NCBI RefSeq assembly: GCF_000257665.1
Contig: NZ_AJKR01000004.1
Coordinates: 1-64,000, forward strand
DNA length: 64,000 nt
Origin: Candidatus Aquiluna sp. IMCC13023
GTDB taxonomy: Bacteria > Actinomycetota > Actinomycetes > Actinomycetales > Microbacteriaceae
Direction: 5' to 3'
Shown here: one piece after another, positions 1 to 64,000 of the stretch
How the letters are laid out: every line of letters starts with the position of its first letter
Numbering within the stretch: position 1 is the stretch's first letter
Program-made: the position numbers and the translations under genes
Notes under the pieces: generated by a model
The model's input: the letters and a program-made list of their open reading frames with translations, nothing else
Told to the model about the DNA's origin: nothing
Databases searched by the model: none

Positions 1-1
1 T

Positions 2-241
2 GCTTCGGAGGCTGCGGATGCCGTAGCTGCTGAGGCTGCGCAAGTTCAGCAGGAGGCGGTGGCCGCTGAGGCGGAAGAGGTGAGAGTTTACGGCCCTAAG
101 TCCGTAATGACCTTCGCACCGACCCCTAATTTACTTGACATTGAAATAACTCCAGTTCTCAAGAATGTTGTGCTACAAATCGCTGTAGTGCCCAAAGGAC
201 CGATAGCGGGTGGGGATGCGTCGCGTGCGGCGCAGTACTAA
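2..241 (+). CDS. C-terminal part of an unrecognised Ala/Glu-rich protein (5' end outside window)
   Basis: The frame is open from the first bases of the window and ends in TAA at 239-241, so only about 79 residues of the C-terminus are seen. The first third is dominated by Ala, Glu, Val and Gln and looks like a flexible or helical low-complexity stretch. The rest is a more normal mix containing VRVYGPKSVMTF and ending in RAAQY. There is no C-terminal sorting signal (no LPXTG-like motif, hydrophobic segment and basic tail). It ends two bases before the GTG of the sortase-like gene, so the two are probably one transcription unit. I do not recognise the family. Confidence 0.6.
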   Translation, partial: ASEAADAVAAEAAQVQQEAVAAEAEEVRVYGPKSVMTFAPTPNLLDIEITPVLKNVVLQIAVVPKGPIAGGDASRAAQY

Positions 242-243
242 TA

Positions 244-873
244 GTGACGAATTTCACTCAGTATCGCCGGTCGGGACTCCTAAATAATTTCATTACAGGC
301 GCGAGATTGTGCTTTGGGTATGTAGGGCACGGTTTCATGGCAGCTGTGCTCGCACTGGTCATGATTTCAAGCACTGCACCTGCGAATGCAGATCAAGATC
401 ACGTAGCCGAACTTGAAATGCTCACTGTTTCAGTAAGCAGGGTTCAACTCTCGGGGGCACTTGTAAGCATCGGATTGGATGAATCCGGAACACTGGCACC
501 GCCAGTGGATCCGCATGTTGCCGGGTGGTATGTCGGCGGCTCAAAACCCAGCGGCGTGGGCAGAACAGTAATCGTCGGTGCCGTTGACTTCAAGGGCGAG
601 ACCGGTGTGTTTTGGGAGCTCAGGCAGGTAGTTGTCGGCGACCTGATTGTGATACGAAGTAAATCAGACTCAGTTCACTCGATTGCGAACTTTTTAGTCA
701 CAGAGGTGACGCTCTATCGAAAATCTGACTTTCCAACAGCACGCCTATATGCAAATCTTGCCTACGAGGGTGTTGCCCTGGTCACTGATGGTGGCCCCAA
801 TGCAAGTAAAACTGCCTACCTTGGAAACCTGGTGGTTTATGCCCAGCTGCAATCGCGAGTCCTGGTTTACTAA
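244..873 (+). CDS. Secreted sortase-fold protein (class E/F-like) lacking the catalytic His, Cys and Arg
   Basis: The 209-residue product has a hydrophobic export segment at about residues 27-49 ending in APANA, followed by a domain that follows the class E/F sortase pattern: VSRVQLSGALVSIGLDESG, then VAGWYVGGSKP, then VIVGAVDF, then VFWELRQVVVGDLIVI, then ALVTDGGP, then YLGNLVVYA. In active relatives these blocks read VGHVD, TCGG and YRDNVVV. Here the His is Ala113, the Cys is Asp182 and the Arg is Leu193, so a transpeptidase reaction is not expected. The frame is intact and the fold-defining residues are kept, which argues for a protein with another role, such as binding a peptide, rather than a decayed gene. 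The start is GTG at 244, two bases after the upstream stop; an ATG at 337, just before the hydrophobic segment, is an alternative. The family call is by motif pattern only. Confidence 0.75.
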   Translation: MTNFTQYRRSGLLNNFITGARLCFGYVGHGFMAAVLALVMISSTAPANADQDHVAELEMLTVSVSRVQLSGALVSIGLDESGTLAPPVDPHVAGWYVGGSKPSGVGRTVIVGAVDFKGETGVFWELRQVVVGDLIVIRSKSDSVHSIANFLVTEVTLYRKSDFPTARLYANLAYEGVALVTDGGPNASKTAYLGNLVVYAQLQSRVLVY

Positions 874-1112
874 CGCTTCACCGCATTAATTTTGCTGATC
901 AATCGCACCTTCGACATTTTTTGTCTCTAAGCCGGCTCCAGCATCCGCAATTGCATTTCGGGCAGCGGGGCAACCGCTTTCCGCCAACGGGAGTGCTGCG
1001 CCAACGGAAGACTCCAAGAGACCAGGAGGATTTAGAGGAATTACCCTCTGGCCGAATCAGCTAGTTACCAGAAGAACCACGGCAAGGCACGCACCCTAGT
1101 TAGAGTAGTGAA
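874..1112. other. Intergenic region without a clear gene
   Basis: These 239 bases carry no convincing coding frame. A small inverted repeat AGAGG (1034-1038) / CCTCT (1045-1049) with a six-base loop is visible, and the last bases hold the promoter of the next gene. No terminator with a T tract follows the sortase-like gene. Confidence 0.5.
1101..1106 (+). promoter_or_regulatory. -10 box (TAGAGT), leaderless promoter of yajQ
   Basis: TAGAGT ends six bases before the ATG at 1113, the spacing seen at many other genes in this window. Transcription would begin at or next to the start codon. Confidence 0.55.
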
Positions 1113-1601
1113 ATGACAGATTCCTCATTCGACGTAGTAAGCAAGGTTGATCAGCAGGAAGCTGACAACGCCCTAAATCAAGCAGCGAAGGAAGTCGAGC
1201 AGCGCTACGACTTTAAGAACACCGATGCCAGCGTTGCTTGGAGCGGAGAAATGATTTTGATCAAGGCTAACTCCGAAGAACGGGCCAAGGCGGTTCTAGA
1301 TGTTCTCCACACCAAACTTATAAAGCGCGGCATTTCGATGAAGGCACTTGACTCCGGTGAACCTTTCCCCTCCGGCAAGGAATACCGAATCGAGTCCACG
1401 CTCAAGGCCGGGATTGATCAAGAAAATGCCAAGAAGATGACGAAGCTAATTCGTGACGAAGGGCCTAAGAATGCCAAGGCTCAAATCCAAGGCGACGAGC
1501 TAAGGGTTAGCTCTAAATCTAGGGATGACCTGCAAGAAATAATTGCATTGCTACGAGGTGCGGACTTCCCACTTGATCTTCAGTTTGTAAATTACCGCTA
1601 G
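1113..1601 (+). CDS. yajQ: YajQ family nucleotide-binding protein
   Basis: The 162-residue product matches the YajQ/DUF520 family from end to end: it opens with [20 protein letters not shown], continues with VEQRYDFKN, and closes with the typical [11 protein letters not shown]. Members are small cytosolic proteins of two ferredoxin-like halves; some bind cyclic di-GMP, and a role in RNA or nucleotide binding has been proposed for others. Length is normal. The ATG is preceded by a -10 box at leaderless distance and no good Shine-Dalgarno. It converges on manA with an 11-base gap. The exact function in this organism cannot be read from the sequence. Confidence 0.93.
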
Positions 1602-1612
1602 AAAAACTTTAG

Positions 1613-2692
1613 CTAACCCATGGCAAGGTAGCCGGTTCCGCTTCCGGTAATCGAAAAGAAGTTAGCCGCACGCATAAACGCTGCTTCTCCAGGAGCCAGC
1701 TGGATCAACTCATCCAGCGAATTAGACAGCGTTATCTCACCGGCTACACAAACCAGAATTGCGGTGCCCTTGAGCGCCAAATCAACCAGCATGCAGTCAC
1801 TACTTGGCGTGACTCGATAAAAACTAAAGTCCTCAACTGGGACCGGATACTCCTGTAGACCCTGTGACAGCATCTTGGTTTGAACCAGCGGATCCAGGAG
1901 CGGCTCGAAGGTCACCAGCTGCATGAGCTCATCAAGATCAACTGGCTTCTTGGTTAGCCCTCCACGCAGCACATTGTCACTGGCTGCCATGACTTCTACC
2001 CCGAGGCCGGATAAGTAACTGTGGATGTTGCCAGCTGGTAAAAATAGCGCCTGACCCGGCTGCAAGGTGACCTGATTCATCAAAACCGAAACCAAGAGCC
2101 CATTGTCATTTGGGAACACCAAATCAAGTTCAGCAATCAGCTGAGCCCGGTCTTGGCCCAATACATCTTTCGAGGAAGCAAGTTGGTTGACTGCAGTCTG
2201 GCTTGCATCAAAAGCCCACTGAGTAGCGCCCTTGAGTCCCCCGTTATTAAATGCCTGAAGCCAACCCGAAAAAATCTCGTTGTCGTCTGCTAGGGAGGAA
2301 ATGTCCTTTGCAACTTCCAAGAGGGGCCTAAAGCCACAAAGTGCCTTGAACTCTGAAACCGCGACGATTAGTTCAGGCTTATGGTTACCGTCCTGGTAAC
2401 CGGGAGTGCCAGCCGCGAATTGTTCCATGGCTCTTTGTTTTGAAGGATGAGCCTGGATCGACAGCGGCTTGGCCGCTGCCAGGAGCTTGACCAAGTATGG
2501 AAGCTCTCCGATTCTCTCAAGCAAGTTGCCCCCAATGTGATCATCAACTTCCGAAGGGTCTAAGCGATGAGAGCCGAACCAAATCTCTGCTTGCGGCTGA
2601 CCGTTTGAGTCGATTCGCTTGAGGGCTGGAATCAGTTCGAGTGAGCCCCAGGCATAGGCTTTAGGTTCATTGGTCAACCGAAAGATAGTCAC
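1613..2692 (-). CDS. manA: Mannose-6-phosphate isomerase, class I
   Basis: This cytosolic zinc enzyme interconverts mannose 6-phosphate and fructose 6-phosphate, feeding GDP-mannose synthesis or mannose use. The 359-residue product shows the class I signatures: KAYAWGS near the N-terminus, the metal-binding QAHPSK (about 80-85) and HKPEL (about 104-108), and PAGNIHSYLSG with the following ASDNVLRGGLT in the cupin part. The start is GTG at 2692, six bases after a TAGGCT box that overlaps the stop codon of the upstream MFS gene, so manA probably has its own leaderless promoter in addition to any read-through. Confidence 0.95.
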   Translation of the reverse strand: MTIFRLTNEPKAYAWGSLELIPALKRIDSNGQPQAEIWFGSHRLDPSEVDDHIGGNLLERIGELPYLVKLLAAAKPLSIQAHPSKQRAMEQFAAGTPGYQDGNHKPELIVAVSEFKALCGFRPLLEVAKDISSLADDNEIFSGWLQAFNNGGLKGATQWAFDASQTAVNQLASSKDVLGQDRAQLIAELDLVFPNDNGLLVSVLMNQVTLQPGQALFLPAGNIHSYLSGLGVEVMAASDNVLRGGLTKKPVDLDELMQLVTFEPLLDPLVQTKMLSQGLQEYPVPVEDFSFYRVTPSSDCMLVDLALKGTAILVCVAGEITLSNSLDELIQLAPGEAAFMRAANFFSITGSGTGYLAMG

Positions 2693-2698
2693 GTTCCC

Positions 2699-2704
2699 AG
2701 CCTA
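2699..2704 (-). promoter_or_regulatory. -10 box (TAGGCT on minus strand), promoter of manA
   Basis: TAGGCT on the minus strand ends six bases before the GTG of manA. Its last bases overlap the TAG stop codon of the upstream transporter gene. Confidence 0.5.
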
Positions 2705-3973
2705 CCTAGCGCCATCTTCGGTAACGATAATTGAGATCGGACCAGTGGCAGGGTAGGCAGCATCAAGCTCGCTACGGCGAGCCCGTTTCACAACGCTCGC
2801 CGCAATAAAGCCGGAACCGACCGCCATAACAATCGGGAAGAAGAGTGCCAAGGACAACCCAATGCCCTCCGACAGCGCTCCCATAACTGTTTTGGCTACG
2901 ATTGAGATCACTGCATTGAAAAGGCTTAGGCTGCTAACTGCCCAAGCGGTCGACACTCCGGGGATGTGGCCGGCAGCTGAATAAAAGGCGGGCGAAACTG
3001 GAGCAATCCCCAGGCCGGCCAATCCCCAAAAAATCCCAGTGACTATCAAACCAATTCCGGGATTGAACGCCGCCAACTGACCTGCTGTCAGTGCAGAAAT
3101 TGAAAGAGTAATGGCTGCCAAGAAGGCACCGCGGGAGGCCATGGTGTGAGGATGCCAAACTCTTGCCAAGCGAGTCATCGACAAACGCCCGATGATCATG
3201 CCGGTCATGAAGGCTGCGAATGGGATGGAACGAAGTGCCACGTCTGCATTCAAGACATCTTTTGCAAACACTGCCGCCCAGTCGATAATCGCTACCTCTG
3301 GATAGATGCCGAAAAACAGACCGACTGCTAGTAAGCGAAGCTCGGCCGGCATTTGATATATCCTGCGCTTGACAGTGTTGGCCTTTTCCTCAAGGTGCCC
3401 GTCCTCAGTTGGAGACAGCAGCCAACGAAGATTGAATTCAAAAATTATGAGGGTCGCCACTCCAACAATCAGCAGGTAGATTTCGAGGCTGAGATAAACA
3501 GTTCCAAGACCGCCGCTTATAGCAGCTGCGACCGCGCCCAGACTCCAGCCGGCGTGCATTCTGCCCATGACGTTGATGCTGATTTGCTTTTGCAGCATGA
3601 CCGCAGCGGCATTTACGCTTACGCCCATCAGCGAAATGAAAAAGCCAAAGCTGGCGTTCAGGAAAAACCAAACTAGCGGGTCGCTGCTAAAACCGAGAGT
3701 GACCAGAAAAACCACCGCTCCGTAGTTTGAAAATCTGATAATCGCCCTAGAGCCATATCTCATAATCAATCTCGACGCGAACAAAAGTGGTGTGATTGAA
3801 CCGATGAGACCGAAGCCAATTATGGTTCCCCAGGTGGCGAAGGAGACATCCAGCCGAGCAATGTATTCCGGCACCCAAGCCACAGACGAAAGAGCTGCGT
3901 GAGCCATGGCGACGAAGGTTGCCAAGGTGGCGATCTGCGCTTTTCGCAGTCTGGCACCTGGCAGACGTATCAC
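2702..3973 (-). CDS. MFS transporter
   Basis: The 423-residue product is a polytopic membrane protein with about 12 hydrophobic segments, an opening hydrophobic helix at about residues 12-35, and loop residues of major facilitator type (FASRLIMRYGSR after helix 2, GRMHAGWSLG in the middle). It resembles the subgroup of MFS proteins often annotated as fucose or sugar permease-like, but the substrate cannot be told. GTG start at 3973 preceded by AAAGGA. Five bases separate it from fprA upstream, so both are probably co-transcribed, with no obvious functional link. Confidence 0.88.
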   Translation of the reverse strand: MIRLPGARLRKAQIATLATFVAMAHAALSSVAWVPEYIARLDVSFATWGTIIGFGLIGSITPLLFASRLIMRYGSRAIIRFSNYGAVVFLVTLGFSSDPLVWFFLNASFGFFISLMGVSVNAAAVMLQKQISINVMGRMHAGWSLGAVAAAISGGLGTVYLSLEIYLLIVGVATLIIFEFNLRWLLSPTEDGHLEEKANTVKRRIYQMPAELRLLAVGLFFGIYPEVAIIDWAAVFAKDVLNADVALRSIPFAAFMTGMIIGRLSMTRLARVWHPHTMASRGAFLAAITLSISALTAGQLAAFNPGIGLIVTGIFWGLAGLGIAPVSPAFYSAAGHIPGVSTAWAVSSLSLFNAVISIVAKTVMGALSEGIGLSLALFFPIVMAVGSGFIAASVVKRARRSELDAAYPATGPISIIVTEDGAR

Positions 3974-3977
3974 TTAG

Positions 3978-5327
3978 TTATCCTTTGGAGATTTTGAGTA
4001 TCTCTTCGCGGTCGAAGAGCTTCATTCTCTCGCGTCCGAGTGCTTCCCCGATAGCTTTTTCCTTGGAATTAATCTTCAGCCACTTGGCCCAGTCCATAAA
4101 GTCGATATTTCGGCTCTCTAAGGTTTTAATAATCTGGTCCTCGCCAGCAAGCTCAGGTTGCCACCATCGATCCTGATCTTGAAGGACGTTCCCAATAGTC
4201 TCGATGGCGTCAGCCTTGGTGTGGCCAATGAGGCCTACTGGTCCGCGCTTTATCCATCCGGTGCAGTAAACACCCTGCAGGTTCTTGCCATCCTCGCCAA
4301 TTACTCGACCGGCTTGGTTTGGAATCACCCCGGATTTGGCATCAAATGGAATCTTGTCAACGGGAGAGCCAAAGTAGCCAACCGCTCGATAAATGGCTTG
4401 GATTGGAAAGCTTGTCGTCTCTCCGGTTGCAACCACGCCACCCGAACCGTCGAGTTTGGTTTTTTCAATGGTCAGTCCCGCAACTTTGCCATCTTGACCA
4501 ATAACCTCAACGGGACTTGCAAAAAAGTGCAGGTGGAGCCTTCGATCCTGAGGCTCCTGCGGGTTTGCGCGCAACTGCTCAAGGGTTTTTACCATCACTC
4601 GAATCTGGTTGTTGCTATCAATGGCATCTTGAGAACCCTGGTCATACTGAAAATCTTCGTCATAGACGATTGACTGGACACCTTCAATGTGGAGAGCTTC
4701 GCGCAACTCCAAAGGAGAAAACTTAACCTGGGCTGGACCGCGTCGACCAAAGACGTGCACATCGGTCACTGGCGAGTCTCTAAGGCCGTGGTAGACGTGA
4801 TCTGGAATGTCTGTGACCAGAAGATCATCTGGGCGCTTAGCCAGCATGCGAGCCACGTCAAGCGCAACGTTTCCATTGCCAATCACCGCTACCTCTTTGG
4901 CGTTGAGCGGCCAAGTTCTAGCGACATCCGGATGAGCGTCATACCAATTGACAAAGTCTGCTGCTCCGTAGGAGCCATCAAGGTCAATCCCGGGTATAGC
5001 TAGCGGCGCATCCTTGATGGCACCGGTTGCAAATATGACCGCGTTGTAATGCCTTTTTAGATCTTCTAGGTCTAGATCTTGGCCGTAACGGACGTTACCA
5101 AAAAACCGAATGTCTCCTCGGTCAAGAACCTCGTGGAGAGCGTTGATGATGCCCTTGATTCTCGGGTGATCTGGAGCAACTCCGTAGCGAACAAGGCCGT
5201 AGGGAGCCGGAAGGTGATCGAATAAGTCAATCGATACTTCAAAGTCACGCTCTGCCTTCAAGATCAGGTCCGCCGCATAAATACCGGCGGGACCTGCGCC
5301 AATGATTGCGAGCCTTAGCTTTGACAT
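3978..5327 (-). CDS. fprA: Ferredoxin-NADP+ reductase, adrenodoxin-reductase type
   Basis: This cytosolic FAD enzyme moves electrons between NADPH and ferredoxin. The 449-residue product has the N-terminal FAD Rossmann motif IGAGPAGIYAAD (about 8-19), the family block APYGLVRYGVAPDHP, the NADP-binding VIGNGNVALDVARML (about 148-162) and the C-terminal GWIKRGPVGLIGHTK. This matches the mycobacterial FprA/adrenodoxin reductase class in length and order. The ATG at 5327 is preceded by AAAAGGA, which itself lies at the end of a 14-bp tandem repeat. Confidence 0.95.
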   Translation of the reverse strand: MSKLRLAIIGAGPAGIYAADLILKAERDFEVSIDLFDHLPAPYGLVRYGVAPDHPRIKGIINALHEVLDRGDIRFFGNVRYGQDLDLEDLKRHYNAVIFATGAIKDAPLAIPGIDLDGSYGAADFVNWYDAHPDVARTWPLNAKEVAVIGNGNVALDVARMLAKRPDDLLVTDIPDHVYHGLRDSPVTDVHVFGRRGPAQVKFSPLELREALHIEGVQSIVYDEDFQYDQGSQDAIDSNNQIRVMVKTLEQLRANPQEPQDRRLHLHFFASPVEVIGQDGKVAGLTIEKTKLDGSGGVVATGETTSFPIQAIYRAVGYFGSPVDKIPFDAKSGVIPNQAGRVIGEDGKNLQGVYCTGWIKRGPVGLIGHTKADAIETIGNVLQDQDRWWQPELAGEDQIIKTLESRNIDFMDWAKWLKINSKEKAIGEALGRERMKLFDREEILKISKG

Positions 5328-5340
5328 TAGTTACTTTTCC

Positions 5341-5374
5341 TTTTCTGAGCTGTATTTTCTAAGCTGTATTTTCT
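5341..5374. repeat. 14-bp tandem repeat upstream of fprA
   Basis: Two near-identical 14-base units (5347-5360 and 5361-5374, sharing 12 contiguous identical bases plus one further match) and six bases of a third (5341-5346) fill most of the 52-base gap between the polyprenyl synthase gene and fprA. On the minus strand, which fprA uses, each unit reads AGAAAATACAGCT plus one base. The repeat runs into the ribosome binding site of fprA. It could be a regulator site or a replication slippage product. Confidence 0.7.
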
Positions 5375-5379
5375 GTAAC

Positions 5380-6378
5380 TTAACCCTTGCGCTCAACAAC
5401 CGCCAGGGCAAACGCCTCGAGTGCTGTTCGAACCTTGCCCTTTGGAAGCGGTGCGATAGCGGCTATCGCCGCTTCCGCCCAACGCCTAGTTTCTAGTTTG
5501 GATTCTTCCATGACCGGGTGCGCTCGTAATCTCTCAAGAACCTCTGGAAGCGAAGCTACATCTAGTCCCGATGAAATATCCGCAAGCAACTTGACTGATT
5601 TGCTGTCATCGTGCTTGGCAAGTAGCAACACCGGAAGCGTTGGGACTCCGGCTAGCAGGTCAGTCCCAGAAACTTTGCCGCTTTGTGACTTGGTGGATTC
5701 AATGTCGATGATGTCATCGATTAGCTGGAAGGCAACACCGATGCTCTGCCCAAATTCCTCAAGTGGCTTTTGAAAAGACGAGTCGGCCCCAGAAAGCATG
5801 GCTCCGAGCTGAGCTGCCAGAGCGATCAGCGATCCAGTCTTATCTCTCAACACCTGAATGTAGTGATCGACCGGGTCTTCTTGATCAATTGGCCCGATAG
5901 TTTCGTGCAGCTGACCCAAAACCAGTTGCTCAAAAATCTTTGCCTGCAATTGCAGCGCCTCTTGGCCCAGGCCAGAAACCAGGTTCGATGCCCGGGCAAA
6001 TAACAAATCGCCGGTCAAAATAGCAATGTTATTGCCCCAAACAATGTGGGCGGTGTCGACGCCTCTTCTTGTGGAGGCCTGATCCATTACGTCGTCGTGA
6101 TACAGGGTTGCTAAATGAGTAATCTCCATGACCACTGCAGCATCTAGGACATCTTCACCGCCAGGGGTTCCAAGGTGCGAGGTTAGAAGCGTCAATACTG
6201 GACGCATCCTTTTGCCACCCGCTCTTGCCAAGTGACTAGTCATCGAATCGACCATTACTTCTGCGTGAGCAGTGGCCTCGATGATTCGTTCCTCCACCTT
6301 TGATAGGTCTGATTCGAGGCTAGAAAGCAGCGCTTTGTCAGTTACCAACCTAAGTTGGCTGGGCAGTGCGATTTTCAT
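5380..6378 (-). CDS. Polyprenyl diphosphate synthase (menaquinone side chain)
   Basis: This trans-prenyltransferase condenses isopentenyl diphosphate onto an allylic primer to build the long chain that MenA attaches to the naphthoquinone ring. The 332-residue product has both aspartate-rich motifs, HDDVMD (DD at about 95-96) and LIDDIIDIE, as well as GGKRMRP and LTGDLLFARA. Chain length cannot be predicted safely. The ATG at 6378 (start MKIALPSQ) is chosen because it overlaps the menG stop as ATGA and is preceded by AAGGGAG; a longer frame to 6432 would overlap menG by 58 bases. It follows menG directly, which supports the quinone role. Confidence 0.92.
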   Translation of the reverse strand: MKIALPSQLRLVTDKALLSSLESDLSKVEERIIEATAHAEVMVDSMTSHLARAGGKRMRPVLTLLTSHLGTPGGEDVLDAAVVMEITHLATLYHDDVMDQASTRRGVDTAHIVWGNNIAILTGDLLFARASNLVSGLGQEALQLQAKIFEQLVLGQLHETIGPIDQEDPVDHYIQVLRDKTGSLIALAAQLGAMLSGADSSFQKPLEEFGQSIGVAFQLIDDIIDIESTKSQSGKVSGTDLLAGVPTLPVLLLAKHDDSKSVKLLADISSGLDVASLPEVLERLRAHPVMEESKLETRRWAEAAIAAIAPLPKGKVRTALEAFALAVVERKG

Positions 6379-7067
6379 TTCTCCCTTATGGCCGAATGAA
6401 TAGCAACCACACCGAAACTCAAGTTCTTCCATTGAGTTTTAGAGAAGCCAGCTTTAGCAATGTCCTTGGCTAGTTCAGCCTGCTTTGGCCACGCAACAAT
6501 TGACTCGGAAAGATAGCTGTAGGCATCTGGGGTTTTGCTAGCCAGTCGGCTAACAAGCGGCAATATGAGGGTTAGGTAAGCGCGGTAGAACAAGCCCAAC
6601 AACCCCGGCACGTGCGAGAACTCGCAAATCACCAATCGACCGCCCGGCTTCAGAACCCTCAAGAACTCGCCAAGAGCTTTGTCTCGGTCTTGCACGTTTC
6701 GCAACCCGAAGGACATTGTGACAACGTCAAATTCGTTGTTCTTGAAGGGCAATTTCATTGCGTCTGCGAAGACGAACTCAAGCTCCGGATAGCGCTTTTT
6801 TCCCTCGGCAAGCATGCCCTTAGAAAAATCAGCTGCTACAACTTCAACCCCCGGCAGCTTTAGTGCCATGGAGCTGGTTCCGGTCCCGGCTGCGATATCA
6901 AGGATTTTTTCGCCCGCTTGCGGGTCAACTTTTTCGGTTAATTTCTTGCGCCAGCGCTTGGCCTGGCCGAAGGACAAAAGATCATTGGTTTTGTCGTAGG
7001 CATGGGCAACATCGTCGAACATCTTTGAAACTTGCTCGGGTGATTTAGAAAGGTCGGCTTTAGACAC
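6375..7067 (-). CDS. menG: Demethylmenaquinone methyltransferase
   Basis: MenG (UbiE family) methylates demethylmenaquinone with S-adenosylmethionine in the last step of menaquinone synthesis. The 230-residue product carries KMFDDVAHAYDKTND near the start, the SAM-binding motif ILDIAAGTGTS (about 57-67), the family block FGLRNVQDRDKAL, and PGGRLVICEFS. The start is GTG at 7067, six bases after a TAGACT box, with the polyprenyl synthase gene overlapping its 3' end. Confidence 0.95.
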   Translation of the reverse strand: MSKADLSKSPEQVSKMFDDVAHAYDKTNDLLSFGQAKRWRKKLTEKVDPQAGEKILDIAAGTGTSSMALKLPGVEVVAADFSKGMLAEGKKRYPELEFVFADAMKLPFKNNEFDVVTMSFGLRNVQDRDKALGEFLRVLKPGGRLVICEFSHVPGLLGLFYRAYLTLILPLVSRLASKTPDAYSYLSESIVAWPKQAELAKDIAKAGFSKTQWKNLSFGVVAIHSAIREK

Positions 7068-7073
7068 GTCCTT

Positions 7074-7079
7074 AGTCTA
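7074..7079 (-). promoter_or_regulatory. -10 box (TAGACT on minus strand), promoter of menG
   Basis: TAGACT on the minus strand ends six bases before the GTG of menG and overlaps the TAG stop of the upstream small gene. Confidence 0.55.
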
Positions 7080-7394
7080 ATCGCGAGTGTTGGGGTTACT
7101 TTGACTCACGAGGGTATAGACCACGAGTGATACGGTCCCAAGCATCAACGAAACCATCAGCGGCGTTGTCGCAGAAACATACTTGTCCGCAGGGGTCAGA
7201 GTTGTGATTTCAACCTGGCTGAAATCCACCGGTTGGCTATCAAAGGTCCCGACCTGGGTATCAACCATGGCAGGCGGTATTACCTGTTCAACATGGGAAT
7301 CGGTTTCCAGCTCCAAGTCGTCGCCTTCGGCTGAGAAGCCGACTGCAGCAAAGGGCATCGCCAGCAGCGAAACCGCGACCACTCTTATCAACAC
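7077..7394 (-). CDS. Small exported or membrane protein of unknown function
   Basis: The 105-residue product from GTG at 7394 has an N-terminal hydrophobic segment (LIRVVAVSLLAMPFAAVGFSA), an acidic middle of about 50 residues, and a C-terminal membrane helix (about residues 75-98) followed by a short polar tail. The start is taken at GTG 7394 because an AGGTGATG ribosome-binding sequence precedes it and because upstream extension would run into the menF promoter. It sits between menF (divergent) and menG. I do not recognise the family; a type I membrane protein with an extracytoplasmic acidic stretch fits. Confidence 0.6.
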   Translation of the reverse strand: MLIRVVAVSLLAMPFAAVGFSAEGDDLELETDSHVEQVIPPAMVDTQVGTFDSQPVDFSQVEITTLTPADKYVSATTPLMVSLMLGTVSLVVYTLVSQSNPNTRD

Positions 7395-7494
7395 TTCATC
7401 ACCTGACCTAAACTGAACATTAAGACTAAAGAGGAAATCTATTTCTCGCATTACCGGTTCGCATAATCTCAGTGAACTGTGAGCAAAGGGAACC

Positions 7495-8691
7495 ATGGCT
7501 TTGAAGGTAATAATCCGTGAAGTAATTGTGTCGGATCAATTAGAGCTAGCCGGTTCATCGGTGTTTTTGCGAAATGATCAGCAAATTATTGGCACGGGCC
7601 GCGCAATTCAGATTGCCGCCAGGGGTAAAAACCGAGTTGCAGAGCTAGCAGCCGGCTGGAAAGAGATCCTTGCCACAGCCGAAATAGATAACCAATCGGG
7701 AATCAGCAGCGCTGGCCTGATTGCGCTCACCTCAATCACGTTTTCCGAAAACAGCTCCCAAGACAGCGTGCTGTACGTCCCAATGATTACAAAGGTTTAC
7801 CGGGGCGAAGTTGGCTTTGAGGTAATCATCGAAGGTCCTAAGACCTTGGAGAATGACCTGCAGCCGGTGCTTGGGTCGTTTCAAGACGGAAGTTTCACTT
7901 CGGATGCTTTTAGGTCAGCGGTAGGTCAGTCTCTCGAGGCATTCAGTGCAACGGACCTAGAAAAAGTGGTGATCGGCAGAGATCTTTTGATGCCGATTGA
8001 TTCCAGGCCCAACCTCGCGATTCCCCTGAAAAGACTTCACGACAGATACCCAGATTGCTGGACATACGCGGTTGGAGATGTCTTCGGAGCATCTCCGGAG
8101 CTACTGCTGAGGGCTCAAAAGGGAGAAGTGTCAGCCAGAGTGCTTGCCGGAACAGCCGGCCGCGGCACAGACCCGGATGTCGATCGAGCGATCTCCGAGG
8201 GCCTTGCCCACTCCCAGAAAAACAGGCACGAGCACGAATTTGCGGTCAACTCCATGGTCCAAGCACTGCAGCCTTTTTGCGATTTTGTTCAGGCGGATTC
8301 AGAACCGTTCTCACTTGCTCTACCGGACCTTTGGCACCTTGCCACAGACGTCAAGGGTGAGCTTCGAGACGGAGTAACGCTCCTGGATGCAATAGCCGAG
8401 CTGCACCCAACCGCAGCAGTTGCCGGAACCCCAACTCAGTTAGCCGAATTGCTGATCGATGAGCTGGAGCCTTTTGACAGAGCAGGTTATGCGGGACCGG
8501 TTGGTTGGTTGAGCTCAAACGGTGACGGCGAATTGGCAATAGCGCTTCGCGGCGGAATCATCGAGCCGAATCAGATTAGAGCCATCGCAGGTTGCGGAAT
8601 AGTTTCCGAGTCAGACCCTGAAGCCGAACTTGCCGAGACGGAGTTGAAGTTTAAAGCCGTGCGCTACGCCTTTGCTGCTGAGAGCTTGTAG
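7495..8691 (+). CDS. menF: Isochorismate synthase
   Basis: MenF converts chorismate to isochorismate, the entry to menaquinone synthesis. The 398-residue product shows the chorismate-binding domain in its C-terminal two thirds: LLRAQKGEVSARVLAGTAGRG, HEFAVNSMVQAL, LWHLATDVKG, LHPTAAVAGTP, FDRAGYAGPVGW and an IRAIAGCGIV ending typical of the family. ATG at 7495 follows AAAGGGA. A CATAAT box at 7462-7467 could be its -10. The 3' end overlaps menD, which runs the other way, by 28 bases. An anthranilate or salicylate synthase is less likely given the surrounding men genes. Confidence 0.93.
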   Translation: MALKVIIREVIVSDQLELAGSSVFLRNDQQIIGTGRAIQIAARGKNRVAELAAGWKEILATAEIDNQSGISSAGLIALTSITFSENSSQDSVLYVPMITKVYRGEVGFEVIIEGPKTLENDLQPVLGSFQDGSFTSDAFRSAVGQSLEAFSATDLEKVVIGRDLLMPIDSRPNLAIPLKRLHDRYPDCWTYAVGDVFGASPELLLRAQKGEVSARVLAGTAGRGTDPDVDRAISEGLAHSQKNRHEHEFAVNSMVQALQPFCDFVQADSEPFSLALPDLWHLATDVKGELRDGVTLLDAIAELHPTAAVAGTPTQLAELLIDELEPFDRAGYAGPVGWLSSNGDGELAIALRGGIIEPNQIRAIAGCGIVSESDPEAELAETELKFKAVRYAFAAESL

Positions 8692-10199
8692 TCAACAATC
8701 ACAAAACCCTCGGCTTTCATCGCCTTTTCAAGTTCCGCTATTGATTGAACTTCGAAATACTGCCAATCGAAAGCTTTGGCTAACGCCTCTATTGATAACT
8801 GCTGCGGGGTAATGAATAGCTGTTCAAATAGCTCATTTGGGATGTTCTTTGACACCTCAAGATTTCTAAAAATCTGACCGCCTGAATCATTTCCGACAAT
8901 TAGTTGTACATTCAGATTTCGAAGTCCAGATTTATTTAGCGAACCAACATCGTGAATGAGAGTCAAATCACCTATCAGTGCGCGAACGCCGTTCCCTGCC
9001 TGAGCAATTCCAATCGCGGTTGCAACCGTCCCGTCGATCCCAGATAGGCCCCGGTTAGCGAAAGTTGTTACGGCGGCAGGCTTAACAGCCCTGTCAGCAA
9101 CCCGTATCAGGTTGGAAGCACCAAACAGCAAAGGTATTGAACCGGTGGCGTTCCAAACTGCTTGTGCCAACAACGCTCGCTGGTCAGTTGGTGGTTCGAA
9201 GTTCTTCCAACTGGCAATCCAAGCACTATCGGCTCGGCCACCCGGCATCAGCTGCCAAGAAGTCGCAATAGCGTTCTTGCCAACGTCGAATTTGCCAAAC
9301 TGTTTCGAATTGGCGACATAGACATTGCAGCGCTTGATTAGGGCAATGATTGGCCTTGAAAGAGTTGGCTTTCCAAAAATAACTACCCTGCGAACCTGAT
9401 CTGCCAAATCAGAACCGAGAGCTTGCACATAATCAGTGATTGCGCTGGAGCCATACCTGGCGCCCGAGGATGGCTCGGCAAAAAGTGGAAGATTCGCCCT
9501 TTCAGCAAATCGAACCGCATCGGACCCGGCACCTGCACCCGCGATCACAACGGTGTGGTTATCGACCTCAATTTCTAGTTCTTCTTGCACGACTGATACT
9601 TCTGGCAGAGCTCTTGCAGTCAGTTTGGCAAGCACGTTCAGAGCGCTGGGCTCGCTTGAGCTCAACGGCTCAACAAACTGAAGATTCAGCTGGACTGGGC
9701 CTGATTGCTTGGATACTCCCAGGCTCTGAGAGATGGCGGTATCGACCAACGCGCTGGCCGAAGGGTGACTGCCCGGCCTTGGCGCTGGAACATCTTGGAA
9801 GCCTCGAAGGACGCCAGCGAAGATGCCGACCTGATCGGTGGTTTGATTCGCACCGACACCCCTTAGTTCAGCGGGTCGGTCAGCGGTAAGCAAGATAAGT
9901 GGAACTCCACTGTGGTGGGCCTCCAGGACTGCAGGGTGCAGATTTGCAACAGCAGTTCCAGAGGTAGTAATTATTACGCTTGGCTCTCCGGTCGCCATGG
10001 CTCTTCCTAGAGCCGTGAAAGCTAATGTCCGCTCATCGAGACGAATAGTTAGAGAAAGCTTGCCGGCCTGCGAAAGTTGACCAGCGGCAATTGCCAGCGC
10101 CTGAGATCTTGCGCCTGGAGCGAGGTAAAAGTTTCTGACACCCCTAGAAACAAATTCGCCAATTAGCGAGGCGGCAAACTCTTGGGACGGGGTGGTCAC
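8664..10199 (-). CDS. menD: 2-succinyl-5-enolpyruvyl-6-hydroxy-3-cyclohexene-1-carboxylate synthase
   Basis: MenD is a thiamine diphosphate enzyme that joins isochorismate and 2-oxoglutarate in menaquinone synthesis. The 511-residue product has the N-terminal YLAPGARSQALAIAA, LDERTLAFTALGRAMATGEP, the ITTSGTAVANLHPAVLEA and LLTADRPAELRGVGANQT blocks, and the C-terminal ThDP region GLSGIDGTVATAIG and LIGDLTLIHDVGSL. It is preceded by a small membrane gene whose stop overlaps its start. The product fits with menF next door, whose product is its substrate. Confidence 0.96.
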   Translation of the reverse strand: MTTPSQEFAASLIGEFVSRGVRNFYLAPGARSQALAIAAGQLSQAGKLSLTIRLDERTLAFTALGRAMATGEPSVIITTSGTAVANLHPAVLEAHHSGVPLILLTADRPAELRGVGANQTTDQVGIFAGVLRGFQDVPAPRPGSHPSASALVDTAISQSLGVSKQSGPVQLNLQFVEPLSSSEPSALNVLAKLTARALPEVSVVQEELEIEVDNHTVVIAGAGAGSDAVRFAERANLPLFAEPSSGARYGSSAITDYVQALGSDLADQVRRVVIFGKPTLSRPIIALIKRCNVYVANSKQFGKFDVGKNAIATSWQLMPGGRADSAWIASWKNFEPPTDQRALLAQAVWNATGSIPLLFGASNLIRVADRAVKPAAVTTFANRGLSGIDGTVATAIGIAQAGNGVRALIGDLTLIHDVGSLNKSGLRNLNVQLIVGNDSGGQIFRNLEVSKNIPNELFEQLFITPQQLSIEALAKAFDWQYFEVQSIAELEKAMKAEGFVIVDYKLSAAKA

Positions 10200-10507
10200 T
10201 TCTTGTCTTTGTCGTCTTGATCTTTATTGCGCATAAATTTTGAAATGTCTCTCAAGAAATTCGGGTCGTCATCCGGAGCAATTACTCGTCCTTTACCGCC
10301 TGAAGATGGGCCCTGGTTATCTCGAAGTGGTCTTCCAACCATCAGGTAAAGAAGGCCACCAAAAAATGGCAGTAGAGCGCAAAGCACCACCCAAGCCCAT
10401 TTCGGCAACAACCTGACTTCAGACTTATCTGCACTCGCTGCAAAAACCGTCGTGAAAATCGTCCAGATTATTAAAAACCCCAAGGTTCCTATAGCCACTC
10501 TCGTCAT
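10196..10507 (-). CDS. PLDc_N domain membrane protein
   Basis: The 103-residue product has two membrane helices (about 5-24 and 36-57) and the LLYLMVGRP ending of helix two that marks the phospholipase D-nuclease N-terminal (PLDc_N) family, followed by a charged cytosolic tail rich in Asp and Lys. Such stand-alone proteins are common in actinobacteria and have no known enzymatic role. Its TGA overlaps the menD start (ATGA), so menD depends on this transcript. ATG at 10507 lies six bases after TAGGGT. Confidence 0.82.
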   Translation of the reverse strand: MTRVAIGTLGFLIIWTIFTTVFAASADKSEVRLLPKWAWVVLCALLPFFGGLLYLMVGRPLRDNQGPSSGGKGRVIAPDDDPNFLRDISKFMRNKDQDDKDKK

Positions 10508-10513
10508 AACTCC

Positions 10514-10519
10514 ACCCTA
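10514..10519 (-). promoter_or_regulatory. -10 box (TAGGGT on minus strand), promoter of the PLDc_N-menD pair
   Basis: TAGGGT on the minus strand ends six bases before the ATG at 10507; transcription would be leaderless. Confidence 0.5.
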
Positions 10520-10536
10520 GTTCACCAACCTGAGCC

Positions 10537-10542
10537 TAAACT
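10537..10542 (+). promoter_or_regulatory. -10 box (TAAACT), promoter of the DUF4229 gene
   Basis: TAAACT ends six bases before the GTG at 10549, giving a leaderless start. It lies 17 bases from the -10 of the opposite gene. Confidence 0.55.
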
Positions 10543-10548
10543 GAAGAG

Positions 10549-10854
10549 GTGAAAAACCCCTGGCTCAGTTACACACTCATTCGTCTTAGCTTATTTTTCG
10601 GCGTCTTTCTCGCCCTCATTGCATTGCAGTTCAACACATTTTTTGCCGCAATTATTGCAGCGGCGGTCTCTTTTGCAATTTCTCTGGTGTTTTTGGACAG
10701 GCAACGAAAAGCTATGAGTCAATCTGTGGCTGAAAAGCTGGCTCGAAATACATCCGGAACCTACGAAGATAAAGAGAACGACCTCGAGAACGACCTAATG
10801 GATTCAGAGGCTGACAAAAAAGATCCCGGCGCCGACCAAGACCCCAAAGCCTAG
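10549..10854 (+). CDS. DUF4229 domain membrane protein
   Basis: The 101-residue product begins with two hydrophobic segments (about 8-27 and 31-47), ends the second with FLDRQRKAMSQSVAEKL, and continues in an acidic tail (DLENDLMDSEADKKDPGAD). This is the DUF4229 pattern, an actinobacterial family with no known function, often found by menaquinone genes. It converges on menA and overlaps its last 51 bases. Confidence 0.85.
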   Translation: MKNPWLSYTLIRLSLFFGVFLALIALQFNTFFAAIIAAAVSFAISLVFLDRQRKAMSQSVAEKLARNTSGTYEDKENDLENDLMDSEADKKDPGADQDPKA

Positions 10855-11682
10855 ACCGGCAAAGCTTGCAAGTTTCAGAGCAGTAATAAGCTCCTTGGCC
10901 CCTCTGCCATTGAGGGCAATCAGCGTTGCCGGAATAACGAGCAACAGGTTCAAAAGCCCCAAAAGTGTCGCCGGGTAGACCAAGACCAGCATTAGGTTTA
11001 TCAGCACTGGAATCCAAAGCATCCAGATAAACAACCTGCGGGAATTCTTCTCCCCCAACCTCACGGCAACTGTGATTTTTCCAGATTCTTTGTCGGTTTT
11101 TATGTCTCGTATGTTGTTGACCATTAAGACCGCAGCTGCATAGAGGCCGTATGCGCCACCAACCAAAACCGAAAGCGGATCAATGAACCCGGTCTGAATA
11201 AAGTTGGTGCCAACAGTTGCTACAAGACCAAAGAAAACAAAAACGGCAATCTCACCGAGGCCCGCGTAACCGTAAGGGTTTTTGCCCCCTGTGTAGAACC
11301 AGGCCGCCACGATGGCAGCAATGCCAACCAAAATTAAAAACCACTGACCGGTCAATAACACAACTGTCAGACCAACGAGACCTGCAAAACCAAAGCTTGC
11401 AAAGGCGGCTATTTTTACCGATCCCGGTTTCGCAGAACCTGAACCGGTGAGCCTTAGTGGGCCAACTCTGTTTTCATCGGTGCCACGAATACCATCGGAG
11501 TAATCGTTCGCGTAGTTCACGCCGACCTGCAAAGACAGAGCAACAAGTAGAGCCAGAATCGAAAGAAGTGGGTCGAAAGAATCAAGCGATGCCGCGGTTG
11601 CGCTTCCAAGAATGATCGGTGCGATGGCCAGCGGGAGAGTTCTGAGCCGGGCGCCCTCAATCCAAAGTTTTACAGTTGACAT
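10804..11682 (-). CDS. menA: 1,4-dihydroxy-2-naphthoate polyprenyltransferase
   Basis: MenA is a UbiA-family membrane enzyme that attaches the polyprenyl chain to 1,4-dihydroxy-2-naphthoate. The 292-residue product has the family's two Asp-rich motifs, NYANDYSDGIRGTD (first, about 58-71) and NNIRDIKTDKESGK (second, about 188-201), and about eight to nine membrane helices. Its substrate chain probably comes from the polyprenyl synthase at 5380-6378. Confidence 0.95.
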   Translation of the reverse strand: MSTVKLWIEGARLRTLPLAIAPIILGSATAASLDSFDPLLSILALLVALSLQVGVNYANDYSDGIRGTDENRVGPLRLTGSGSAKPGSVKIAAFASFGFAGLVGLTVVLLTGQWFLILVGIAAIVAAWFYTGGKNPYGYAGLGEIAVFVFFGLVATVGTNFIQTGFIDPLSVLVGGAYGLYAAAVLMVNNIRDIKTDKESGKITVAVRLGEKNSRRLFIWMLWIPVLINLMLVLVYPATLLGLLNLLLVIPATLIALNGRGAKELITALKLASFAGLGFGVLVGAGIFFVSL

Positions 11683-11692
11683 TCGATAAAGA

Positions 11693-12784
11693 CTAATCTG
11701 CCAACAGCGCCCTGGCCGCCTGATAGTCAGGTTTGCCGCTTATCAGCCTCGGCGCTTGGTCGACTCTTTGCACCGCAATCGGTTTTGCGGCGCCCAAAAG
11801 AATTCTCTGAAGGTTCGCCTCGTCAAAGCCCTCTCTTGCGGCCAAAACTAGACCGACCGATTGACCCCACTTGGAATCAAGTGCAACGGCAATAACCTCA
11901 GTGACACCCTCGTGGGCTAAAACCTTGGCCTCGACATCGTCGAGTGAAACCTTCTTGCCACCGGAAACGATCACGCGATCCGCTCTACCAATAATTCTTA
12001 GGCGCCCATTTACTATTTCGCCCAGATCGGAACTTAGAAACTTTTCGCCAACCCCGTTTGCGAGCATTGGGCCGGAGACTGCGACCTTACCGTCGATGAT
12101 TTCGAGGTTCACTCCCTCAAGAGCCTGACCGTCGTAGACGCAACCGCCACTTGTCTCAGCCATCCCATAGCTTTCAACAAGCTTCACGCCGCGACTCCTT
12201 AGTGATTCAACGGTTCCATGGTTTGGCAGCTGCCCGCCAATCAAAATTGCATCAAAACTTTGAAGCGCCAAGATAACGGCATTGTCGTTGGATTCGATAT
12301 CAGCATGGGCTGCCAAGCGATCAAGCTGGGCTGGAACTAATGATGTGTAGCGCTTACTTCCTCGCATCAAAGATACCGAGTTTAGAAAACCCTCGGCGGA
12401 GAACGGCACTCTGGTGTTTTGAATCACCGGCTGAGTGTCTGCGACAACGGACCTAAAAAGCACATTTGCCCCCGCAATGTAATTGGCGGGAAGCGCAAGG
12501 AGCCACTGACCGTGGCCACCTAGAAACTTTGCTGACGCATCAGCGCTAGCCATAAGCGCAGCCAACGAAATTTCAAGTCGCTTTGGTCTTCCGGTTGAGC
12601 CGGATGATTCGACAATCAGGCCGACATCATCAGACATCTGTGATGGCACCGGATCAAAAGCAACACCGATTCCCGTTATCTCCGGAGGTGAAACAAAACC
12701 TGCGACTTGACCGTCAAATACATTGGTCATCATCTTTAGGACCGCGAATGGATCACTCGCGCTAACAGTAAGAGTGGGCTTCAT
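11693..12784 (-). CDS. menE: o-Succinylbenzoate-CoA ligase (short form)
   Basis: MenE activates o-succinylbenzoate with ATP and CoA. The 363-residue product has the AMP-binding signature VESSGSTGRPKRLEIS, the ESYGMAETSGGCVYDG block and the ligase hinge and C-terminal lysine region (GRADRVIVSGGKKVSLDDVE; SGKPDYQAAR). It is shorter than most adenylate-forming enzymes because the N-terminal part is reduced, as is usual in actinobacterial MenE. The ATG at 12784 overlaps the menB stop (TGATG), which fixes the start. Confidence 0.92.
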   Translation of the reverse strand: MKPTLTVSASDPFAVLKMMTNVFDGQVAGFVSPPEITGIGVAFDPVPSQMSDDVGLIVESSGSTGRPKRLEISLAALMASADASAKFLGGHGQWLLALPANYIAGANVLFRSVVADTQPVIQNTRVPFSAEGFLNSVSLMRGSKRYTSLVPAQLDRLAAHADIESNDNAVILALQSFDAILIGGQLPNHGTVESLRSRGVKLVESYGMAETSGGCVYDGQALEGVNLEIIDGKVAVSGPMLANGVGEKFLSSDLGEIVNGRLRIIGRADRVIVSGGKKVSLDDVEAKVLAHEGVTEVIAVALDSKWGQSVGLVLAAREGFDEANLQRILLGAAKPIAVQRVDQAPRLISGKPDYQAARALLAD

Positions 12785-13668
12785 CAGTAGTGCCAGGGGA
12801 ACGAGGACCAATCAGGTTTGCGCTTTTCCAAGAAGGCATTCTTGCCCTCATTTGCTTCGTCAGTTCCATAGGCAAGCCTGGTGGCCTCGCCGGCAAATAA
12901 TTGCTGACCAACTAATCCGTCATCAACGGCATTCATCGCATACTTGAGCATTCGAATTGCCGTCGGCGACTTTCCAAGGATCTCTTTTGCCCACTCCAGG
13001 CCAGCAGCTTCCAGATCAGCGTGAGGAACCACCTTGTTGACAACGCCCATTTCATAGGCGCGATCGGCATCGTAGGTGGCACCGAGGAAGAAGATTTCCC
13101 GGGCAAATTTCTGGCCGGTTTGCTTTGCCAGGTAAGCCGATCCGTAGCCAGCATCAAAGCTGCCAACATCGGCGTCAGTCTGTTTAAACTTGGCATGCTC
13201 CTTAGATGCGATTGAAAGATCTGCAACCACGTTCAAAGAATGCCCTCCGCCGGCCGCCCAGCCGCTTACCAGGGCAATTACAACCTTCGGCATAAACCTA
13301 ATCAACCGCTGAACTTCTAAAATGTGCAATCTGCCGGCAGAACCCTCGGCGTGCTCATAGCCGGCTTTGCCTCGAACCGACTGGTCGCCGCCGGAACAGA
13401 AAGCCCAGCCGCCATCTTTTTCGCTCGGGCCATTGCCGGTTAGTAGTACCACCCCAACATTTGACTGACAGCGCGCGTGATCGAGTGCTCTATAAAGCTC
13501 GTCGACGGTTTGGGGTCTAAACGCGTTTCTGACCTCGGGCCTAGAAAAAGCAACCCGGACAACGCCAAGTTGCTTGTGCGCGTGGTAACTGATGTCGGTC
13601 AGGTCCTCAAACCCTGGCACCGACATCCAGATTTCTGGATCAAACAGCTCTGAAACTGGTTTAGTCAT
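12784..13668 (-). CDS. menB: 1,4-Dihydroxy-2-naphthoyl-CoA synthase
   Basis: MenB (crotonase fold) closes the second ring of the naphthoquinone. The 294-residue product has DISYHAHKQLGVVRVAFSRP, the CSGGDQSVRGK oxyanion-loop region, ALVSGWAAGGGHSLNVVADL, and the C-terminal KPDWSSFPW(H)Y ending typical of MenB. ATG at 13668 follows the minus-strand TAGTCT box by six bases. It leads a menB-menE transcript; menA starts 10 bases after menE. Confidence 0.96.
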   Translation of the reverse strand: MTKPVSELFDPEIWMSVPGFEDLTDISYHAHKQLGVVRVAFSRPEVRNAFRPQTVDELYRALDHARCQSNVGVVLLTGNGPSEKDGGWAFCSGGDQSVRGKAGYEHAEGSAGRLHILEVQRLIRFMPKVVIALVSGWAAGGGHSLNVVADLSIASKEHAKFKQTDADVGSFDAGYGSAYLAKQTGQKFAREIFFLGATYDADRAYEMGVVNKVVPHADLEAAGLEWAKEILGKSPTAIRMLKYAMNAVDDGLVGQQLFAGEATRLAYGTDEANEGKNAFLEKRKPDWSSFPWHY

Positions 13669-13673
13669 AGACC

Positions 13674-13680
13674 TAGACTA
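13674..13680. promoter_or_regulatory. Shared bidirectional -10 element between menB and menC
   Basis: The seven bases TAGACTA hold a plus-strand -10 (TAGACT, 13674-13679), seven bases before the menC GTG at 13687, and a minus-strand -10 (TAGTCT, positions 13680-13675), six bases before the menB ATG at 13668. The two boxes overlap by five base pairs, and only 18 bases separate the two start codons. Confidence 0.65.
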
Positions 13681-13686
13681 ATCCTC

Positions 13687-14655
13687 GTGGAGAGCATTCA
13701 AATAACTCAAGTGGCGGTTGTCAGACTGCCGCTGCGCTCTAGGTTTCGGGGAATCGATTTCCGAGAGGCGCTTATTTTTAAGGGCTCCCAGCGCTACAGC
13801 GAATTCTCGCCATTTTTAGAATACAAAGATGATGAGGCTGCGACCTGGTTGAGAGCGGCTCTGGAGTTTGCAAACAGTCCTCTTCCAGAGCCCAAAAGGC
13901 CGCTGATACCGATAAACGCAACCCTGCCAGCAGTCAGACCCGATCAGGTTGTCGAAACCCTTCAAGCATTCGGCCAGTTTCAAACCATAAAAATAAAAGT
14001 TGCCGAGGTCGGCCAAGACCTCGATCAGGATTTAGCCCGGATCGCCCAAGCCCACAAAAGCTTCCCGGATGCCAACCTCAGGCTTGATGCCAACGGAAAT
14101 TACTCTGTTGCTCAGGCAATGAAAATTATTAGGGCAATCGCTGATTACCCGATCGAATACTTTGAGCAACCGGTGGCGAGCATCAGTGAGCTAGTTGAAC
14201 TTCGCACGCAATTAGCTGCAGCCGAAATCCAAATGAAGATTGCCGCCGATGAGTCAATTCGCAAACAAAGTGACCCTTTAGAGGTGGCAGCGGCCGGCGC
14301 TGCCGACATAGCGGTTTTGAAGGTCCAGCCGCTTGGTGGAATTACCAGATCGCTGGCAATCGCCTCAGAATCTGGCTTGGCAAGTGTTGTTAGTTCGGCT
14401 CTAGAAAGCAGCATCGGTATCTCACACGGTCTTCACTTGGCAGCCAGCTTGCCAAGCCTTGACTACGACTGCGGGCTTGGAACTGCGTCTCTGATTGCCA
14501 AGGACGTAACGCGCAATCCGCTGGTTGCAGTGAATGGCTATTTGGGACTTGACGAACTAGAGATTGATTCCGCTCTGGTTAGTGAGCTGGCAGTTGATAG
14601 TGAGCGCCAGATCTGGTGGCAACAACGACTAGATCGCTGCTTGAAGCTTTTATAG
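13687..14655 (+). CDS. menC: o-Succinylbenzoate synthase
   Basis: MenC (enolase superfamily) dehydrates SHCHC to o-succinylbenzoate. The 322-residue product shows KIKVAEVG with the catalytic lysine pair region, the metal ligands in LRLDANGNY and EYFEQPV, the Asp of IAADESIR, and VLKVQPLGGI with the second catalytic lysine. GTG at 13687 is supported by the -10 box seven bases before it. It ends against ccsB, tail to tail, with a six-base overlap. Confidence 0.93.
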   Translation: MESIQITQVAVVRLPLRSRFRGIDFREALIFKGSQRYSEFSPFLEYKDDEAATWLRAALEFANSPLPEPKRPLIPINATLPAVRPDQVVETLQAFGQFQTIKIKVAEVGQDLDQDLARIAQAHKSFPDANLRLDANGNYSVAQAMKIIRAIADYPIEYFEQPVASISELVELRTQLAAAEIQMKIAADESIRKQSDPLEVAAAGAADIAVLKVQPLGGITRSLAIASESGLASVVSSALESSIGISHGLHLAASLPSLDYDCGLGTASLIAKDVTRNPLVAVNGYLGLDELEIDSALVSELAVDSERQIWWQQRLDRCLKLL

Positions 14656-15582
14656 ACCCGAGTAGACGTGCAGTCCCTTGAAGAATAGATTCACAATCGT
14701 GAAGTTGAAAATAACGGACAAGAACGCCACTAATCCAAGCCATGCGGCTCGCTTGCCGTTCCATCCCCTGGTTGCCATTGCGTGCAGGTAGCCGGCATAA
14801 AGCACCCAAATAATGAAGGTCCAAACCTCTTTGGTGTCCCAGCCCCAGTAGCGGTGCCATGCGCGCTCGGCCCAAACCGCGCCTGCAATCAAAGTGAAGC
14901 TCCAGAGCACAAACCCCACGACATTAAACCGATAGGCGATGCGCTCGAGCTGAAGCAATTCCGGAAAGTGGCTAAACAGTTTCTTGGCCCGACCGGACGC
15001 CTTCAATAGATAAGCAATGTGCATTCCAGCTGCAACCGCTAAGAAGCCGGTTGCCATAATCGCCACCACAACGTGAATTACCAGCCAGTAACTCTGTAGC
15101 GCAGGCATGATGGTTTGGACTTCGACGTAAAAGAGCGAAACGGCAGCAAAAATAGTCACGAGAGCGAAGCCGGCGATGAATGTTGCGATGAAGCGCAGAT
15201 CTTTGATTTTTAGCGCGGTTAGGTAAACCAGCAAAATCAAAAAGGCGCCGCTGATGGAAAACTCGTACATGTTTGCCCATGGCACTCGGCCAGCGGCAAC
15301 TCCTCGAAGCACAACCCCAACGCCCAAGATGGCGGTTGAAACCCAAAGCAGAATAAAGCCCGCGCGCTCCGTGGCCGTCATTTTGTCAGTGGCGATTTTC
15401 TCATCGACCATGGTTGACCCGCTACTCGCGGCCTTAGCTTCCGAACTGACTGCCTCCACGGTTGAAAGTTTCACTAGCTGAAAGGAAAAAAGCACCAGTG
15501 CGAGCGCCAAGAAGGCGAGCGCCGATGAGACGAACAGCAGCGACACTTGCGATAAAGGCTCGTTTAGGACTACTTCGGTCAT
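14650..15582 (-). CDS. ccsB: Cytochrome c biogenesis protein CcsB (CcsA family)
   Basis: This System II protein handles heme export and, with ResB, ligates heme to c-type cytochromes outside the membrane. The 310-residue product has about eight membrane helices and the tryptophan-rich heme motif WAERAWHRYWGWDTKEVW (WWD domain) in its C-terminal half. Its ATG overlaps the resB stop as ATGA, so both are made together. Confidence 0.95.
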   Translation of the reverse strand: MTEVVLNEPLSQVSLLFVSSALAFLALALVLFSFQLVKLSTVEAVSSEAKAASSGSTMVDEKIATDKMTATERAGFILLWVSTAILGVGVVLRGVAAGRVPWANMYEFSISGAFLILLVYLTALKIKDLRFIATFIAGFALVTIFAAVSLFYVEVQTIMPALQSYWLVIHVVVAIMATGFLAVAAGMHIAYLLKASGRAKKLFSHFPELLQLERIAYRFNVVGFVLWSFTLIAGAVWAERAWHRYWGWDTKEVWTFIIWVLYAGYLHAMATRGWNGKRAAWLGLVAFLSVIFNFTIVNLFFKGLHVYSGL

Positions 15583-17087
15583 TTCTTGCTCCCTGATCTA
15601 ATTTCTTGAACTATTTCTTCTAGCACTTGAGTCAAGTTCGGATCATCCCGCCTTGATAACGCTGCAAACTCAATTTTGCCACCGGCTGCTAACCTCACCC
15701 ACACTCTTCTTCTTGGCACCATCAGCGACATTGTTAGCGACACTAAGCTCAACGCTGCAAACAGCAGCACCCAGATTCCGCCCGGGTTGTGGGCGACATC
15801 CAGTGACGCAAATCGCAACAGACCGTCAAACCTGACTGAACCCAGCCCGTCTGGTAGGTCTGCGGACTGTCCGACCTCAAGCTCAATAGCCGCCACTGGT
15901 CCGTCACGACCAGCAATCATTTCCATGTTTGCAGTATCCAACGCATATGCATTTCTTGGGATTCCCGAATCCAGCCCCAAGTTTCCGGTGTAAACATTCA
16001 TGGTCATCAACGGCGCAATTGGGTCCGGGTAAATCGACGTATACGCACCGGTTGTTAGCTTCTCTGCGGTCGGGTAGAAAAAGGCAATGATTCCGAGTTG
16101 CTCAGGAAGAGCGTCCGGTGCCTTGATAACCCCTAGTGAGGTCATGTTTGAATCCTGTGGCAAGAACACAATTGGCCCCTGGTAGGAAATATTGCCATCG
16201 CCGTCAAACACTGTCACAACAGGTGCAAACCCATTGCCAGTCAAATAGACGTTCGCCCCCGGAGCCGCCAGCGGGTAGTTCACTCGAATATCGCTTGCTG
16301 TTTGCGTCTGGCCAAAATCAGCTGACACCGAAGCGATGAAATCAATGGGTTGACCGATGTTCGCTCGGTTGGCAAGGTCATAAACGACATCAAACTCATC
16401 GAGAGTCAGGCTAAACGGCTCCAGTTGACCCTCGTCGAATAACGCACCGGGTGAAAATGAATCGTAGCTTGCGAGGTTATTCACGAAGGTGTCGCCCTCA
16501 ACAAGCACTCGCTGGCCAGAGAAGCTAAATCCGCCGCCGAAACCAACTGCCAAAAGCACCCCGACCAGCGAGTAGTGAAACACCAGGTTGCCTGTTTCTT
16601 TTGCATAACCCTTTTCAGCACTGATCGATTCTTGCTGCCGGTCGATTCGGAATCCACGCTTTTTCAACACCACCATGGCACTCTCAAGAACTGAGGAGTC
16701 GCCCGCTTCACTCAGGTACTCCGGCATCCGCTCTAGGTTTTTAGGCGTCTGCACCGGACGAGCCCTGAGGGCTTCAAAGTGAATCTTGGTTCTTGGAAGC
16801 ACGCAGCCGGCCAGCGAAACAAACAGCAAAATATAAATAGCCGAGAACCAGACAGATGTGTAAACATCAAACAACTGCAGCTGATCAAGCACCGCCGCAA
16901 GCTCCGGCTCGTTATCGTAAAAGACTTTAACGCCGTTTGGATCCGCACTTCGCTGCGGGTAAACGCTGCCTGGCACTGCTGCGACGGCGAGCAAGAGCAG
17001 CAGTATTAGCGCGTTGCGCATCGATGTCAGCTGGCGCCAGAAAAATCTTGGCCAGAACGAGAGTCTAGAGAGGAAGCTGGATGCCAC
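15579..17087 (-). CDS. resB: Cytochrome c biogenesis protein ResB
   Basis: ResB is the partner of CcsB in the heme lyase. The 502-residue product has early membrane helices (about 24-40 and 79-98), a third following EKGYAKETGNLVFHYSLVGVL, a large extracytoplasmic domain and a final membrane segment (GGIWVLLFAALSLVSLTMSL) with a short cytosolic tail. GTG at 17087 is preceded by AGGTGG. It overlaps the ccdA 3' end by 23 bases. Confidence 0.94.
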   Translation of the reverse strand: MASSFLSRLSFWPRFFWRQLTSMRNALILLLLLAVAAVPGSVYPQRSADPNGVKVFYDNEPELAAVLDQLQLFDVYTSVWFSAIYILLFVSLAGCVLPRTKIHFEALRARPVQTPKNLERMPEYLSEAGDSSVLESAMVVLKKRGFRIDRQQESISAEKGYAKETGNLVFHYSLVGVLLAVGFGGGFSFSGQRVLVEGDTFVNNLASYDSFSPGALFDEGQLEPFSLTLDEFDVVYDLANRANIGQPIDFIASVSADFGQTQTASDIRVNYPLAAPGANVYLTGNGFAPVVTVFDGDGNISYQGPIVFLPQDSNMTSLGVIKAPDALPEQLGIIAFFYPTAEKLTTGAYTSIYPDPIAPLMTMNVYTGNLGLDSGIPRNAYALDTANMEMIAGRDGPVAAIELEVGQSADLPDGLGSVRFDGLLRFASLDVAHNPGGIWVLLFAALSLVSLTMSLMVPRRRVWVRLAAGGKIEFAALSRRDDPNLTQVLEEIVQEIRSGSKK

Positions 17088-17787
17088 TTGTCACCACCTG
17101 AAGCCAATTATTGAAACGCAACCAAAGACCTGTCATAAGCAAAATTCCGACCACAATCAGCATTGCTCCACCAACCAGATTGAAAGTTCTGATGTGACGC
17201 TTTATGAAGCCAACCGAAGTTTTAGCCCAATCAAACCCAGCTGCGATCAAAATAAACGGAATACCAATACCCAACGAATAAACGGTGGCTAGGATTCCCC
17301 CGCGCAAAGGGTCCGCCGTGTCAGAGGCTAGAACCAACACTGCCGACAAGGTCGGGCCAATACAAGGGGTCCAACCAAGCGCGAACACGACCCCAAGAAA
17401 CGGAGCACCAGCCAAGCCCATTTTGGGACTTAGTTTGAGCTTAAAGTTTCGCTGCAAGAACCCAAGCTGACCGATCATGGCAAAGCCAAAAATTACAACC
17501 ATCAAACCCAAAACCACCTGTATCCAGGGGTTTCTAACCAAAACCAACAGGCCGGCCGTTCCGGCCAACACGCCGAGCGAAACAAACACCGCACTGAAGC
17601 CCAAAACAAATAAGATCGCCCCAGTCATAACCCGGGTCTTGGTGTTCGCGGAACCTGAGACGTAGCCCAAGTATCCAGGAACGAGGGGCAAAACGCAGGG
17701 CGAAAGAAAAGTGACAATCCCGGCCAACAGCGCAACTGGAACCGCAATGAGCATCGAGCCATTTAGCGCAATTTCTCCTGGGTTCAC
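17065..17787 (-). CDS. ccdA: Cytochrome c biogenesis protein CcdA
   Basis: CcdA passes reducing power across the membrane to the thioredoxin-like ResA, which keeps apocytochrome cysteines reduced. The 240-residue product has six membrane helices and the two family cysteines in FLSPCVLPLVPGYLGYVSG (helix 1) and LGWTPCIGPTLSAVL (helix 4). GTG at 17787 overlaps the resA stop (GTGA). Confidence 0.95.
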   Translation of the reverse strand: MNPGEIALNGSMLIAVPVALLAGIVTFLSPCVLPLVPGYLGYVSGSANTKTRVMTGAILFVLGFSAVFVSLGVLAGTAGLLVLVRNPWIQVVLGLMVVIFGFAMIGQLGFLQRNFKLKLSPKMGLAGAPFLGVVFALGWTPCIGPTLSAVLVLASDTADPLRGGILATVYSLGIGIPFILIAAGFDWAKTSVGFIKRHIRTFNLVGGAMLIVVGILLMTGLWLRFNNWLQVVTSGIQLPL

Positions 17788-18371
17788 TGATCAACCACCG
17801 TTTGAATAAGAGTTCTTAGGATCGAGGCTTCGATTCGGCCCAAGATGCGCGAGGCCACCTTGCCATCACGATCGATAACGATTGTTGTCGGTACCGCCTG
17901 AGGCGATACGACTCCTGTAAAAGCAAGGGATACCTGTCCGGATTGAGCGTCAATCAAAGACGGGTATTCAATTCCAAAGTTTCGATCAAAAGCCAACGCT
18001 GTCTCCGCAGTATCGCGAACATTCACGCCGACAAACTGAACACTGTCTTCAAATTCCACACTCAACAATGCTAGGTCGCTGGCCTCCGCCCGGCACGGAG
18101 CACAGGCCGAATACCACCAGTTCATAACAATGACATTGCCCTCGAAAGCTGAGCTGTCTAAAACTTGACCACTTTCAGTGGCGCCGACAAAGGCTTCGAA
18201 ACCAGGCCTGGAACCGAGCGCGAACTCAGTGACCGTTCCATCGCCCGCAATGTAATTTTTATTGTCTCCAGCTCGAAATTGATCGGCCAGTGGATCACTT
18301 GTACAGCCCGCCAGTAACGCGGCCACTAGGCCAAGCCCAATAGTTGTTCTAAGAATTGTTCTTAGCTTCAA
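17784..18371 (-). CDS. resA: Lipoprotein thiol-disulfide oxidoreductase (ResA/TlpA-like)
   Basis: This membrane-anchored thioredoxin reduces the CXXC motif of apocytochromes c before heme attachment. The 195-residue product begins with a lipoprotein signal (LVAALLAGCTS; Cys at about 22) and has the active site WWYSACAPCRAE (CAPC) with the thioredoxin cis-proline block SPQAVPTTIVIDRDGKV. The start is TTG at 18371, overlapping the previous stop as TTGA. Confidence 0.92.
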   Translation of the reverse strand: MKLRTILRTTIGLGLVAALLAGCTSDPLADQFRAGDNKNYIAGDGTVTEFALGSRPGFEAFVGATESGQVLDSSAFEGNVIVMNWWYSACAPCRAEASDLALLSVEFEDSVQFVGVNVRDTAETALAFDRNFGIEYPSLIDAQSGQVSLAFTGVVSPQAVPTTIVIDRDGKVASRILGRIEASILRTLIQTVVDQ

Positions 18372-19009
18372 ACCGCACCACCATCAATGGCGTTGGCTGC
18401 ATGAGCAAGGCCCGGCTCGGAGTACACAACTTCGGTTAGCTTCCCGTCAATGACTTCGAAGCTTGTGATGGAGGACAGCGAACACCTGCGGGATTTTGGA
18501 CTGTGAGGAAGCGCTAAGCCGGCACTTGAACGATAAAGCATCCAAATCGGTAGCTGATGAGAAACGATCACGACATCTCCGCCATCGACTGAATCCCAAG
18601 CCTCTAGAGCGGCGGCCTGCATTCGGGCAGCGACGTCGTCGTAAGGCTCCCCCCAACTTGGAAGCTTCGGGTTTGCAAGATTTAGAATCAAACTTGGGCG
18701 CTTCAGGAAAGCCGCCGGTGCAAGCTTTATCCCCTTGAACTTGTTCCACGGTTCGATAACCCTCTCATCCAAATCAACAGCGACACCAAATTGCTTGGCA
18801 ATCGGAGCGGCGGACTGCTGGGTTCGAACTAGAGGTGATGCGATAAGGCGCTTGATTTTTCGGCCCTGGGCCAAAAGCGATTTTGCCGCCGCTTCGGCCA
18901 TTTCGTGGCCTAAGTCTGATAGCTCAAAGCCCTCAATCCGCTCATACAAAACACCGGAGGGATTAAACACCTCTCCGTGGCGAACTAGATGAAGGCGCGA
19001 AGCGGGCAT
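18368..19009 (-). CDS. Histidine phosphatase family protein
   Basis: The 213-residue product has the phosphoglycerate mutase-like signature LHLVRHGE near the N-terminus, RLIASPLVRTQQSA with the second catalytic arginine, and the late histidine in VVIVSHQLPIWML. It is a cytosolic phosphatase of unknown substrate. It is the first gene of the cytochrome c unit, a neighbourhood common in actinobacteria without a proven functional link. ATG at 19009 lies seven bases after TAAACT. Confidence 0.9.
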   Translation of the reverse strand: MPASRLHLVRHGEVFNPSGVLYERIEGFELSDLGHEMAEAAAKSLLAQGRKIKRLIASPLVRTQQSAAPIAKQFGVAVDLDERVIEPWNKFKGIKLAPAAFLKRPSLILNLANPKLPSWGEPYDDVAARMQAAALEAWDSVDGGDVVIVSHQLPIWMLYRSSAGLALPHSPKSRRCSLSSITSFEVIDGKLTEVVYSEPGLAHAANAIDGGAV

Positions 19010-19016
19010 AGGAACA

Positions 19017-19022
19017 AGTTTA
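19017..19022 (-). promoter_or_regulatory. -10 box (TAAACT on minus strand), promoter of the phosphatase-resA-ccdA-resB-ccsB unit
   Basis: TAAACT on the minus strand ends seven bases before the ATG at 19009. It is the only candidate promoter seen for the five overlapping genes. Confidence 0.5.
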
Positions 19023-19080
19023 CCCTCGCTAAACTGGGGTTAGTTCGTCCAGACTGCAGATACTCAGAGGATTCTAAATA

Positions 19081-20391
19081 ATGCTAGACCGCACACTCAC
19101 AAGCGCACTTAGCCAAGGCCAAGACGGCCCCGTCACAATCGGCGGATGGGTTGAAACCCTCAGGGACCAGAAGAGAATTCAGTTCATCATCATTCGTGAT
19201 GAGTCCGGTAGCGTCCAGGTGACCTACCCGCGACCGGCTGATGAAGATGCGCTTGCTGATCAAGTAAGCGCACTTAGCCACGGCAGCTTTGTAATTATCA
19301 AGGGCCAGCTAAAGCACGATGAGCGCGTGAAGCTTGGCGGAGTAGAGATTTTGCTAGAAGAGCTAGAGGTTGTTGGAGCAGCATCGGCCGATAGCCCAAT
19401 CGCGGATGACACCTCAATCGACAAGCGATTGGACTGGCGCTTCCTGGACTACCGCAGACCAGAAATGGCATTGATGCTAAAGATTCAAACCACCATAGAG
19501 AGAAACTGGCGCGAGCACTGGCTTGAAAATGGCTTCGTTGAGATTCATTCGCCAAAGCTAATGGGGCAGCCATCTGAGTCTCATGCTGAGCTGTTCAAGC
19601 TTGAGTACTTCGAAACTCACGCCTACCTGGCTCAGAGCCCCCAGTTTTATAAGCAGATGTCCATGGCCGCAGGCCTTGGCAAAGTATTTGAAATTGGACC
19701 GGTGTTCCGTGCCGACCCATCTTTCACCTCACGCCACGCAACCGAGTTTGTTTCGATAGACATGGAAATGAGCTGGATTGACTCTCACGAAGACGTAATG
19801 AACTTCCAAGAGCAGCTAATGGTCAAGGCAATCCAAGCCGTCAAAGACGAGCACGGAGCCCAAATCGAAGCGCTATACGGCTTTGAAGTAAAGGTGCCAA
19901 GCATTCCGTTTCCGAGAATTCCATTGGCCGAGGCTCACTCAATCGTCGAGGGACGCGGCTACAAGGTTCCTCGTCAAGATGGAGATCTAGACCCAGAGGG
20001 CGAGCGTCAAATTTCCGCTCACGTGGAAGAGACTCACGATCACGAGTTTGTGTTCCTAACCGACTACCCAAAGAACATTCGCCCGTTTTATCACATGAGG
20101 CATGCTGACAACCCTGATCTGACCAAGAGCTATGACTTGATTTGGAAGGGAACCGAAATCACCACCGGAGCGCAGCGTGAGCACCGCGTTGACGTTCTGA
20201 CAGAACAGATCAAGGAAAAGGGTCTAGAGCCAGAGGGCCTGCAGTCTTACCTTGACTTCTTCCGCTACGGCGTCCCGCCGCACGGTGGTTTCGGCATGGG
20301 CCTAACAAGAGTGGTCATGTTGCTGCTAAACCTGTCCAACATTCGCGAAGCAAGCTTCTTGTTCCGCGGTCCAAACCGACTAGAGCCATAG
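19081..20391 (+). CDS. aspS: Aspartyl-tRNA synthetase, archaeal/short type
   Basis: The 436-residue enzyme has the N-terminal OB fold for the anticodon (TIGGWVETLRDQKRIQFIIIRD) and a class II catalytic core (VEIHSPKLMGQPSESHAELF, FEIGPVFRADPS with motif 2, FGMGLTRVVMLLL with motif 3). It lacks the large GAD insertion of ordinary bacterial AspRS and matches the archaeal and eukaryotic form. Enzymes of this type are often non-discriminating and also charge tRNA-Asn for the amidotransferase GatCAB; the sequence alone does not settle that. ATG at 19081 follows AGAGGA at a distance of some ten bases. Confidence 0.93.
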   Translation: MLDRTLTSALSQGQDGPVTIGGWVETLRDQKRIQFIIIRDESGSVQVTYPRPADEDALADQVSALSHGSFVIIKGQLKHDERVKLGGVEILLEELEVVGAASADSPIADDTSIDKRLDWRFLDYRRPEMALMLKIQTTIERNWREHWLENGFVEIHSPKLMGQPSESHAELFKLEYFETHAYLAQSPQFYKQMSMAAGLGKVFEIGPVFRADPSFTSRHATEFVSIDMEMSWIDSHEDVMNFQEQLMVKAIQAVKDEHGAQIEALYGFEVKVPSIPFPRIPLAEAHSIVEGRGYKVPRQDGDLDPEGERQISAHVEETHDHEFVFLTDYPKNIRPFYHMRHADNPDLTKSYDLIWKGTEITTGAQREHRVDVLTEQIKEKGLEPEGLQSYLDFFRYGVPPHGGFGMGLTRVVMLLLNLSNIREASFLFRGPNRLEP

Positions 20392-20413
20392 ACCATTCGC
20401 AAAAACCCGCTAG

Positions 20414-20884
20414 TTATTCGGATTCAAAACCTGGAATTCCATCGAAGCCTGCCACCACAAAGGCAAGGGCGATTAGTGCTGCCCACAAAATTGTCGCAGC
20501 AGTTATTGCAATCGATGCTTTTAGCGGCTTGACCCCCCCAGCCACTGCAACAAGAGCCGCGAACTGAGTACCAATGAACAAGGGCCCAAGGATTGCCAGC
20601 CCATAAATACCCCAGCGGTCAAAGGAACGTTGGGCCTTAATGATTCTGGGTGACTCTTCGGTCTTGCCCTTAGCCGAGCGTCTTTGCCGCATCCAGCTGC
20701 GCAGCTTGCCGGCCCCAAAGGCAAACAAAAAGATTGTTATCGCGTTTCCGGTAACCGCAAACAAGACCGTCAGAGCAGGATCCAGTCCAATTAGTATTCC
20801 GGCCGGAACAACACCGATTGCTTCTAACCAGGGAATGGCTCCAGCAAGAAATACCCCGAATAGCCCGAGCTGTTCTAAGTTCAT
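20414..20884 (-). CDS. Small multidrug export family membrane protein
   Basis: The 156-residue product opens with a hydrophobic hairpin containing GAIPWLEAIGVVPAGI, the hallmark of the family annotated as small multi-drug export proteins (COG2426). It continues with a basic cytosolic loop and two further membrane helices at about 97-120 and 127-148. The transport role of the family rests on weak evidence. ATG at 20884 overlaps the stop of the DUF418 gene (ATGA). Confidence 0.8.
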   Translation of the reverse strand: MNLEQLGLFGVFLAGAIPWLEAIGVVPAGILIGLDPALTVLFAVTGNAITIFLFAFGAGKLRSWMRQRRSAKGKTEESPRIIKAQRSFDRWGIYGLAILGPLFIGTQFAALVAVAGGVKPLKASIAITAATILWAALIALAFVVAGFDGIPGFESE

Positions 20885-22050
20885 GCTTTTGCCCTAAATG
20901 GCTCTGTGGTCTTTTTCAAAACCCATTCAAGCGGCCCAGATACTCGATAGTGAGAGTTCCAGAGCGCAAGCAGTGCTGGAACCAACCAGGCCGCAATGGC
21001 AATCAGGGTGACCAACCACAACTCCAGCTCACCGAAGGCCCCGAGCCCCCAGCTTGAAAAGACAAAGGAAAGAATTAGCGACTGGCTGATGTAGACGCTG
21101 AGTGAGTGGCGACCAGCTGCGGAAATCAAGCCAGCGCCTTTTCTGGTCTTCTGAAGAACCAGCCATAGTCCCCCTAGGTAGCCGGCGCTCAAGAGTGGGG
21201 CTGAGAAAAACAGCAACACGAACAGTCCTAGGTCGACCCCGATACTGAAGTGGTCAGACAGTTGGTTTTGCAACAGGAACCAAGAACCTGTCAACTGGAT
21301 CGGCAAACCCAGCCCCAAGCCATAAAGCGCCAGCTTTTTCATCGCCTCAGGCTTAGCTCCGGATGCGAGCAGCTTCCGGCGCGATGCCAGCACGCCGACC
21401 AGGAATGCAGCAAGTGCCATCAGGCCCTGCAGCAAAAACGACTCGCCAAGCCCAGTAGACCAGAGCTCGAAGCGCGCACTTGCGTTGTCAAAGAAGGAGC
21501 CCGAAGCAAGCGAGGAGTCCAATCGGGATTCAGTCACGGTTTCGCCAACATCTTCACCCAGGTACTTTTCTGCAAACCACAGCAGCAGCGCGAAGATCGA
21601 GAATAATCCGGCGGTGCCAAGGTAGAGAATCCGAGCCCAGATTTTTAGCGCTCGGTCACTTCGGAAGTAGAACAGTGTTAACACGAGCGCTAAAACTCCG
21701 TAACCAAACAAGATGTCACCGTGAAACAACAACGTGGCATGCAGCGTTCCAAGGACAATCAGAAACAATGCCCTGGCCACCCACCTTTTCAGATTGACCT
21801 TGCTGTCCTTCAGCACAAAGCCGGCGCTGTATCCAAACAAGAACGAAAACAGCAAGTAAAACTTTCCAAGCGCTAGGGCATTAATCAAAAAGGCTGGGAC
21901 AAAGTTTTGAACTTGCGAAACATCGGCTGCACTCAAACCAAGGACTGTGTTGATTCCAATAAATGGAGCGTTGACTACGACGATTCCAAGCAGTGCAAAT
22001 CCTCGAAGAAAATCCGGAAAAGCTTCTCTAGTTTTTTGCAAAGTCACCGA
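20881..22050 (-). CDS. DUF418 domain membrane protein
   Basis: The product (389 residues from GTG 22050) is a polytopic membrane protein with about ten helices. It opens with FPDFLRGFALLGIVVVN and carries the C-terminal SVYISQSLILSFVFS and GPLEWVLKKTTEPF typical of DUF418, a family related to membrane acyltransferases and of unknown substrate. The GTG at 22050 is chosen because an upstream TTG at 22077 would lengthen the overlap with the glutaredoxin-like gene to 50 bases; other starts are possible. Confidence 0.82.
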   Translation of the reverse strand, partial: SVTLQKTREAFPDFLRGFALLGIVVVNAPFIGINTVLGLSAADVSQVQNFVPAFLINALALGKFYLLFSFLFGYSAGFVLKDSKVNLKRWVARALFLIVLGTLHATLLFHGDILFGYGVLALVLTLFYFRSDRALKIWARILYLGTAGLFSIFALLLWFAEKYLGEDVGETVTESRLDSSLASGSFFDNASARFELWSTGLGESFLLQGLMALAAFLVGVLASRRKLLASGAKPEAMKKLALYGLGLGLPIQLTGSWFLLQNQLSDHFSIGVDLGLFVLLFFSAPLLSAGYLGGLWLVLQKTRKGAGLISAAGRHSLSVYISQSLILSFVFSSWGLGAFGELELWLVTLIAIAAWLVPALLALWNSHYRVSGPLEWVLKKTTEPFRAKA

Positions 22051-22306
22051 GCCTTGAGTAAATTCGATCTGCGTCAAATTTCAAAAAAGCAACCTGTTGA
22101 CCATTGATCAGAAGCACTGGAACCTCGTCCGAGTACTTGTCCCTCAGCTCCAAATCAGAATCGACATCGACATCGTCAATTACGTATTCAATTAGTGGGT
22201 TCTCTGCTGCGAAGCGGGCGATTACTCCAGCGAGGATGTTTTGTGCCTCCTCGCATAGATGGCAGCCTTGCCTGCCTATCAAGGTAATTCCCAAGGTCGC
22301 TTTCAT
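22028..22306 (-). CDS. Glutaredoxin-like protein
   Basis: The 92-residue product is a thioredoxin-fold protein with the redox motif RQGCHLCEEA (CHLC, about 14-17) after a short beta strand, and the cis-proline region DEVPVLLINGQ. It is of the small DUF836/glutaredoxin-like family, likely cytosolic. ATG at 22306 lies six bases after TAGGGT. Confidence 0.88.
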   Translation of the reverse strand: MKATLGITLIGRQGCHLCEEAQNILAGVIARFAAENPLIEYVIDDVDVDSDLELRDKYSDEVPVLLINGQQVAFLKFDADRIYSRLGDFAKN

Positions 22307-22312
22307 TTCTCC

Positions 22313-22318
22313 ACCCTA
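22313..22318 (-). promoter_or_regulatory. -10 box (TAGGGT on minus strand), promoter of the glutaredoxin-like gene
   Basis: TAGGGT on the minus strand ends six bases before the ATG at 22306. Confidence 0.5.
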
Positions 22319-22337
22319 TTCTAGAAACCTGTACCAA

Positions 22338-22343
22338 TAGACT
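22338..22343 (+). promoter_or_regulatory. -10 box (TAGACT), promoter of the HAD hydrolase gene
   Basis: TAGACT ends six bases before GTG 22350 and touches an earlier GTG at 22344. The usual spacing here favours the later codon as the start. Confidence 0.55.
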
Positions 22344-22349
22344 GTGGCG

Positions 22350-23060
22350 GTGGCTGTAAATAAGACGAATAACGAGAAAAAGGTTGCGGCATTCTTTGAT
22401 GTCGATAACACCTTGGTCCGAGGCGCAGCCACCATATTATTTGGCAAAATTGCCTTTCGCGATGGCACCATAAAGCGTCGAGACATCTGGAGATTCGCCT
22501 TTGAGCAGATGATGTTTATTCGTCGAGGAGAGAAAAATAACACCTTAGCTGGGTTCAAGGAACGCGCACTCTCAGTCACCAAAGGTTACTCCGTCAGCTC
22601 GCTTGAACCGCTTATGCAGACCGTGTACGAATCCGAAATAAAGCCAAGGCTGTGGCCGAAAACAGTTGCCGCAGTCAAAGAGCACCTTGCCCAGGGGCAC
22701 GAAGTCTGGTTGATAACTGCCGCACCGGTCGAACTGGCAGAACTAATAGCCAAGGATTTGGGTGCCACCGGAGCGCTTGGAACTGTGGTTGGAAGAAACA
22801 ACGGAGTTCTAACCGGTGAACTTATCGGTGAAGCCCTTCATGGTCAGGCAAAACGCAAGGCAGCCAAGAAGCTCGCTGTTGAGCGAGGTATTAGCCTCAG
22901 TAAATCTTGGGCTTACTCGGACTCGGTAAATGACCTTCCACTTCTGACGCTTGTGAAAAATGCGGTGGCTGTGAACCCCGATAAGGCACTCACGAGATAT
23001 GCCGAGGCAGCGAACTGGGACATTCTTAGATTCAAAAAACGAGACCTGAAAAGACGTTAA
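22350..23060 (+). CDS. HAD-IB family hydrolase (SerB-like)
   Basis: The product (236 residues from GTG 22350) has the HAD nucleophile motif AAFFDVDNTLVRGAA, motif II in VWLITAAPVELAE, and motif III/IV in SWAYSDSVNDLPLL. This is the HAD-IB subgroup of phosphoserine phosphatase-like enzymes, with a substrate that cannot be told; many relatives act on phosphorylated lipids or are fused to acyltransferases. The start at 22350 rather than 22344 is inferred from the -10 spacing. Confidence 0.9.
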   Translation: MAVNKTNNEKKVAAFFDVDNTLVRGAATILFGKIAFRDGTIKRRDIWRFAFEQMMFIRRGEKNNTLAGFKERALSVTKGYSVSSLEPLMQTVYESEIKPRLWPKTVAAVKEHLAQGHEVWLITAAPVELAELIAKDLGATGALGTVVGRNNGVLTGELIGEALHGQAKRKAAKKLAVERGISLSKSWAYSDSVNDLPLLTLVKNAVAVNPDKALTRYAEAANWDILRFKKRDLKRR

Positions 23061-23061
23061 A

Positions 23062-23085
23062 ACAAAACCCGCCCGAAGGCGGGTT
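23062..23085 (-). terminator. Rho-independent terminator of the bS22-like gene
   Basis: An 8-bp perfect stem (23066-23073 with 23078-23085) closes on a TTCG tetraloop on the minus strand and is followed by a T-rich tail (TTGTTTT). It lies 12 bases after the minus-strand stop codon at 23098. It may also stop plus-strand transcripts from the HAD gene, but that side has no T tract. Confidence 0.85.
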
Positions 23086-23097
23086 CGTTACTAATAC

Positions 23098-23196
23098 TTA
23101 CTTCTTATTGCGACGCTGGTGTCGAGTCTTGCGCAGAAGCTTACGGTGCTTCTTCTTCGACATACGCTTGCGGCGCTTCTTTATAACTGAACCCAT
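23098..23196 (-). CDS. Small basic ribosomal protein, bS22/AURKAIP1-COX24 domain
   Basis: A 32-residue product starting [19 protein letters not shown] and ending RRNKK is almost entirely Lys, Arg and His. It matches the short actinobacterial proteins annotated AURKAIP1/COX24 domain, known as bS22 in mycobacterial ribosomes, which sit near the decoding centre. GAGG lies seven bases before the ATG. A strong terminator follows. It stands alone between two unrelated genes. Confidence 0.92.
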
Positions 23197-23244
23197 TAAA
23201 ACCTCATAAAACTTGTGATTGCCCGAATGGTCAACCTTAGTAGT

Positions 23245-23532
23245 CTAGCCTCTACGGCCAAGACGCTCAACCTCTGCATCAACATCTGCTTCGGTAATCG
23301 GCTTCAACCAGCTGTTCCCATAGGCATCTAGACCAGTCGCAACTGCTCCAATTCCCATGCCAAAAATAACCCAGATCGGCCAAAAATAACTTCCTGGAGA
23401 AGTCAAAGACCAAATTATGATGACCAGCCCGGTGACCCCCACATAGACGGAAAGATAAGTTTTGAACACTTGCTTTTTCTTTAGCTGTTGCCGGGCGAAG
23501 TCTCTTAGATCGTCGTTAGCACCTTTTGTCAT
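23245..23532 (-). CDS. 2TM domain membrane protein
   Basis: The 95-residue product has a charged N-terminus with RDFARQQLKKKQVFKTYL, two membrane helices (about 26-45 and 51-67), and a polar C-terminal tail with ITEADVDAEVERL. This is the 2TM domain architecture, found in actinobacteria alone or with histidine kinases or DNA-binding domains. It begins four bases after the ArsR gene stop, so the two are probably expressed together. Confidence 0.82.
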   Translation of the reverse strand: MTKGANDDLRDFARQQLKKKQVFKTYLSVYVGVTGLVIIIWSLTSPGSYFWPIWVIFGMGIGAVATGLDAYGNSWLKPITEADVDAEVERLGRRG

Positions 23533-23536
23533 GAGG

Positions 23537-24139
23537 TCACTTCTTCGAAGTTCGGTTGCGAACCTCTTCGGCCAAGTGTTGAGCCTCTGATTTCACATCG
23601 TCGATTACTTCTTCAACTTTCTGCTTGGCAATGCGCTCGAAATCCTTCACCGACTTCTCGGCTTCCGACCTGGCATCGGCGAGCTTGCGGCCAAGCCTGC
23701 GGCCCATCTCTGCTGCATTGAAATCGATATCGACCTCAGAGGCCCTGGACTTTAGCTCGCCAGTTAGCCAACTTGAACGCTCGGTTAGCCAGTGGCCAAG
23801 CTGCTCTCCGGCACCGGCAAGACTGTGGGCTAGATCATCGACCATCTCTTCTTCACTTTCAAAATCAAGCGATAGGAAGTCGATCATCCAATCTTCGATT
23901 TCTTCAAGTGGTTCAGGCGTGACCGAGTAAAAACGCTTTTGTCCCTCTTCGCGCGCGGCAACTAGGCCAACCTCTCGAAGAGTCTTCAAGTGCTTAGAAA
24001 CCGTAGGTTGTCCAAGTCCAGTGATTTCAACAAGCTGTGAAACCGTCAGTTCACCGGAGCCACCAACATTGGAATTCAGCAAGCTTTCCAGGAGCTTGCG
24101 ACGGGTAGGGTCTGCAACTGCTTCAAAAATATCTGCCAT
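23537..24139 (-). CDS. ArsR-family regulator with long helical C-terminal extension
   Basis: The 200-residue product has a winged helix at about residues 1-85: ADPTRRKLLESLL, then LTVSQLVEITGLGQPTVSKHL as the recognition helix, then LVAAREEGQKRFYSVT. Metal-binding cysteines of classic ArsR proteins are absent. The last 110 residues are highly charged and look like long amphipathic helices ending in RNRTSKK. ArsR proteins are usually about 100-120 residues, so the extension is notable. ATG at 24139 lies six bases after TAAGCT. The target is not known; the coupled 2TM protein is a likely partner. Confidence 0.88.
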   Translation of the reverse strand: MADIFEAVADPTRRKLLESLLNSNVGGSGELTVSQLVEITGLGQPTVSKHLKTLREVGLVAAREEGQKRFYSVTPEPLEEIEDWMIDFLSLDFESEEEMVDDLAHSLAGAGEQLGHWLTERSSWLTGELKSRASEVDIDFNAAEMGRRLGRKLADARSEAEKSVKDFERIAKQKVEEVIDDVKSEAQHLAEEVRNRTSKK

Positions 24140-24145
24140 AACTAC

Positions 24146-24151
24146 AGCTTA
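24146..24151 (-). promoter_or_regulatory. -10 box (TAAGCT on minus strand), promoter of the ArsR-2TM pair
   Basis: TAAGCT on the minus strand ends six bases before the ATG at 24139. Confidence 0.5.
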
Positions 24152-24154
24152 GAG

Positions 24155-24979
24155 CTAGCTGGCGCCAATTTCTTTAGCCCTTTGAAGTGCCGCTTGAAGG
24201 CTGGCTTCAAATATTGACTGTAAGTCGGCTTTTTCCAAAGTGTCGATGATTCGCTCAGTTGTGCCCCCGGGGCTTGTGACCTTTGAGCGCAGTGTGGCAA
24301 GCTCTTCGTCGCTTTGAGCCAGTAGGTCGATGGATCCGGCCAAGGTGCCGCGAACCATAACTGCTGCCTGTTCCTTGCTAAAGCCGTGGTTTTGAGCAAT
24401 CTGCTCCCACTGCTCCATGATGTAAAAAACCCAGGCCGGGCCGGAGCCGGAAATTGCACTTAGGGCATCGATCTGCTCTTCAGTAATCTCGAGGGCCGCG
24501 CCAACCGAGTCAAATAGCTCCATGGTTGCCGACACTGCATCGGCTGATGCACTGGTCGCAGCTGCCACTCCAGTAACACCCATGCCCACAAGAGCCGGGG
24601 TGTTGGGCATGGTGCGAACGAGATTGGGGTTTGCCGGCAAGACCTCTTTCATTGAAGCAAGCTTGATTCCTGCAGCCATAGAAATGACCACCGCATTCGG
24701 GGCAATTTCATCTTTTATTTCGGCCAGAACGTCTTTGATTTGATAGGGCTTAACACCCAAAACGATTAAATCGGCATCGCCGGCGAGCAAGGCATTAGCG
24801 TCAGCTGCTTCCTCGATGGCCATCGCGCTTATTCCCCTGGCACGCAAAGCATCGGCAGAGAGTATCGATTTGGTGGTTGCGGAAATTAGCTCTAGCGGGT
24901 GACCGCTGGCAATCAAACCGGTTAGGACGGCCGAGCCCATCGATCCGGTTCCTAAAAAGCACACTCTTAGTTTTTCCAT
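24155..24979 (-). CDS. proC: Pyrroline-5-carboxylate reductase
   Basis: ProC makes proline from pyrroline-5-carboxylate with NAD(P)H. The 274-residue product has the N-terminal Rossmann motif FLGTGSMGSAVLTGL, the LVRTMPNTPALVGMGVTG block, and the C-terminal dimer domain with SAISGSGPAWVFYIME and VTSPGGTTERII. The ATG at 24979 is preferred over an in-frame TTG two codons earlier because a TAAGCT box ends six bases before it. Confidence 0.95.
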   Translation of the reverse strand: MEKLRVCFLGTGSMGSAVLTGLIASGHPLELISATTKSILSADALRARGISAMAIEEAADANALLAGDADLIVLGVKPYQIKDVLAEIKDEIAPNAVVISMAAGIKLASMKEVLPANPNLVRTMPNTPALVGMGVTGVAAATSASADAVSATMELFDSVGAALEITEEQIDALSAISGSGPAWVFYIMEQWEQIAQNHGFSKEQAAVMVRGTLAGSIDLLAQSDEELATLRSKVTSPGGTTERIIDTLEKADLQSIFEASLQAALQRAKEIGAS

Positions 24980-24985
24980 CTTCAA

Positions 24986-24991
24986 AGCTTA
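24986..24991 (-). promoter_or_regulatory. -10 box (TAAGCT on minus strand), promoter of proC
   Basis: TAAGCT on the minus strand ends six bases before ATG 24979 and directly abuts the in-frame TTG at 24985, arguing for the ATG. Confidence 0.5.
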
Positions 24992-24997
24992 CGAGGA

Positions 24998-25714
24998 CTA
25001 GAGAAAGCCAGCTACCAGCGGGAACCCGATGAAAACTGCGGTGTTCATAATGGTGTGGGCAATCACCAGCGGAGCCACCCTGCCAGTTCTCATGAACAAG
25101 TAACCAAAGACCAAGCCCATTACAAAGTTGCCAAGGAAAGCCGAAAAGCCCTGATACAGGTGATAGCTGGCCCTAAACAAACTGGAGAGAACTACCACCG
25201 AAATGATCGTTATTTCCGGTCTGATAATTTTTAGTTTTTTCGCAAAAAATGCAACCGCAATGATTTCTTCCTGGAGACCTGATCGCAGTGCAGCGAGGAC
25301 CAGCACCACCGGCGTCCACCAGTAATCCCCCAGTGAGCTCGGCACAATCCTGGAGGTTAGACCAAGATTCAGAGCGACCACGTAAAGAGCGATGCCGGGA
25401 ATACCAATAATTAAAGGCAGCGAGATTCCGATGATCCAGTCCCTTTTCACAGGCATTAGACCGATTTTTATCTTGTCCATCCGCAAAAAATAAAGCGCCA
25501 GCAGCACTGGTACCAATGCCAGTGAGATCGAGGCAAGCTGGCTCACTAAATCTAGCCAAGGGGTTTTTGCCAGCGGTTGGTTGATGGTTGTTACTGAGCC
25601 AGCTAGGCCTTGGGTGCTAGTTAGCTTTCTAGCAAGACTAAGAACCGAATAGATCGCGCTTGCACCAAGGGAAACCATCAGCACCAGCCACAGTTCTTGC
25701 GAGTGTTTGCGCAT
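24998..25714 (-). CDS. CPBP family intramembrane metalloprotease
   Basis: The 238-residue product has seven to eight membrane helices and the Abi/CPBP motifs: the glutamate pair in SGLQEEIIAVAFF (about 147-148), the histidine in FRASYHLYQG, and the late histidine/asparagine in VIAHTIMNTAVF. The arginine usually three residues after the glutamate pair is absent. The substrate is unknown. ATG at 25714. Confidence 0.87.
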   Translation of the reverse strand: MRKHSQELWLVLMVSLGASAIYSVLSLARKLTSTQGLAGSVTTINQPLAKTPWLDLVSQLASISLALVPVLLALYFLRMDKIKIGLMPVKRDWIIGISLPLIIGIPGIALYVVALNLGLTSRIVPSSLGDYWWTPVVLVLAALRSGLQEEIIAVAFFAKKLKIIRPEITIISVVVLSSLFRASYHLYQGFSAFLGNFVMGLVFGYLFMRTGRVAPLVIAHTIMNTAVFIGFPLVAGFL

Positions 25715-25788
25715 CTAGTACCTAACTGTTTGAACCCCAAATTTTAAGGCTTGTTCACTTAGGTTATCTAGCTGGGGGTGACCCACGG

Positions 25789-25794
25789 TAGTTT
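25789..25794 (+). promoter_or_regulatory. -10 box (TAGTTT), promoter of radA
   Basis: TAGTTT ends six bases before the GTG at 25801. Confidence 0.5.
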
Positions 25795-25800
25795 GTTCTT

Positions 25801-27138
25801 GTGGCCAAGACAAAAATTGATTATCGATGCTCCGATTGCGGTTGGACGACTCTAAAGTGGTCGGGTCAGTGCGGTCAGTGCCAAGCCTGGGGAACGATCG
25901 CTGAGGCCGCACAAACCACCAAGGCAAAGGCCGCCAGAATCTCAGTCGGGCATGAGGCCAGGCCAATAACCGAAGTGGCCGTAGTAACCGATGGCTATCA
26001 AAAAACCATGGTTTCTGAATTTGATCGAGTTTTAGGTGGTGGCCTTGTGGCCGGCGCCGCAATACTGCTCTCCGGTGAACCAGGAGTCGGTAAAAGCACG
26101 TTGTTGCTAGAGGTTGCATCGAGGCTCGCAAAGAGCGGTAAAAGGGTTCTCTATGTTTCCGCAGAGGAATCCGCCAGCCAAGTAAGACTGCGTGCTCAAC
26201 GAACCAATGCCCTAAGCGAGAATCTTTACCTGGCAGCTGAGACTGATTTAGGTTATGTCCTTGGACAGTTCGAACAGGTAAAGCCTGAATTGATGGTCGT
26301 GGACTCGGTTCAGACCATCAGCTCTGATGACATTGATGGCGCCGCCGGAATGCCAGCGCAAGTCCGAGAGGTTGCGTCCAACCTAATTCGGCTAGCCAAG
26401 CAAAAATCTACCCCGGTTATCTTGGTCGGCCACGTCACGAAAGACGGCTCCATTGCCGGACCTAGAACGCTGGAGCACCTGGTTGATGTTGTTTGTCACT
26501 TCGAGGGTGACCGACAAACAGCGCTTCGGTTCGTTAGAACCTTGAAAAATAGGTTTGGCCCCACCGATGAGGTTGGCTGTTTCGAAATGACCGGCGAGGG
26601 CATCGCGGAGGTTATTGACCCGAGTGCGCTGTTTGTTTCCAGCGGCAGCACACCGGTTTCTGGAACCTGCATAACGGTGGCGGTCGAGGGCAGGCGCCCA
26701 CTGAGGGCGGAGATTCAGGCACTTGTTGTGAAGAGTAGCTCCCCGCAACCAAGACGTGTCACAAACGGCGTGGACAGCTCCCGGGTGGCAATGCTACTTG
26801 CTGTGCTGGAGCGAAGAGCGGGAATCTCGCTTAGCGACAAGGATGTTTATGTCTCAACGGTTGGCGGCATGAGGATCATTGAGCCCGCCGCCGATTTGGC
26901 AATCGCCATTGCCATTGCCTCTGCAGTGAGCGATAAACCTGTTTCAACCAAAGTCGCGGCCTTCGGTGAAATATCGCTATCAGGAGAGGTTCGCGGGGTT
27001 GCTAATCTCTCGCAGCGAACCAATGAGGCCAGTCGACTGGGTCACAAGATAATTATCGATTCGACAAGTGGGCAGCTAAAAAAAGCCCTCACTCAAGCAC
27101 TGGCCCAATCGGACCAGTCGCAACAGGTATCTAGTTGA
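25801..27138 (+). CDS. radA: DNA repair protein RadA
   Basis: RadA (Sms) is a RecA-like helicase that drives branch migration in recombination. The 445-residue product has an N-terminal four-cysteine zinc finger (CSDCGWTTLKWSGQCGQC), Walker A GEPGVGKST, the family motif KNRFGPTDEVG, and a C-terminal Lon-protease-like domain (VSTVGGMRIIEPAADLAIA) without protease residues needed for activity. The GTG at 25801 starts MAKTKIDYRCSDCG and lies at leaderless distance from a -10 box. Confidence 0.97.
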   Translation: MAKTKIDYRCSDCGWTTLKWSGQCGQCQAWGTIAEAAQTTKAKAARISVGHEARPITEVAVVTDGYQKTMVSEFDRVLGGGLVAGAAILLSGEPGVGKSTLLLEVASRLAKSGKRVLYVSAEESASQVRLRAQRTNALSENLYLAAETDLGYVLGQFEQVKPELMVVDSVQTISSDDIDGAAGMPAQVREVASNLIRLAKQKSTPVILVGHVTKDGSIAGPRTLEHLVDVVCHFEGDRQTALRFVRTLKNRFGPTDEVGCFEMTGEGIAEVIDPSALFVSSGSTPVSGTCITVAVEGRRPLRAEIQALVVKSSSPQPRRVTNGVDSSRVAMLLAVLERRAGISLSDKDVYVSTVGGMRIIEPAADLAIAIAIASAVSDKPVSTKVAAFGEISLSGEVRGVANLSQRTNEASRLGHKIIIDSTSGQLKKALTQALAQSDQSQQVSS

Positions 27139-27742
27139 GGATAAAGCGAACATCCTCGGAGATGACTCCGTTTAGCTCAGCTTTTAGCTTGTAGGTAGCA
27201 CCGCCGCCAGGAACTGACTTCATGCCCTGGGCTGCACTACAGCCTTCAGAAGACGAATAAACCCGATCCCAGGCGGATGGCTCAGCCTTCAGCGGCACGT
27301 TGGCCTGAAGCAAAACCGTCAGATCTTTACTGTCGGAGCGATCGCAGTCCCTTGACGAATAATAGGTTTGCTCGCCCGATGTGATGGTGAAGAAAGTCAC
27401 TCTTGATCCAACATTAAACCGGCAGTCCACCAAGCCAGTGTTGGTTACTTCGTACCAAAGATACGGAATCGCATCAGATGAAAAATTATTTATAGTCTCG
27501 CTGACTTGGGTTGTCTGATCGAAGGTTCCGATCATTGCTGACAAGGAAACCACGCCAGGCGCACAATCTGTGATTTCAGCCGAGACAGCGACTTCGGTTT
27601 CCTCGGGCGCGGCGTCAACCTGGGCCTGGCCTTGCCCAATTACAAGCTGGGACACTGACCAAATTGCGATCACTAAAACCGCCAGAATGCCCAAGGCTGC
27701 GACTCTTCGTCGTCTAATTATCACGGGGTCTAGTTGGGCCAT
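27131..27742 (-). CDS. Membrane-anchored extracytoplasmic protein of unknown function
   Basis: The 203-residue product has a basic start (IIRRRRVAALG) followed by one membrane helix (about 13-33) and then an extracytoplasmic part rich in Ser and Thr with four cysteines (in DCAPG, DCRFN, DCDRS and GCSAA), which could form two disulfides. The beta-rich character suggests an immunoglobulin-like domain similar to DUF4232-type secreted proteins; that is a guess. ATG at 27742 lies six bases after TAGATT. Its 3' end overlaps radA by 8 bases. Confidence 0.72.
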   Translation of the reverse strand: MAQLDPVIIRRRRVAALGILAVLVIAIWSVSQLVIGQGQAQVDAAPEETEVAVSAEITDCAPGVVSLSAMIGTFDQTTQVSETINNFSSDAIPYLWYEVTNTGLVDCRFNVGSRVTFFTITSGEQTYYSSRDCDRSDSKDLTVLLQANVPLKAEPSAWDRVYSSSEGCSAAQGMKSVPGGGATYKLKAELNGVISEDVRFILN

Positions 27743-27748
27743 GGAATA

Positions 27749-27754
27749 AATCTA
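27749..27754 (-). promoter_or_regulatory. -10 box (TAGATT on minus strand)
   Basis: TAGATT on the minus strand ends six bases before the ATG at 27742 and lies directly beside the stop of the acetyltransferase gene. Confidence 0.5.
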
Positions 27755-27755
27755 G

Positions 27756-28250
27756 CTAGAGGTGCTTGAGCATGCGCGAGTTTCCCAGCGTGTTTTGCTT
27801 AACTCGTGCAAGATCCAAAAATTCGGCGACGCCGTTATCGTGAGAACGAACCAGCTCTGCATAGGTCGCTGGGTCCACTGGGACATCGGATATCACCTGA
27901 TAGCCATTTGCTGCGAAAAATTCTTTTTCAAACGTCAGGCAAAATACCCTTGTGACGCCAAGAGCCTTTGCCCTGGCCTCAAGTTCTAGCAGCATTGCCT
28001 TGCCGATACCGCGGCGTTTGGCTTGCTCATCGACCGCTAAAGTCCTGACCTCGGCCAAGTCTTGCCACATCACGTGCAGCGCACCGAATCCCAAAAGCTT
28101 GGAATCTTGCTCGGCAACCACAAATTCTTGAATTGCCTCGTAGGTCTCGACCATTTCCTTGCCAAGCAGCACGCGCTTATCCACTAAGGGCGAAGCTATT
28201 TTGCTTATGGCTGGGACATCGGTGGTTTTAGCTGATCGGATTTGGAACAT
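27756..28250 (-). CDS. argA: Amino-acid N-acetyltransferase (short ArgA, GNAT)
   Basis: The 164-residue product closely follows the short actinobacterial N-acetylglutamate synthase pattern: YEAIQEFVVAEQ, GFGALHVMWQDLAEVRTLAVD, the acetyl-CoA binding QAKRRGIGKAML, RVFCLTFEKEFFAANGYQ, and the C-terminal AEFLDLARVKQNTLGNSRML. It would start arginine synthesis by acetylating glutamate. No other arg gene is in the window. A CATAAT box ends six bases before the ATG. Confidence 0.88.
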   Translation of the reverse strand: MFQIRSAKTTDVPAISKIASPLVDKRVLLGKEMVETYEAIQEFVVAEQDSKLLGFGALHVMWQDLAEVRTLAVDEQAKRRGIGKAMLLELEARAKALGVTRVFCLTFEKEFFAANGYQVISDVPVDPATYAELVRSHDNGVAEFLDLARVKQNTLGNSRMLKHL

Positions 28251-28256
28251 TAGGTA

Positions 28257-28262
28257 ATTATG
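28257..28262 (-). promoter_or_regulatory. -10 box (CATAAT on minus strand), promoter of argA
   Basis: CATAAT on the minus strand ends six bases before the ATG at 28250. Confidence 0.45.
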
Positions 28263-28268
28263 AACTAC

Positions 28269-28778
28269 TCAAGCCTTGAGAGAAAGCAAGACTTCGTTTC
28301 GCCTCAGAAAAAACGGAGTTGTTGGTGCGTTGTAGCGCGCATAGATCGGCGTTGGATCAAACTCAATTCCTTGAGCCAAGAGCAGGTCTTTCAGTTTTTT
28401 TTCGTTATTTGGAAATGAGTTATTACCCACCGTGCCAGAGAACCTTATGGCTGCCATTTTTACCGCCGGATGCTCGGCAATCTTGAGGTTTGCTCCAGAA
28501 GGTGTAGGCATGTCTCTCATCGCCATGTCATGAGGCATCACAAAAGAAACTTCAAATCCATCATCCACGGGGACTTCGGTGACCGGAGTGGTCATTGGGA
28601 TTTGCCTTGACTCTTGATTGCCCCCAAAAATGAAATTTGCAAGCTCTCTAAAGGCCTGATTACCGGCGGAAAGCATGTTTCCAGATTCGTGCGTAGAGAC
28701 GGTGATGAAGGGCGCGTAATCGCGCACTTCAAAGTCCTTATAGGACTTCACCACCTCGTACTTTTGGACCTGGGTCAT
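28269..28778 (-). CDS. SOUL family heme-binding protein
   Basis: The 169-residue product matches the SOUL/HBP family: KYEVVKSYKDFEVRDYAPF at the start, FRELANFIFGGNQ, IPMTTPVTEV, VSFVMPHDM, and the C-terminal YNAPTTPFFLRRNEVLL. Members bind heme or related tetrapyrroles. It starts inside the clpC stop codon (ATGA, 28775-28778), so it is translationally coupled to clpC and should be made with it. Confidence 0.9.
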   Translation of the reverse strand: MTQVQKYEVVKSYKDFEVRDYAPFITVSTHESGNMLSAGNQAFRELANFIFGGNQESRQIPMTTPVTEVPVDDGFEVSFVMPHDMAMRDMPTPSGANLKIAEHPAVKMAAIRFSGTVGNNSFPNNEKKLKDLLLAQGIEFDPTPIYARYNAPTTPFFLRRNEVLLSLKA

Positions 28779-31237
28779 GCCTTAGCTACGGTCTCAGTCT
28801 CTCGGGAGTTTGCAACGAAACTGAACTCACCCTCTAGGTAATCAACCAAGATATCTTGAGAGGTTCCGATGTAGCCGGTGAGGATACGCTCGGAAATTGC
28901 ATCTTCAATTTCACGCTGAACAGCCCTTCGAAGTGGCCTGGCACCCATGGTCGGGTCGTAGCCAAGCTCGATTAGCCGATCCTTGGCCGATGAGGTCAAA
29001 GTCAACATCAAATCGCGGTCGTCCAAACGAAGCTGAAGCCTCGAAATAAACAGGTCAACGATCTGCAATAGCTCCTCACGAGATAGCTGTGGGAAGACGA
29101 TTACGTCATCAACTCGGTTCAGGAACTCGGGCTTGAAATTCTTCTTCAGCTCCTCGTTCACCTTGCCCTTCATTTGGGTGTAGTCATTCTGACTGTCGCC
29201 CTCAAGAGAGAAACCAAGCGTGCTGCCGGTGATTTCCCTGGTACCCAAGTTTGTGGTCATGATGATGATTGTGTTTTTGAAGTCCACAACTCGTCCTTGG
29301 CCATCGGTCAAGCGACCCTCTTCGAGAATCTGCAACAGCGAGTTGAAGATATCCGGGTGGGCCTTTTCGATCTCATCGAACAACACAACTGAGAATGGCT
29401 TACGACGAATCTTCTCGGTCAGCTGACCGCCCTCTTCGTAGCCAACGAAGCCCGGAGGGGCTCCAAATAGCCTAGAAACAGTGTGCTTCTCGCTGTACTC
29501 GCTCATGTCAAGCGCGATTAGTGCGTCCTCGTCCTCAAACAAGAACTCCGCAAGAGCCTTGGCCAACTCAGTCTTTCCAACACCGGTCGGTCCCGCAAAG
29601 ATAAACGAGCCAGATGGGCGCTTTGGATCTTTCAACCCTGCACGCTGGCGGCGAATAGTCTTTGAAAGCGCGGCGATTGCCTGCTCCTGGCCAATGACTC
29701 GCTTGTGGAGACCGTCCTCCATGTATATCAGCTTGGCGCCTTCGTCCTCACCCAGCTTGAATAGTGGAATGCCAGTTGCCTGGGCAATGACTTCGGCGAT
29801 AAGTGCTTCGTCAACAACACCTGGGGTGTCTAAGCTGCCATCGCGGAATTCCTTCTCCATGCGAACCTTCTCGGCGGTGAGCTTTTTCTCCTCATCGCGT
29901 TTGGTAGCTGCGGCTTCGAAGTCTTGATCAGCAATCGCCTGCTCTTTGGCCTGGCGCACGACAGCCACTTTTTCTTCCATCGCCTTGAGCTCTGGAGGGG
30001 CTGAAAGGAAGCTGAGTCTCAACCTGGCACCGGCCTCATCGATCAAGTCAATAGCCTTGTCCGGCAGGAACCTGTCGGTCACGTAGCGATCGGACATTGA
30101 GACTGCGGCAACAATTGCACCGTCGGTTATCGATACCTTGTGGTGAGCCTCGTAGCGATCGCGCAGTCCCTTAAGAATGCTGATTGCAAGTGCCGGGGAT
30201 GGCTCGGCGACCTGAATGGACTGGAACCTTCTGGCCAACGCAGCGTCTTTTTCAAAGTGCTTGCGATATTCATCTAAGGTTGTCGCCCCAATGGTCTGAA
30301 GCTCGCCTCTTGCAAGCATCGGCTTCAAGATCGACGCGGCATCGATAGCACCCTCGGCAGCTCCAGCACCAACGAGGGTGTGGATTTCATCGATAAAAGT
30401 GATGATGTCCCCGCGAGTGCGGATTTCCTTGGTGACCTTCTTTAGTCGCTCTTCAAAGTCACCACGGTAACGGGACCCTGCGATGAGGCTTCCCATGTCG
30501 AGCGTGTAAAGCTGCTTGCCACGAAGAGTTTCCGGCACGTTTCCGGCAACGATTGCAATAGCCAGTCCTTCGACGACAGCAGTCTTTCCGACTCCTGGCT
30601 CGCCGATCAAAATTGGGTTGTTCTTGGTTCGGCGAGAAAGAATCTGCATTACTCGTTCGGTCTCTTTTTCACGACCTACTACTGGGTCAAGCTTTCCTTC
30701 TGCGGCAGCGTGCGTGAGGTTCCTGCCGTACTGGTCAAGAATCGTAGAACCCTTGGCCTGAGGTTGAGCTTCTCCACCAACTGAAACGCTTTCCTTGCCC
30801 TGGTAACCAGATAGCAACTGAATAACCTGCTGACGAACCTTGTTTGTGTCGGCTCCAAGCTTGGTTAGCACCTGAGCAGCAACTCCCTCACCCTCGCGAA
30901 TTAGGCCAAGAAGTAGGTGCTCGGTTCCGATGTAGCTGTGTCCTAGCTGAAGTGCCTCTCGAAGGCTTAGCTCAAGAACTTTCTTTGCCCTCGGGGTAAA
31001 CGGAATGTGACCGGATGGCGATTGCTGGCCCTGACCGATAATGTCCTGGACCTGTTCTCTAACCTGCTCGAGGTTAATGCCGAGCGCCTCAAGCGCCTTC
31101 GCGGCAACGCCCTCGCCCTCGTGAATCAGACCGAGCAAGATGTGCTCAGTTCCGATGTAGTTGTGGTTTAGAAGCTTCGCCTCTTCTTGAGCAAGCACAA
31201 CGACTCTGCGAGCCTTGTCTGTAAATTTCTCGAACAA
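28775..31237 (-). CDS. clpC: ATP-dependent Clp protease ATP-binding subunit ClpC
   Basis: ClpC is a hexameric AAA+ unfoldase that feeds ClpP1P2. The 820-residue product has two N-terminal Clp repeats ([14 protein letters not shown] and [14 protein letters not shown]), AAA domain 1 with GEPGVGKTA, a UVR-containing middle domain ([20 protein letters not shown]), AAA domain 2 with GPTGVGKTE, and the C-terminal [16 protein letters not shown]. The start is TTG at 31237 (protein MFEKFTDK, as in the family), preceded by AAAGGTG; a further in-frame TTG at 31252 lies upstream of that ribosome-binding sequence. Confidence 0.96.
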
Positions 31238-31292
31238 GTTAGCACCTTTCAAAATCCGTAATCAAAATGCTACGGGGGTGCCTGCCACAAAA

Positions 31293-31478
31293 CTAGCGCT
31301 GTTCGCCCAAGGCGTTAGCGCGTTTAGCCCGCTCTTCTGCTTCGATCTTCGCGTAGACATCTCGCTCGCCCTTATCGGCGCGCAAAATGGAGCGCATCAT
31401 GATCCAAAATATCACTCCGACTGCTGCCGGTGGAATCAACGAAATCAATACATCTAGCAAGGTCTCCCAAGCAGTCAT
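31293..31478 (-). CDS. Small single-pass membrane protein between lysS and clpC
   Basis: The 61-residue product starts MTAWETLLDVL, has one membrane helix (about 8-29) and a charged cytosolic tail (RADKGERDVYAKIEAEERAKR). It follows lysS by six bases and so belongs to the fol-pan-lysS run. ATG 31478 is preferred because AGGTGG lies just before it; a GTG at 31484 is possible. Family not recognised. Confidence 0.72.
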   Translation of the reverse strand: MTAWETLLDVLISLIPPAAVGVIFWIMMRSILRADKGERDVYAKIEAEERAKRANALGEQR

Positions 31479-31484
31479 CTCCAC

Positions 31485-32978
31485 CTACTTCACCAACGGG
31501 AACAAGATGGTTTCCCGAATACCTAGGCCGGTGAGCGACATTAAGAGTCGATCGATACCAAGCCCCAAGCCACCGGACGGTGGCATGCCAAACTCCAAAG
31601 CCTTCAAAAACTCTTCATCCAGCTTCATGGCCTCCGGGTCCCCGGTGGCCGCCAATTGCATTTGAGCCACGAAACGCTCTCGCTGGACAATGGGGTCCAC
31701 CAACTCGGAATAACCAGTGGCTTGCTCGTAGCCCATGATGTAGAGATCCCATTTTTCAACAACGCCAGCTTTACTCCGATGGTCTCTGGTCAGAGGAGAA
31801 GTGTCCACCGGAAAATCAATTACAAACGCAGGACCGGTTAGCCCCGGCTTCACGAAATGCTCCCAAAGCTCTTCAACGTACTTGCCGTGAAGCGGGTGGT
31901 CGATTTCAATGCCAACGGTGTCCGCCAGCTTCTTCAAATCCGCAACCGAAGTCTCAGGTGTGACTGTCACACCGCAGGCCTCTGACAAGGATTCATACAT
32001 TGAAACCCTTGGCCAGGTCCCGCTGAGGTCGTTCACTGTGCCGTCCTCGAGCTGGACCACTTGAGTTCCAAGAACATCGGATGCCGCGTTTTGGATTAGG
32101 GCTTGAGTCAGATCCATCATGGTGTGGTAATCGCCGTATGCCTCATAGGCCTCGAGCATTGCAAACTCGGGTGAGTGGGTTCTGTCCGCACCTTCGTTTC
32201 TGAAATTTCGGTTTATTTCGAAGACTCTTTCCAAACCGCCGACAACAGCGCGCTTCAAGAACAGTTCCGGTGCAATTCGAAGATACAAGTCAGTGTCAAA
32301 GGCATTCGAGTGGGTCTTGAACGGCCTGGCGGATGCGCCGCCGTGCATAACCTGCAACATCGGTGTCTCAACCTCAATAAAGGCCTGCTTGGCAAACGTG
32401 TTTCGAATCGACTGCATCACTCCAGCGCGAATCTTCACCACCTCGCGAGCCCGGTCACGGACAATCAAATCGATGTAACGGTGTCGAACTCGAAACTCTT
32501 CGCCCAGTTCGTTGTGGAGGTTAGGCAATGGCCTGAGGGTCTTTGCTGCCATCAACCACTTGGTGGCCAAGACGCTTAGCTCGCCTCGCTTTGAAGTAAT
32601 GACTTCACCCTCGACAAACACATGGTCGCCCAAATCGACAAGTTCTTTCCAGCTGTCAAGCTGCTCTTGACCGGCCTTATCAAGACTGATCATTGCCTGG
32701 ATTCGCTCCCCAGAGCCAGACTGCAAAGTGGCGAAGCAAAGTTTGCCGGTGTTTCGAAGAAACATGATTCTTCCGGCTAGCCCGACCTGGTCACCGGTGG
32801 CGATGTCCTGTTCAAGATTTGGATACTTGGCCTTGGTCGCCTCAATGGTGTGGGTGATTGGCAGCGTTACCGGGTAAGCGGAACCCAGTGCATTTAGCCG
32901 CTCACGCTTGTCCATCCGCACTGCAATTTGCTCGGGGAGGTCTATCTCCTCGTACTCTTCGCCCACTTTAGACACCAC
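31485..32978 (-). CDS. lysS: Lysyl-tRNA synthetase, class II
   Basis: The 497-residue enzyme has an N-terminal OB-fold (anticodon binding), class II motif 2 in [20 protein letters not shown], and motif 3 in [13 protein letters not shown], and ends in LFPLVK. Length and order are normal. Its start overlaps the panC 3' end by 11 bases. Confidence 0.96.
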
Positions 32979-33807
32979 CTACTAATAAATTATCGATTAG
33001 ACGAACTTCTCCGACCCATCCGGCAATCACCATTCTGGCGCCTGCGACGCCATCGGTGACCGCAAAAGTATCCGGGTCAACTAGTTCTAGATAGTCAAGT
33101 CTAATAATTGGATCAAGCTGCGCCGTTGCAGCTTCGATGCAATCAGCTTTTGTTTTCTTTTTTGAGCCCGCAATCAAGGCCATATGAAGTGTCCTTGCGG
33201 CCGGAATTAGGTCCTTGGGGATTCGCTGATTCCTGCTTGACAGAGCTAGGCCCTCTTCGTCACGCACTGTTTCGCAAGCAACTACTTTTATTGGTTCGCG
33301 ATCCCCGTTGGCAACCTGCTGCCTAACCATTTGGGTGACCAGCATCAACTGCTGCGCATCCTTGGATCCGAAGAACGCAACATCAGGTTGAACTAGATTG
33401 AACAAGCGATTGACGACTGTCAGCATGCCGTCAAAGTGGCCCGGCCTAACCGTTCCCTCAAACAGAGCCCCGAGCTCACCAGCGAATATTTCCTTGACGC
33501 CGGTAGCCGGATAAACCTCGTGACTACTTGGGGCAAACAAAACATCAACCCCAGCATCACTTAGCACCCGAGCATCAACGCCGAGGGTTCGAGGATAATT
33601 TTCCAGATCGTCGCCCTCACCAAATTGTCTTGGATTCACGAAAACCGAAACCACAATAAACAAACCTTGGTCTTGAGCTTTTTTCACCAAGGACAAATGT
33701 CCTTTGTGAAGTGCTCCCATTGTCGGGATAAACCCGACGCGTTTCCCGTCGGTATCGGCGATCGCTAAAGCTTGTTCCAATTCCACAATCTTTTGGGCTA
33801 GTTGCAT
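32968..33807 (-). CDS. panC: Pantoate-beta-alanine ligase
   Basis: PanC condenses pantoate with beta-alanine using ATP to give pantothenate, the coenzyme A precursor. The 279-residue product has the HIGH-like motif [25 protein letters not shown], the [16 protein letters not shown] block and the KMSKS-like region [13 protein letters not shown] at 33807 overlaps the previous stop (TGATG). No panB or panD is in the window. Confidence 0.96.
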
Positions 33808-34496
33808 CAGAGCGCATCCTTCGGGTCAATCTTGCTAACCGGCTGCGACAGCGCAGTCTCGACAGCACTTCTAACTACCGGCGATATTAGTCTGGCGGGG
33901 TTTTGGATTCCTGCGTCTTCCAAAATGCTAAGAGCTTGTCTAACAACCAAAGACGAGAAGCTACTCGCAACCTCAAAAGCCTCCGCGTAGGCGGCTCTTT
34001 GATCCTCGGTTATCACCATTGGTTCAGCACCTAACTCGATGGCCAAGGCCTCGGCGATAGGTGTCAGCGGCTCTGGCGCGCTCACAGCAATAGAAGTGTT
34101 TTTTAGAACCGTTAGGTCCATCGATGTGCCGGTGAAGTGCATGACCGGATGCATGGCGATTGGTATTGCCCCAAATCTGGCAGCATCCGCTAACACCGAA
34201 TACCCAACCAATGGCGAGAGGTGGACCACTATTTTCTTTGGTCCGAACAATCCAAGGTCGGCCAGACCTGCGCAAGTTATTTCCAAGTCACTCGAGGGGA
34301 TTGCAAGCAAAACTAAATCAGCATCCTCAACAACCGCGGCCATATTGGCAATCGGCACATCGGGAATCAGTGCTTCGATTCGATCAATGGCCTCCGGGCT
34401 TTCAACGAATACCCCGATTAGCTCATGCCCGGCTGCAGCCCAAGCTTTGGCGAGTACCGGGCCGGCTGGGTCATCCCCGACAACACCAATCTTCAT
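33807..34496 (-). CDS. Rossmann-fold and DUF2520 domain protein
   Basis: The 229-residue product opens with IGVVGDDPAGPVLAKAW, a dinucleotide-binding pattern, shows VLLAIPSSDLEITCAGL and HLSPLVGYSVL, and has a C-terminal helical domain with the IAMHPVMHFTG transition that marks DUF2520 proteins. In actinobacteria these stand next to panC, and a ketopantoate-reductase-like role has been suggested from context; it is not proven. If correct it would supply the pantoate that PanC uses. Confidence 0.82.
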   Translation of the reverse strand: MKIGVVGDDPAGPVLAKAWAAAGHELIGVFVESPEAIDRIEALIPDVPIANMAAVVEDADLVLLAIPSSDLEITCAGLADLGLFGPKKIVVHLSPLVGYSVLADAARFGAIPIAMHPVMHFTGTSMDLTVLKNTSIAVSAPEPLTPIAEALAIELGAEPMVITEDQRAAYAEAFEVASSFSSLVVRQALSILEDAGIQNPARLISPVVRSAVETALSQPVSKIDPKDAL

Positions 34497-34514
34497 CTAG
34501 CTAGCCTTCCAGTT

Positions 34515-34982
34515 TCAATCGGAATCAGAACTCGGAGGCGTTTTGCAGTTCCACTGCGAAACCAATCCTCCGACTGTTAACGCTACGGCTCCAATCAACC
34601 CGAACGAGCTAGTTAGCATCAAATTCTCTGGAGCAACGCTAAAACTTAAGAGCCAGATAATCAGGCCGACGTGCCAGCCGGCGAACAACGCGCCAGCCAA
34701 AACCGACGCTCTTGCCAGAATCAAAACCCGAACGGCATAAAAGGGATTTGGCCTCTCCGGCCGTATTCCTTCTTTGTAACTTCCAAGCCGTTTGCGATAT
34801 CGGTAAATCGGAAAACTGAATATGTAATTTGCAAGAGCCAGCAACAGCAAGCTAATTGGCAGGCTGATTGGGCTTGCAGGAAAAACATAGCCAAACCCGG
34901 CTGAGAGCTGGGCCGCGACAAGACCCAGGACTAGACCGACAACTGAAAATCCAGCAACTGATTTGCCCATCGATCCGTTCAC
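34515..34982 (-). CDS. DUF3180 domain membrane protein
   Basis: The 155-residue product has four membrane helices, a basic loop with YRYRKRLGSYKEGIRPERPNPFYAVRVLILARAS between helices two and three, and the WHVGLIIWLLS helix that is typical of DUF3180. The family usually follows folK in actinobacteria; its function is unknown. GTG at 34982 overlaps the folK stop (GTGA). Confidence 0.85.
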   Translation of the reverse strand: MNGSMGKSVAGFSVVGLVLGLVAAQLSAGFGYVFPASPISLPISLLLLALANYIFSFPIYRYRKRLGSYKEGIRPERPNPFYAVRVLILARASVLAGALFAGWHVGLIIWLLSFSVAPENLMLTSSFGLIGAVALTVGGLVSQWNCKTPPSSDSD

Positions 34983-35470
34983 TGGATTACCCAGACCATC
35001 GAATCCATGCCCTCTGCCAACTCCTTGACTGGGCCGAGTCCAGTCAGCGCGGCCTCTGGATCTACTTCCAACCAGGGAATCAAAACGAACGCTCTCTCTT
35101 GCGCTCTAGGGTGAGGAATGACCAACGACTTTGTCTCAACGACGCTGGTCCCAAATATGATGATGTCTAGATCAAGAGTGCGGGCTGCCCATTTGGTCGA
35201 ACGAATCCTGCCGAATTTATTCTCGATTTCGTTGAGCCTCGACAGTAACTTCTTGGGAGAAAGAGAAGTGTCGATGATTGTCACGGCGTTTATATACTCC
35301 GGCTCATTTGGATCGACACCCTGCTCAGTGAGGGCCTGGGAGCGGTATTTTTTGGAGTTCGCAACTAGTTCAACGCCGCGAAGTTTACCGATTTGTTTTT
35401 GAGCCTTAGAGATAGTTTTTTCTTTATCGCCCAGGTTTGCTCCCAGAGCTATGACGGCCCTAGTTTTCAT
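34979..35470 (-). CDS. folK: 2-Amino-4-hydroxy-6-hydroxymethyldihydropteridine pyrophosphokinase
   Basis: FolK transfers pyrophosphate from ATP to the pterin before FolP acts. The 163-residue product has VIALGANLGDKEKT at the N-terminus, and the signature WAARTLDLDIIIFG followed by VIPHPRAQERAFVLIPW. Normal length. It overlaps the folB end by 11 bases. Confidence 0.96.
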   Translation of the reverse strand: MKTRAVIALGANLGDKEKTISKAQKQIGKLRGVELVANSKKYRSQALTEQGVDPNEPEYINAVTIIDTSLSPKKLLSRLNEIENKFGRIRSTKWAARTLDLDIIIFGTSVVETKSLVIPHPRAQERAFVLIPWLEVDPEAALTGLGPVKELAEGMDSMVWVIQ

Positions 35471-35822
35471 CTCTTGATCCAGCCAGGGTTACTGACACAT
35501 CTTGAAATTTTTGGCTGAGTGGGGCGTTTGGTTTGTGAACAGTGACTGTTGAACGAAGAACCCGCGGATCATATTTCAAACACGCACTAACCAGAGCCCT
35601 CGACAATGACTCAATTAGATCAAATCGCGTTCTTGCTGATAACTCAGTTACCAAATCAGCGATAGCAGCATACGAAACGGTGGAATCAATAGAATCCTCC
35701 AAACCAGAATCAACATCCAGGTGAATATCAATCAGAAACTCTTGACCGAAGTCCTTTTCATGCTGCTGGACACCGTGATAGCCGAAAACCGATAGGCCGT
35801 CGATTCTGATTTTATAAATCAC
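35460..35822 (-). CDS. folB: Dihydroneopterin aldolase
   Basis: FolB splits dihydroneopterin to 6-hydroxymethyl-dihydropterin and glycolaldehyde. The 120-residue product starts with IYKIRIDGLSVFGYHGVQQHEK and has the pterin-binding VSYAAIADLV region and a C-terminal VTVHKPNAPL. GTG at 35822 is chosen: it overlaps the folP stop (GTGA) and gives the normal family length, whereas the frame stays open upstream. Confidence 0.94.
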   Translation of the reverse strand: MIYKIRIDGLSVFGYHGVQQHEKDFGQEFLIDIHLDVDSGLEDSIDSTVSYAAIADLVTELSARTRFDLIESLSRALVSACLKYDPRVLRSTVTVHKPNAPLSQKFQDVSVTLAGSRDEN

Positions 35823-36655
35823 TTGGTCTCCTGATGATTCTTCAAGGAAGAAACGATGGCAATTGCATCGCTGGTGCTTTGAACGTCGTGAACCCTCACA
35901 CCCCATAGTTTTCGCTGAAGCAACAAAGCTGTCAAGACCGCAGTTGCAACATCTCGTCTCGGCATAGACACTGAAGCCGGATCTTGGGCGCTCAACGCGT
36001 GAGCCAAAAATCGTTTTCTGGAAGCCCCAACCAAGACCGGTAGCCCCAGTTGCTCAAGCTCATCTAGTCGATTCACTAGGTCCCAGTTTTGGTAAATGTC
36101 TTTTGCAAAACCTAGGCCCGGATCAACGACAATTCGACTTCTTGAGATCCCGGCAGCCACCGCCATAGCGACCTGCTCGGCCAGCTCCGCAACAACCTCG
36201 CGTGCGACATCAGAGTACTGAGCCATGGATTCCATTTTGTCGGCGTGACCGCGCCAGTGACCGAGCACATACTTGCAATCTAGGTCCTGAATGGCAGCAA
36301 ACATCTGAGGGTCCGAAAGTCCGCCAGAGATGTCATTGACGATGTTTGCGCCAGCTTTCACAGCTTTTCTTGCAGTCGCAGCGTTCATTGTGTCGACCGA
36401 GATGGTGATGCTCAAATCACTCTTGATCGCCTCAATAACCGGAAGAATCCTCGCCTGCTCTTCGGCCGGAGTCACCCTCACTGCTCCCGGCCTTGTCGAC
36501 TCTCCACCGACATCAATAATTTGCGCCCCCTGAACGCTCAACATACTCGCCTGCGCCAGAGCCCTCGCAGGTTCTAAGAATTGCCCGCCGTCACTAAAAG
36601 AGTCGGGGGTTACATTCAGCACACCCATTAGTAGCGGCCTAGTCCAGCCCGTCAT
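35819..36655 (-). CDS. folP: Dihydropteroate synthase
   Basis: FolP joins p-aminobenzoate to the pterin and is the sulfonamide target. The 278-residue product has the two signatures LMGVLNVTPDSFSDGG and IDVGGESTRPGAVRV, VVDPGLGFAKD, and GASRKRFL. ATG at 36655 overlaps the folE stop (ATGA). Confidence 0.96.
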   Translation of the reverse strand: MTGWTRPLLMGVLNVTPDSFSDGGQFLEPARALAQASMLSVQGAQIIDVGGESTRPGAVRVTPAEEQARILPVIEAIKSDLSITISVDTMNAATARKAVKAGANIVNDISGGLSDPQMFAAIQDLDCKYVLGHWRGHADKMESMAQYSDVAREVVAELAEQVAMAVAAGISRSRIVVDPGLGFAKDIYQNWDLVNRLDELEQLGLPVLVGASRKRFLAHALSAQDPASVSMPRRDVATAVLTALLLQRKLWGVRVHDVQSTSDAIAIVSSLKNHQETK

Positions 36656-37209
36656 GATTTTTTATTTATTAGCCCCAGAACCTCAGCGCGATAGCTGGGT
36701 TCTGTGTATAGGCCCCTTGATGCCAAGGTCACGGTATTTACATCTGGTTGGCGAGCACCCCTGGATGCAACGCACTGATGCCTGGCTTCAATAACAACTA
36801 AAACACCTTTGGCGTCTAGCGCCTCTTCAAGGGCATCCGCCACCTCGGCGGTTAGGTTCTCTTGCAGTTGGGGCCTTGCCGCCAGAACCTCAATCACACT
36901 CGCAAGTCTTCCAAGACCCGCCAGCTTTTTGTTCGGCAAATAGGCAATGTGAGCGACTCCGGTAAATGGAAGTAGGTGATGCTCACAGATCGACACCAGC
37001 TCGATGTCCTTGAGGATTACCGCCTCGGCATTGACTGCTTCAAACATGTCGCCGATTACGCTTTGAGGATTAACCCCAATGCCGCGAAAAAAAGAAGTGT
37101 ATGCCTCAGCAACTTTGGTGGGAGTGTTTTTCAAAGCAGGCCGGTTGGGATCTTCGCCGATTGCCTCGAGAAGTTCGACTACTGCCGCCTTGATGCGATC
37201 AGTCTGCAT
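36652..37209 (-). CDS. folE: GTP cyclohydrolase I
   Basis: FolE converts GTP to dihydroneopterin triphosphate. The 185-residue product has the zinc site [43 protein letters not shown] and the late [15 protein letters not shown]. The ATG at 37209 ([10 protein letters not shown]) gives the usual length and a short overlap with the ftsH end; a longer frame to 37239 exists. Confidence 0.95.
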
Positions 37210-39301
37210 TTTTGACTGCCGGTTCTGTTTTGTCCTCAAGAGCTTCTAGCTGAACAACCTTGCGCTTGGGAACTGCAATCGGGCCCTTGTTGGTTCCGGT
37301 GCGCTTGGTTGAGGATCGCCATGCGGTTCTTGCCGGAACCTTCTTCACGGCCTTGAAGATCTTTGCTATCTCGTCTTGATTTAGGGTCTCCTGCTCAAGC
37401 AATGATTTAGCCAGCTTGTCCAGAACAGCTCTGTTCGTCGTTATGGCTTTATAGGCCTCATCTTGGGCGCGATCCAGAATTGCACGTACTTCCGCGTCCA
37501 CCTGCTGAGCCATCTCGTTTGAGTAGTTCGCGTGGGTCGCCAGTTCGCGGCCCAAAAACGGCTCGTTGTTTCCGCTGCCAAGAGAGATGGCACCAATCTT
37601 TTGACTCATGCCGTACTTGGTAACCATCTGGCGGGCAATGCTCGTTGCCTTCTCAAAGTCGTTAGAGGCTCCGGTAGTCGGATCCTTGAACACAACTTCT
37701 TCTGCGATACGGCCTCCCATTGCGTAGGCAATCTGATCCAGAAGCTGGTTGCGGCTAATTGAATAACGATCTTCCATCGGCATAACCATGGTGTATCCAA
37801 GTGCTCGCCCTCTTGGCAAAATAGTGACCTTTGTAACCGGGTCCGAATAGTTTCCCGCACCGGCAACAAGTGCGTGACCGGCCTCGTGATATGCAGTTAC
37901 CAGACGCTCTTGATCTTTCATGATCGAGGACTTCTTCTGCGGTCCGCCGATGACGCGGTCAATTGCCTCATCGATAATCTCGTCGGTTATCTCGGTGCGG
38001 TTGAGTCTCGCGGCCAGGAGTGCAGATTCGTTCAGCACGTTTGCAAGATCAGCACCGGTGAACCCAGGTGTGCGCCTTGCAATAAGACTCAAGTCCACGC
38101 CTTCGGCAATTGGCTTCGACTTTGAGTGGACCTTCAGAATCTTTGCGCGACCCTTTAGGTCAGGAGCAGTCACGCCAACTTGGCGGTCGAATCTGCCCGG
38201 GCGCAACAGGGCTGGATCCAAAACATCCGGTCGGTTCGTTGCAGCGATCAAAATAACGCTAGCGCTGGTGTCAAAGCCATCCATCTCAACCAGCAACTGA
38301 TTTAGAGTCTGCTCACGCTCATCGTTACCACCGCCAATTCCAGTTCCGCGGTGACGTCCAACGGCGTCGATCTCATCGATGAAAATAATTGCGGGGGCAG
38401 CCTGCTTGGCCTGCTCGAAGAGATCTCTAACTCGAGAAGCTCCGACTCCCACGAACATCTCTACGAAGTCAGAACCTGAAATCGAGAAAAAAGGAACGCC
38501 GGCTTCGCCCGCAACTGCCTTGGCGATCAGGGTCTTTCCGGTTCCCGGAGGGCCGTAAAGCAGCACGCCTCGAGGAATCTTTGCGCCCATGTCCAAAAAC
38601 TTCTTCGGGTTCTTAAGGAAATCTTTTAGCTCTGTGAGCTCTTCGATTGCCTCTTCGATCCCCGCAACATCATCGAAGGTGACGTTTGAGGTCTCCTTTG
38701 TGACCATCTTCGCTTTGGATTTACCAAATTGCATAACCCCGCGGCCACCGCCAGACATGGAGCTCATCAAGAACCAAAAAAGTGCTCCAATAATTATGAA
38801 CGGCAGCAACGAGCCCAGGATTGCTAGATACCAGGGGGTAGAAGGTACTTCGTCTGTCCAGCCCTCTGAAATTTGAGAGTCCGCCACAATTTCAGCAACA
38901 GTTACAGCTCGACCTGACACAAAGTAGAACTGAACGCTCTGGCCGTACTCGGCATCCGGGTTTCTAAGCTCTACGTCGACTCGCTGGTCGCCATCAAAAA
39001 TGGTGACCTTTTCAGCGTCACCGGATTTAATCATCTCCAGGCCAACTTGAGTGTCAACCTTTGTGAACTGCTGGGCCCCAATAAGGCTTGTGCCGATCAG
39101 AAGAACCGACAGCGCGAGCGCTATCCAAAGCCATGGGCCACGCAAAAACTTCTTAAAAGTCATTGGGGTCTTTGCTTTGCTCTTGTCTTTAGAGGCCAGG
39201 TCCTTCGAAGAAGCTTCGTCTTTTATAGCTATTTCTTTTTCGGTCAGGTCTTTTTTGGGTGCGGTGTCTTTTTTAGTTGCCATGTCTTTATTCGATGCCA
39301 T
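37199..39301 (-). CDS. ftsH: ATP-dependent zinc metalloprotease FtsH with a lysine-rich repeat N-terminus
   Basis: FtsH is a hexameric membrane AAA+ protease for membrane and short-lived proteins. The 700-residue product has two membrane helices (about 60-78 and 154-177), Walker A GPPGTGKT, the second region of homology with [16 protein letters not shown], and the zinc motif [10 protein letters not shown]. Before the first helix it carries about 45 residues of Lys/Asp-rich repeats ([18 protein letters not shown], then [11 protein letters not shown]), longer than in typical FtsH. The ATG at 39301 is supported by a TACTCT box seven bases before it, inside the hpt 3' end. Confidence 0.95.
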
Positions 39302-39305
39302 TCGT

Positions 39306-39851
39306 TTAAGAGTAGACCGCAGGTGACAGCACGCCAACTCCGTCTAATGATCGGTAACGCTCGTTGTAGTCGAGTCCGTAACCAACTACGAACTCATTGG
39401 GGATATCAAACCCCACCCACCTGACATTTATCTGAACCTTTGCTGCATCTGGCTTGCGAAGCAAAGTGACTACCTCAACCGAGGCTGCGCCACGGTTGGC
39501 AAGGTTGGTGGTTAGCCAAGAAAGAGTCAGACCAGAATCGATGATGTCCTCCACGATCAACACGTGTCGGTCGGTGACGTCAGTGTCAAGATCCTTGAGG
39601 ATTCTTACTACCCCTGAAGAAGTTGTTCCGGAACCGTAGGAAGAAACTGCCATCCAGTCTTGAGAGGTGGAAAGCTGCATTGCTCTTGAAAGATCTGCCA
39701 CGAATGGCACAGCACCTTTTAGAACGCCGACTAACAGCGGATCTTTCCCTTGGTAATAAGAATCAATCTGTCCAGCAAGCTCTAAAACCTTCTCGGCAAT
39801 TTGGTCTGCAGTGACTAGCACCGTCGTAATGTCTGGGTGATTTAGGTGCAA
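39306..39851 (-). CDS. hpt: Hypoxanthine phosphoribosyltransferase
   Basis: Hpt salvages hypoxanthine (and often guanine) to the nucleotide with PRPP. The 181-residue product has the PRPP motif [32 protein letters not shown], and [18 protein letters not shown]. The TTG at 39851 is chosen because GGGAG lies seven bases before it and it gives normal length; the frame stays open to a TTG at 39896 inside tilS. The tilS-hpt-ftsH order is common in actinobacteria. Confidence 0.93.
39309..39314 (-). promoter_or_regulatory. -10 box (TACTCT on minus strand), promoter of the ftsH-fol run
   Basis: TACTCT on the minus strand ends seven bases before the ATG at 39301 and lies within the last codons of hpt. 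Confidence 0.5.
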
Positions 39852-39876
39852 TGCACGGCTCCCGTTTGATAGATGG

Positions 39877-40875
39877 TTAGACGCTTTTAAAGACAAGCTC
39901 TTGGCTTACTCGCTCTACTGTAATGCCAGAAAGAACCAGCTTGTTTTGTCCGTGCCAATTAGTAATAAGTTCATCGATTCCGATCACTTGGGATCGAGAA
40001 ACAGTCTTTGCACCGGCAGCAATTACCGTTTCAAACAGCGCCCTTCGGCGAAGCCCCGGCAGCACTCCTGAAAGGCTTGCAATCGATAACTTAGTTTCGT
40101 TACTCGAACTTGACACGGTTGCCTCTGCAACAAGCTCTCGAGCCATGGAAAGCAGAACATCATCTGACTCACTGGCAAGTTCGGCAGTTCTGGCAATAGC
40201 GCTCGCGAACCCAGGACCAAGCTCGGCTTCCATTGTGTCAAGTAGCTGTCGAATACGCACTCGGGTGAACTTAGGGTCTTTGTTGTGAGGGTCCTGCCAG
40301 GCTTCGATATCTTGGTCAAGACAGGCCTGCAAAAGCACATCACGCTTGATGCCAAGCAAAGGCCTAGCTAGTTTTTTGTTTTTATCAAAATCTTGCATAC
40401 CCGCAATTGAGCGCAAGCCCGAGCCGCGCGTGAGTCCCAGCAAAACCGTCTCGGCTTGATCTTCAAGGTTGTGGCCCAGGAATATGACCTCGGCACTGAC
40501 TAGCTTTCGAGCACGCTCTAGAGCTTCATATCTGGCAGTTCTGGCAGCCGCTTCCGGGCCATTGCCGGTTTCGGCCACGGTAATAGTTTCGATGACTACT
40601 GGATCAGCACCGAGTTCTTCCAGTTTTGCGGCGGTCGACTGCGCGACCTCGCTCGAGGCTTTTTGCAAACCATGATCAACCACTACTGCCGTTACTCGAA
40701 GGCCAAGTTTTGGGCCTTCGAAAATTAGCGCTGCGGCCAAAGCCATGGAATCTGGACCACCTGAACAGGCCACTAAAACTCTCGAGTCTGGTTCAAGATT
40801 TAGCGCCTCAAGACTGTCCCGCACGGCTCGACGAACATCGGCAACTGCCGGAGTCAGTCGATTTCTAATAACCAT
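39877..40875 (-). CDS. tilS: tRNA(Ile)-lysidine synthetase
   Basis: TilS changes C34 of tRNA-Ile2 to lysidine so that it reads AUA. The 332-residue product has the PP-loop [39 protein letters not shown] and [14 protein letters not shown] at 40875 follows GGGAG; the frame remains open to 40884. The C-terminal substrate domain is short, as in other actinobacteria. Confidence 0.95.
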
Positions 40876-40922
40876 CGCTCCCAATTCGCTAATCTTTTAG
40901 CTAAGCCTATTGAGGAGAAGCC

Positions 40923-41402
40923 TTGTCATACGACGTAGTTATTGAGATTCCACGCGGTTCCAGAAACAAATATGAGGTCGACCACGAAACTGGTCGTGTC
41001 TATCTAGACCGAGTTTTGTTCACCCCGTTTGTCTATCCGACCGACTATGGCTTCTTCGAAAACACCCTTGGCGGCGACGGAGACCCACTAGATGCATTGG
41101 TTTTGCTTGAGTTCCCACTGTTTCCGGGTGTTGGCGTGAAAGTTCGCGCCGTGGGCATGCTGGTGATGGAAGACGATGGCGGAGTTGACGAAAAAATAAT
41201 TTGCGTTCCTGCCAAAGATCCTCGTTGGGACCACATTCAGGATCTAAGCGATGTTCCTTCTCAGACCAAAAATGAAATTGAGCACTTTTTCACCCACTAC
41301 AAAGATCTAGAGCCCGGCAAGTGGGTAAAGATTCAAGGCTGGGCGGACAAAGATGCAACCCAAAAGGTCATCGACGCCGCCTACGCAAACTACAAGGGCT
41401 AG
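40923..41402 (+). CDS. ppa: Inorganic pyrophosphatase, family I
   Basis: Ppa hydrolyses pyrophosphate and drives biosynthesis forward. The 159-residue cytosolic product has [35 protein letters not shown] with the metal-binding aspartates, and [17 protein letters not shown]. The start is TTG at 40923 with GAGGAG at a good distance. It is divergent from tilS. Confidence 0.96.
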
Positions 41403-41458
41403 CAATACAGATTTTTGGGACGTAGGTTCCAGTAACTTCCCCGCAGAAGGGTTCTCAG

Positions 41459-41785
41459 ATGCAAATCGAAGTACTTCACATCGATGAGTGCCCGAACCTC
41501 GAGGATGCTATGGCTTCCCTGGCGGAGGTACTGGAAGAACTGAGCCTTGGCCATATCTTGATAACTTCGACCCTAATTCGCTCTCCAGCAGAGGCCGCTA
41601 AGCACCGATTCGCGGGGTCACCCACTGTCCTAATCGAGGGACTTGACGCTGTTCCAGGAACGGAACCAACCTCAAACCTGGCTTGTCGTATTTACCGCGA
41701 TGGCCAAAAGATAGCTGGCAGCCCTGACAAAGATTCGCTCCGCAAAGCGATCCAGGCACACTTGCGGGCTAACAACTCTGAGTAA
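41459..41785 (+). CDS. Thioredoxin-fold protein resembling the DF-family (seleno)protein group
   Basis: The 108-residue product begins IEVLHIDECPNLEDA and has a later SPTVLIEGLDAVPG with a cis-proline pattern, then CRIYRDGQKIAGSPDKDSLRKAI. This is the arrangement of small thioredoxin-like proteins with CPN or UPN at the active site. Here a cysteine stands at that position, followed by PN, so it has a single active-site cysteine and is unlikely to work as a dithiol oxidoreductase. AGAAGG lies eight bases before the ATG. Substrate unknown. Confidence 0.68.
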   Translation: MQIEVLHIDECPNLEDAMASLAEVLEELSLGHILITSTLIRSPAEAAKHRFAGSPTVLIEGLDAVPGTEPTSNLACRIYRDGQKIAGSPDKDSLRKAIQAHLRANNSE

Positions 41786-41809
41786 ACCTTTGTCAGCGCG
41801 GTGGTGCAC

Positions 41810-42124
41810 CTAACGCCTTTTGGGAGATTTCGGGGTCGGCCCAACCCATTCCCAAATCAGCATCGTCAATGTGACGAGTGCGAATCCAAAAAAGAGATCT
41901 TCAATTGGCGCGTAAGCGATTCTGGTCCCGGTAATCGCTTCAGAGTTGTATGTGACGATTTTTTGGCTGGTCAAATAGCCGTTGGTTAGTAGCTGAAAGA
42001 AACTGATGATGGCCCACGAAATCCAAAATTGCGGTCTTGAAATAAGGCCGGATTTCATAACGGCTATGCCAAAGACAAACACCACGATCACTGCAATTCC
42101 TGCCAGCAACGAATAGGTGATCAT
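41810..42124 (-). CDS. Lycopene cyclase domain subunit (CrtYd/LcyB-type)
   Basis: The 104-residue product has three membrane helices and the cyclase motif YAPIEDLFFG in the last third. It is one half of the heterodimeric lycopene cyclases of actinobacteria. Its ATG at 42124 overlaps the stop of the partner gene (ATGA), a usual arrangement for this pair. Whether the ring made is beta or epsilon cannot be told from the sequence alone, but the adjacent beta-carotene dioxygenase favours beta. Confidence 0.86.
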   Translation of the reverse strand: MITYSLLAGIAVIVVFVFGIAVMKSGLISRPQFWISWAIISFFQLLTNGYLTSQKIVTYNSEAITGTRIAYAPIEDLFFGFALVTLTMLIWEWVGPTPKSPKRR

Positions 42125-42495
42125 TTTTTGACCCTTCTGACGCGGGCAATCCAACTTTTAACCGTGGGAAAGAAGTTTGTTACCCCTTCCAAGGTCAAGA
42201 TGCCAGCAATCGGAATGATGATGAAAAATCCATACTCTTCAAGGGGAATCCCAAAGGGCCCAAAAATACCAAGAGTGAGCTCCTCTGAAAAAAACCAGTG
42301 GCGGTTTGCAATGGCGAAAGCGTCCCAAAGTACAAACACGGGTGCTACAAGGGTGATGGTTTTTAGGAGCCTCATGGGGTCCCGAAGCACACGGAGTCGA
42401 AATGCAAATTCCAGCCAAAACGAAGCCAGAACTACGAACCCGAGCATTGCCAGGTAGGACCATTCTCCAAACAACTTTGGTCTTCCCTCCAGCAC
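42121..42495 (-). CDS. Lycopene cyclase domain subunit (CrtYc/LcyA-type)
   Basis: The 124-residue product has three membrane helices, an RLRVLRDPMRL basic loop, HWFFSEELTLG, and the cyclase motif GIPLEEYGFFIIIP. It pairs with the next gene to form the two-subunit lycopene cyclase. The start is GTG at 42495; GGAAG lies just before it. It is divergent from the Brp/Blh gene with 13 bases between start codons. Confidence 0.86.
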   Translation of the reverse strand: MLEGRPKLFGEWSYLAMLGFVVLASFWLEFAFRLRVLRDPMRLLKTITLVAPVFVLWDAFAIANRHWFFSEELTLGIFGPFGIPLEEYGFFIIIPIAGILTLEGVTNFFPTVKSWIARVRRVKK

Positions 42496-42501
42496 TAGGC
42501 T
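42496..42501 (+). promoter_or_regulatory. -10 box (TAGGCT), promoter of the Brp/Blh gene
   Basis: TAGGCT ends seven bases before the ATG at 42509. It lies directly beside the GTG start of the divergent lycopene cyclase gene, so the two promoters and 5' ends interlock. Confidence 0.5.
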
Positions 42502-42508
42502 TCCAATA

Positions 42509-43486
42509 ATGGTGACTTCCGAGATAAGACTTTTGAAAAACCTCAGGGCTTTCTCACGCTACTGCATTTTGTTTGGCATTCTTACCTCGCTCATATTTCT
42601 AGCCCTTGGCGGACTGCCAATTGGCTGGCAAGTGGTACTTGCCCTAGTAGCTCTCACGGTTGGAATTCCGCACGGTGCTGTGGATCACATCATTTCCGTT
42701 CCCAAGTTTGCAAGCGGCAGAATGGCGCTTTTCTTGATTGGCTACCTAAGCGTCGTTGGCATTGCTATCTGGGCGATTCTCAGCGCCAATCTTTTAGGCT
42801 TTCAGCTCATTGTGTTGATGAGCGCGATTCACTTCGGCATCGGGGATGCCGCCTTTATTTCTGAACTAGATACAAGGCAGCGAAACAAATCGAAGTTTCC
42901 CAAACTGCCCTACATAATTGCGTCGGGTTTCACGCCGGTGATTATTCCACTGTCGAATTCGGAGAGCGCTGCGGCACTGAATGAGGTAAATCCCATCTTG
43001 GTGAATTGGGCGGGCTCAATAGCACCGTTACTTTTTTCCGGCATGGTGACCATTTCGCTAGCAAGCATCATTTGGATGCTGGTCAAGAAAAGACATCAAG
43101 AAGCGATTGACCTAAGCCTGCTTTTGGTTTTGGCACTGGTGGCTCCGCCGCTAGTCGCATTTGCGTTTTACTTTGGCTTTTGGCACGCGCTTCGTCACAC
43201 CGGGAGACTCTCTCTTGAAATTCAGACATCAACCAAACTGCACGAGCTGGGCAGGCCAATGGCCGCGCTTGGAAGGGCAATCTGGGCCGGTGTGCCGGCG
43301 CTATTCATAGTGATCGCTTTTACCGTGGTGCTCGGTTTAGTTCAAGGCTTTGAGTTTGGGCAAGACCTGCTGTGGTATTTGCTGGTTGTGATTTGGGCAC
43401 TGACAGTGCCGCACATGGCTCTTACGCTGCGGCTTGATATCAAGGCTCTGCGGTCTAGCAGCCCAAAAAATTCGGTGTTGCCCTAG
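42509..43486 (+). CDS. blh: Brp/Blh family beta-carotene 15,15'-dioxygenase
   Basis: This membrane enzyme cleaves beta-carotene into two retinal molecules, the chromophore of microbial rhodopsins. The 325-residue product has about eight membrane helices and family histidines in GIPHGAVDHIISV (about 54-60), MSAIHFGIGDAAF, FWHALRHTGRL and TVPHMALTLRL, which are the candidate iron ligands. The neighbouring lycopene cyclase supplies its substrate. No rhodopsin gene is seen in the window. It ends against the NlpC gene, sharing four bases. Confidence 0.92.
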   Translation: MVTSEIRLLKNLRAFSRYCILFGILTSLIFLALGGLPIGWQVVLALVALTVGIPHGAVDHIISVPKFASGRMALFLIGYLSVVGIAIWAILSANLLGFQLIVLMSAIHFGIGDAAFISELDTRQRNKSKFPKLPYIIASGFTPVIIPLSNSESAAALNEVNPILVNWAGSIAPLLFSGMVTISLASIIWMLVKKRHQEAIDLSLLLVLALVAPPLVAFAFYFGFWHALRHTGRLSLEIQTSTKLHELGRPMAALGRAIWAGVPALFIVIAFTVVLGLVQGFEFGQDLLWYLLVVIWALTVPHMALTLRLDIKALRSSSPKNSVLP

Positions 43487-44682
43487 GCAGTTGGCCTTCC
43501 GGCATATGGCCAAATTTCACCGTAGCGAACCGGAACAATTCTCACGGTTCTGGCTGGGTTTGGAGCTTCCAGCATCATGCCGTCACCCAGGTAGATGGCG
43601 ACGTGGTACTTGTCACCGGAAAATGCTGTTTCTTTGCTCCACCAAATTAGATCTCCGCGCTGGACGTCCTGAAACGGGACCAGCCTTTTCGCACTTGCCA
43701 ACACGTTGTATTGAGCGGTGGCTGAGTGCCAGCCGATATAAACTCCAGCCGCCGAGTAAGCCTTCATCGTGATTCCGGAGCAGTCCCAAACATTCGGGCC
43801 AGAGCCTCCAAGAACATATCTTTCGCCGAGCTGTTCATTGGCGAAGGAAATCGCGGTTTCCACCTTTGACCAATCTGGCTCAGCGACGCTGTAAAGCTCT
43901 GGGGCAGTCGGTGCGGACTTCACTAGGTTTTGCCTGCGCTCGGCCTCTAGGCCCTCGATGCGCTGGCGCTCAACATCGTCTGCGGTGTCTTTCAGGGTCG
44001 CTAATTGGCTCATCATGTTGGCGCGCTGGCGCTCAGATTCTTTTACCTTGGCGATAACTGCGTCTGCCGCCGCTTTGGCTTCAGCAAATATCTTTTCGGC
44101 TTCGACTTCGAAGCCCTGCAATTCTTCCTTCGCGCTGGATAGCTCCTCAGCCAATGATTTGGCTTGAGTCTGCTTATCGATTGCTGCCTCGTAGATTGCG
44201 CCGGTCCGCTGAGCAAGCATGTCTTGCATTGTCAGCTGATAAAGCAAATCTTCTGCGTTTCCAGGATTAAAAAATAACTCTAGGGTCGTGTTTCCACTTG
44301 CTTGATCGCGATACATCTTGCCGACTATTTGCGCCAGTTGGATCTTCGCGTCTTCGGCTTCTGTTGCTGCCAGCTCGACCTTGGACTGTAGTCCGTCAAC
44401 CTTGGCGGACATCTGTGCGACTGCTTCAACCGCCTGGTTGTACTCTTCGTTTTTTTGAAGAGCGACTACTTCAAGAGCGTCTGCCTCAATCCGAATGGTT
44501 TCCAGAATGCCCTCAATGCGCTCGACCATTTTTTGTTTTTCCTGGACGCTTGCTTTTGCTGCTGCAACCTCGGCGGCGGTGGGATAACTGGGCACGGCAT
44601 AGGCGGGCGCTAGCAGGACGCTGGTGAGCAAAATGCCCACTCCAGCGAGAGCTGCGACTACTTGTTTACGACCTAATTTCAA
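43483..44682 (-). CDS. NlpC/P60 peptidoglycan hydrolase with N-terminal coiled coil
   Basis: This exported cell-wall endopeptidase has a signal peptide (RKQVVAALAGVGILLTSVLLAPAYA), a long coiled-coil region of about 220 residues rich in Glu, Ala and Lys, and a C-terminal NlpC/P60 domain (last 120 residues) with the catalytic cysteine in VWDCSGITMKAY and the histidine in YHVAIYLGDGMMLEAP. The order is that of RipA-like proteins needed for cell separation. The TTG at 44682 (399 residues) is chosen because GGAGGT lies just before it; a TTG at 44697 precedes that site. Confidence 0.92.
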   Translation of the reverse strand: MKLGRKQVVAALAGVGILLTSVLLAPAYAVPSYPTAAEVAAAKASVQEKQKMVERIEGILETIRIEADALEVVALQKNEEYNQAVEAVAQMSAKVDGLQSKVELAATEAEDAKIQLAQIVGKMYRDQASGNTTLELFFNPGNAEDLLYQLTMQDMLAQRTGAIYEAAIDKQTQAKSLAEELSSAKEELQGFEVEAEKIFAEAKAAADAVIAKVKESERQRANMMSQLATLKDTADDVERQRIEGLEAERRQNLVKSAPTAPELYSVAEPDWSKVETAISFANEQLGERYVLGGSGPNVWDCSGITMKAYSAAGVYIGWHSATAQYNVLASAKRLVPFQDVQRGDLIWWSKETAFSGDKYHVAIYLGDGMMLEAPNPARTVRIVPVRYGEIWPYAGRPTA

Positions 44683-44789
44683 AATACCTCCGGGCAATTA
44701 GGGTAACTGAAAGGCTCAACTAATGACTGAAGGTTTTCTGTGTGTTGCCAACTGGCTATTTGACCAGTAATGTTTACCTCGGTGCTTTT

Positions 44790-44804
44790 GAAGTTGCCAA
44801 CTTC
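44790..44804. repeat. Perfect palindrome just upstream of tRNA-Glu
   Basis: Seven bases (44790-44796) and their exact reverse complement (44798-44804) flank one central base and end two bases before the tRNA-Glu gene. The core GTTGCCAAC also occurs about 50 bases upstream (near 44741). A TTGACC at 44759-44764 could be a -35 box. A regulator site or chance are both possible. Confidence 0.45.
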
Positions 44805-44806
44805 AT

Positions 44807-44882
44807 GGCCCCATCGTTTAGCGGCCTAGGACGCTGCCCTTTCACGGCGGTAGCACGGGTTCGAATCCCGTTGGGGTCACCA
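44807..44882 (+). tRNA. tRNA-Glu (anticodon TTC)
   Basis: A cloverleaf folds with acceptor GGCCCCA/TGGGGTC, D arm TTTAGCGGCCTAGGACG, anticodon loop CTTTCAC (TTC reads GAA/GAG), and T arm with GGTTCGAATCC. The CCA end is encoded. First of three clustered tRNAs. Confidence 0.96.
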
Positions 44883-44904
44883 GGCGATGTCATTAGCACC
44901 ATTT

Positions 44905-44978
44905 GACCCTGTAGCGCAGTTGGTTAGCGCGCCGCCCTGTCACGGCGGAGGTCGCGAGTTCAAGTCTCGTCAGGGTCG
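44905..44978 (+). tRNA. tRNA-Asp (anticodon GTC)
   Basis: Acceptor GACCCTG/CAGGGTC with G discriminator, anticodon loop CTGTCAC (GTC) in a GCCGC/GCGG-type stem, T loop TTCAAGT. CCA is not encoded. Confidence 0.96.
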
Positions 44979-45013
44979 CTTCGCCTAGTGCGAATGGTGG
45001 GGTATTACCCCAC

Positions 45014-45086
45014 GGCTCTGTAGCTCAGTTGGTAGAGCGAACGACTGAAAATCGTTAGGTCACCGGATCGACGCCGGTCGGAGCCA
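45014..45086 (+). tRNA. tRNA-Phe (anticodon GAA)
   Basis: Acceptor GGCTCTG/CGGAGCC with one wobble pair and A discriminator, D arm AGCTCAGTTGGTAGAGC, anticodon loop CTGAAAA (GAA). CCA is not encoded. An EamA transporter gene begins 20 bases downstream on the same strand. Confidence 0.96.
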
Positions 45087-45105
45087 CATTGGAAGAAGGC
45101 GGATA

Positions 45106-45963
45106 GTGACCATCATTTTTGGCCTACTGTCCGCCTTTTCTTATGGTTACGCAGATTTTGTTGGGGCTCTCGCAGCAAAACGAATTCGTGCGGTTGCCGC
45201 AACCACATACTCTTTTAGCGTCGGTCTAGTTCTCGCAATAATTTTCAGTCTTTTCATAGGTGCTGATTATTCAGCCCAAACAATTCAAGCTGGCGCTCTA
45301 GCCGGCATAGCGGCAGCCGTTGCACTTAGCTGCCTATACGCAGGTCTCGCAATTGGTCCGATCTCCATCGTGAGCCCGCTGACGGCGGTTATTTCAGCGA
45401 TCATCCCAGTCCTAGTAGATGTTGCATCTGGGCAAGAGCTGTCTAACTTCGTGGTTATCGCGGTGGTGCTAATTCTGATCGCCGTTGTTTTAGTCGGTTT
45501 TGTGCCGGGCCAGAATGTGACACTTCCCTCTCCGCTAGCTCTTGCCTATTCGGTTGGTGCTGGGCTCGGTTTTTCGGGGATCTTCTTGTTCCTTGATTCT
45601 GCCGCTGCCGATTCGGGGCTTGCAGTCTTGGTTGTCATGAAAGCAGTTGGACTAGTGCTCCTGATTGGCGGTCTTTTTGTGCTTTGGGTTAGAGCACCAA
45701 AGAAGGCCTTCATAGAAAGAATCGTTGACTACAAATTAGCCGGCCTGTTGTTGCTAGCAGGGCTTGGCGATGTTTTGGGTAACGTGACTTTCTTGATTGC
45801 CACAAGATCCGGCGCTCTCGCAGTTGCCGCGGTGCTAACAGCTCTTTACCCGGTGGGAACGATATTGTTAGCACGGGTGTTTCTAAAAGAACGAATTGCC
45901 TTATCCCAGGGGGCAGGAATAGTTTTGGCGCTTGGGGCATGTGCGCTCCTTGCAATCGGTTAA
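45106..45963 (+). CDS. EamA/DMT family transporter
   Basis: The 285-residue product has ten membrane helices in two EamA repeats, each with the pattern of the drug/metabolite transporter family (AGLAIGPISIVSPLTAVISA in the first; AVLTALYPVGTILLARVFLKERI in the second). Substrate unknown. GTG at 45106 follows AGAAGG. It starts right after the tRNA cluster and may be read from that promoter. Confidence 0.9.
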   Translation: MTIIFGLLSAFSYGYADFVGALAAKRIRAVAATTYSFSVGLVLAIIFSLFIGADYSAQTIQAGALAGIAAAVALSCLYAGLAIGPISIVSPLTAVISAIIPVLVDVASGQELSNFVVIAVVLILIAVVLVGFVPGQNVTLPSPLALAYSVGAGLGFSGIFLFLDSAAADSGLAVLVVMKAVGLVLLIGGLFVLWVRAPKKAFIERIVDYKLAGLLLLAGLGDVLGNVTFLIATRSGALAVAAVLTALYPVGTILLARVFLKERIALSQGAGIVLALGACALLAIG

Positions 45964-45973
45964 TAAAATAGAA

Positions 45974-47602
45974 ATGAGCAACATGGCATCGCAAACCTCC
46001 TCGCGCAAACGATGGATCGGCCTTGTGTTTATTTCAATGGCCATTTCCCTGGTGATCATTGACGGAACCATCGTCAACACAATTTTCCCGGCCATAATCG
46101 AAGAACTTGACTTGTCATCCACTGAGGTTCAGTGGGTTCAAGAAAGCTACATCTTGGTCTTTGCCTCCTTGCTGTTAGTCTTTGGATCACTTGCGGACCG
46201 CTTCGGCAGAAAGCGAATTCTGAACCTTGGAATCGTGGTCTTCATCATCGCTTCGGTTTGGGCTGGTCTGACCGAGTCTTCAACCGAGTTGATCTTGGCA
46301 AGGGTTGTTCAAGGTGTCGGTGGAGCGATGGTGCTCCCAACAACACTTTCGCTAGTCAATGCGAACTTCCAGGGCCGCGAACGCGGCATTGCCTTTGGGA
46401 TTTGGGGATCAACCATCGGTGGCATGGTGGCCGTTGGTCCGGTACTTGGTGGCTGGCTGGCAACAGACTTTACTTGGCGCTGGGCGTTCATGATTAACCT
46501 GCCACTTGGAATCATTATTTTGGCCGGGCTTCTTTGGCTAGTGCCAGAATCAAAGTCTCCGCAGCGTGCCGGTGGCATCGACTGGATCGGAGCAGTTATC
46601 TCCGTGGTCATGTTCTCGACTCTGGTCTTTGGGCTTATTGAAGGGCGCATCTACGGCTGGTGGACACAGACTGAAAAGCAATTTAGTCTCGGTGACTTTA
46701 TGTGGCCAGCGGACTCAATTTCGGTTATTCCAGTGGCGCTTGCTATCTCGATAATTGCGAGCGTGGCTTTTGTGCGCTGGGAAATCAGACAGGAAAAGGC
46801 CCACAAAAACGTGATCCTGGATCTCGGTCTATTTTCAATTACTTCATTTAGAAACGGCTCTATCGCAGCCGGAATCATCTCGATGGGTGAGTTCGGAATC
46901 TTGTTCGCGCTGCCACTTTGGCTGCAAAACGTTCTCGGTCTCTCCCCAGTCAGTTCAGGTTTGGTTTTGCTCTGGCTTGCAGGAGGCGCCTTCTTGGCAA
47001 GTGCCATCGGTGGCGCAATGAGCGGCAAATTACCGCCGGCAAGAGCCGTCCAGGCTGGTGTACTGCTTGAGTTAGTAGCCGTAATCGGCATCGCACTTCT
47101 GGCCAGCACCGAAAGCGGCTGGGTCGCGGTTGCTCCGCTGCTGTTTATTTATGGAATCGGTATTGGTTTGGCTACGGCCCAACTAACCGGAGTTGTTATG
47201 CAGGATGTCCCAATGGAGCAAAACGGCCAGGGATCCGGATCACAATCGACTGTCCGTCAGGTTGGTTCCGCCCTGGGTATCGCAGTCCTTGGATCGATGC
47301 TGTTCACCGGGGTTCAAGGAAACTTGGAAACCAGGTTGCAGGACACCGGTTTGACTGCCCAGCAGCAGACGCAGGTTATTGAACTTGTCGTTGACTCTGC
47401 CGGAGGAGCAATCCCGGTACTCGATGAAATACTTCTTCCTCAGCAGGTTTCCCAAGAGGTAGTCGACGAAGTCGTTTATCAGTCCGGTGAGGCCTTCACA
47501 GAGGGTGTTCACTTGGCTGCTTGGGCGGCAGGGTTGTTCTTGTTCTTAGGCTTCCTGTCAACCTTCCAGCTTGGAAGAAAATCAAAGGTGCCGCTGGCAT
47601 AA
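45974..47602 (+). CDS. DHA2-type MFS drug transporter
   Basis: The 542-residue product has about 14 membrane helices and the DHA2 (EmrB/QacA) signatures: LVIIDGTIVNTIFPAI in helix 1, the motif GSLADRFGRKRIL after helix 2, ARVVQGVGGAMVLPTTLSLV in helix 4, and VGPVLGGWLATDFTWRWAFMINLPLG in helix 5, with QNGQGSGSQSTVRQVGSALG later. It likely exports hydrophobic compounds by proton antiport. ATG at 45974 (MSNMASQ) follows the EamA stop by ten bases; an upstream in-frame ATG lies inside the EamA gene. Confidence 0.93.
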   Translation: MSNMASQTSSRKRWIGLVFISMAISLVIIDGTIVNTIFPAIIEELDLSSTEVQWVQESYILVFASLLLVFGSLADRFGRKRILNLGIVVFIIASVWAGLTESSTELILARVVQGVGGAMVLPTTLSLVNANFQGRERGIAFGIWGSTIGGMVAVGPVLGGWLATDFTWRWAFMINLPLGIIILAGLLWLVPESKSPQRAGGIDWIGAVISVVMFSTLVFGLIEGRIYGWWTQTEKQFSLGDFMWPADSISVIPVALAISIIASVAFVRWEIRQEKAHKNVILDLGLFSITSFRNGSIAAGIISMGEFGILFALPLWLQNVLGLSPVSSGLVLLWLAGGAFLASAIGGAMSGKLPPARAVQAGVLLELVAVIGIALLASTESGWVAVAPLLFIYGIGIGLATAQLTGVVMQDVPMEQNGQGSGSQSTVRQVGSALGIAVLGSMLFTGVQGNLETRLQDTGLTAQQQTQVIELVVDSAGGAIPVLDEILLPQQVSQEVVDEVVYQSGEAFTEGVHLAAWAAGLFLFLGFLSTFQLGRKSKVPLA

Positions 47603-47622
47603 CTGGAGCGTTTTTCATTGGC

Positions 47623-47628
47623 TAGGCT
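47623..47628 (+). promoter_or_regulatory. -10 box (TAGGCT), promoter of the fluoride channel pair
   Basis: TAGGCT ends six bases before the GTG at 47635. This placement leaves no room for a 5' leader, hence none for a fluoride riboswitch. Confidence 0.5.
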
Positions 47629-47634
47629 TGGGTT

Positions 47635-48018
47635 GTGACTGAAAACTGGAGAATGGCTGGGTACGTCTTCATTGGAGGCGCCCTGGGAACAATGCTTCGG
47701 TATTTTCTATCGGAAGCGATTTCTGTTACCGCTGAATTTCCTACCGGTGAGTTGATAGCACTGACCACAATCAACCTTCTTGGGGCTCACTTTTTGGGTC
47801 TAACCGCAAGGCTTCCCTACTTCCAAACCTTGTGGTGCAAGTGGCTGTGGGCCTACGGCTTCGCCGGTGGGTTTACTACCATGAGCGCGGTGACGCTATT
47901 TGCGGATATAAACGGGCTGACATGGGAGATTTTCGCGATGATGTCTGGTGGAATTGCTAGCTACGGTGCCGGCTGGCACCTCGGCAGAAGAATTCAGCAA
48001 AGGGCTGACGCAAAATGA
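47635..48018 (+). CDS. crcB: Fluoride channel subunit CrcB/Fluc (first)
   Basis: Fluc proteins are small dual-topology channels that expel fluoride. The 127-residue product has four membrane helices, GGALGTMLRYFLS at the start, TTINLLGAHFLGL with the conserved asparagine, and GFAGGFTTMSAVTLF. It is paired with a second crcB (next gene), as in the heterodimeric channels of many Gram-positive bacteria. Confidence 0.93.
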   Translation: MTENWRMAGYVFIGGALGTMLRYFLSEAISVTAEFPTGELIALTTINLLGAHFLGLTARLPYFQTLWCKWLWAYGFAGGFTTMSAVTLFADINGLTWEIFAMMSGGIASYGAGWHLGRRIQQRADAK

Positions 48019-48362
48019 GTAACCCGATCTTGTTGACGCTTTTGATCGGTGTTTTTGGTGGCTTAGGAAGCATCGCACGGGTATTCATGATTCGGTGGGC
48101 CGGAGTATTGCCCTTTGGCCTCTTTCTCACAAATGCCGTGGCAGCGGCCTTGGTTGGTTACATTCACGCGGGAAACCTCGGACAGGATTACCTGGTGATC
48201 GGCATTGTTGGACTAGCTGGCGGCCTATCTACCTTCTCAGGCATAGCTAGAGCTGGCTTCGATTTTTACCATCGCGGCCGAATAGCCCAAATGCTCTTGA
48301 CCGGAGCGATCAGCATAGTTGTTCCACTACTTACCCTCACACTGGCTTTGAGGTTCACTTAG
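48015..48362 (+). CDS. crcB: Fluoride channel subunit CrcB/Fluc (second)
   Basis: The 115-residue product has four membrane helices, GGLGSIARVFMI, FLTNAVAAALVGYI and GLAGGLSTFSGIAR. The ATG overlaps the first crcB stop (ATGA), so the two subunits are coupled. In such pairs the two chains insert in opposite orientation and form one channel. Confidence 0.93.
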   Translation: MSNPILLTLLIGVFGGLGSIARVFMIRWAGVLPFGLFLTNAVAAALVGYIHAGNLGQDYLVIGIVGLAGGLSTFSGIARAGFDFYHRGRIAQMLLTGAISIVVPLLTLTLALRFT

Positions 48363-48399
48363 CCCTGTTAGAATTTGAGCATAGATTCCCACAGGTTTC

Positions 48400-48420
48400 C
48401 TGGGTAGCGGTTTTACCCAG
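48400..48420 (+). promoter_or_regulatory. Hairpin in the leader before the DUF3073 gene
   Basis: CTGGGTA (48400-48406) pairs with TACCCAG (48414-48420) over a seven-base loop, 27 bases before the ATG at 48448. No T tract follows, so it looks more like a 5'-leader hairpin than a terminator of crcB. Confidence 0.4.
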
Positions 48421-48447
48421 ATTAGTTAGAGAAAAAGGGGGCTCGCC

Positions 48448-48633
48448 ATGGGGCGTGGCCGTCAAAAAGCTAAGAACACCAAGGTTGCCAGAGAGCTTAA
48501 GTACTACAGCCCGGCAACCGACTACTCTGCGCTTGAAGCAGAACTCAGTCACGCACCAGAGGGCGAACCTCAATATGAGGACAAATGGGCTGACCTGTAT
48601 GACGATGAAGAAACCGAAGAAGAGCCTGCCTAG
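48448..48633 (+). CDS. DUF3073 family protein
   Basis: The 61-residue product begins MGRGRQKAKNTKVARELKYYSP, the fixed start of DUF3073, and ends in an acidic tail (DDEETEEEPA). The family is widespread in actinobacteria, small, soluble and of unknown function. AAGGGGG precedes the ATG. Its stop directly abuts the stop of the next gene on the other strand. Confidence 0.93.
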   Translation: MGRGRQKAKNTKVARELKYYSPATDYSALEAELSHAPEGEPQYEDKWADLYDDEETEEEPA

Positions 48634-49005
48634 CTACCAAGCAGTTGCAGCAACAACCAGCCCAACTAAGATCTCCAGATTGATTCTAGAATCCGAGTAG
48701 TCCTCGGTCATTGCGAAACTTTCACCATCTTCAGAGGCAATTCGAACCGTCAAGTCCGCATTTTCCAGATAAGCAATTGCCTCCTGCTTGCTCATCCCAA
48801 TTACCTGACAACCGGCCAACTTGGTCTCGGCATGCTTTTCGGAGAACTGATCGGGGCTGGTATCAATGAAGCAAAGCTCGTTTGGAGAATCAAGAACGCT
48901 TGAAACTGAAGCATTACTTGCCCCGGTTATCAGGCCAATAACAAATGCGGCCGAAGCCAACAGCAAGCCAATTACCGCGACAACGGCAGTTTGTTTATTT
49001 GGCAT
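48634..49005 (-). CDS. Membrane-anchored protein with an I78 peptidase-inhibitor-like domain
   Basis: The 123-residue product has an N-terminal membrane helix (about 5-27), a short cysteine-containing linker, and a C-terminal block IGMSKQEAIAYLENADLTVRI, DGESFAMTEDYSDSRINLEI and VGLVVAATAW. That block follows the pattern of inhibitor family I78 (DGES, then T-DY--R-N). The ATG at 49005 overlaps the purM 3' end by 11 bases. A protease-inhibiting role outside the membrane is an inference. Confidence 0.68.
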   Translation of the reverse strand: MPNKQTAVVAVIGLLLASAAFVIGLITGASNASVSSVLDSPNELCFIDTSPDQFSEKHAETKLAGCQVIGMSKQEAIAYLENADLTVRIASEDGESFAMTEDYSDSRINLEILVGLVVAATAW

Positions 49006-50101
49006 ACTCCCCAACTAGTCGAACCGAGCCGCCATGCGTGCCCTTGGCTGAAGACAAGTAGCCCTTTGATTCTGCGTTTTCGGGCTTTCGCTCTATGACA
49101 CCTAGTTGCCAGCTTGAGACTCCAAGCTCTCTCAGGCTTCCCATGATTGCGGAAGCACTGTCCTCACGAACCACAATCGCAAAGCCAAGACCTAGGTTCC
49201 AAGTTGACTCCAAGTCGAACAGTTCAATACCTGCTGATTCGGCAAGAACCTGGAAGACCGGTTGTGGCTGCCAGGTGGAACGTTGAACATCCAAGGACAC
49301 ATGAGCAGGTAAAACCCTAGACAGGTTTGCCGCAATGCCGCCCCCGGTGATGTGACTCATGGTTGAAAACTTATTTTGGTAACGAACATCTTGAAGAAGC
49401 TTGTTTAGAACTCCGGTGTAGAGGGCAGTTGGCTCTAGAAGCTCCTCGCCTAAGGTTCTTCCAAACTCCGCAATCAGATCGGTGTATTGCCAGTTGTTAT
49501 CAGCAACAATCTTTCGAACCAATGAGTAGCCATTTGAGTGCAAACCTGATGATTGCAGCCCTAAAACAACATCTCCAACTTGGACTTTTTCGCTCGAGAG
49601 AATCTTGTCCTTTTCAACGACTCCGACTGCGGCCCCCGCCACGTCATACTCATTTGGCTCTAAAAGCCCAGGGTGTTCGGCCGTTTCACCGCCAACTAGG
49701 GCCACATCCACAGCCTTACAGGCCTTAGCGATACCTCTGACAATGTCTGCTATTCGAGCCGGCTCCAATTGACCGCAGGCTATGTAATCGGTCATAAACA
49801 AACTGCGAGCGCCGGTTACCACGATGTCGTCAACAACCATGCCGACTAAGTCCTGGCCAATGGTGTCGTGCTTATCCATTGCCTGCGCGATAGCAACTTT
49901 TGTGCCAACGCCATCGGTGGAGGTTGCAAGAATTGGGTGGTCGTAGGATTTCAAGATGCTGGCGTCGATCATGCCGGCAAAGCCGCCAAATCCACCTAAA
50001 ACTAAATTGTTGTGGGTGGCAGAAACAGCCTGTTTCATAAGCTCTACGGCTTTGTCACCGGCTTCAGTGTCAACTCCAGAGGCTGCATAGGGATTGGTCA
50101 T
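48995..50101 (-). CDS. purM: Phosphoribosylformylglycinamidine cyclo-ligase
   Basis: PurM makes aminoimidazole ribotide in purine synthesis. The 368-residue product has FAGMIDASILKSYDHPILATSTDGVGTKVA, DDIVVTGARSLFMTDYIACG, LVGGETAEHPG, and SSGLHSNGYSLVR. ATG at 50101 overlaps the purF stop (ATGA). Confidence 0.96.
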   Translation of the reverse strand: MTNPYAASGVDTEAGDKAVELMKQAVSATHNNLVLGGFGGFAGMIDASILKSYDHPILATSTDGVGTKVAIAQAMDKHDTIGQDLVGMVVDDIVVTGARSLFMTDYIACGQLEPARIADIVRGIAKACKAVDVALVGGETAEHPGLLEPNEYDVAGAAVGVVEKDKILSSEKVQVGDVVLGLQSSGLHSNGYSLVRKIVADNNWQYTDLIAEFGRTLGEELLEPTALYTGVLNKLLQDVRYQNKFSTMSHITGGGIAANLSRVLPAHVSLDVQRSTWQPQPVFQVLAESAGIELFDLESTWNLGLGFAIVVREDSASAIMGSLRELGVSSWQLGVIERKPENAESKGYLSSAKGTHGGSVRLVGEYAK

Positions 50102-51594
50102 GACTTGTGCACGTGCCCCTCTGCCTCGATGGTTGCAACTGAGCGTTCCAACAAGTTCTTGCCCAAACGATCTGCGGCGGGGAGCTCTATTGGATATTTA
50201 CCGGTGAAACATGCGGTGCAGAGCTTTTCCTCGGGCTGGTTGGTAGCTTCGACCATGCCGTCTTTGGAAAGGTAGCCAAGCGAATCAGCTCCGATTGATT
50301 GCCTGATGTCCTCCATGGCAAGACCAGAAGCTAGCAATTCGGCTCTCGATGCAAAATCAATGCCGTAAAAACATGGCCAGGTGATTGGCGGGCTAGAAAT
50401 ACGAACGTGAACCTCGGCGGCTCCCGCTTCTTTCAACATCTTCACTAGAGCGCGCTGGGTATTACCTCTAACAATCGAATCATCAACCACAATTAGGCGC
50501 TTGCCCGCAATTACCGCCTTGAGCGGATTAAGTTTCAGCCTGATACCTAATTGGCGAATTGTCTGGGAGGGCTCGATGAAGGTTCTACCGACGTAAGCGT
50601 TCTTTACTAGTCCATGCCCAAAAGGAATACCAGACTGTTCGCTGTAGCCAATGGCGGCCGGTGTTCCGGACTCTGGAGTCGGCATCACCAAGTCGGCCTC
50701 GACTGGATGTTCCTTGGCTAAGGTTCTACCCATTTCAACTCTTGCCTCGTAGACCACACGTCCACTGATAGCCGTGTCGGGTCTGGCTAGATACACATAC
50801 TCAAACACGCAGCCGGCTCTTTTTTCCTCGGCAAACTTAGAAGAACGGAGTCCGCTTTCGTCGATTGCAATCAATTCGCCAGGTTCAACCTCGCGAACGT
50901 AAGAAGCTCCAACGATATCGAGTGCAGCCGACTCGGATGCAACTACCCAGCCACGCTCCAGCCGCCCAAGAACAAGCGGCCTAACGCCTTGCGGGTCTCT
51001 TGCCGCATACAAAGTTGATTCATCCATGAACACCAAGCAGTAAGCGCCCTTGACTTTTGGTAGTAGCTCAATCGCAGTTTGCTCAAGCGAACTATCCGGG
51101 TTTCCAGTTAGAAGCGCGGTCAGCACAGCGGTGTCAGTGGTATTCCCCCCACGAAGTTCTGATTCGTGGTTCGGGTAGCGCTCATCGAGGAGTTCCAGTA
51201 ACTCAGCGGTGTTGGTTAGGTTCCCGTTGTGGCCAAGTGCGACAGTGCCGTAGGCAGTCCTACCTAAGGTTGGCTGAGCATTTCTCCAATGCGAAGCCCC
51301 GGTGGTTGAGTAACGAGTGTGGCCGACGGCAATGTGGCCCTTCAGGGATTCCAGTGCCGCCTCGTTGAAAACCTGTGAGACCAGCCCCATGTCTTTATAA
51401 ACCAAAATGTTTTCGCCGGTTGAAGTCGCAATGCCGGCAGACTCTTGACCTCGGTGCTGAAGTGCGTAAAGACCAAAATAAGTAAGTTTAGAAACTTCTT
51501 CGCCAGGCGCCCAGACTCCAAAAACTCCGCACTGATCCTGCGGGCCCTTCTCGCCGGGGAGAATGTCGTGGTTTAGTTTTCCGTCACCGCGCAT
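50098..51594 (-). CDS. purF: Amidophosphoribosyltransferase
   Basis: PurF makes phosphoribosylamine from PRPP and glutamine, the committed step of purine synthesis. The 498-residue product has a short propeptide ending GPQD before the active-site cysteine of CGVFGVWAPGE, so it must be processed. It has LYALQHRGQESAGIA, GHNGNLTN, and the PRPP motif LIVVDDSIVRGNTQ. The ATG at 51594 overlaps the preceding stop (TGATG); a GTG one codon earlier is possible. Confidence 0.96.
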   Translation of the reverse strand: MRGDGKLNHDILPGEKGPQDQCGVFGVWAPGEEVSKLTYFGLYALQHRGQESAGIATSTGENILVYKDMGLVSQVFNEAALESLKGHIAVGHTRYSTTGASHWRNAQPTLGRTAYGTVALGHNGNLTNTAELLELLDERYPNHESELRGGNTTDTAVLTALLTGNPDSSLEQTAIELLPKVKGAYCLVFMDESTLYAARDPQGVRPLVLGRLERGWVVASESAALDIVGASYVREVEPGELIAIDESGLRSSKFAEEKRAGCVFEYVYLARPDTAISGRVVYEARVEMGRTLAKEHPVEADLVMPTPESGTPAAIGYSEQSGIPFGHGLVKNAYVGRTFIEPSQTIRQLGIRLKLNPLKAVIAGKRLIVVDDSIVRGNTQRALVKMLKEAGAAEVHVRISSPPITWPCFYGIDFASRAELLASGLAMEDIRQSIGADSLGYLSKDGMVEATNQPEEKLCTACFTGKYPIELPAADRLGKNLLERSVATIEAEGHVHKS

Positions 51595-51875
51595 CACTGA
51601 CTCACTCTGTTGACTACTGCTCGTTTGGTGCGACGCGAGGAAATTAGGTCAAAGGCAATTGCAAACACAACACCTAGACCAAGCCCGAGGCTTCCAAGAG
51701 CCACCAGCAACAAGCCAAGAACATTCGCATTAGATCTAGTGGCATCAGGAATAAGCAGGTTCAAACCAAAAGCCAGCAAAACCCCAAGCACTGCACCTGT
51801 TAGCGCGAAGGCTAGAACCTTAGGCGCGCGACGGATTTCTACTTCCTCGGAGTTGTCTTGATTTTTTTTGGCCAC
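51594..51875 (-). CDS. Small two-helix membrane protein upstream of purF
   Basis: The 93-residue product has a polar start (KKNQDNSEEVEIRRAPK), two membrane helices (about 19-41 and 51-74), and a basic C-terminus (SSRRTKRAVVNRVSQ). GTG at 51875. Its stop overlaps the purF start, so it heads the purF-purM transcript. Family not recognised. Confidence 0.7.
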   Translation of the reverse strand: MAKKNQDNSEEVEIRRAPKVLAFALTGAVLGVLLAFGLNLLIPDATRSNANVLGLLLVALGSLGLGLGVVFAIAFDLISSRRTKRAVVNRVSQ

Positions 51876-51927
51876 GGCTCAATATAATCACGCAATTGCC
51901 GCTCGCTACCGAATCAGAACGAAACGG

Positions 51928-52269
51928 CTAACTTTTGAATGGAAAAACCCTTGCAAGCTCACCTGTTTTTTCGCCGGAGAAATGGCAGCCAGGCTTCGTT
52001 CTAGCCTCGTCAAAAGTCATGTCGCCCGAGCAAAGTGCGATAAAGGCCTCTGGGCTAAGCTCCACAACATTTGGTGGGGTGCCCCTGCGGTGATTCATGC
52101 CCTCGATGCATTGAACTGCCCCAAATGGTGGCACTCGTAATTCAACCGTTCCACCGCGATGGTTTTTTTCAATCTGCTGCAGCAAGTATCGAACTGCAGT
52201 TGGCAGCTGTTCCGAAAGATCGGCCATTGCAGCCTGCCCATCGGATTGCGAAATCTGTTTTCCTGCCAT
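51928..52269 (-). CDS. Sterol carrier (SCP2-like) family protein
   Basis: The 113-residue product carries GGTVELRVPPFGAVQCIEG and RRGTPPNVVELSPEAFIAL, the blocks of the short actinobacterial proteins annotated sterol carrier family. They are SCP2-like, probably lipid-binding, with no known ligand. The ATG at 52269 is chosen because a CATAAT box ends six bases before it and a longer upstream frame would cover the purD start. It is divergent from purD, a usual arrangement in actinobacteria. Confidence 0.84.
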   Translation of the reverse strand: MAGKQISQSDGQAAMADLSEQLPTAVRYLLQQIEKNHRGGTVELRVPPFGAVQCIEGMNHRRGTPPNVVELSPEAFIALCSGDMTFDEARTKPGCHFSGEKTGELARVFPFKS

Positions 52270-52275
52270 CTGACA

Positions 52276-52281
52276 ATTATG
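52276..52281 (-). promoter_or_regulatory. -10 box (CATAAT on minus strand), promoter of the SCP2-like gene
   Basis: CATAAT on the minus strand ends six bases before the ATG at 52269. Confidence 0.45.
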
Positions 52282-52310
52282 GCGAGTGTGGCCGGACTTA
52301 CTCGAATTGG

Positions 52311-52316
52311 TAAACT
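52311..52316 (+). promoter_or_regulatory. -10 box (TAAACT), promoter of purD-purC
   Basis: TAAACT ends seven bases before the ATG at 52324. Confidence 0.55.
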
Positions 52317-52323
52317 CTTGCAA

Positions 52324-53559
52324 ATGAGGATTTTGGTCGTAGGTTCCGGTGCACGAGAGCACGCGATTATCAAGGCGCTTATCAGAACCGGCACCCATGC
52401 CAACGACATCGTCTGTGCTCCAGGAAACAAATACATAGCCAAACAGGTCGAGGTTCGAGCCCTTGATGATGCCTGCGACAAGCTTGCTGTGACGAGAATT
52501 GCCCTCGAAGAAGCAGTTGACTTGGCCATTATTGGGCCAGAAGCCCCGCTGGTTGCGGGAGTGGCAGATGCACTTCGAACCCAAGGAATTCCAGTTTTTG
52601 GGCCTAATCAAAAGGCTGCTGCCCTAGAGGGCAGCAAGCAGTTTGCCAAAGAAGTAATGGCCGCTCAGGACATCCCAACCGGAATGTCCAGACGCTGCGA
52701 CACAATGTCTGAAGTACAAGTCGCAATGGACCAGTTTGGCGCCCCTTATGTAATTAAGGCCGACGGACTTGCGGCAGGAAAAGGCGTCATTGTCACTTCA
52801 GAAAAACAAGAAGCCCTTGATCACGCAGCTAAGTTTTTGGACGAGGGCGTTTTAGTCGAGGAGTTTTTGGAGGGCGAAGAGGTAAGCCTGTTTTTCCTAT
52901 CCGACGGCAAGACCGTCATGCCACTTAGTCCTGCCCAGGATTACAAGCGTGCATTCGATAACGATGAGGGCCCAAACACCGGCGGCATGGGCGCCTACTC
53001 ACCTCTTCCTTGGCTTCCCGAGGGCTTCGTCGAGGAAGTCACAAAAAGAATTGCTCAGCCCACAATCAATGAACTAAAAAAGCTTGACGCCGAATTTATT
53101 GGCCTGCTCTACTGCGGACTGATAATTACGGACCGCGGAATCAGGGTCATTGAATACAACGCTCGATTTGGTGACCCGGAGACTCAAGTTGTGCTGGCAA
53201 GGCTGACAACAAATCTTGCTGAGTTACTGATGAGTGCTGCCAGCGGCAAACTAGATGTTGGGCCGGTAGCTGAGTTTTCAGAAAAGGTAGCGGTAACGGT
53301 TGTCCTAGCCTCCGAGGGATACCCAACGACAACCGCACAGGTTCGTGAAGTCAGCGGCATTGAAAGTGCCGAAAGCATGGACGATGTTGAAATCTGTAAA
53401 GCCGGTGACACCGGAAGAGTGCTTTCGGTTGTTGGCCTTGCCGATTCATTTCCAGAAGCTAGGGCACTTGCCTACGAGGGCATGTCCAGAATCAAGCTTG
53501 AAGGCTCGCACTTCCGCACCGACATTGCGCTAAAGCTTGAAGCGAAAGCTGCCGGTTAA
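52324..53559 (+). CDS. purD: Phosphoribosylamine-glycine ligase
   Basis: PurD adds glycine to phosphoribosylamine. The 411-residue ATP-grasp enzyme starts MRILVVGSGAREHAI and has IIGPEAPLVAG, VIKADGLAAGKGVIV, LEGEEVSLFFLSDG, GGMGAYSPLPW and EYNARFGDPETQVVL. The ATG at 52324 is fixed by the family start and by the -10 box before it; the frame is open further upstream. Confidence 0.97.
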   Translation: MRILVVGSGAREHAIIKALIRTGTHANDIVCAPGNKYIAKQVEVRALDDACDKLAVTRIALEEAVDLAIIGPEAPLVAGVADALRTQGIPVFGPNQKAAALEGSKQFAKEVMAAQDIPTGMSRRCDTMSEVQVAMDQFGAPYVIKADGLAAGKGVIVTSEKQEALDHAAKFLDEGVLVEEFLEGEEVSLFFLSDGKTVMPLSPAQDYKRAFDNDEGPNTGGMGAYSPLPWLPEGFVEEVTKRIAQPTINELKKLDAEFIGLLYCGLIITDRGIRVIEYNARFGDPETQVVLARLTTNLAELLMSAASGKLDVGPVAEFSEKVAVTVVLASEGYPTTTAQVREVSGIESAESMDDVEICKAGDTGRVLSVVGLADSFPEARALAYEGMSRIKLEGSHFRTDIALKLEAKAAG

Positions 53560-54408
53560 ATGGAGATTCCAGGCTTTAGTCATCTTTACTCGGGCAAAGT
53601 CCGAGATCTTTACACCCCAGAGGCACCGGAGTTCCAACACCTGGTCCTCGTGGTTGCAAGCGATCGCATCAGCGCTTTTGACACTGTCCACTCGCCCCAG
53701 ATTCCAGGCAAAGGCGAGAACCTAACCAGGCTCACCAACTTTTGGTTTGACCGGCTCGATGTCGCAAACCACAGAAGCGACGAACTAGCAGTTCCAGAAG
53801 TCGTAAAAGACCGGGCGATGATTGCCAAGCGCTTGGACATGTATCCGGTTGAGTGCGTAGTCCGGGGATACATTTCTGGCTCTGGCTGGAGCGAGTATTT
53901 AGAAACCGGCGCAATCTGCGATGTCAAGCTCCCGGCCGGTCTCCAATTTGGTGACAAGCTGCCGGAGCCAATTTTTACACCCGCCTTCAAAGCCGAGCTC
54001 GGTGAAAAAGATCAGAACATAAATTTCGAAGAGACGATCAGGCTGGTGGGCCAAGAAATTGCCGAAAAACTGCGCGAGACCAGCCTAAAAATCTTCGAAG
54101 GAGCAAGCCAGGTAGCCGGTGAGTCTGGGCTGATTCTTGCCGACACCAAGTTCGAATTTGGCAATGACCCAAAAACCAACGTTCTTACTCTCGGCGATGA
54201 GGTTCTGACACCCGACAGTTCTAGATATTGGGACCAGGAACTTTGGATTCAGGGAGTAAGGGACCAAAGCTTTGACAAGCAAGGTGTTAGAGACTGGCTC
54301 AAAGAAAACTGGGATCTAAAAACCGCTCCGCCAGTGTTGCCACATCAAATAGTTAGTGAAACTTCCACCAAGTATGAAGAGCTCTCTAGCCGTCTGGGAG
54401 CCATCTAA
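53560..54408 (+). CDS. purC: SAICAR synthase
   Basis: PurC (phosphoribosylaminoimidazole-succinocarboxamide synthase) adds aspartate to CAIR. The 282-residue product has LYSGKVRDLYTPEA, VASDRISAFDTVHS, ECVVRGYISGSGWSEY, and LADTKFEFG. ATG begins directly after the purD stop (TAAATG). Length is typical of the actinobacterial single-domain form. Confidence 0.96.
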   Translation: MEIPGFSHLYSGKVRDLYTPEAPEFQHLVLVVASDRISAFDTVHSPQIPGKGENLTRLTNFWFDRLDVANHRSDELAVPEVVKDRAMIAKRLDMYPVECVVRGYISGSGWSEYLETGAICDVKLPAGLQFGDKLPEPIFTPAFKAELGEKDQNINFEETIRLVGQEIAEKLRETSLKIFEGASQVAGESGLILADTKFEFGNDPKTNVLTLGDEVLTPDSSRYWDQELWIQGVRDQSFDKQGVRDWLKENWDLKTAPPVLPHQIVSETSTKYEELSSRLGAI

Positions 54409-54410
54409 CG

Positions 54411-54416
54411 TAGACT
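54411..54416 (+). promoter_or_regulatory. -10 box (TAGACT) with a structured leader before the SulP gene
   Basis: TAGACT ends 64 bases before the TTG start at 54481, unlike the leaderless genes here. The leader holds a small inverted repeat GGCGC...GCGCC and AAGAAG near the start. Confidence 0.35.
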
Positions 54417-54480
54417 GGCAGTTATTCGAGGCGCAGATTTACGCGCCCACCCCTGTCCGGCAACCAAAGAAGCCAAGAAT

Positions 54481-56016
54481 TTGAACTATTTAAAAACAAA
54501 GCTAGGTGCGCTTTTGTCGCGTACCGATCCTCGCTATCGTCCACGTCCAACCGTTCGAGAGGCCCTGAGAAGCCCAAAGCTGCTGCTTAGAGAATCCCTG
54601 GCTGGCTTAGTGGTTGCACTCGCGCTAATCCCAGAGGCAATTAGCTTCAGCATCTTGGCTGGCGTCGACCCAAGGGTCGGACTATTTTCTAGCTTCGTAA
54701 TGGCAATCACAACTTCGATTCTTGGTGGTAGGCCGGCAATGATTTCAGCTGCTACCGGCGCAATTGCGCTGGTGATCGCCCCAGTTGCCAGAGATTACGG
54801 ACTCGACTACTTGCTTGCAACCGTCATCTTGGGTGGGGTGTTTCAACTGGTGCTAGCAGCTCTTGGAGCCGCGAAGCTCATGCGCTTTATCCCACGAAGT
54901 GTGATGCTCGGGTTCGTAAATGCTCTTGCAATCTTGATTTTCATGGCTCAGCTGCCGCACCTAATTGGCGTGCCATTCGCGGTGTATTGGTTGGTGGCCC
55001 TCGGCCTACTTGTAATGATCGGCATGCCTCGTCTCACCAAGGTGATCCCAGCGCCACTGGTTGCAATTGTTCTTGTAAGCGCAATGGTTTTGATCATGGC
55101 GATCACGGTTCCTACCGTTGGCGACGAGGGTGAATTACCTCAATCATTGCCTGAACTATTGACACCAAACGTGCCACTGACTCTTGAGACATTCAACATC
55201 ATTGCCCCTTACGCACTTGCCATGGCTTTGGTTGGCTTACTGGAGTCTTTGATGACTGCAAAGTTGGTTGATGAGATTACCGACACTCACAGCCAGAAGA
55301 CTAGGGAGTCGCTGGCTCAGGGTGTTGGGAACATTCTTTCGGGCTTCTTTGGTGGAATGGGCGGTTGCGCAATGATCGGTCAAACGATGATCAACGTCAA
55401 GGCATCCGGCGCCAGAACCAGAATCTCGACTTTCTTAGCAGGTGTGTTCCTGTTGATCTTGGTGGTGAGCCTCGGAGACATAGTGGCTCAGATTCCGATG
55501 GCTGCTCTGGTAGCGGTTATGTTGATGGTTGCCTTTGGAACCTTCAATTGGCACAGTGTTCAGCCCAGCACGCTAAAGCGGATGCCAGTGAGCGAAACTG
55601 CAGTCATGCTGGCAACCGTTGCAGTTGTGGTCTGGACTCACAACCTTGCAATAGGCGTGATAGTCGGAGTGGTTGTTGCCATGATTGCATTCGCTAGACG
55701 AGTTGCCCACTTCGCTTCGGTCACCAGAACCGTTGGTGGAGATGATGAAGTGTCCGTGGCTTATTACACGGTTGAAGGCGAGCTGTTCTTTGCCTCGAGC
55801 AACGACCTAACTACGTTGTTTGAGTACTCCGATGACCCTGATGAAATTGTCATTGATGTCACCGATTCACATATCTGGGATGCATCGACAATTGCGGCCC
55901 TGGATTCGATCACAACTAAGTACGAAAACATGAATAAAAACGTCTACATCAAGGGCATGAACAAGGCCAGCGAGCGCCTTCACGGTCAGCTGACTGGAAA
56001 CCTCGGTCAAGACTGA
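54481..56016 (+). CDS. SulP family anion transporter
   Basis: The 511-residue membrane protein has the SulP opening REALRSPKLLLRESLAGLVVALALIPEAISFS, the substrate-site region GLFSSFVMAITTSILGG, GGMGGCAMIGQTMINVKASG, and a C-terminal STAS domain (about 420-511) with IVIDVTDSHIWDASTIAAL. It probably carries sulfate, bicarbonate or another anion; the sequence does not decide. Start at TTG 54481. Confidence 0.92.
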   Translation: MNYLKTKLGALLSRTDPRYRPRPTVREALRSPKLLLRESLAGLVVALALIPEAISFSILAGVDPRVGLFSSFVMAITTSILGGRPAMISAATGAIALVIAPVARDYGLDYLLATVILGGVFQLVLAALGAAKLMRFIPRSVMLGFVNALAILIFMAQLPHLIGVPFAVYWLVALGLLVMIGMPRLTKVIPAPLVAIVLVSAMVLIMAITVPTVGDEGELPQSLPELLTPNVPLTLETFNIIAPYALAMALVGLLESLMTAKLVDEITDTHSQKTRESLAQGVGNILSGFFGGMGGCAMIGQTMINVKASGARTRISTFLAGVFLLILVVSLGDIVAQIPMAALVAVMLMVAFGTFNWHSVQPSTLKRMPVSETAVMLATVAVVVWTHNLAIGVIVGVVVAMIAFARRVAHFASVTRTVGGDDEVSVAYYTVEGELFFASSNDLTTLFEYSDDPDEIVIDVTDSHIWDASTIAALDSITTKYENMNKNVYIKGMNKASERLHGQLTGNLGQD

Positions 56017-56037
56017 ATTTAGTTTCAAAATAGTGAC

Positions 56038-56043
56038 TATTCT
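56038..56043 (+). promoter_or_regulatory. -10 box (TATTCT), promoter of the glycine cleavage operon
   Basis: TATTCT ends six bases before the GTG at 56050, so the gcvT-H-P mRNA would be leaderless and there is no space for a glycine riboswitch. Confidence 0.55.
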
Positions 56044-56049
56044 TTTTAT

Positions 56050-57129
56050 GTGCTGAATACACTTCTGAAACCTGAGCATGACAAGCTGGGAGCCAGCTTT
56101 ACCGAGTTCGGTGGCTGGGAGATGCCCGTGCGATACGGCTCAGACATCGACGAGCACCATAGTGTCAGAAATAGCTGTGGCCTTTTTGATATCAGCCACA
56201 TGGCAGAAATCAGAGTGACCGGCCAAGCCGAAGAATTTCTTGATTACGCGCTAATTTCCAAGCTGTCTGAAATCGAGAACGGCCGCGCGAAATACACCAT
56301 GATCTGTGACGATCAGGGCGGCATCATTGATGACCTGATTGTTTATCGCCTCGATGATGATGAGTTCATGATCGTTGCCAATGCTGGCAACCAGCACCAA
56401 GTAGTTGAGGCGCTAAAAAATCGCCTAGAAAACTTTCCAGACACCAGAGTCGCTGACGAATCTGGCCGCTGGTCACTGATCGCAATGCAAGGCCCAAAAA
56501 CAAAAGAGATACTCGGGACACTTGTTGATGTCGACCTTACTGTTCTGAAGTATTACTCGATTGCAAGTGCGGTACTGGATGGCAAAGATGTTTTTCTAGC
56601 CCGAACCGGTTACACCGGCGAAGACGGCTTTGAAATCTTTGTTGAAGGAGACCCAAGCGGTGTCTGGCAATTATTGCTTTCACAAGAAGGGGTATCGCCC
56701 TGCGGCCTAGCCTGCAGGGACACTCTCAGGCTTGAAGCCGGCATGCCACTTTATGGTCACGAGCTAAATAAAGACCTCACGCCCTTTGCCGCAAATCTCG
56801 GCAAGGTAATACGTTTTGATAAGCCAAGCTTCGTCGGCAAAGAGGCCCTTGAGCAACGAAAGTCTCCCAAACAAAAACTCTTTGGCCTTCAGGGTGATGG
56901 CCGCAGGGCTGCAAGAGCCGACTACGAGATCTTCTTGCCGGGCGGAACTGATTCAATCGGAATGGTTACTTCTGGAGTGTTGTCGCCAACCTTGCAGGTG
57001 CCAATCGCGTTGGCGCTCCTAAACGCCGATGCCGGTTTGGAGATTGGCTCTGAAGTAGAGGCAGATGTTCGTGGAACGAGAATTTTTTACAAAGTAGTTG
57101 AGTTACCGTTTTATAAGCGCGGAAGGTAA
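56050..57129 (+). CDS. gcvT: Glycine cleavage system T protein (aminomethyltransferase)
   Basis: GcvT moves the methylene carbon of glycine to tetrahydrofolate. The 359-residue product has GASFTEFGGWEMPVRYG, FDISHMAEIRVTG, YTMICDDQGGIIDDLIVYR, RTGYTGEDGFEIF, and CRDTLRLEAGMPLYGHEL. GTG at 56050 is fixed by the -10 box; an overlapping ATG at 56048 is out of frame and hits a stop at once. First gene of gcvT-gcvH-gcvP. Confidence 0.97.
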   Translation: MLNTLLKPEHDKLGASFTEFGGWEMPVRYGSDIDEHHSVRNSCGLFDISHMAEIRVTGQAEEFLDYALISKLSEIENGRAKYTMICDDQGGIIDDLIVYRLDDDEFMIVANAGNQHQVVEALKNRLENFPDTRVADESGRWSLIAMQGPKTKEILGTLVDVDLTVLKYYSIASAVLDGKDVFLARTGYTGEDGFEIFVEGDPSGVWQLLLSQEGVSPCGLACRDTLRLEAGMPLYGHELNKDLTPFAANLGKVIRFDKPSFVGKEALEQRKSPKQKLFGLQGDGRRAARADYEIFLPGGTDSIGMVTSGVLSPTLQVPIALALLNADAGLEIGSEVEADVRGTRIFYKVVELPFYKRGR

Positions 57130-57137
57130 ATAAGAAC

Positions 57138-57509
57138 ATGGCAAATCCTGAGAACTTGAAATACACCAAGGAACACGAGTGGATCCTTATCCAGGACGAT
57201 ATCGCCACCGTCGGAATCACCAAGTATGCAGCTGACGCGCTTGGAGAAATCGTCTACGTGGACCTTCCAAAGGTCGGTAGCGTCGCCGCTCACATGAAGA
57301 TTTGTGGCGAGATTGAGTCCACCAAGTCAGTTGGCGAACTCTACGCACCAATGGACGGCGAGATAACCGAGGTCAACGGCGCACTTGACCAAGCACCCGA
57401 TCAGGTAAATCAAGATCCATTTGGGGATGGATGGTTGATAAAAATTCGTTATACCTCTTTGCCAGACCTTCTTTCATCGACCGAATACGACGCATTAGTT
57501 GGAGAGTAA
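57138..57509 (+). CDS. gcvH: Glycine cleavage system H protein
   Basis: GcvH carries lipoate and shuttles the aminomethyl group between P, T and L proteins. The 123-residue product has YTKEHEWILIQDD, VGITKYAADALGEIVYVDLP and the lipoyl-lysine site GEIESTKSVGELYAP. Eight bases after gcvT. Confidence 0.97.
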   Translation: MANPENLKYTKEHEWILIQDDIATVGITKYAADALGEIVYVDLPKVGSVAAHMKICGEIESTKSVGELYAPMDGEITEVNGALDQAPDQVNQDPFGDGWLIKIRYTSLPDLLSSTEYDALVGE

Positions 57510-57512
57510 CTG

Positions 57513-60338
57513 TTGTTAGATCACCACAATTTTCGAAATCGCCACATCGGACCCAATGCTGCCCAGCAGCAGCACATGCTGGATTACCTAGGGATCAAAG
57601 ACCTGGCGGAGCTAATGGAGGCTGCGCTTCCAGAAGCAATCCACTACAGAGGTGGCAGCACTCTTCCGGATGCCATCAGCGAGGACGAGGCTCTTGATCG
57701 CCTGAAGGGCATAGCTTCAAAAAACCACATAACTCAGACTTTCATTGGCCTGGGCTACTACGGCACCAGAACCCCCGGGGTTATCAAGCGCAACGTGCTA
57801 GAAAACCCAAGCTGGTATACCGCCTACACCCCCTACCAACCGGAGATCAGCCAGGGCCGTCTTGAGGGAATTCTAAACTTCCAGACAATGGTCACCGAAC
57901 TAACCGGCATGAAGACAGCTAACGCTTCGATGCTCGATGAATCAACCGCAGTGGTTGAAGCGATGATGGTTGCTAAACGCAGCTCCGACAGCGATTCGAG
58001 CATTTTCTTCGTAGACAACGATCTCTACCCACAAACCAAGTCTCTGCTTGAGCACCGTGCAGAACCGCTTGGCATTGTCATTACCTACTTCGATCCAACC
58101 AAACTTGACCAGCTAGACCAAGAGTGCTTTGGCGCAGTGGTTCAGTATCCGGGAGCAAGCGGCCGGATCATCGACTTCGATGGTCTGTTTGCAAAGATCC
58201 ACGAGTTCGGCGGTCTAGCCATTGCGAGCGCCGACCTAATGGCGCTTACCCTCTTGCGCTCACCGGGCGAAGCCGGTGCGGACGTTGTTTGCGGTACCAC
58301 TCAAAGATTTGGTGTCCCGATGGGCTTCGGTGGCCCGCACGCCGGATACCTAGCCGTTCGTGAAAAGCTAGAGCGCACCATGCCCGGAAGGCTCGTTGGA
58401 GTGTCAGTGGACGCCGAAGGAGCTCCCGCCTATCGCCTGACTCTGCAGACCAGAGAGCAGCACATTAGGCGCGAGAAGGCAACCAGCAACATTTGCACCG
58501 CCCAAGTTTTACTGGCAGTGATGGCTGGCATGTATGCGGTTTACCACGGTCCAAAAAACCTCAAGGCGATTGCCCTAGAAATCCACCACAAGGCCTCGGC
58601 GCTCGCAGCGGTTTTGGAAGAAGTCGGCTTCAGCCTTCAGAACGGTAAGTTCTTCGACACCATAAGAATTACCGATACCGATGCTGAAAAGTTCTACCAA
58701 GCCGCTCGAGCCAAAGAGCTCACCGTATTGCGAGTTGACGACACCACAATCGGCATCTCGATTGATGAGAGCACCTCTTGGGATCACCTGGCAGAACTTG
58801 CCGGTGCTTTTGGGGCCAGAGCCCCTAGGCACGAGGATGCAACCGATCGCTTGAGAAACCACCGCACTAGCGCTTATCTTGAGCACCCGGTGTTCAACAC
58901 TTATCACTCTGAGACCGCAATGATGCGCTACCTCAAGAAGCTTGCTGACTACGATTACGCGCTTGACCGGGGAATGATTCCACTGGGCTCCTGCACCATG
59001 AAGCTGAACTCGGTAACCGAGATGGAAGCTGTCACCTGGCCAGAGATTGCCAACCTGCACCCTTTTGCCCCTGCCGAAGACACCCAGGGCTACATGGAGC
59101 TCATCAAAGAACTAAGTAGCTGGCTAAGCGACATAACCGGCTACGAAGCGGTATCCCTGCAGCCAAACGCAGGTAGCCAGGGTGAACTAGCCGGCATGCT
59201 TGCAATCCGCGGCTACCACCGATCAAGGGGTGACTACCAGAGAAATATTTGCCTAATCCCATCCTCTGCCCACGGCACTAACGGGGCTAGCGCTGTCTTA
59301 GCTGGCATGGAAGTAGTTGTTGTCAGCTGCGATGCACAGGGAAACGTTGATGTTCTTGAGCTAAAGCAAAAGATTTCCGAAGCCGGCGACAAGCTTGCGG
59401 CCCTAATGATTACCTACCCGTCTACTCACGGTGTTTACGAAGAAGCAGTTGTTGAAATTTGCGACCTTGTTCATGCTGCAGGTGGCCAGGTCTACATCGA
59501 TGGTGCAAACACCAATGCAGTTGTTGGCTATGCGAAGTTCGGTGAGTTCGGTGGCGATGTTTCACACCTGAACCTTCACAAGACCTTCTGCATCCCTCAC
59601 GGTGGTGGCGGACCAGGTGTCGGACCGGTTGTTGCCAGGTCTCACCTTCAAGAGTTTTTGCCGGGCCACTCAATGGCTCAAATCGAGCTCCCAAATTACG
59701 GACCGGTTTCCGGTGCTCCATTTGGATCCCCAAGCATCCTGCCAATCTCCTGGGCCTATGTTCAGATGATGGGCAGTGAAGGCTTGATGCGTGCAACCGC
59801 AGTTGCGGTTCTAAGCGCAAACTACGTGGCCAAGAAACTCTCCGGCGCCTTCCCGCTCTTGTACACGGGAAAGAACGGACTGATTGCCCACGAGGCAATC
59901 ATCGATATTCGACCGCTGCAGGCTTCGACTGGAATCGGTAATGATGACATTGCGAAACGATTGGTCGACTACGGATTCCACGCCCCAACAATGAGCTTCC
60001 CGGTAAACGGAACTCTAATGATTGAGCCGACCGAATCCGAGCCTTTGGAAGAGCTCGATCGATTCATCGATGCGATGTTGGCGATCAGGCAAGAGGCCCA
60101 GAAGGTTGAAGACGGCACCTGGAGTCTTGAAGATAACCCACTGGTAAATTCCCCTCACACCGCAAGCCAGCTCACCGGTGACTGGAACCACGCCTACTCG
60201 AGAGAGACCGCTGTGTTTCCGGTGGCTGGACAGTCAAAGGGGAAGTACTGGCCGCCGGTTAGAAGGCTAGATGGTGCCTTTGGTGACAGAAACCTCACCT
60301 GCACCTGCCCTCCTATCGAGAGCTTCATGACTAACTAG
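57513..60338 (+). CDS. gcvP: Glycine dehydrogenase (decarboxylating), single-chain P protein
   Basis: GcvP decarboxylates glycine with PLP. The 941-residue product is the fused form with both halves: [14 protein letters not shown] at the start, [15 protein letters not shown], the [17 protein letters not shown] centre, and the PLP lysine site [21 protein letters not shown] at 57513 comes three bases after the gcvH stop. The L protein (lipoamide dehydrogenase) is not in the window. Confidence 0.97.
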
Positions 60339-60446
60339 CCCCTCGAACCAACTGATCATTTATGATTTGCGCGACCATTTGCATTGCGAGAACGTGGGCT
60401 GCTAACTCGATGGTCAAACTATTCACACATAATTTAAATAGGGGAC

Positions 60447-61964
60447 CTAATGGGACGCCTTCCAGCTAAAGCCGTTCATCAAAAACTGATTGCTGGCTTC
60501 TAGCTCGCCGCTTAACTCTCGGTCTGGACCCATGCCCATAACCTGTTCGCGCAACGAGGAGATAACAGCTCCGGTCCTACTTGCCGGAGCAAGCGGAGCA
60601 CGTAATTCAACTGCTCGTGCGGCGGCAACCAGTTCGATAGCCATGATCCTGCGAAGGTTATCGACGGACTTTCTTAGTTTCCTGCCGGCATGCCAGCCCA
60701 TGGAGACATGATCTTCCTGCATAGCCGAAGAAGGAATTGAATCAACGCTGGCAGGAACCGCTAGCCGCTTATTTTCAGAGACCATCCCAGCTTGAGTGTA
60801 TTGAGCAATCATTAGCCCGGAATCAACACCGGCGTCATGAGCTAAAAAGTGCGGCAAGCCCCGGTTTCTGGAAACATCCAAGAACCGATCGGTCCTGCGC
60901 TCACTGATGGAACCTAGGTCCGCAACTGCAATTGCCAAAAAGTCGAGCACATAACCAACCGGGGCGCCGTGGAAATTGCCATTGGAGCTGACTTCACCGG
61001 TGGACAGCACAACCGGATTATCGATAATCGCGGCAAGTTCGCGGCCTGCTACCAACTGAGCATGAGAAAGCGTGTCTCTCACAGCACCGGAAACCTGAGG
61101 TGCACAGCGAAGCGAGTAAGCATCCTGCACAACCCCATCGCCGTGGCGATGGGAAGCAATAATCTCACTTCCCAAAAGCGCGCTGAACATATTGTTTGCG
61201 CTTACTGCCTGGCCAGGATGCGGACGAAGGTCCTGATGCAGCTGGCTTCGAAGCGTCTGGTCTGTACCAAGTTGACCCTCAACGCTCATTGCAGCAATCA
61301 AGTCGCCCTGATCAAGCAAAACTGAAAGGTCATGGCAGGCCATTATGAGCATGCCAAGCATGCCATCAGTGCCGTTTATCAGTGCCAGACCCTCTTTTTC
61401 CCTTAGCTCCACAGGCTCGATGCCGGCGGCTGCTAGGAGCGTGGCTACTGGCTTCTCTTGGCCATCCGGGCCATAGGCAGTGCCTTCACCCATCAGCACC
61501 AAAGCGCAGTGAGCGAGTGGCGCAAGATCTCCGGAGCAACCCAAGGACCCATACTCCAAGACCTTCGGTGTGATGCCAGCGTTCAGAATTGCTGCGTAGG
61601 TGGTTGCAATTAAGGACCTGACTCCGGTTTGACCCGAACACATGGTTTTTAGTCGAAGCAGCATTAGCGCTCGAACAACTTCTTTTTCAACCGGGTCTCC
61701 CATGCCTGCGGCATGCGAGCGAATAAGCGATTTCTGCAATTGCACCCGGTCTGCTTGCGGGATGTGCCGCTGAGCTAAAGCTCCAAACCCGGTGGAGATT
61801 CCATAAACCGGCTCCTTTGCATTCGCTAGTTCTTCGATGTGCTTGCGAGTAGCATCCATGGCGGTAATGGCCGCATCAGAGATGGTGATCTTTGCACCAA
61901 ACCTTGCAACCGCAACCACGTCTTCAAGCGTCAGCCCACTGGTTGAAATTTCTACCTGGTTCAT
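60447..61964 (-). CDS. hutH: Histidine ammonia-lyase
   Basis: HutH removes ammonia from histidine to give urocanate, the first step of histidine breakdown. The 505-residue product has the MIO-forming region YGSLGCSGDLAPLAH (tripeptide Cys143-Ser-Gly rather than Ala-Ser-Gly), YGISTGFGALA near residue 54, and QEDHVSMGWHAGRK. Cys in the first position still allows the MIO ring. Third gene of hutU-hutI-hutH; ATG comes directly after the hutI stop (TAAATG). Confidence 0.96.
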   Translation of the reverse strand: MNQVEISTSGLTLEDVVAVARFGAKITISDAAITAMDATRKHIEELANAKEPVYGISTGFGALAQRHIPQADRVQLQKSLIRSHAAGMGDPVEKEVVRALMLLRLKTMCSGQTGVRSLIATTYAAILNAGITPKVLEYGSLGCSGDLAPLAHCALVLMGEGTAYGPDGQEKPVATLLAAAGIEPVELREKEGLALINGTDGMLGMLIMACHDLSVLLDQGDLIAAMSVEGQLGTDQTLRSQLHQDLRPHPGQAVSANNMFSALLGSEIIASHRHGDGVVQDAYSLRCAPQVSGAVRDTLSHAQLVAGRELAAIIDNPVVLSTGEVSSNGNFHGAPVGYVLDFLAIAVADLGSISERRTDRFLDVSRNRGLPHFLAHDAGVDSGLMIAQYTQAGMVSENKRLAVPASVDSIPSSAMQEDHVSMGWHAGRKLRKSVDNLRRIMAIELVAAARAVELRAPLAPASRTGAVISSLREQVMGMGPDRELSGELEASNQFLMNGFSWKASH

Positions 61965-63119
61965 TTAGCGCCTCTCGTAGACTTTTCTGCCCTGCAGAAA
62001 GGTCTGGCTGATAACTGCGACCCCTGGCCGATAGGCCAGGTAGATGTGATTAGGTGCATCCAGCACCACAAAGTCCGCTCTTGAGCCAACCTCAAGCACT
62101 CCCTGATTGCCGCGAAGAGCCATCGCACCGCCCTTGGTGGCAGCCCAAATCGCTTGATCAACGCTAAAACCCATATCCCTGACCGCTAACGCGATGCAAA
62201 AGGCCATGGAGCTAGTGAAGCTTGAACCGGGATTGCAGTCAGTTGCAAGTGCAACAGCAATGCCTGCGTTCATAAGCTTGCCGCCCTGCGGGTAGGGGCT
62301 TCTTGTGCTGAACTCAGCACCGGGCAACAAGGTGGCCACGGTATTAGAGTTTTTTAGAAGTTCGATGTCGGCATCATCCAAAAAAGTGCAGTGATCAACC
62401 GATGCGCAATCAAGCTCGACCGCTAGAGCGATTGCTCCGATATTGGAAAGCTGGTTGGCGTGCATCCTGGGCTTTAGCCCAGCTTCAATGCCAGCACTTA
62501 GGACTTTTCTGGCTTGGGCAACACTAAAAGCCCCGGTATCGCAGAACACATCGACCCATTTGGCAGTGATGCTCTCCAGCATCTTGCCTGCAACCAGATC
62601 GGTGTATTCCTCAGGGTTGCTCCCTGCTGGCACAACGTGAGCACCCAAAAAAGTGACCTCGTCGGTGAACTCGCTGGCGATTTCGAGCGACAGCTTCTCG
62701 GTCTCAGTATCTAGACCGTAGCCAGATTTGATTTCGAAGGTTGTAATCCCGCTTGCGTATAGCTCCTGAACTAACCCTGCCGTGTTCGCTCGAAGTTCCT
62801 CGGCGGTTGCGCTCCTGGTTGCGCTAACAGTCGAATTGATGCCACCGGCCTCGTATTTCTTTCCAGCCATTCGACTTGCAAACTCTTCGGAGCGCTCGCC
62901 GCCAAATACCAAGTGAGAATGCGAATCAACAAAGCCTGGAATCACGGTCTGTCCCGTTAGATCGACTTCGGTCTCACAGGCTGGCGCATCTATGTTTTTA
63001 CCCACCCAAGTTACCTGACCATCATCAACCACCATTGCAGCATCGGTAATTACAGTGAGCTCGCCTATTGCCTCAGCCGGTGAGACGAGAGTTGCAATGT
63101 TTCGATAGCAGGTTGACAT
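61965..63119 (-). CDS. hutI: Imidazolonepropionase
   Basis: HutI hydrolyses imidazolonepropionate to formiminoglutamate. The 384-residue amidohydrolase has the metal site GFVDSHSHLVFGGERSEEF, EIKSGYGLDTETE, FLGAHVVPAG, ARMHANQL-like RMHANQLSNIGA, and ALATDCNPGSSFTSSM. It follows hutU without a gap. Confidence 0.96.
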   Translation of the reverse strand: MSTCYRNIATLVSPAEAIGELTVITDAAMVVDDGQVTWVGKNIDAPACETEVDLTGQTVIPGFVDSHSHLVFGGERSEEFASRMAGKKYEAGGINSTVSATRSATAEELRANTAGLVQELYASGITTFEIKSGYGLDTETEKLSLEIASEFTDEVTFLGAHVVPAGSNPEEYTDLVAGKMLESITAKWVDVFCDTGAFSVAQARKVLSAGIEAGLKPRMHANQLSNIGAIALAVELDCASVDHCTFLDDADIELLKNSNTVATLLPGAEFSTRSPYPQGGKLMNAGIAVALATDCNPGSSFTSSMAFCIALAVRDMGFSVDQAIWAATKGGAMALRGNQGVLEVGSRADFVVLDAPNHIYLAYRPGVAVISQTFLQGRKVYERR

Positions 63120-64000
63120 CTATTCGGTGTCCAGCATCGGAATGTGGACGTGCTTTTCCCTAGCAACGCTTTTAGCTTCCGGGTAACCGGCATCAACGTG
63201 GCGAATAACACCCATGCCGGGGTCATTTGTCAGAACGCGTTGCAATTTTTGGGCGGCCAACGCTGTGCCATCGGCAACCGATACCTGACCGGAGTGAATT
63301 GAGCGGCCCATGCCAACCCCGCCGCCATGGTGGATCGATACCCAGCTGGCACCAGAGGCAACATTGATCATCGCGTTTAGTAGCGGCCAGTCAGCAATCG
63401 CGTCTGAACCATCGAGCATTGCTTCGGTCTCTCGGTAAGGAGATGCAACGCTGCCGCAATCAAGGTGATCGCGACCGATAACAATCGGTGCGGAAACCTC
63501 TCCGGTTCGAACTAGCTCATTAAATGCCGCGCCTGCTTTATCGCGCTCGCCGAAACCCAGCCAGCAAATTCTTGCTGGCAAGCCCTGGAATTCGACTCGT
63601 TCCTGCGCAAGCTTGATCCAGCGGTGCAGGTGCTTGTTTTCTGGGAATAACTCGAGAATCGCCTGGTCGGTTCGGTAGATGTCTTTTTTGTCCCCGGATA
63701 GCGCGACCCAGCGGAAAGGACCCTTGCCCTCGCAGAACAATGGCCTGATATACGCCGGCACAAAGCCCGGGAATTTAAAGGCATCTTTATAGCCGCCCTT
63801 CCTTGCTTCGTCGCGGATTGAATTTCCGTAGTCAAAGACTTCGGCGCCTTTGGCCATAAAGCCAACCATCGCTTCAACCTGCTTGGCCATCGCGGTTTCT
63901 GCGCGGTCGGTGAATTCGGCTGGACTCGACGCTGCATATTCTTTGGCGTCTGATAAATCGACTCCCTCAGGAATGTAATAAAGCGGATCGTGAGCGCTGG
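63120..64000 (-). CDS. hutU: Urocanate hydratase (N-terminal part outside window)
   Basis: HutU hydrates urocanate to imidazolonepropionate using NAD as an electrophile. About 293 residues of the C-terminal half are present, open to the window end: [10 protein letters not shown]-like [75 protein letters not shown], and [20 protein letters not shown]. Full-length HutU is about 550 residues, so roughly half is missing to the right. Confidence 0.96.

Follow-up and report, generated by a model that had tools for sequence, protein, structure and literature searches.

In the window analyzed here, the whole 64,000-nucleotide stretch at the start of contig C4 of Candidatus Aquiluna sp. IMCC13023 (G000:C4:1-64000; source genome G000, 1.36 Mb), the open reading frame at positions 244-873 encodes a class F-like sortase in which all three catalytic residues have been replaced. 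We propose, with a probability of roughly 0.45, that this protein is a class F sortase turned exported non-enzyme, which binds the C-terminal tail of the protein encoded just upstream and tethers or assembles this ice-binding-type partner. The features on which the argument draws are the following (window coordinates unless a contig is named; residues are those of the ORF 244-873 product):

244..873, forward strand: class F-like sortase without catalytic residues, 209 aa (ORF, profile, alignment, AlphaFold model)
Residues ~1-49: predicted export signal with a conserved P-A-N-A (from sequence)
Residues 50-209: mature sortase-fold domain (predicted model)
580..582, forward strand: codon of Ala113; His in 110/110 class F relatives
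775..777, forward strand: codon of Ala178, the missing arginine; Arg in 109/110 class F relatives
787..789, forward strand: codon of Asp182; Cys in 110/110 class F relatives
239..246, forward strand: gene junction (TAA stop 239-241, 2 nt, GTG start 244-246)
2..241, forward strand: 3' end of the partner gene, cut by the contig start, with the end of an Ala-rich stalk and the tail (by comparison with L004)
77..238, forward strand: conserved C-terminal tail of the partner, 53 residues (genus and family searches)
G000:C1:292-2115, reverse strand: three DUF3494 domains of the partner (PF11999; assigned via the unbroken L004:304-2793)

The initial annotation had related the protein to class E/F sortases, and both profiles and predicted structure bear this out. 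Class F sortases are the closest family by profile (NCBIfam NF033748: E 1.9e-28, 99.1 bits, below the curated cut-off of 166), and PF04203 gave 26 bits against a cut-off of 26.6 (E 8.1e-6). Structure prediction, which the annotation had suggested as a check, returned the sortase beta-barrel for the mature part: an AlphaFold model of residues 50-209 reached a pLDDT of 82.5 on a 25-row alignment that included 22 relatives with catalytic residues, and the structural matches listed for it are solved sortases. A model from a 4-row alignment (pLDDT 52 only) was too poor and was set aside, and sequence searches of the PDB with the product listed no sortase. Orthologues are found in an uncultured Microbacteriaceae MAG (L004; 84% identity overall, 81% in the mature part) and in genome G013 (70% overall, 84% in the mature part). 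In a phylogenetic tree these three sortase-like proteins lie together on a branch of length 2.75, and because of this length their placement is unreliable. Matches in a search of 30 plasmid records all had identities below 60%.

The motifs first read from this locus, VGAVD (Ala113), VTDGG (Asp182) and YLGN (Leu193), are present in an intact frame with a GTG start. To locate the catalytic columns we relied on an alignment of 110 class F sortases, made up of 88 Microbacteriaceae loci (28 loci and 60 further places fetched from a family search), one Actinoplanes locus (L006) and 21 sequences from IMG/VR contigs; that these relatives are active is an assumption from their residues. Class F sortases were found on 25 IMG/VR contigs (L161-L185), as either phage genes or parts of host flanks, and four of them were left out of the alignment. 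The earlier claim that His, Cys and Arg had all been replaced stands, but the arginine had been misplaced. Leu193 was rejected as the missing residue, its column being variable (most commonly V 29, D 21, L 12, T 12, A 12, E 10, R 5 and P 3), and the near-invariant Arg column lies four residues N-terminal to the Cys, at Ala178. This class F Arg may correspond in function to the active-site Arg that class E enzymes carry on strand 8. Ala, Ala and Asp occupy the His, Arg and Cys positions in all three orthologues, each with an intact frame; the proposed comparison of homologues thus upheld Ala113 and Asp182 as shared losses, but not Leu193 as the Arg column.

Change is not limited to the catalytic residues, because 7 of the 23 columns that are at least 95% invariant are altered in the orthologues and 16 are kept. 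Beyond the three catalytic positions these changes are G103S, P107R, L177V and I180V (the last in two of the three orthologues), of which L177V and I180V are mild. The product retains the class F residues W95, G106, F123, G132, K160, P164, T181, N195 and A200, and has lost the Cys after L-I-T, the His in GHVD and the active-site Arg that mark class F enzymes. With the predicted fold kept but His, Arg and Cys lost, transpeptidation by the sortase mechanism is therefore not expected. A second apparently Cys-less class F sortase, L055, was rejected as a misalignment, since its frame reads TCDG. A class-level search matched 127 of 394 genomes, and the best 10 matches (L195-L204), inspected by eye, keep His, Arg and Cys in 10 of 10 cases; inspection covered these 10 and the 88 family-level places, and other class F sortases without catalytic residues may exist.

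The sortase-like gene starts 2-9 nt 3' of the partner gene in three genomes, and the junction at 239..246 suggests that the two genes are translationally coupled. Its product begins with a hydrophobic stretch (best 19-residue hydropathy 1.85-1.98) followed by the P-A-N-A motif, which is conserved among all three orthologues. An in-frame ATG at codon 32 offers an alternative start. With either start the protein keeps a hydrophobic export-type segment, perhaps a signal that is cleaved off, perhaps an anchor in the membrane.

The partner had initially been described as a coupled Ala/Glu-rich protein; the coupling fits the 2-nt junction, but the visible part is really the contig-truncated end of a triple-DUF3494 protein. 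In L004 the gene is unbroken, and its 829-aa product comprises an apparent signal peptide, DUF3494 (PF11999) in three stretches, an Ala-rich part and a conserved tail ending in RAAQY. In G000 the corresponding front part, with three PF11999 matches, is found at the beginning of contig C1, and in G013 at that of contig C5. The assemblies break in the Ala-rich repeat of the partner gene, and from the L004 copy we infer that the pieces on separate contigs are one gene. Its heads vary (94% identity between G000 and L004, 40% between G000 and G013) while the tail (93% between G000 and G013) and the sortase-like protein stay conserved. A tail search matched only two of the 22 genomes of the genus (G000 and G013), and among 398 family genomes it gave 65 matches at E ≤ 1, the best outside these two having an E of 0.04. 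Tail and sortase-like gene adjoin on the DNA, and therefore their shared conservation can stem from linkage.

Other DUF3494 genes were seen in the genus. G000 has two more (G000:C3:20029-20559 and G000:C2:137138-137575), with no class F-like neighbour detected. In G017 a protein with two DUF3494 domains and a long Gly-Ser repeat is encoded at L031:6204-7805, where it reaches the contig end, and seems to continue at L038:3-1250, just upstream of LacI and YajQ and close to where the G000 pair lies on the chromosome.

The arrangement of a partner gene followed by a sortase gene has parallels among class F loci. Among 88 such loci with an upstream frame, itself chosen mechanically (87 from Microbacteriaceae plus L006), 49 carry letters resembling P-x-G-G-[VI]-x-T-G-x-G near the C-terminus of that frame, and a hydrophobic stretch and Arg residues often come next. 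Upstream of class F sortases (L006, L041-L123) this motif is a candidate class F sorting signal. By eye the partner tail is attractive as a worn version of it, an idea that we rejected: a matrix of the motif scored 1.49 for the G000 tail and -1.0 for those of L004 and G013, with 2 of 56 control ORFs scoring above 1.49 (best 2.17) and 7% of shuffles reaching it, and profile comparison with the partners of active class F sortases gave no similarity (probabilities of 0.1 and 0.2%). The tail thus does not exceed controls as a class F-type sorting signal, in agreement with the initial annotation, which stated that the partner lacks one, and its descent from such a signal is unsupported by sequence. 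The accompanying suggestion that the protein binds a sorting-type peptide finds no support in the same comparisons.

No active sortase was detected elsewhere in G000, a point the annotation had raised for checking. The class F profile matched only the sortase-like gene in this genome, and four motif-keeping sortases of the Aquiluna genus matched 6 of the 22 genus genomes, with G000, G013 and G019 not among them. A PF04203 search of G000 gave no match at all, and because it missed the sortase-like gene too, the absence of other sortases rests on the class F profile and genus searches. The Gram-positive anchor profile PF00746 found nothing over its cut-off in G000. In two other genomes, G021 and G009 (L011:1-1824 and L012:1-1419), a single open frame encodes a long surface-type repeat protein whose C-terminus is a sortase domain in which the His and Cys motifs are intact.

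These observations can also be read in other ways. The protein might be a chaperone, helping the ice-binding-type protein to be exported or folded during secretion and staying outside the final surface complex; its gene lies directly behind that of the presumed client and is conserved with the client's tail, and its N-terminus is signal-like with P-A-N-A. We consider this unlikely, as the two other DUF3494 genes of G000 do without such a neighbour and nothing hints at a folding need. It is rather improbable, too, that the protein binds a different target, such as the wall, a polysaccharide or another surface protein, and that its gene is merely co-transcribed with the ice-binding gene. Such a role would agree with a retained predicted sortase fold and with the lack of any motif link between the tail and class F substrates, but the tail is found only in genomes with the sortase-like gene, while the heads differ.

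Selection on the gene bears on whether it has a role at all. Pairwise dN/dS among the three orthologues is 0.17, 0.25 and 0.13 in the mature part, and because of these values we regard the sortase-like gene as being under constraint, although far weaker than that on YajQ, a neighbour serving as control (~0.016, G000 to G013). The signal region evolves faster (0.25-0.49). Three intact frames with the same losses, dN/dS of 0.13-0.25 and a fold retained in the model favor the maintained non-catalytic function that had first been suggested. The distribution is narrow: a genus search matched 3 of 22 genomes (G000, G013 and G014), and the match in G014 is only a fragment (L003:1501-1650), which encodes 50 C-terminal residues that likewise read VTDGG and YLGN, including Asp at the position of Asp182, at a location unrelated to the G000 locus and with ABC transporter genes nearby. 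In G019 the 5' end of the partner lies at the start of one contig and the YajQ contig begins with the last codons of the sortase-like gene (RVLLY, stop), from which we infer that this genome carries the gene unassembled. Neither the sortase-like gene nor the partner tail was found in G018, where YajQ is 98% identical and preceded by other sequence.

A relic, that is, a dead gene being lost and kept by linkage, would suit this narrow range, the lone 50-residue fragment in G014, the long tree branch and a constraint weaker than on YajQ; we judge it improbable in view of the three intact frames with their dN/dS values and of the 16 of 23 near-invariant residues kept. Least probable by far is that the protein still acts as an enzyme by a different chemistry, for example via Asp182, which is invariant in the three orthologues and also Asp in the G014 fragment, as none of the three conserved catalytic-type residues is left and we know of no sortase that uses Asp.

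Comparison of window positions 1-880 with L004 and L002 in overlapping 90-base stretches revealed a mosaic of nucleotide identity. Up to about base 400, G000 is 92-100% like L004; beyond this it is mostly nearer G013 (up to 95%), and the match to L004 ends past about base 880. This pattern points to recombination inside the sortase-like gene and perhaps to the pair of partner and sortase-like gene moving between sites.

We return to the reading of the protein as an exported binder of the partner tail, which would involve four steps. By sequence and model, the sortase fold is kept and His, Arg and Cys are gone; the gene, which follows that of the partner by 2-9 nt in three genomes, is under purifying selection; the retained groove may then bind the partner tail without cleaving it; and the resulting non-covalent complex might hold the ice-binding heads on the surface of the cell or assemble them. 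Such a complex would take the place of covalent attachment through LPXTG, by which the DUF3494 protein of a relative, G005, appears to be anchored. A tether requires that one of the two proteins stay on the cell. Against it stand the narrow range of the gene, with only a fragment in G014, a selection much weaker than on YajQ, the tail's lack of resemblance to class F partners, a shared conservation that linkage may explain and changes at near-invariant columns beyond the catalytic three. The surface adaptor role mentioned in the initial annotation fits a maintained non-catalytic protein.

A more specific and more tentative idea is non-covalent surface display, in which the stripped sortase fold would serve as a dedicated receptor: it would hold an exchangeable ice-binding-type adhesin by its C-terminal tail, and the heads could be displayed and swapped without an active sortase. 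If true, this would show a sortase fold put to use for holding a peptide, and it could account for the display of such an adhesin by a small-genome bacterium in which no active sortase was detected. Our literature search, with subscription papers mostly outside its scope, found no description of an inactive sortase or of a sortase paired with a DUF3494 ice-binding protein, in line with the earlier remark that no described function was known for such proteins; by that search, and if the display reading is true, the ORF 244-873 product would be the first functional sortase pseudoenzyme.

Sortases are covalent anchoring enzymes, and the nearest known systems resemble this locus only in part. The class F sortases of Actinomycetota (NF033748) have the closest profile and, in many of the loci examined, are likewise encoded behind a secreted-type partner, but they keep Cys, His and the near-invariant Arg, whereas the product described here falls below the family cut-off and its partner has no recognisable sorting signal. 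The first class F sortase studied was that of Propionibacterium acnes, according to a title cited in PMC13251363, and that paper says that what class F sortases do physiologically is still unknown. In SrtE1, a class E enzyme of Streptomyces coelicolor, the available text of PMC5148588 places His251, Cys320 and Arg329, the last on strand 8; the ORF 244-873 product has no equivalent His or Cys and lacks the conserved Arg. Triple-domain DUF3494 forms like that of the G000 partner are described for Actinobacteria among ice-binding proteins and ice adhesins in the accessible text of PMC9957290, but the word sortase does not occur in that text. The pair in G005 (L036) is alike in that a sortase-fold gene adjoins an ice-binding-type gene, but its sortase keeps the GHR and TTC motifs and its partner ends in LPNTG, a hydrophobic segment and a basic tail. 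The frame of this G005 DUF3494 protein (L036:4612-8581) is split into two overlapping pieces of 190 and 929 aa, perhaps by a frameshift. A further parallel is SipA, an inactive signal-peptidase-like pilus assembly protein, which differs from the ORF 244-873 product in fold and pathway but likewise reuses an enzyme fold as a partner in the assembly of surface proteins.
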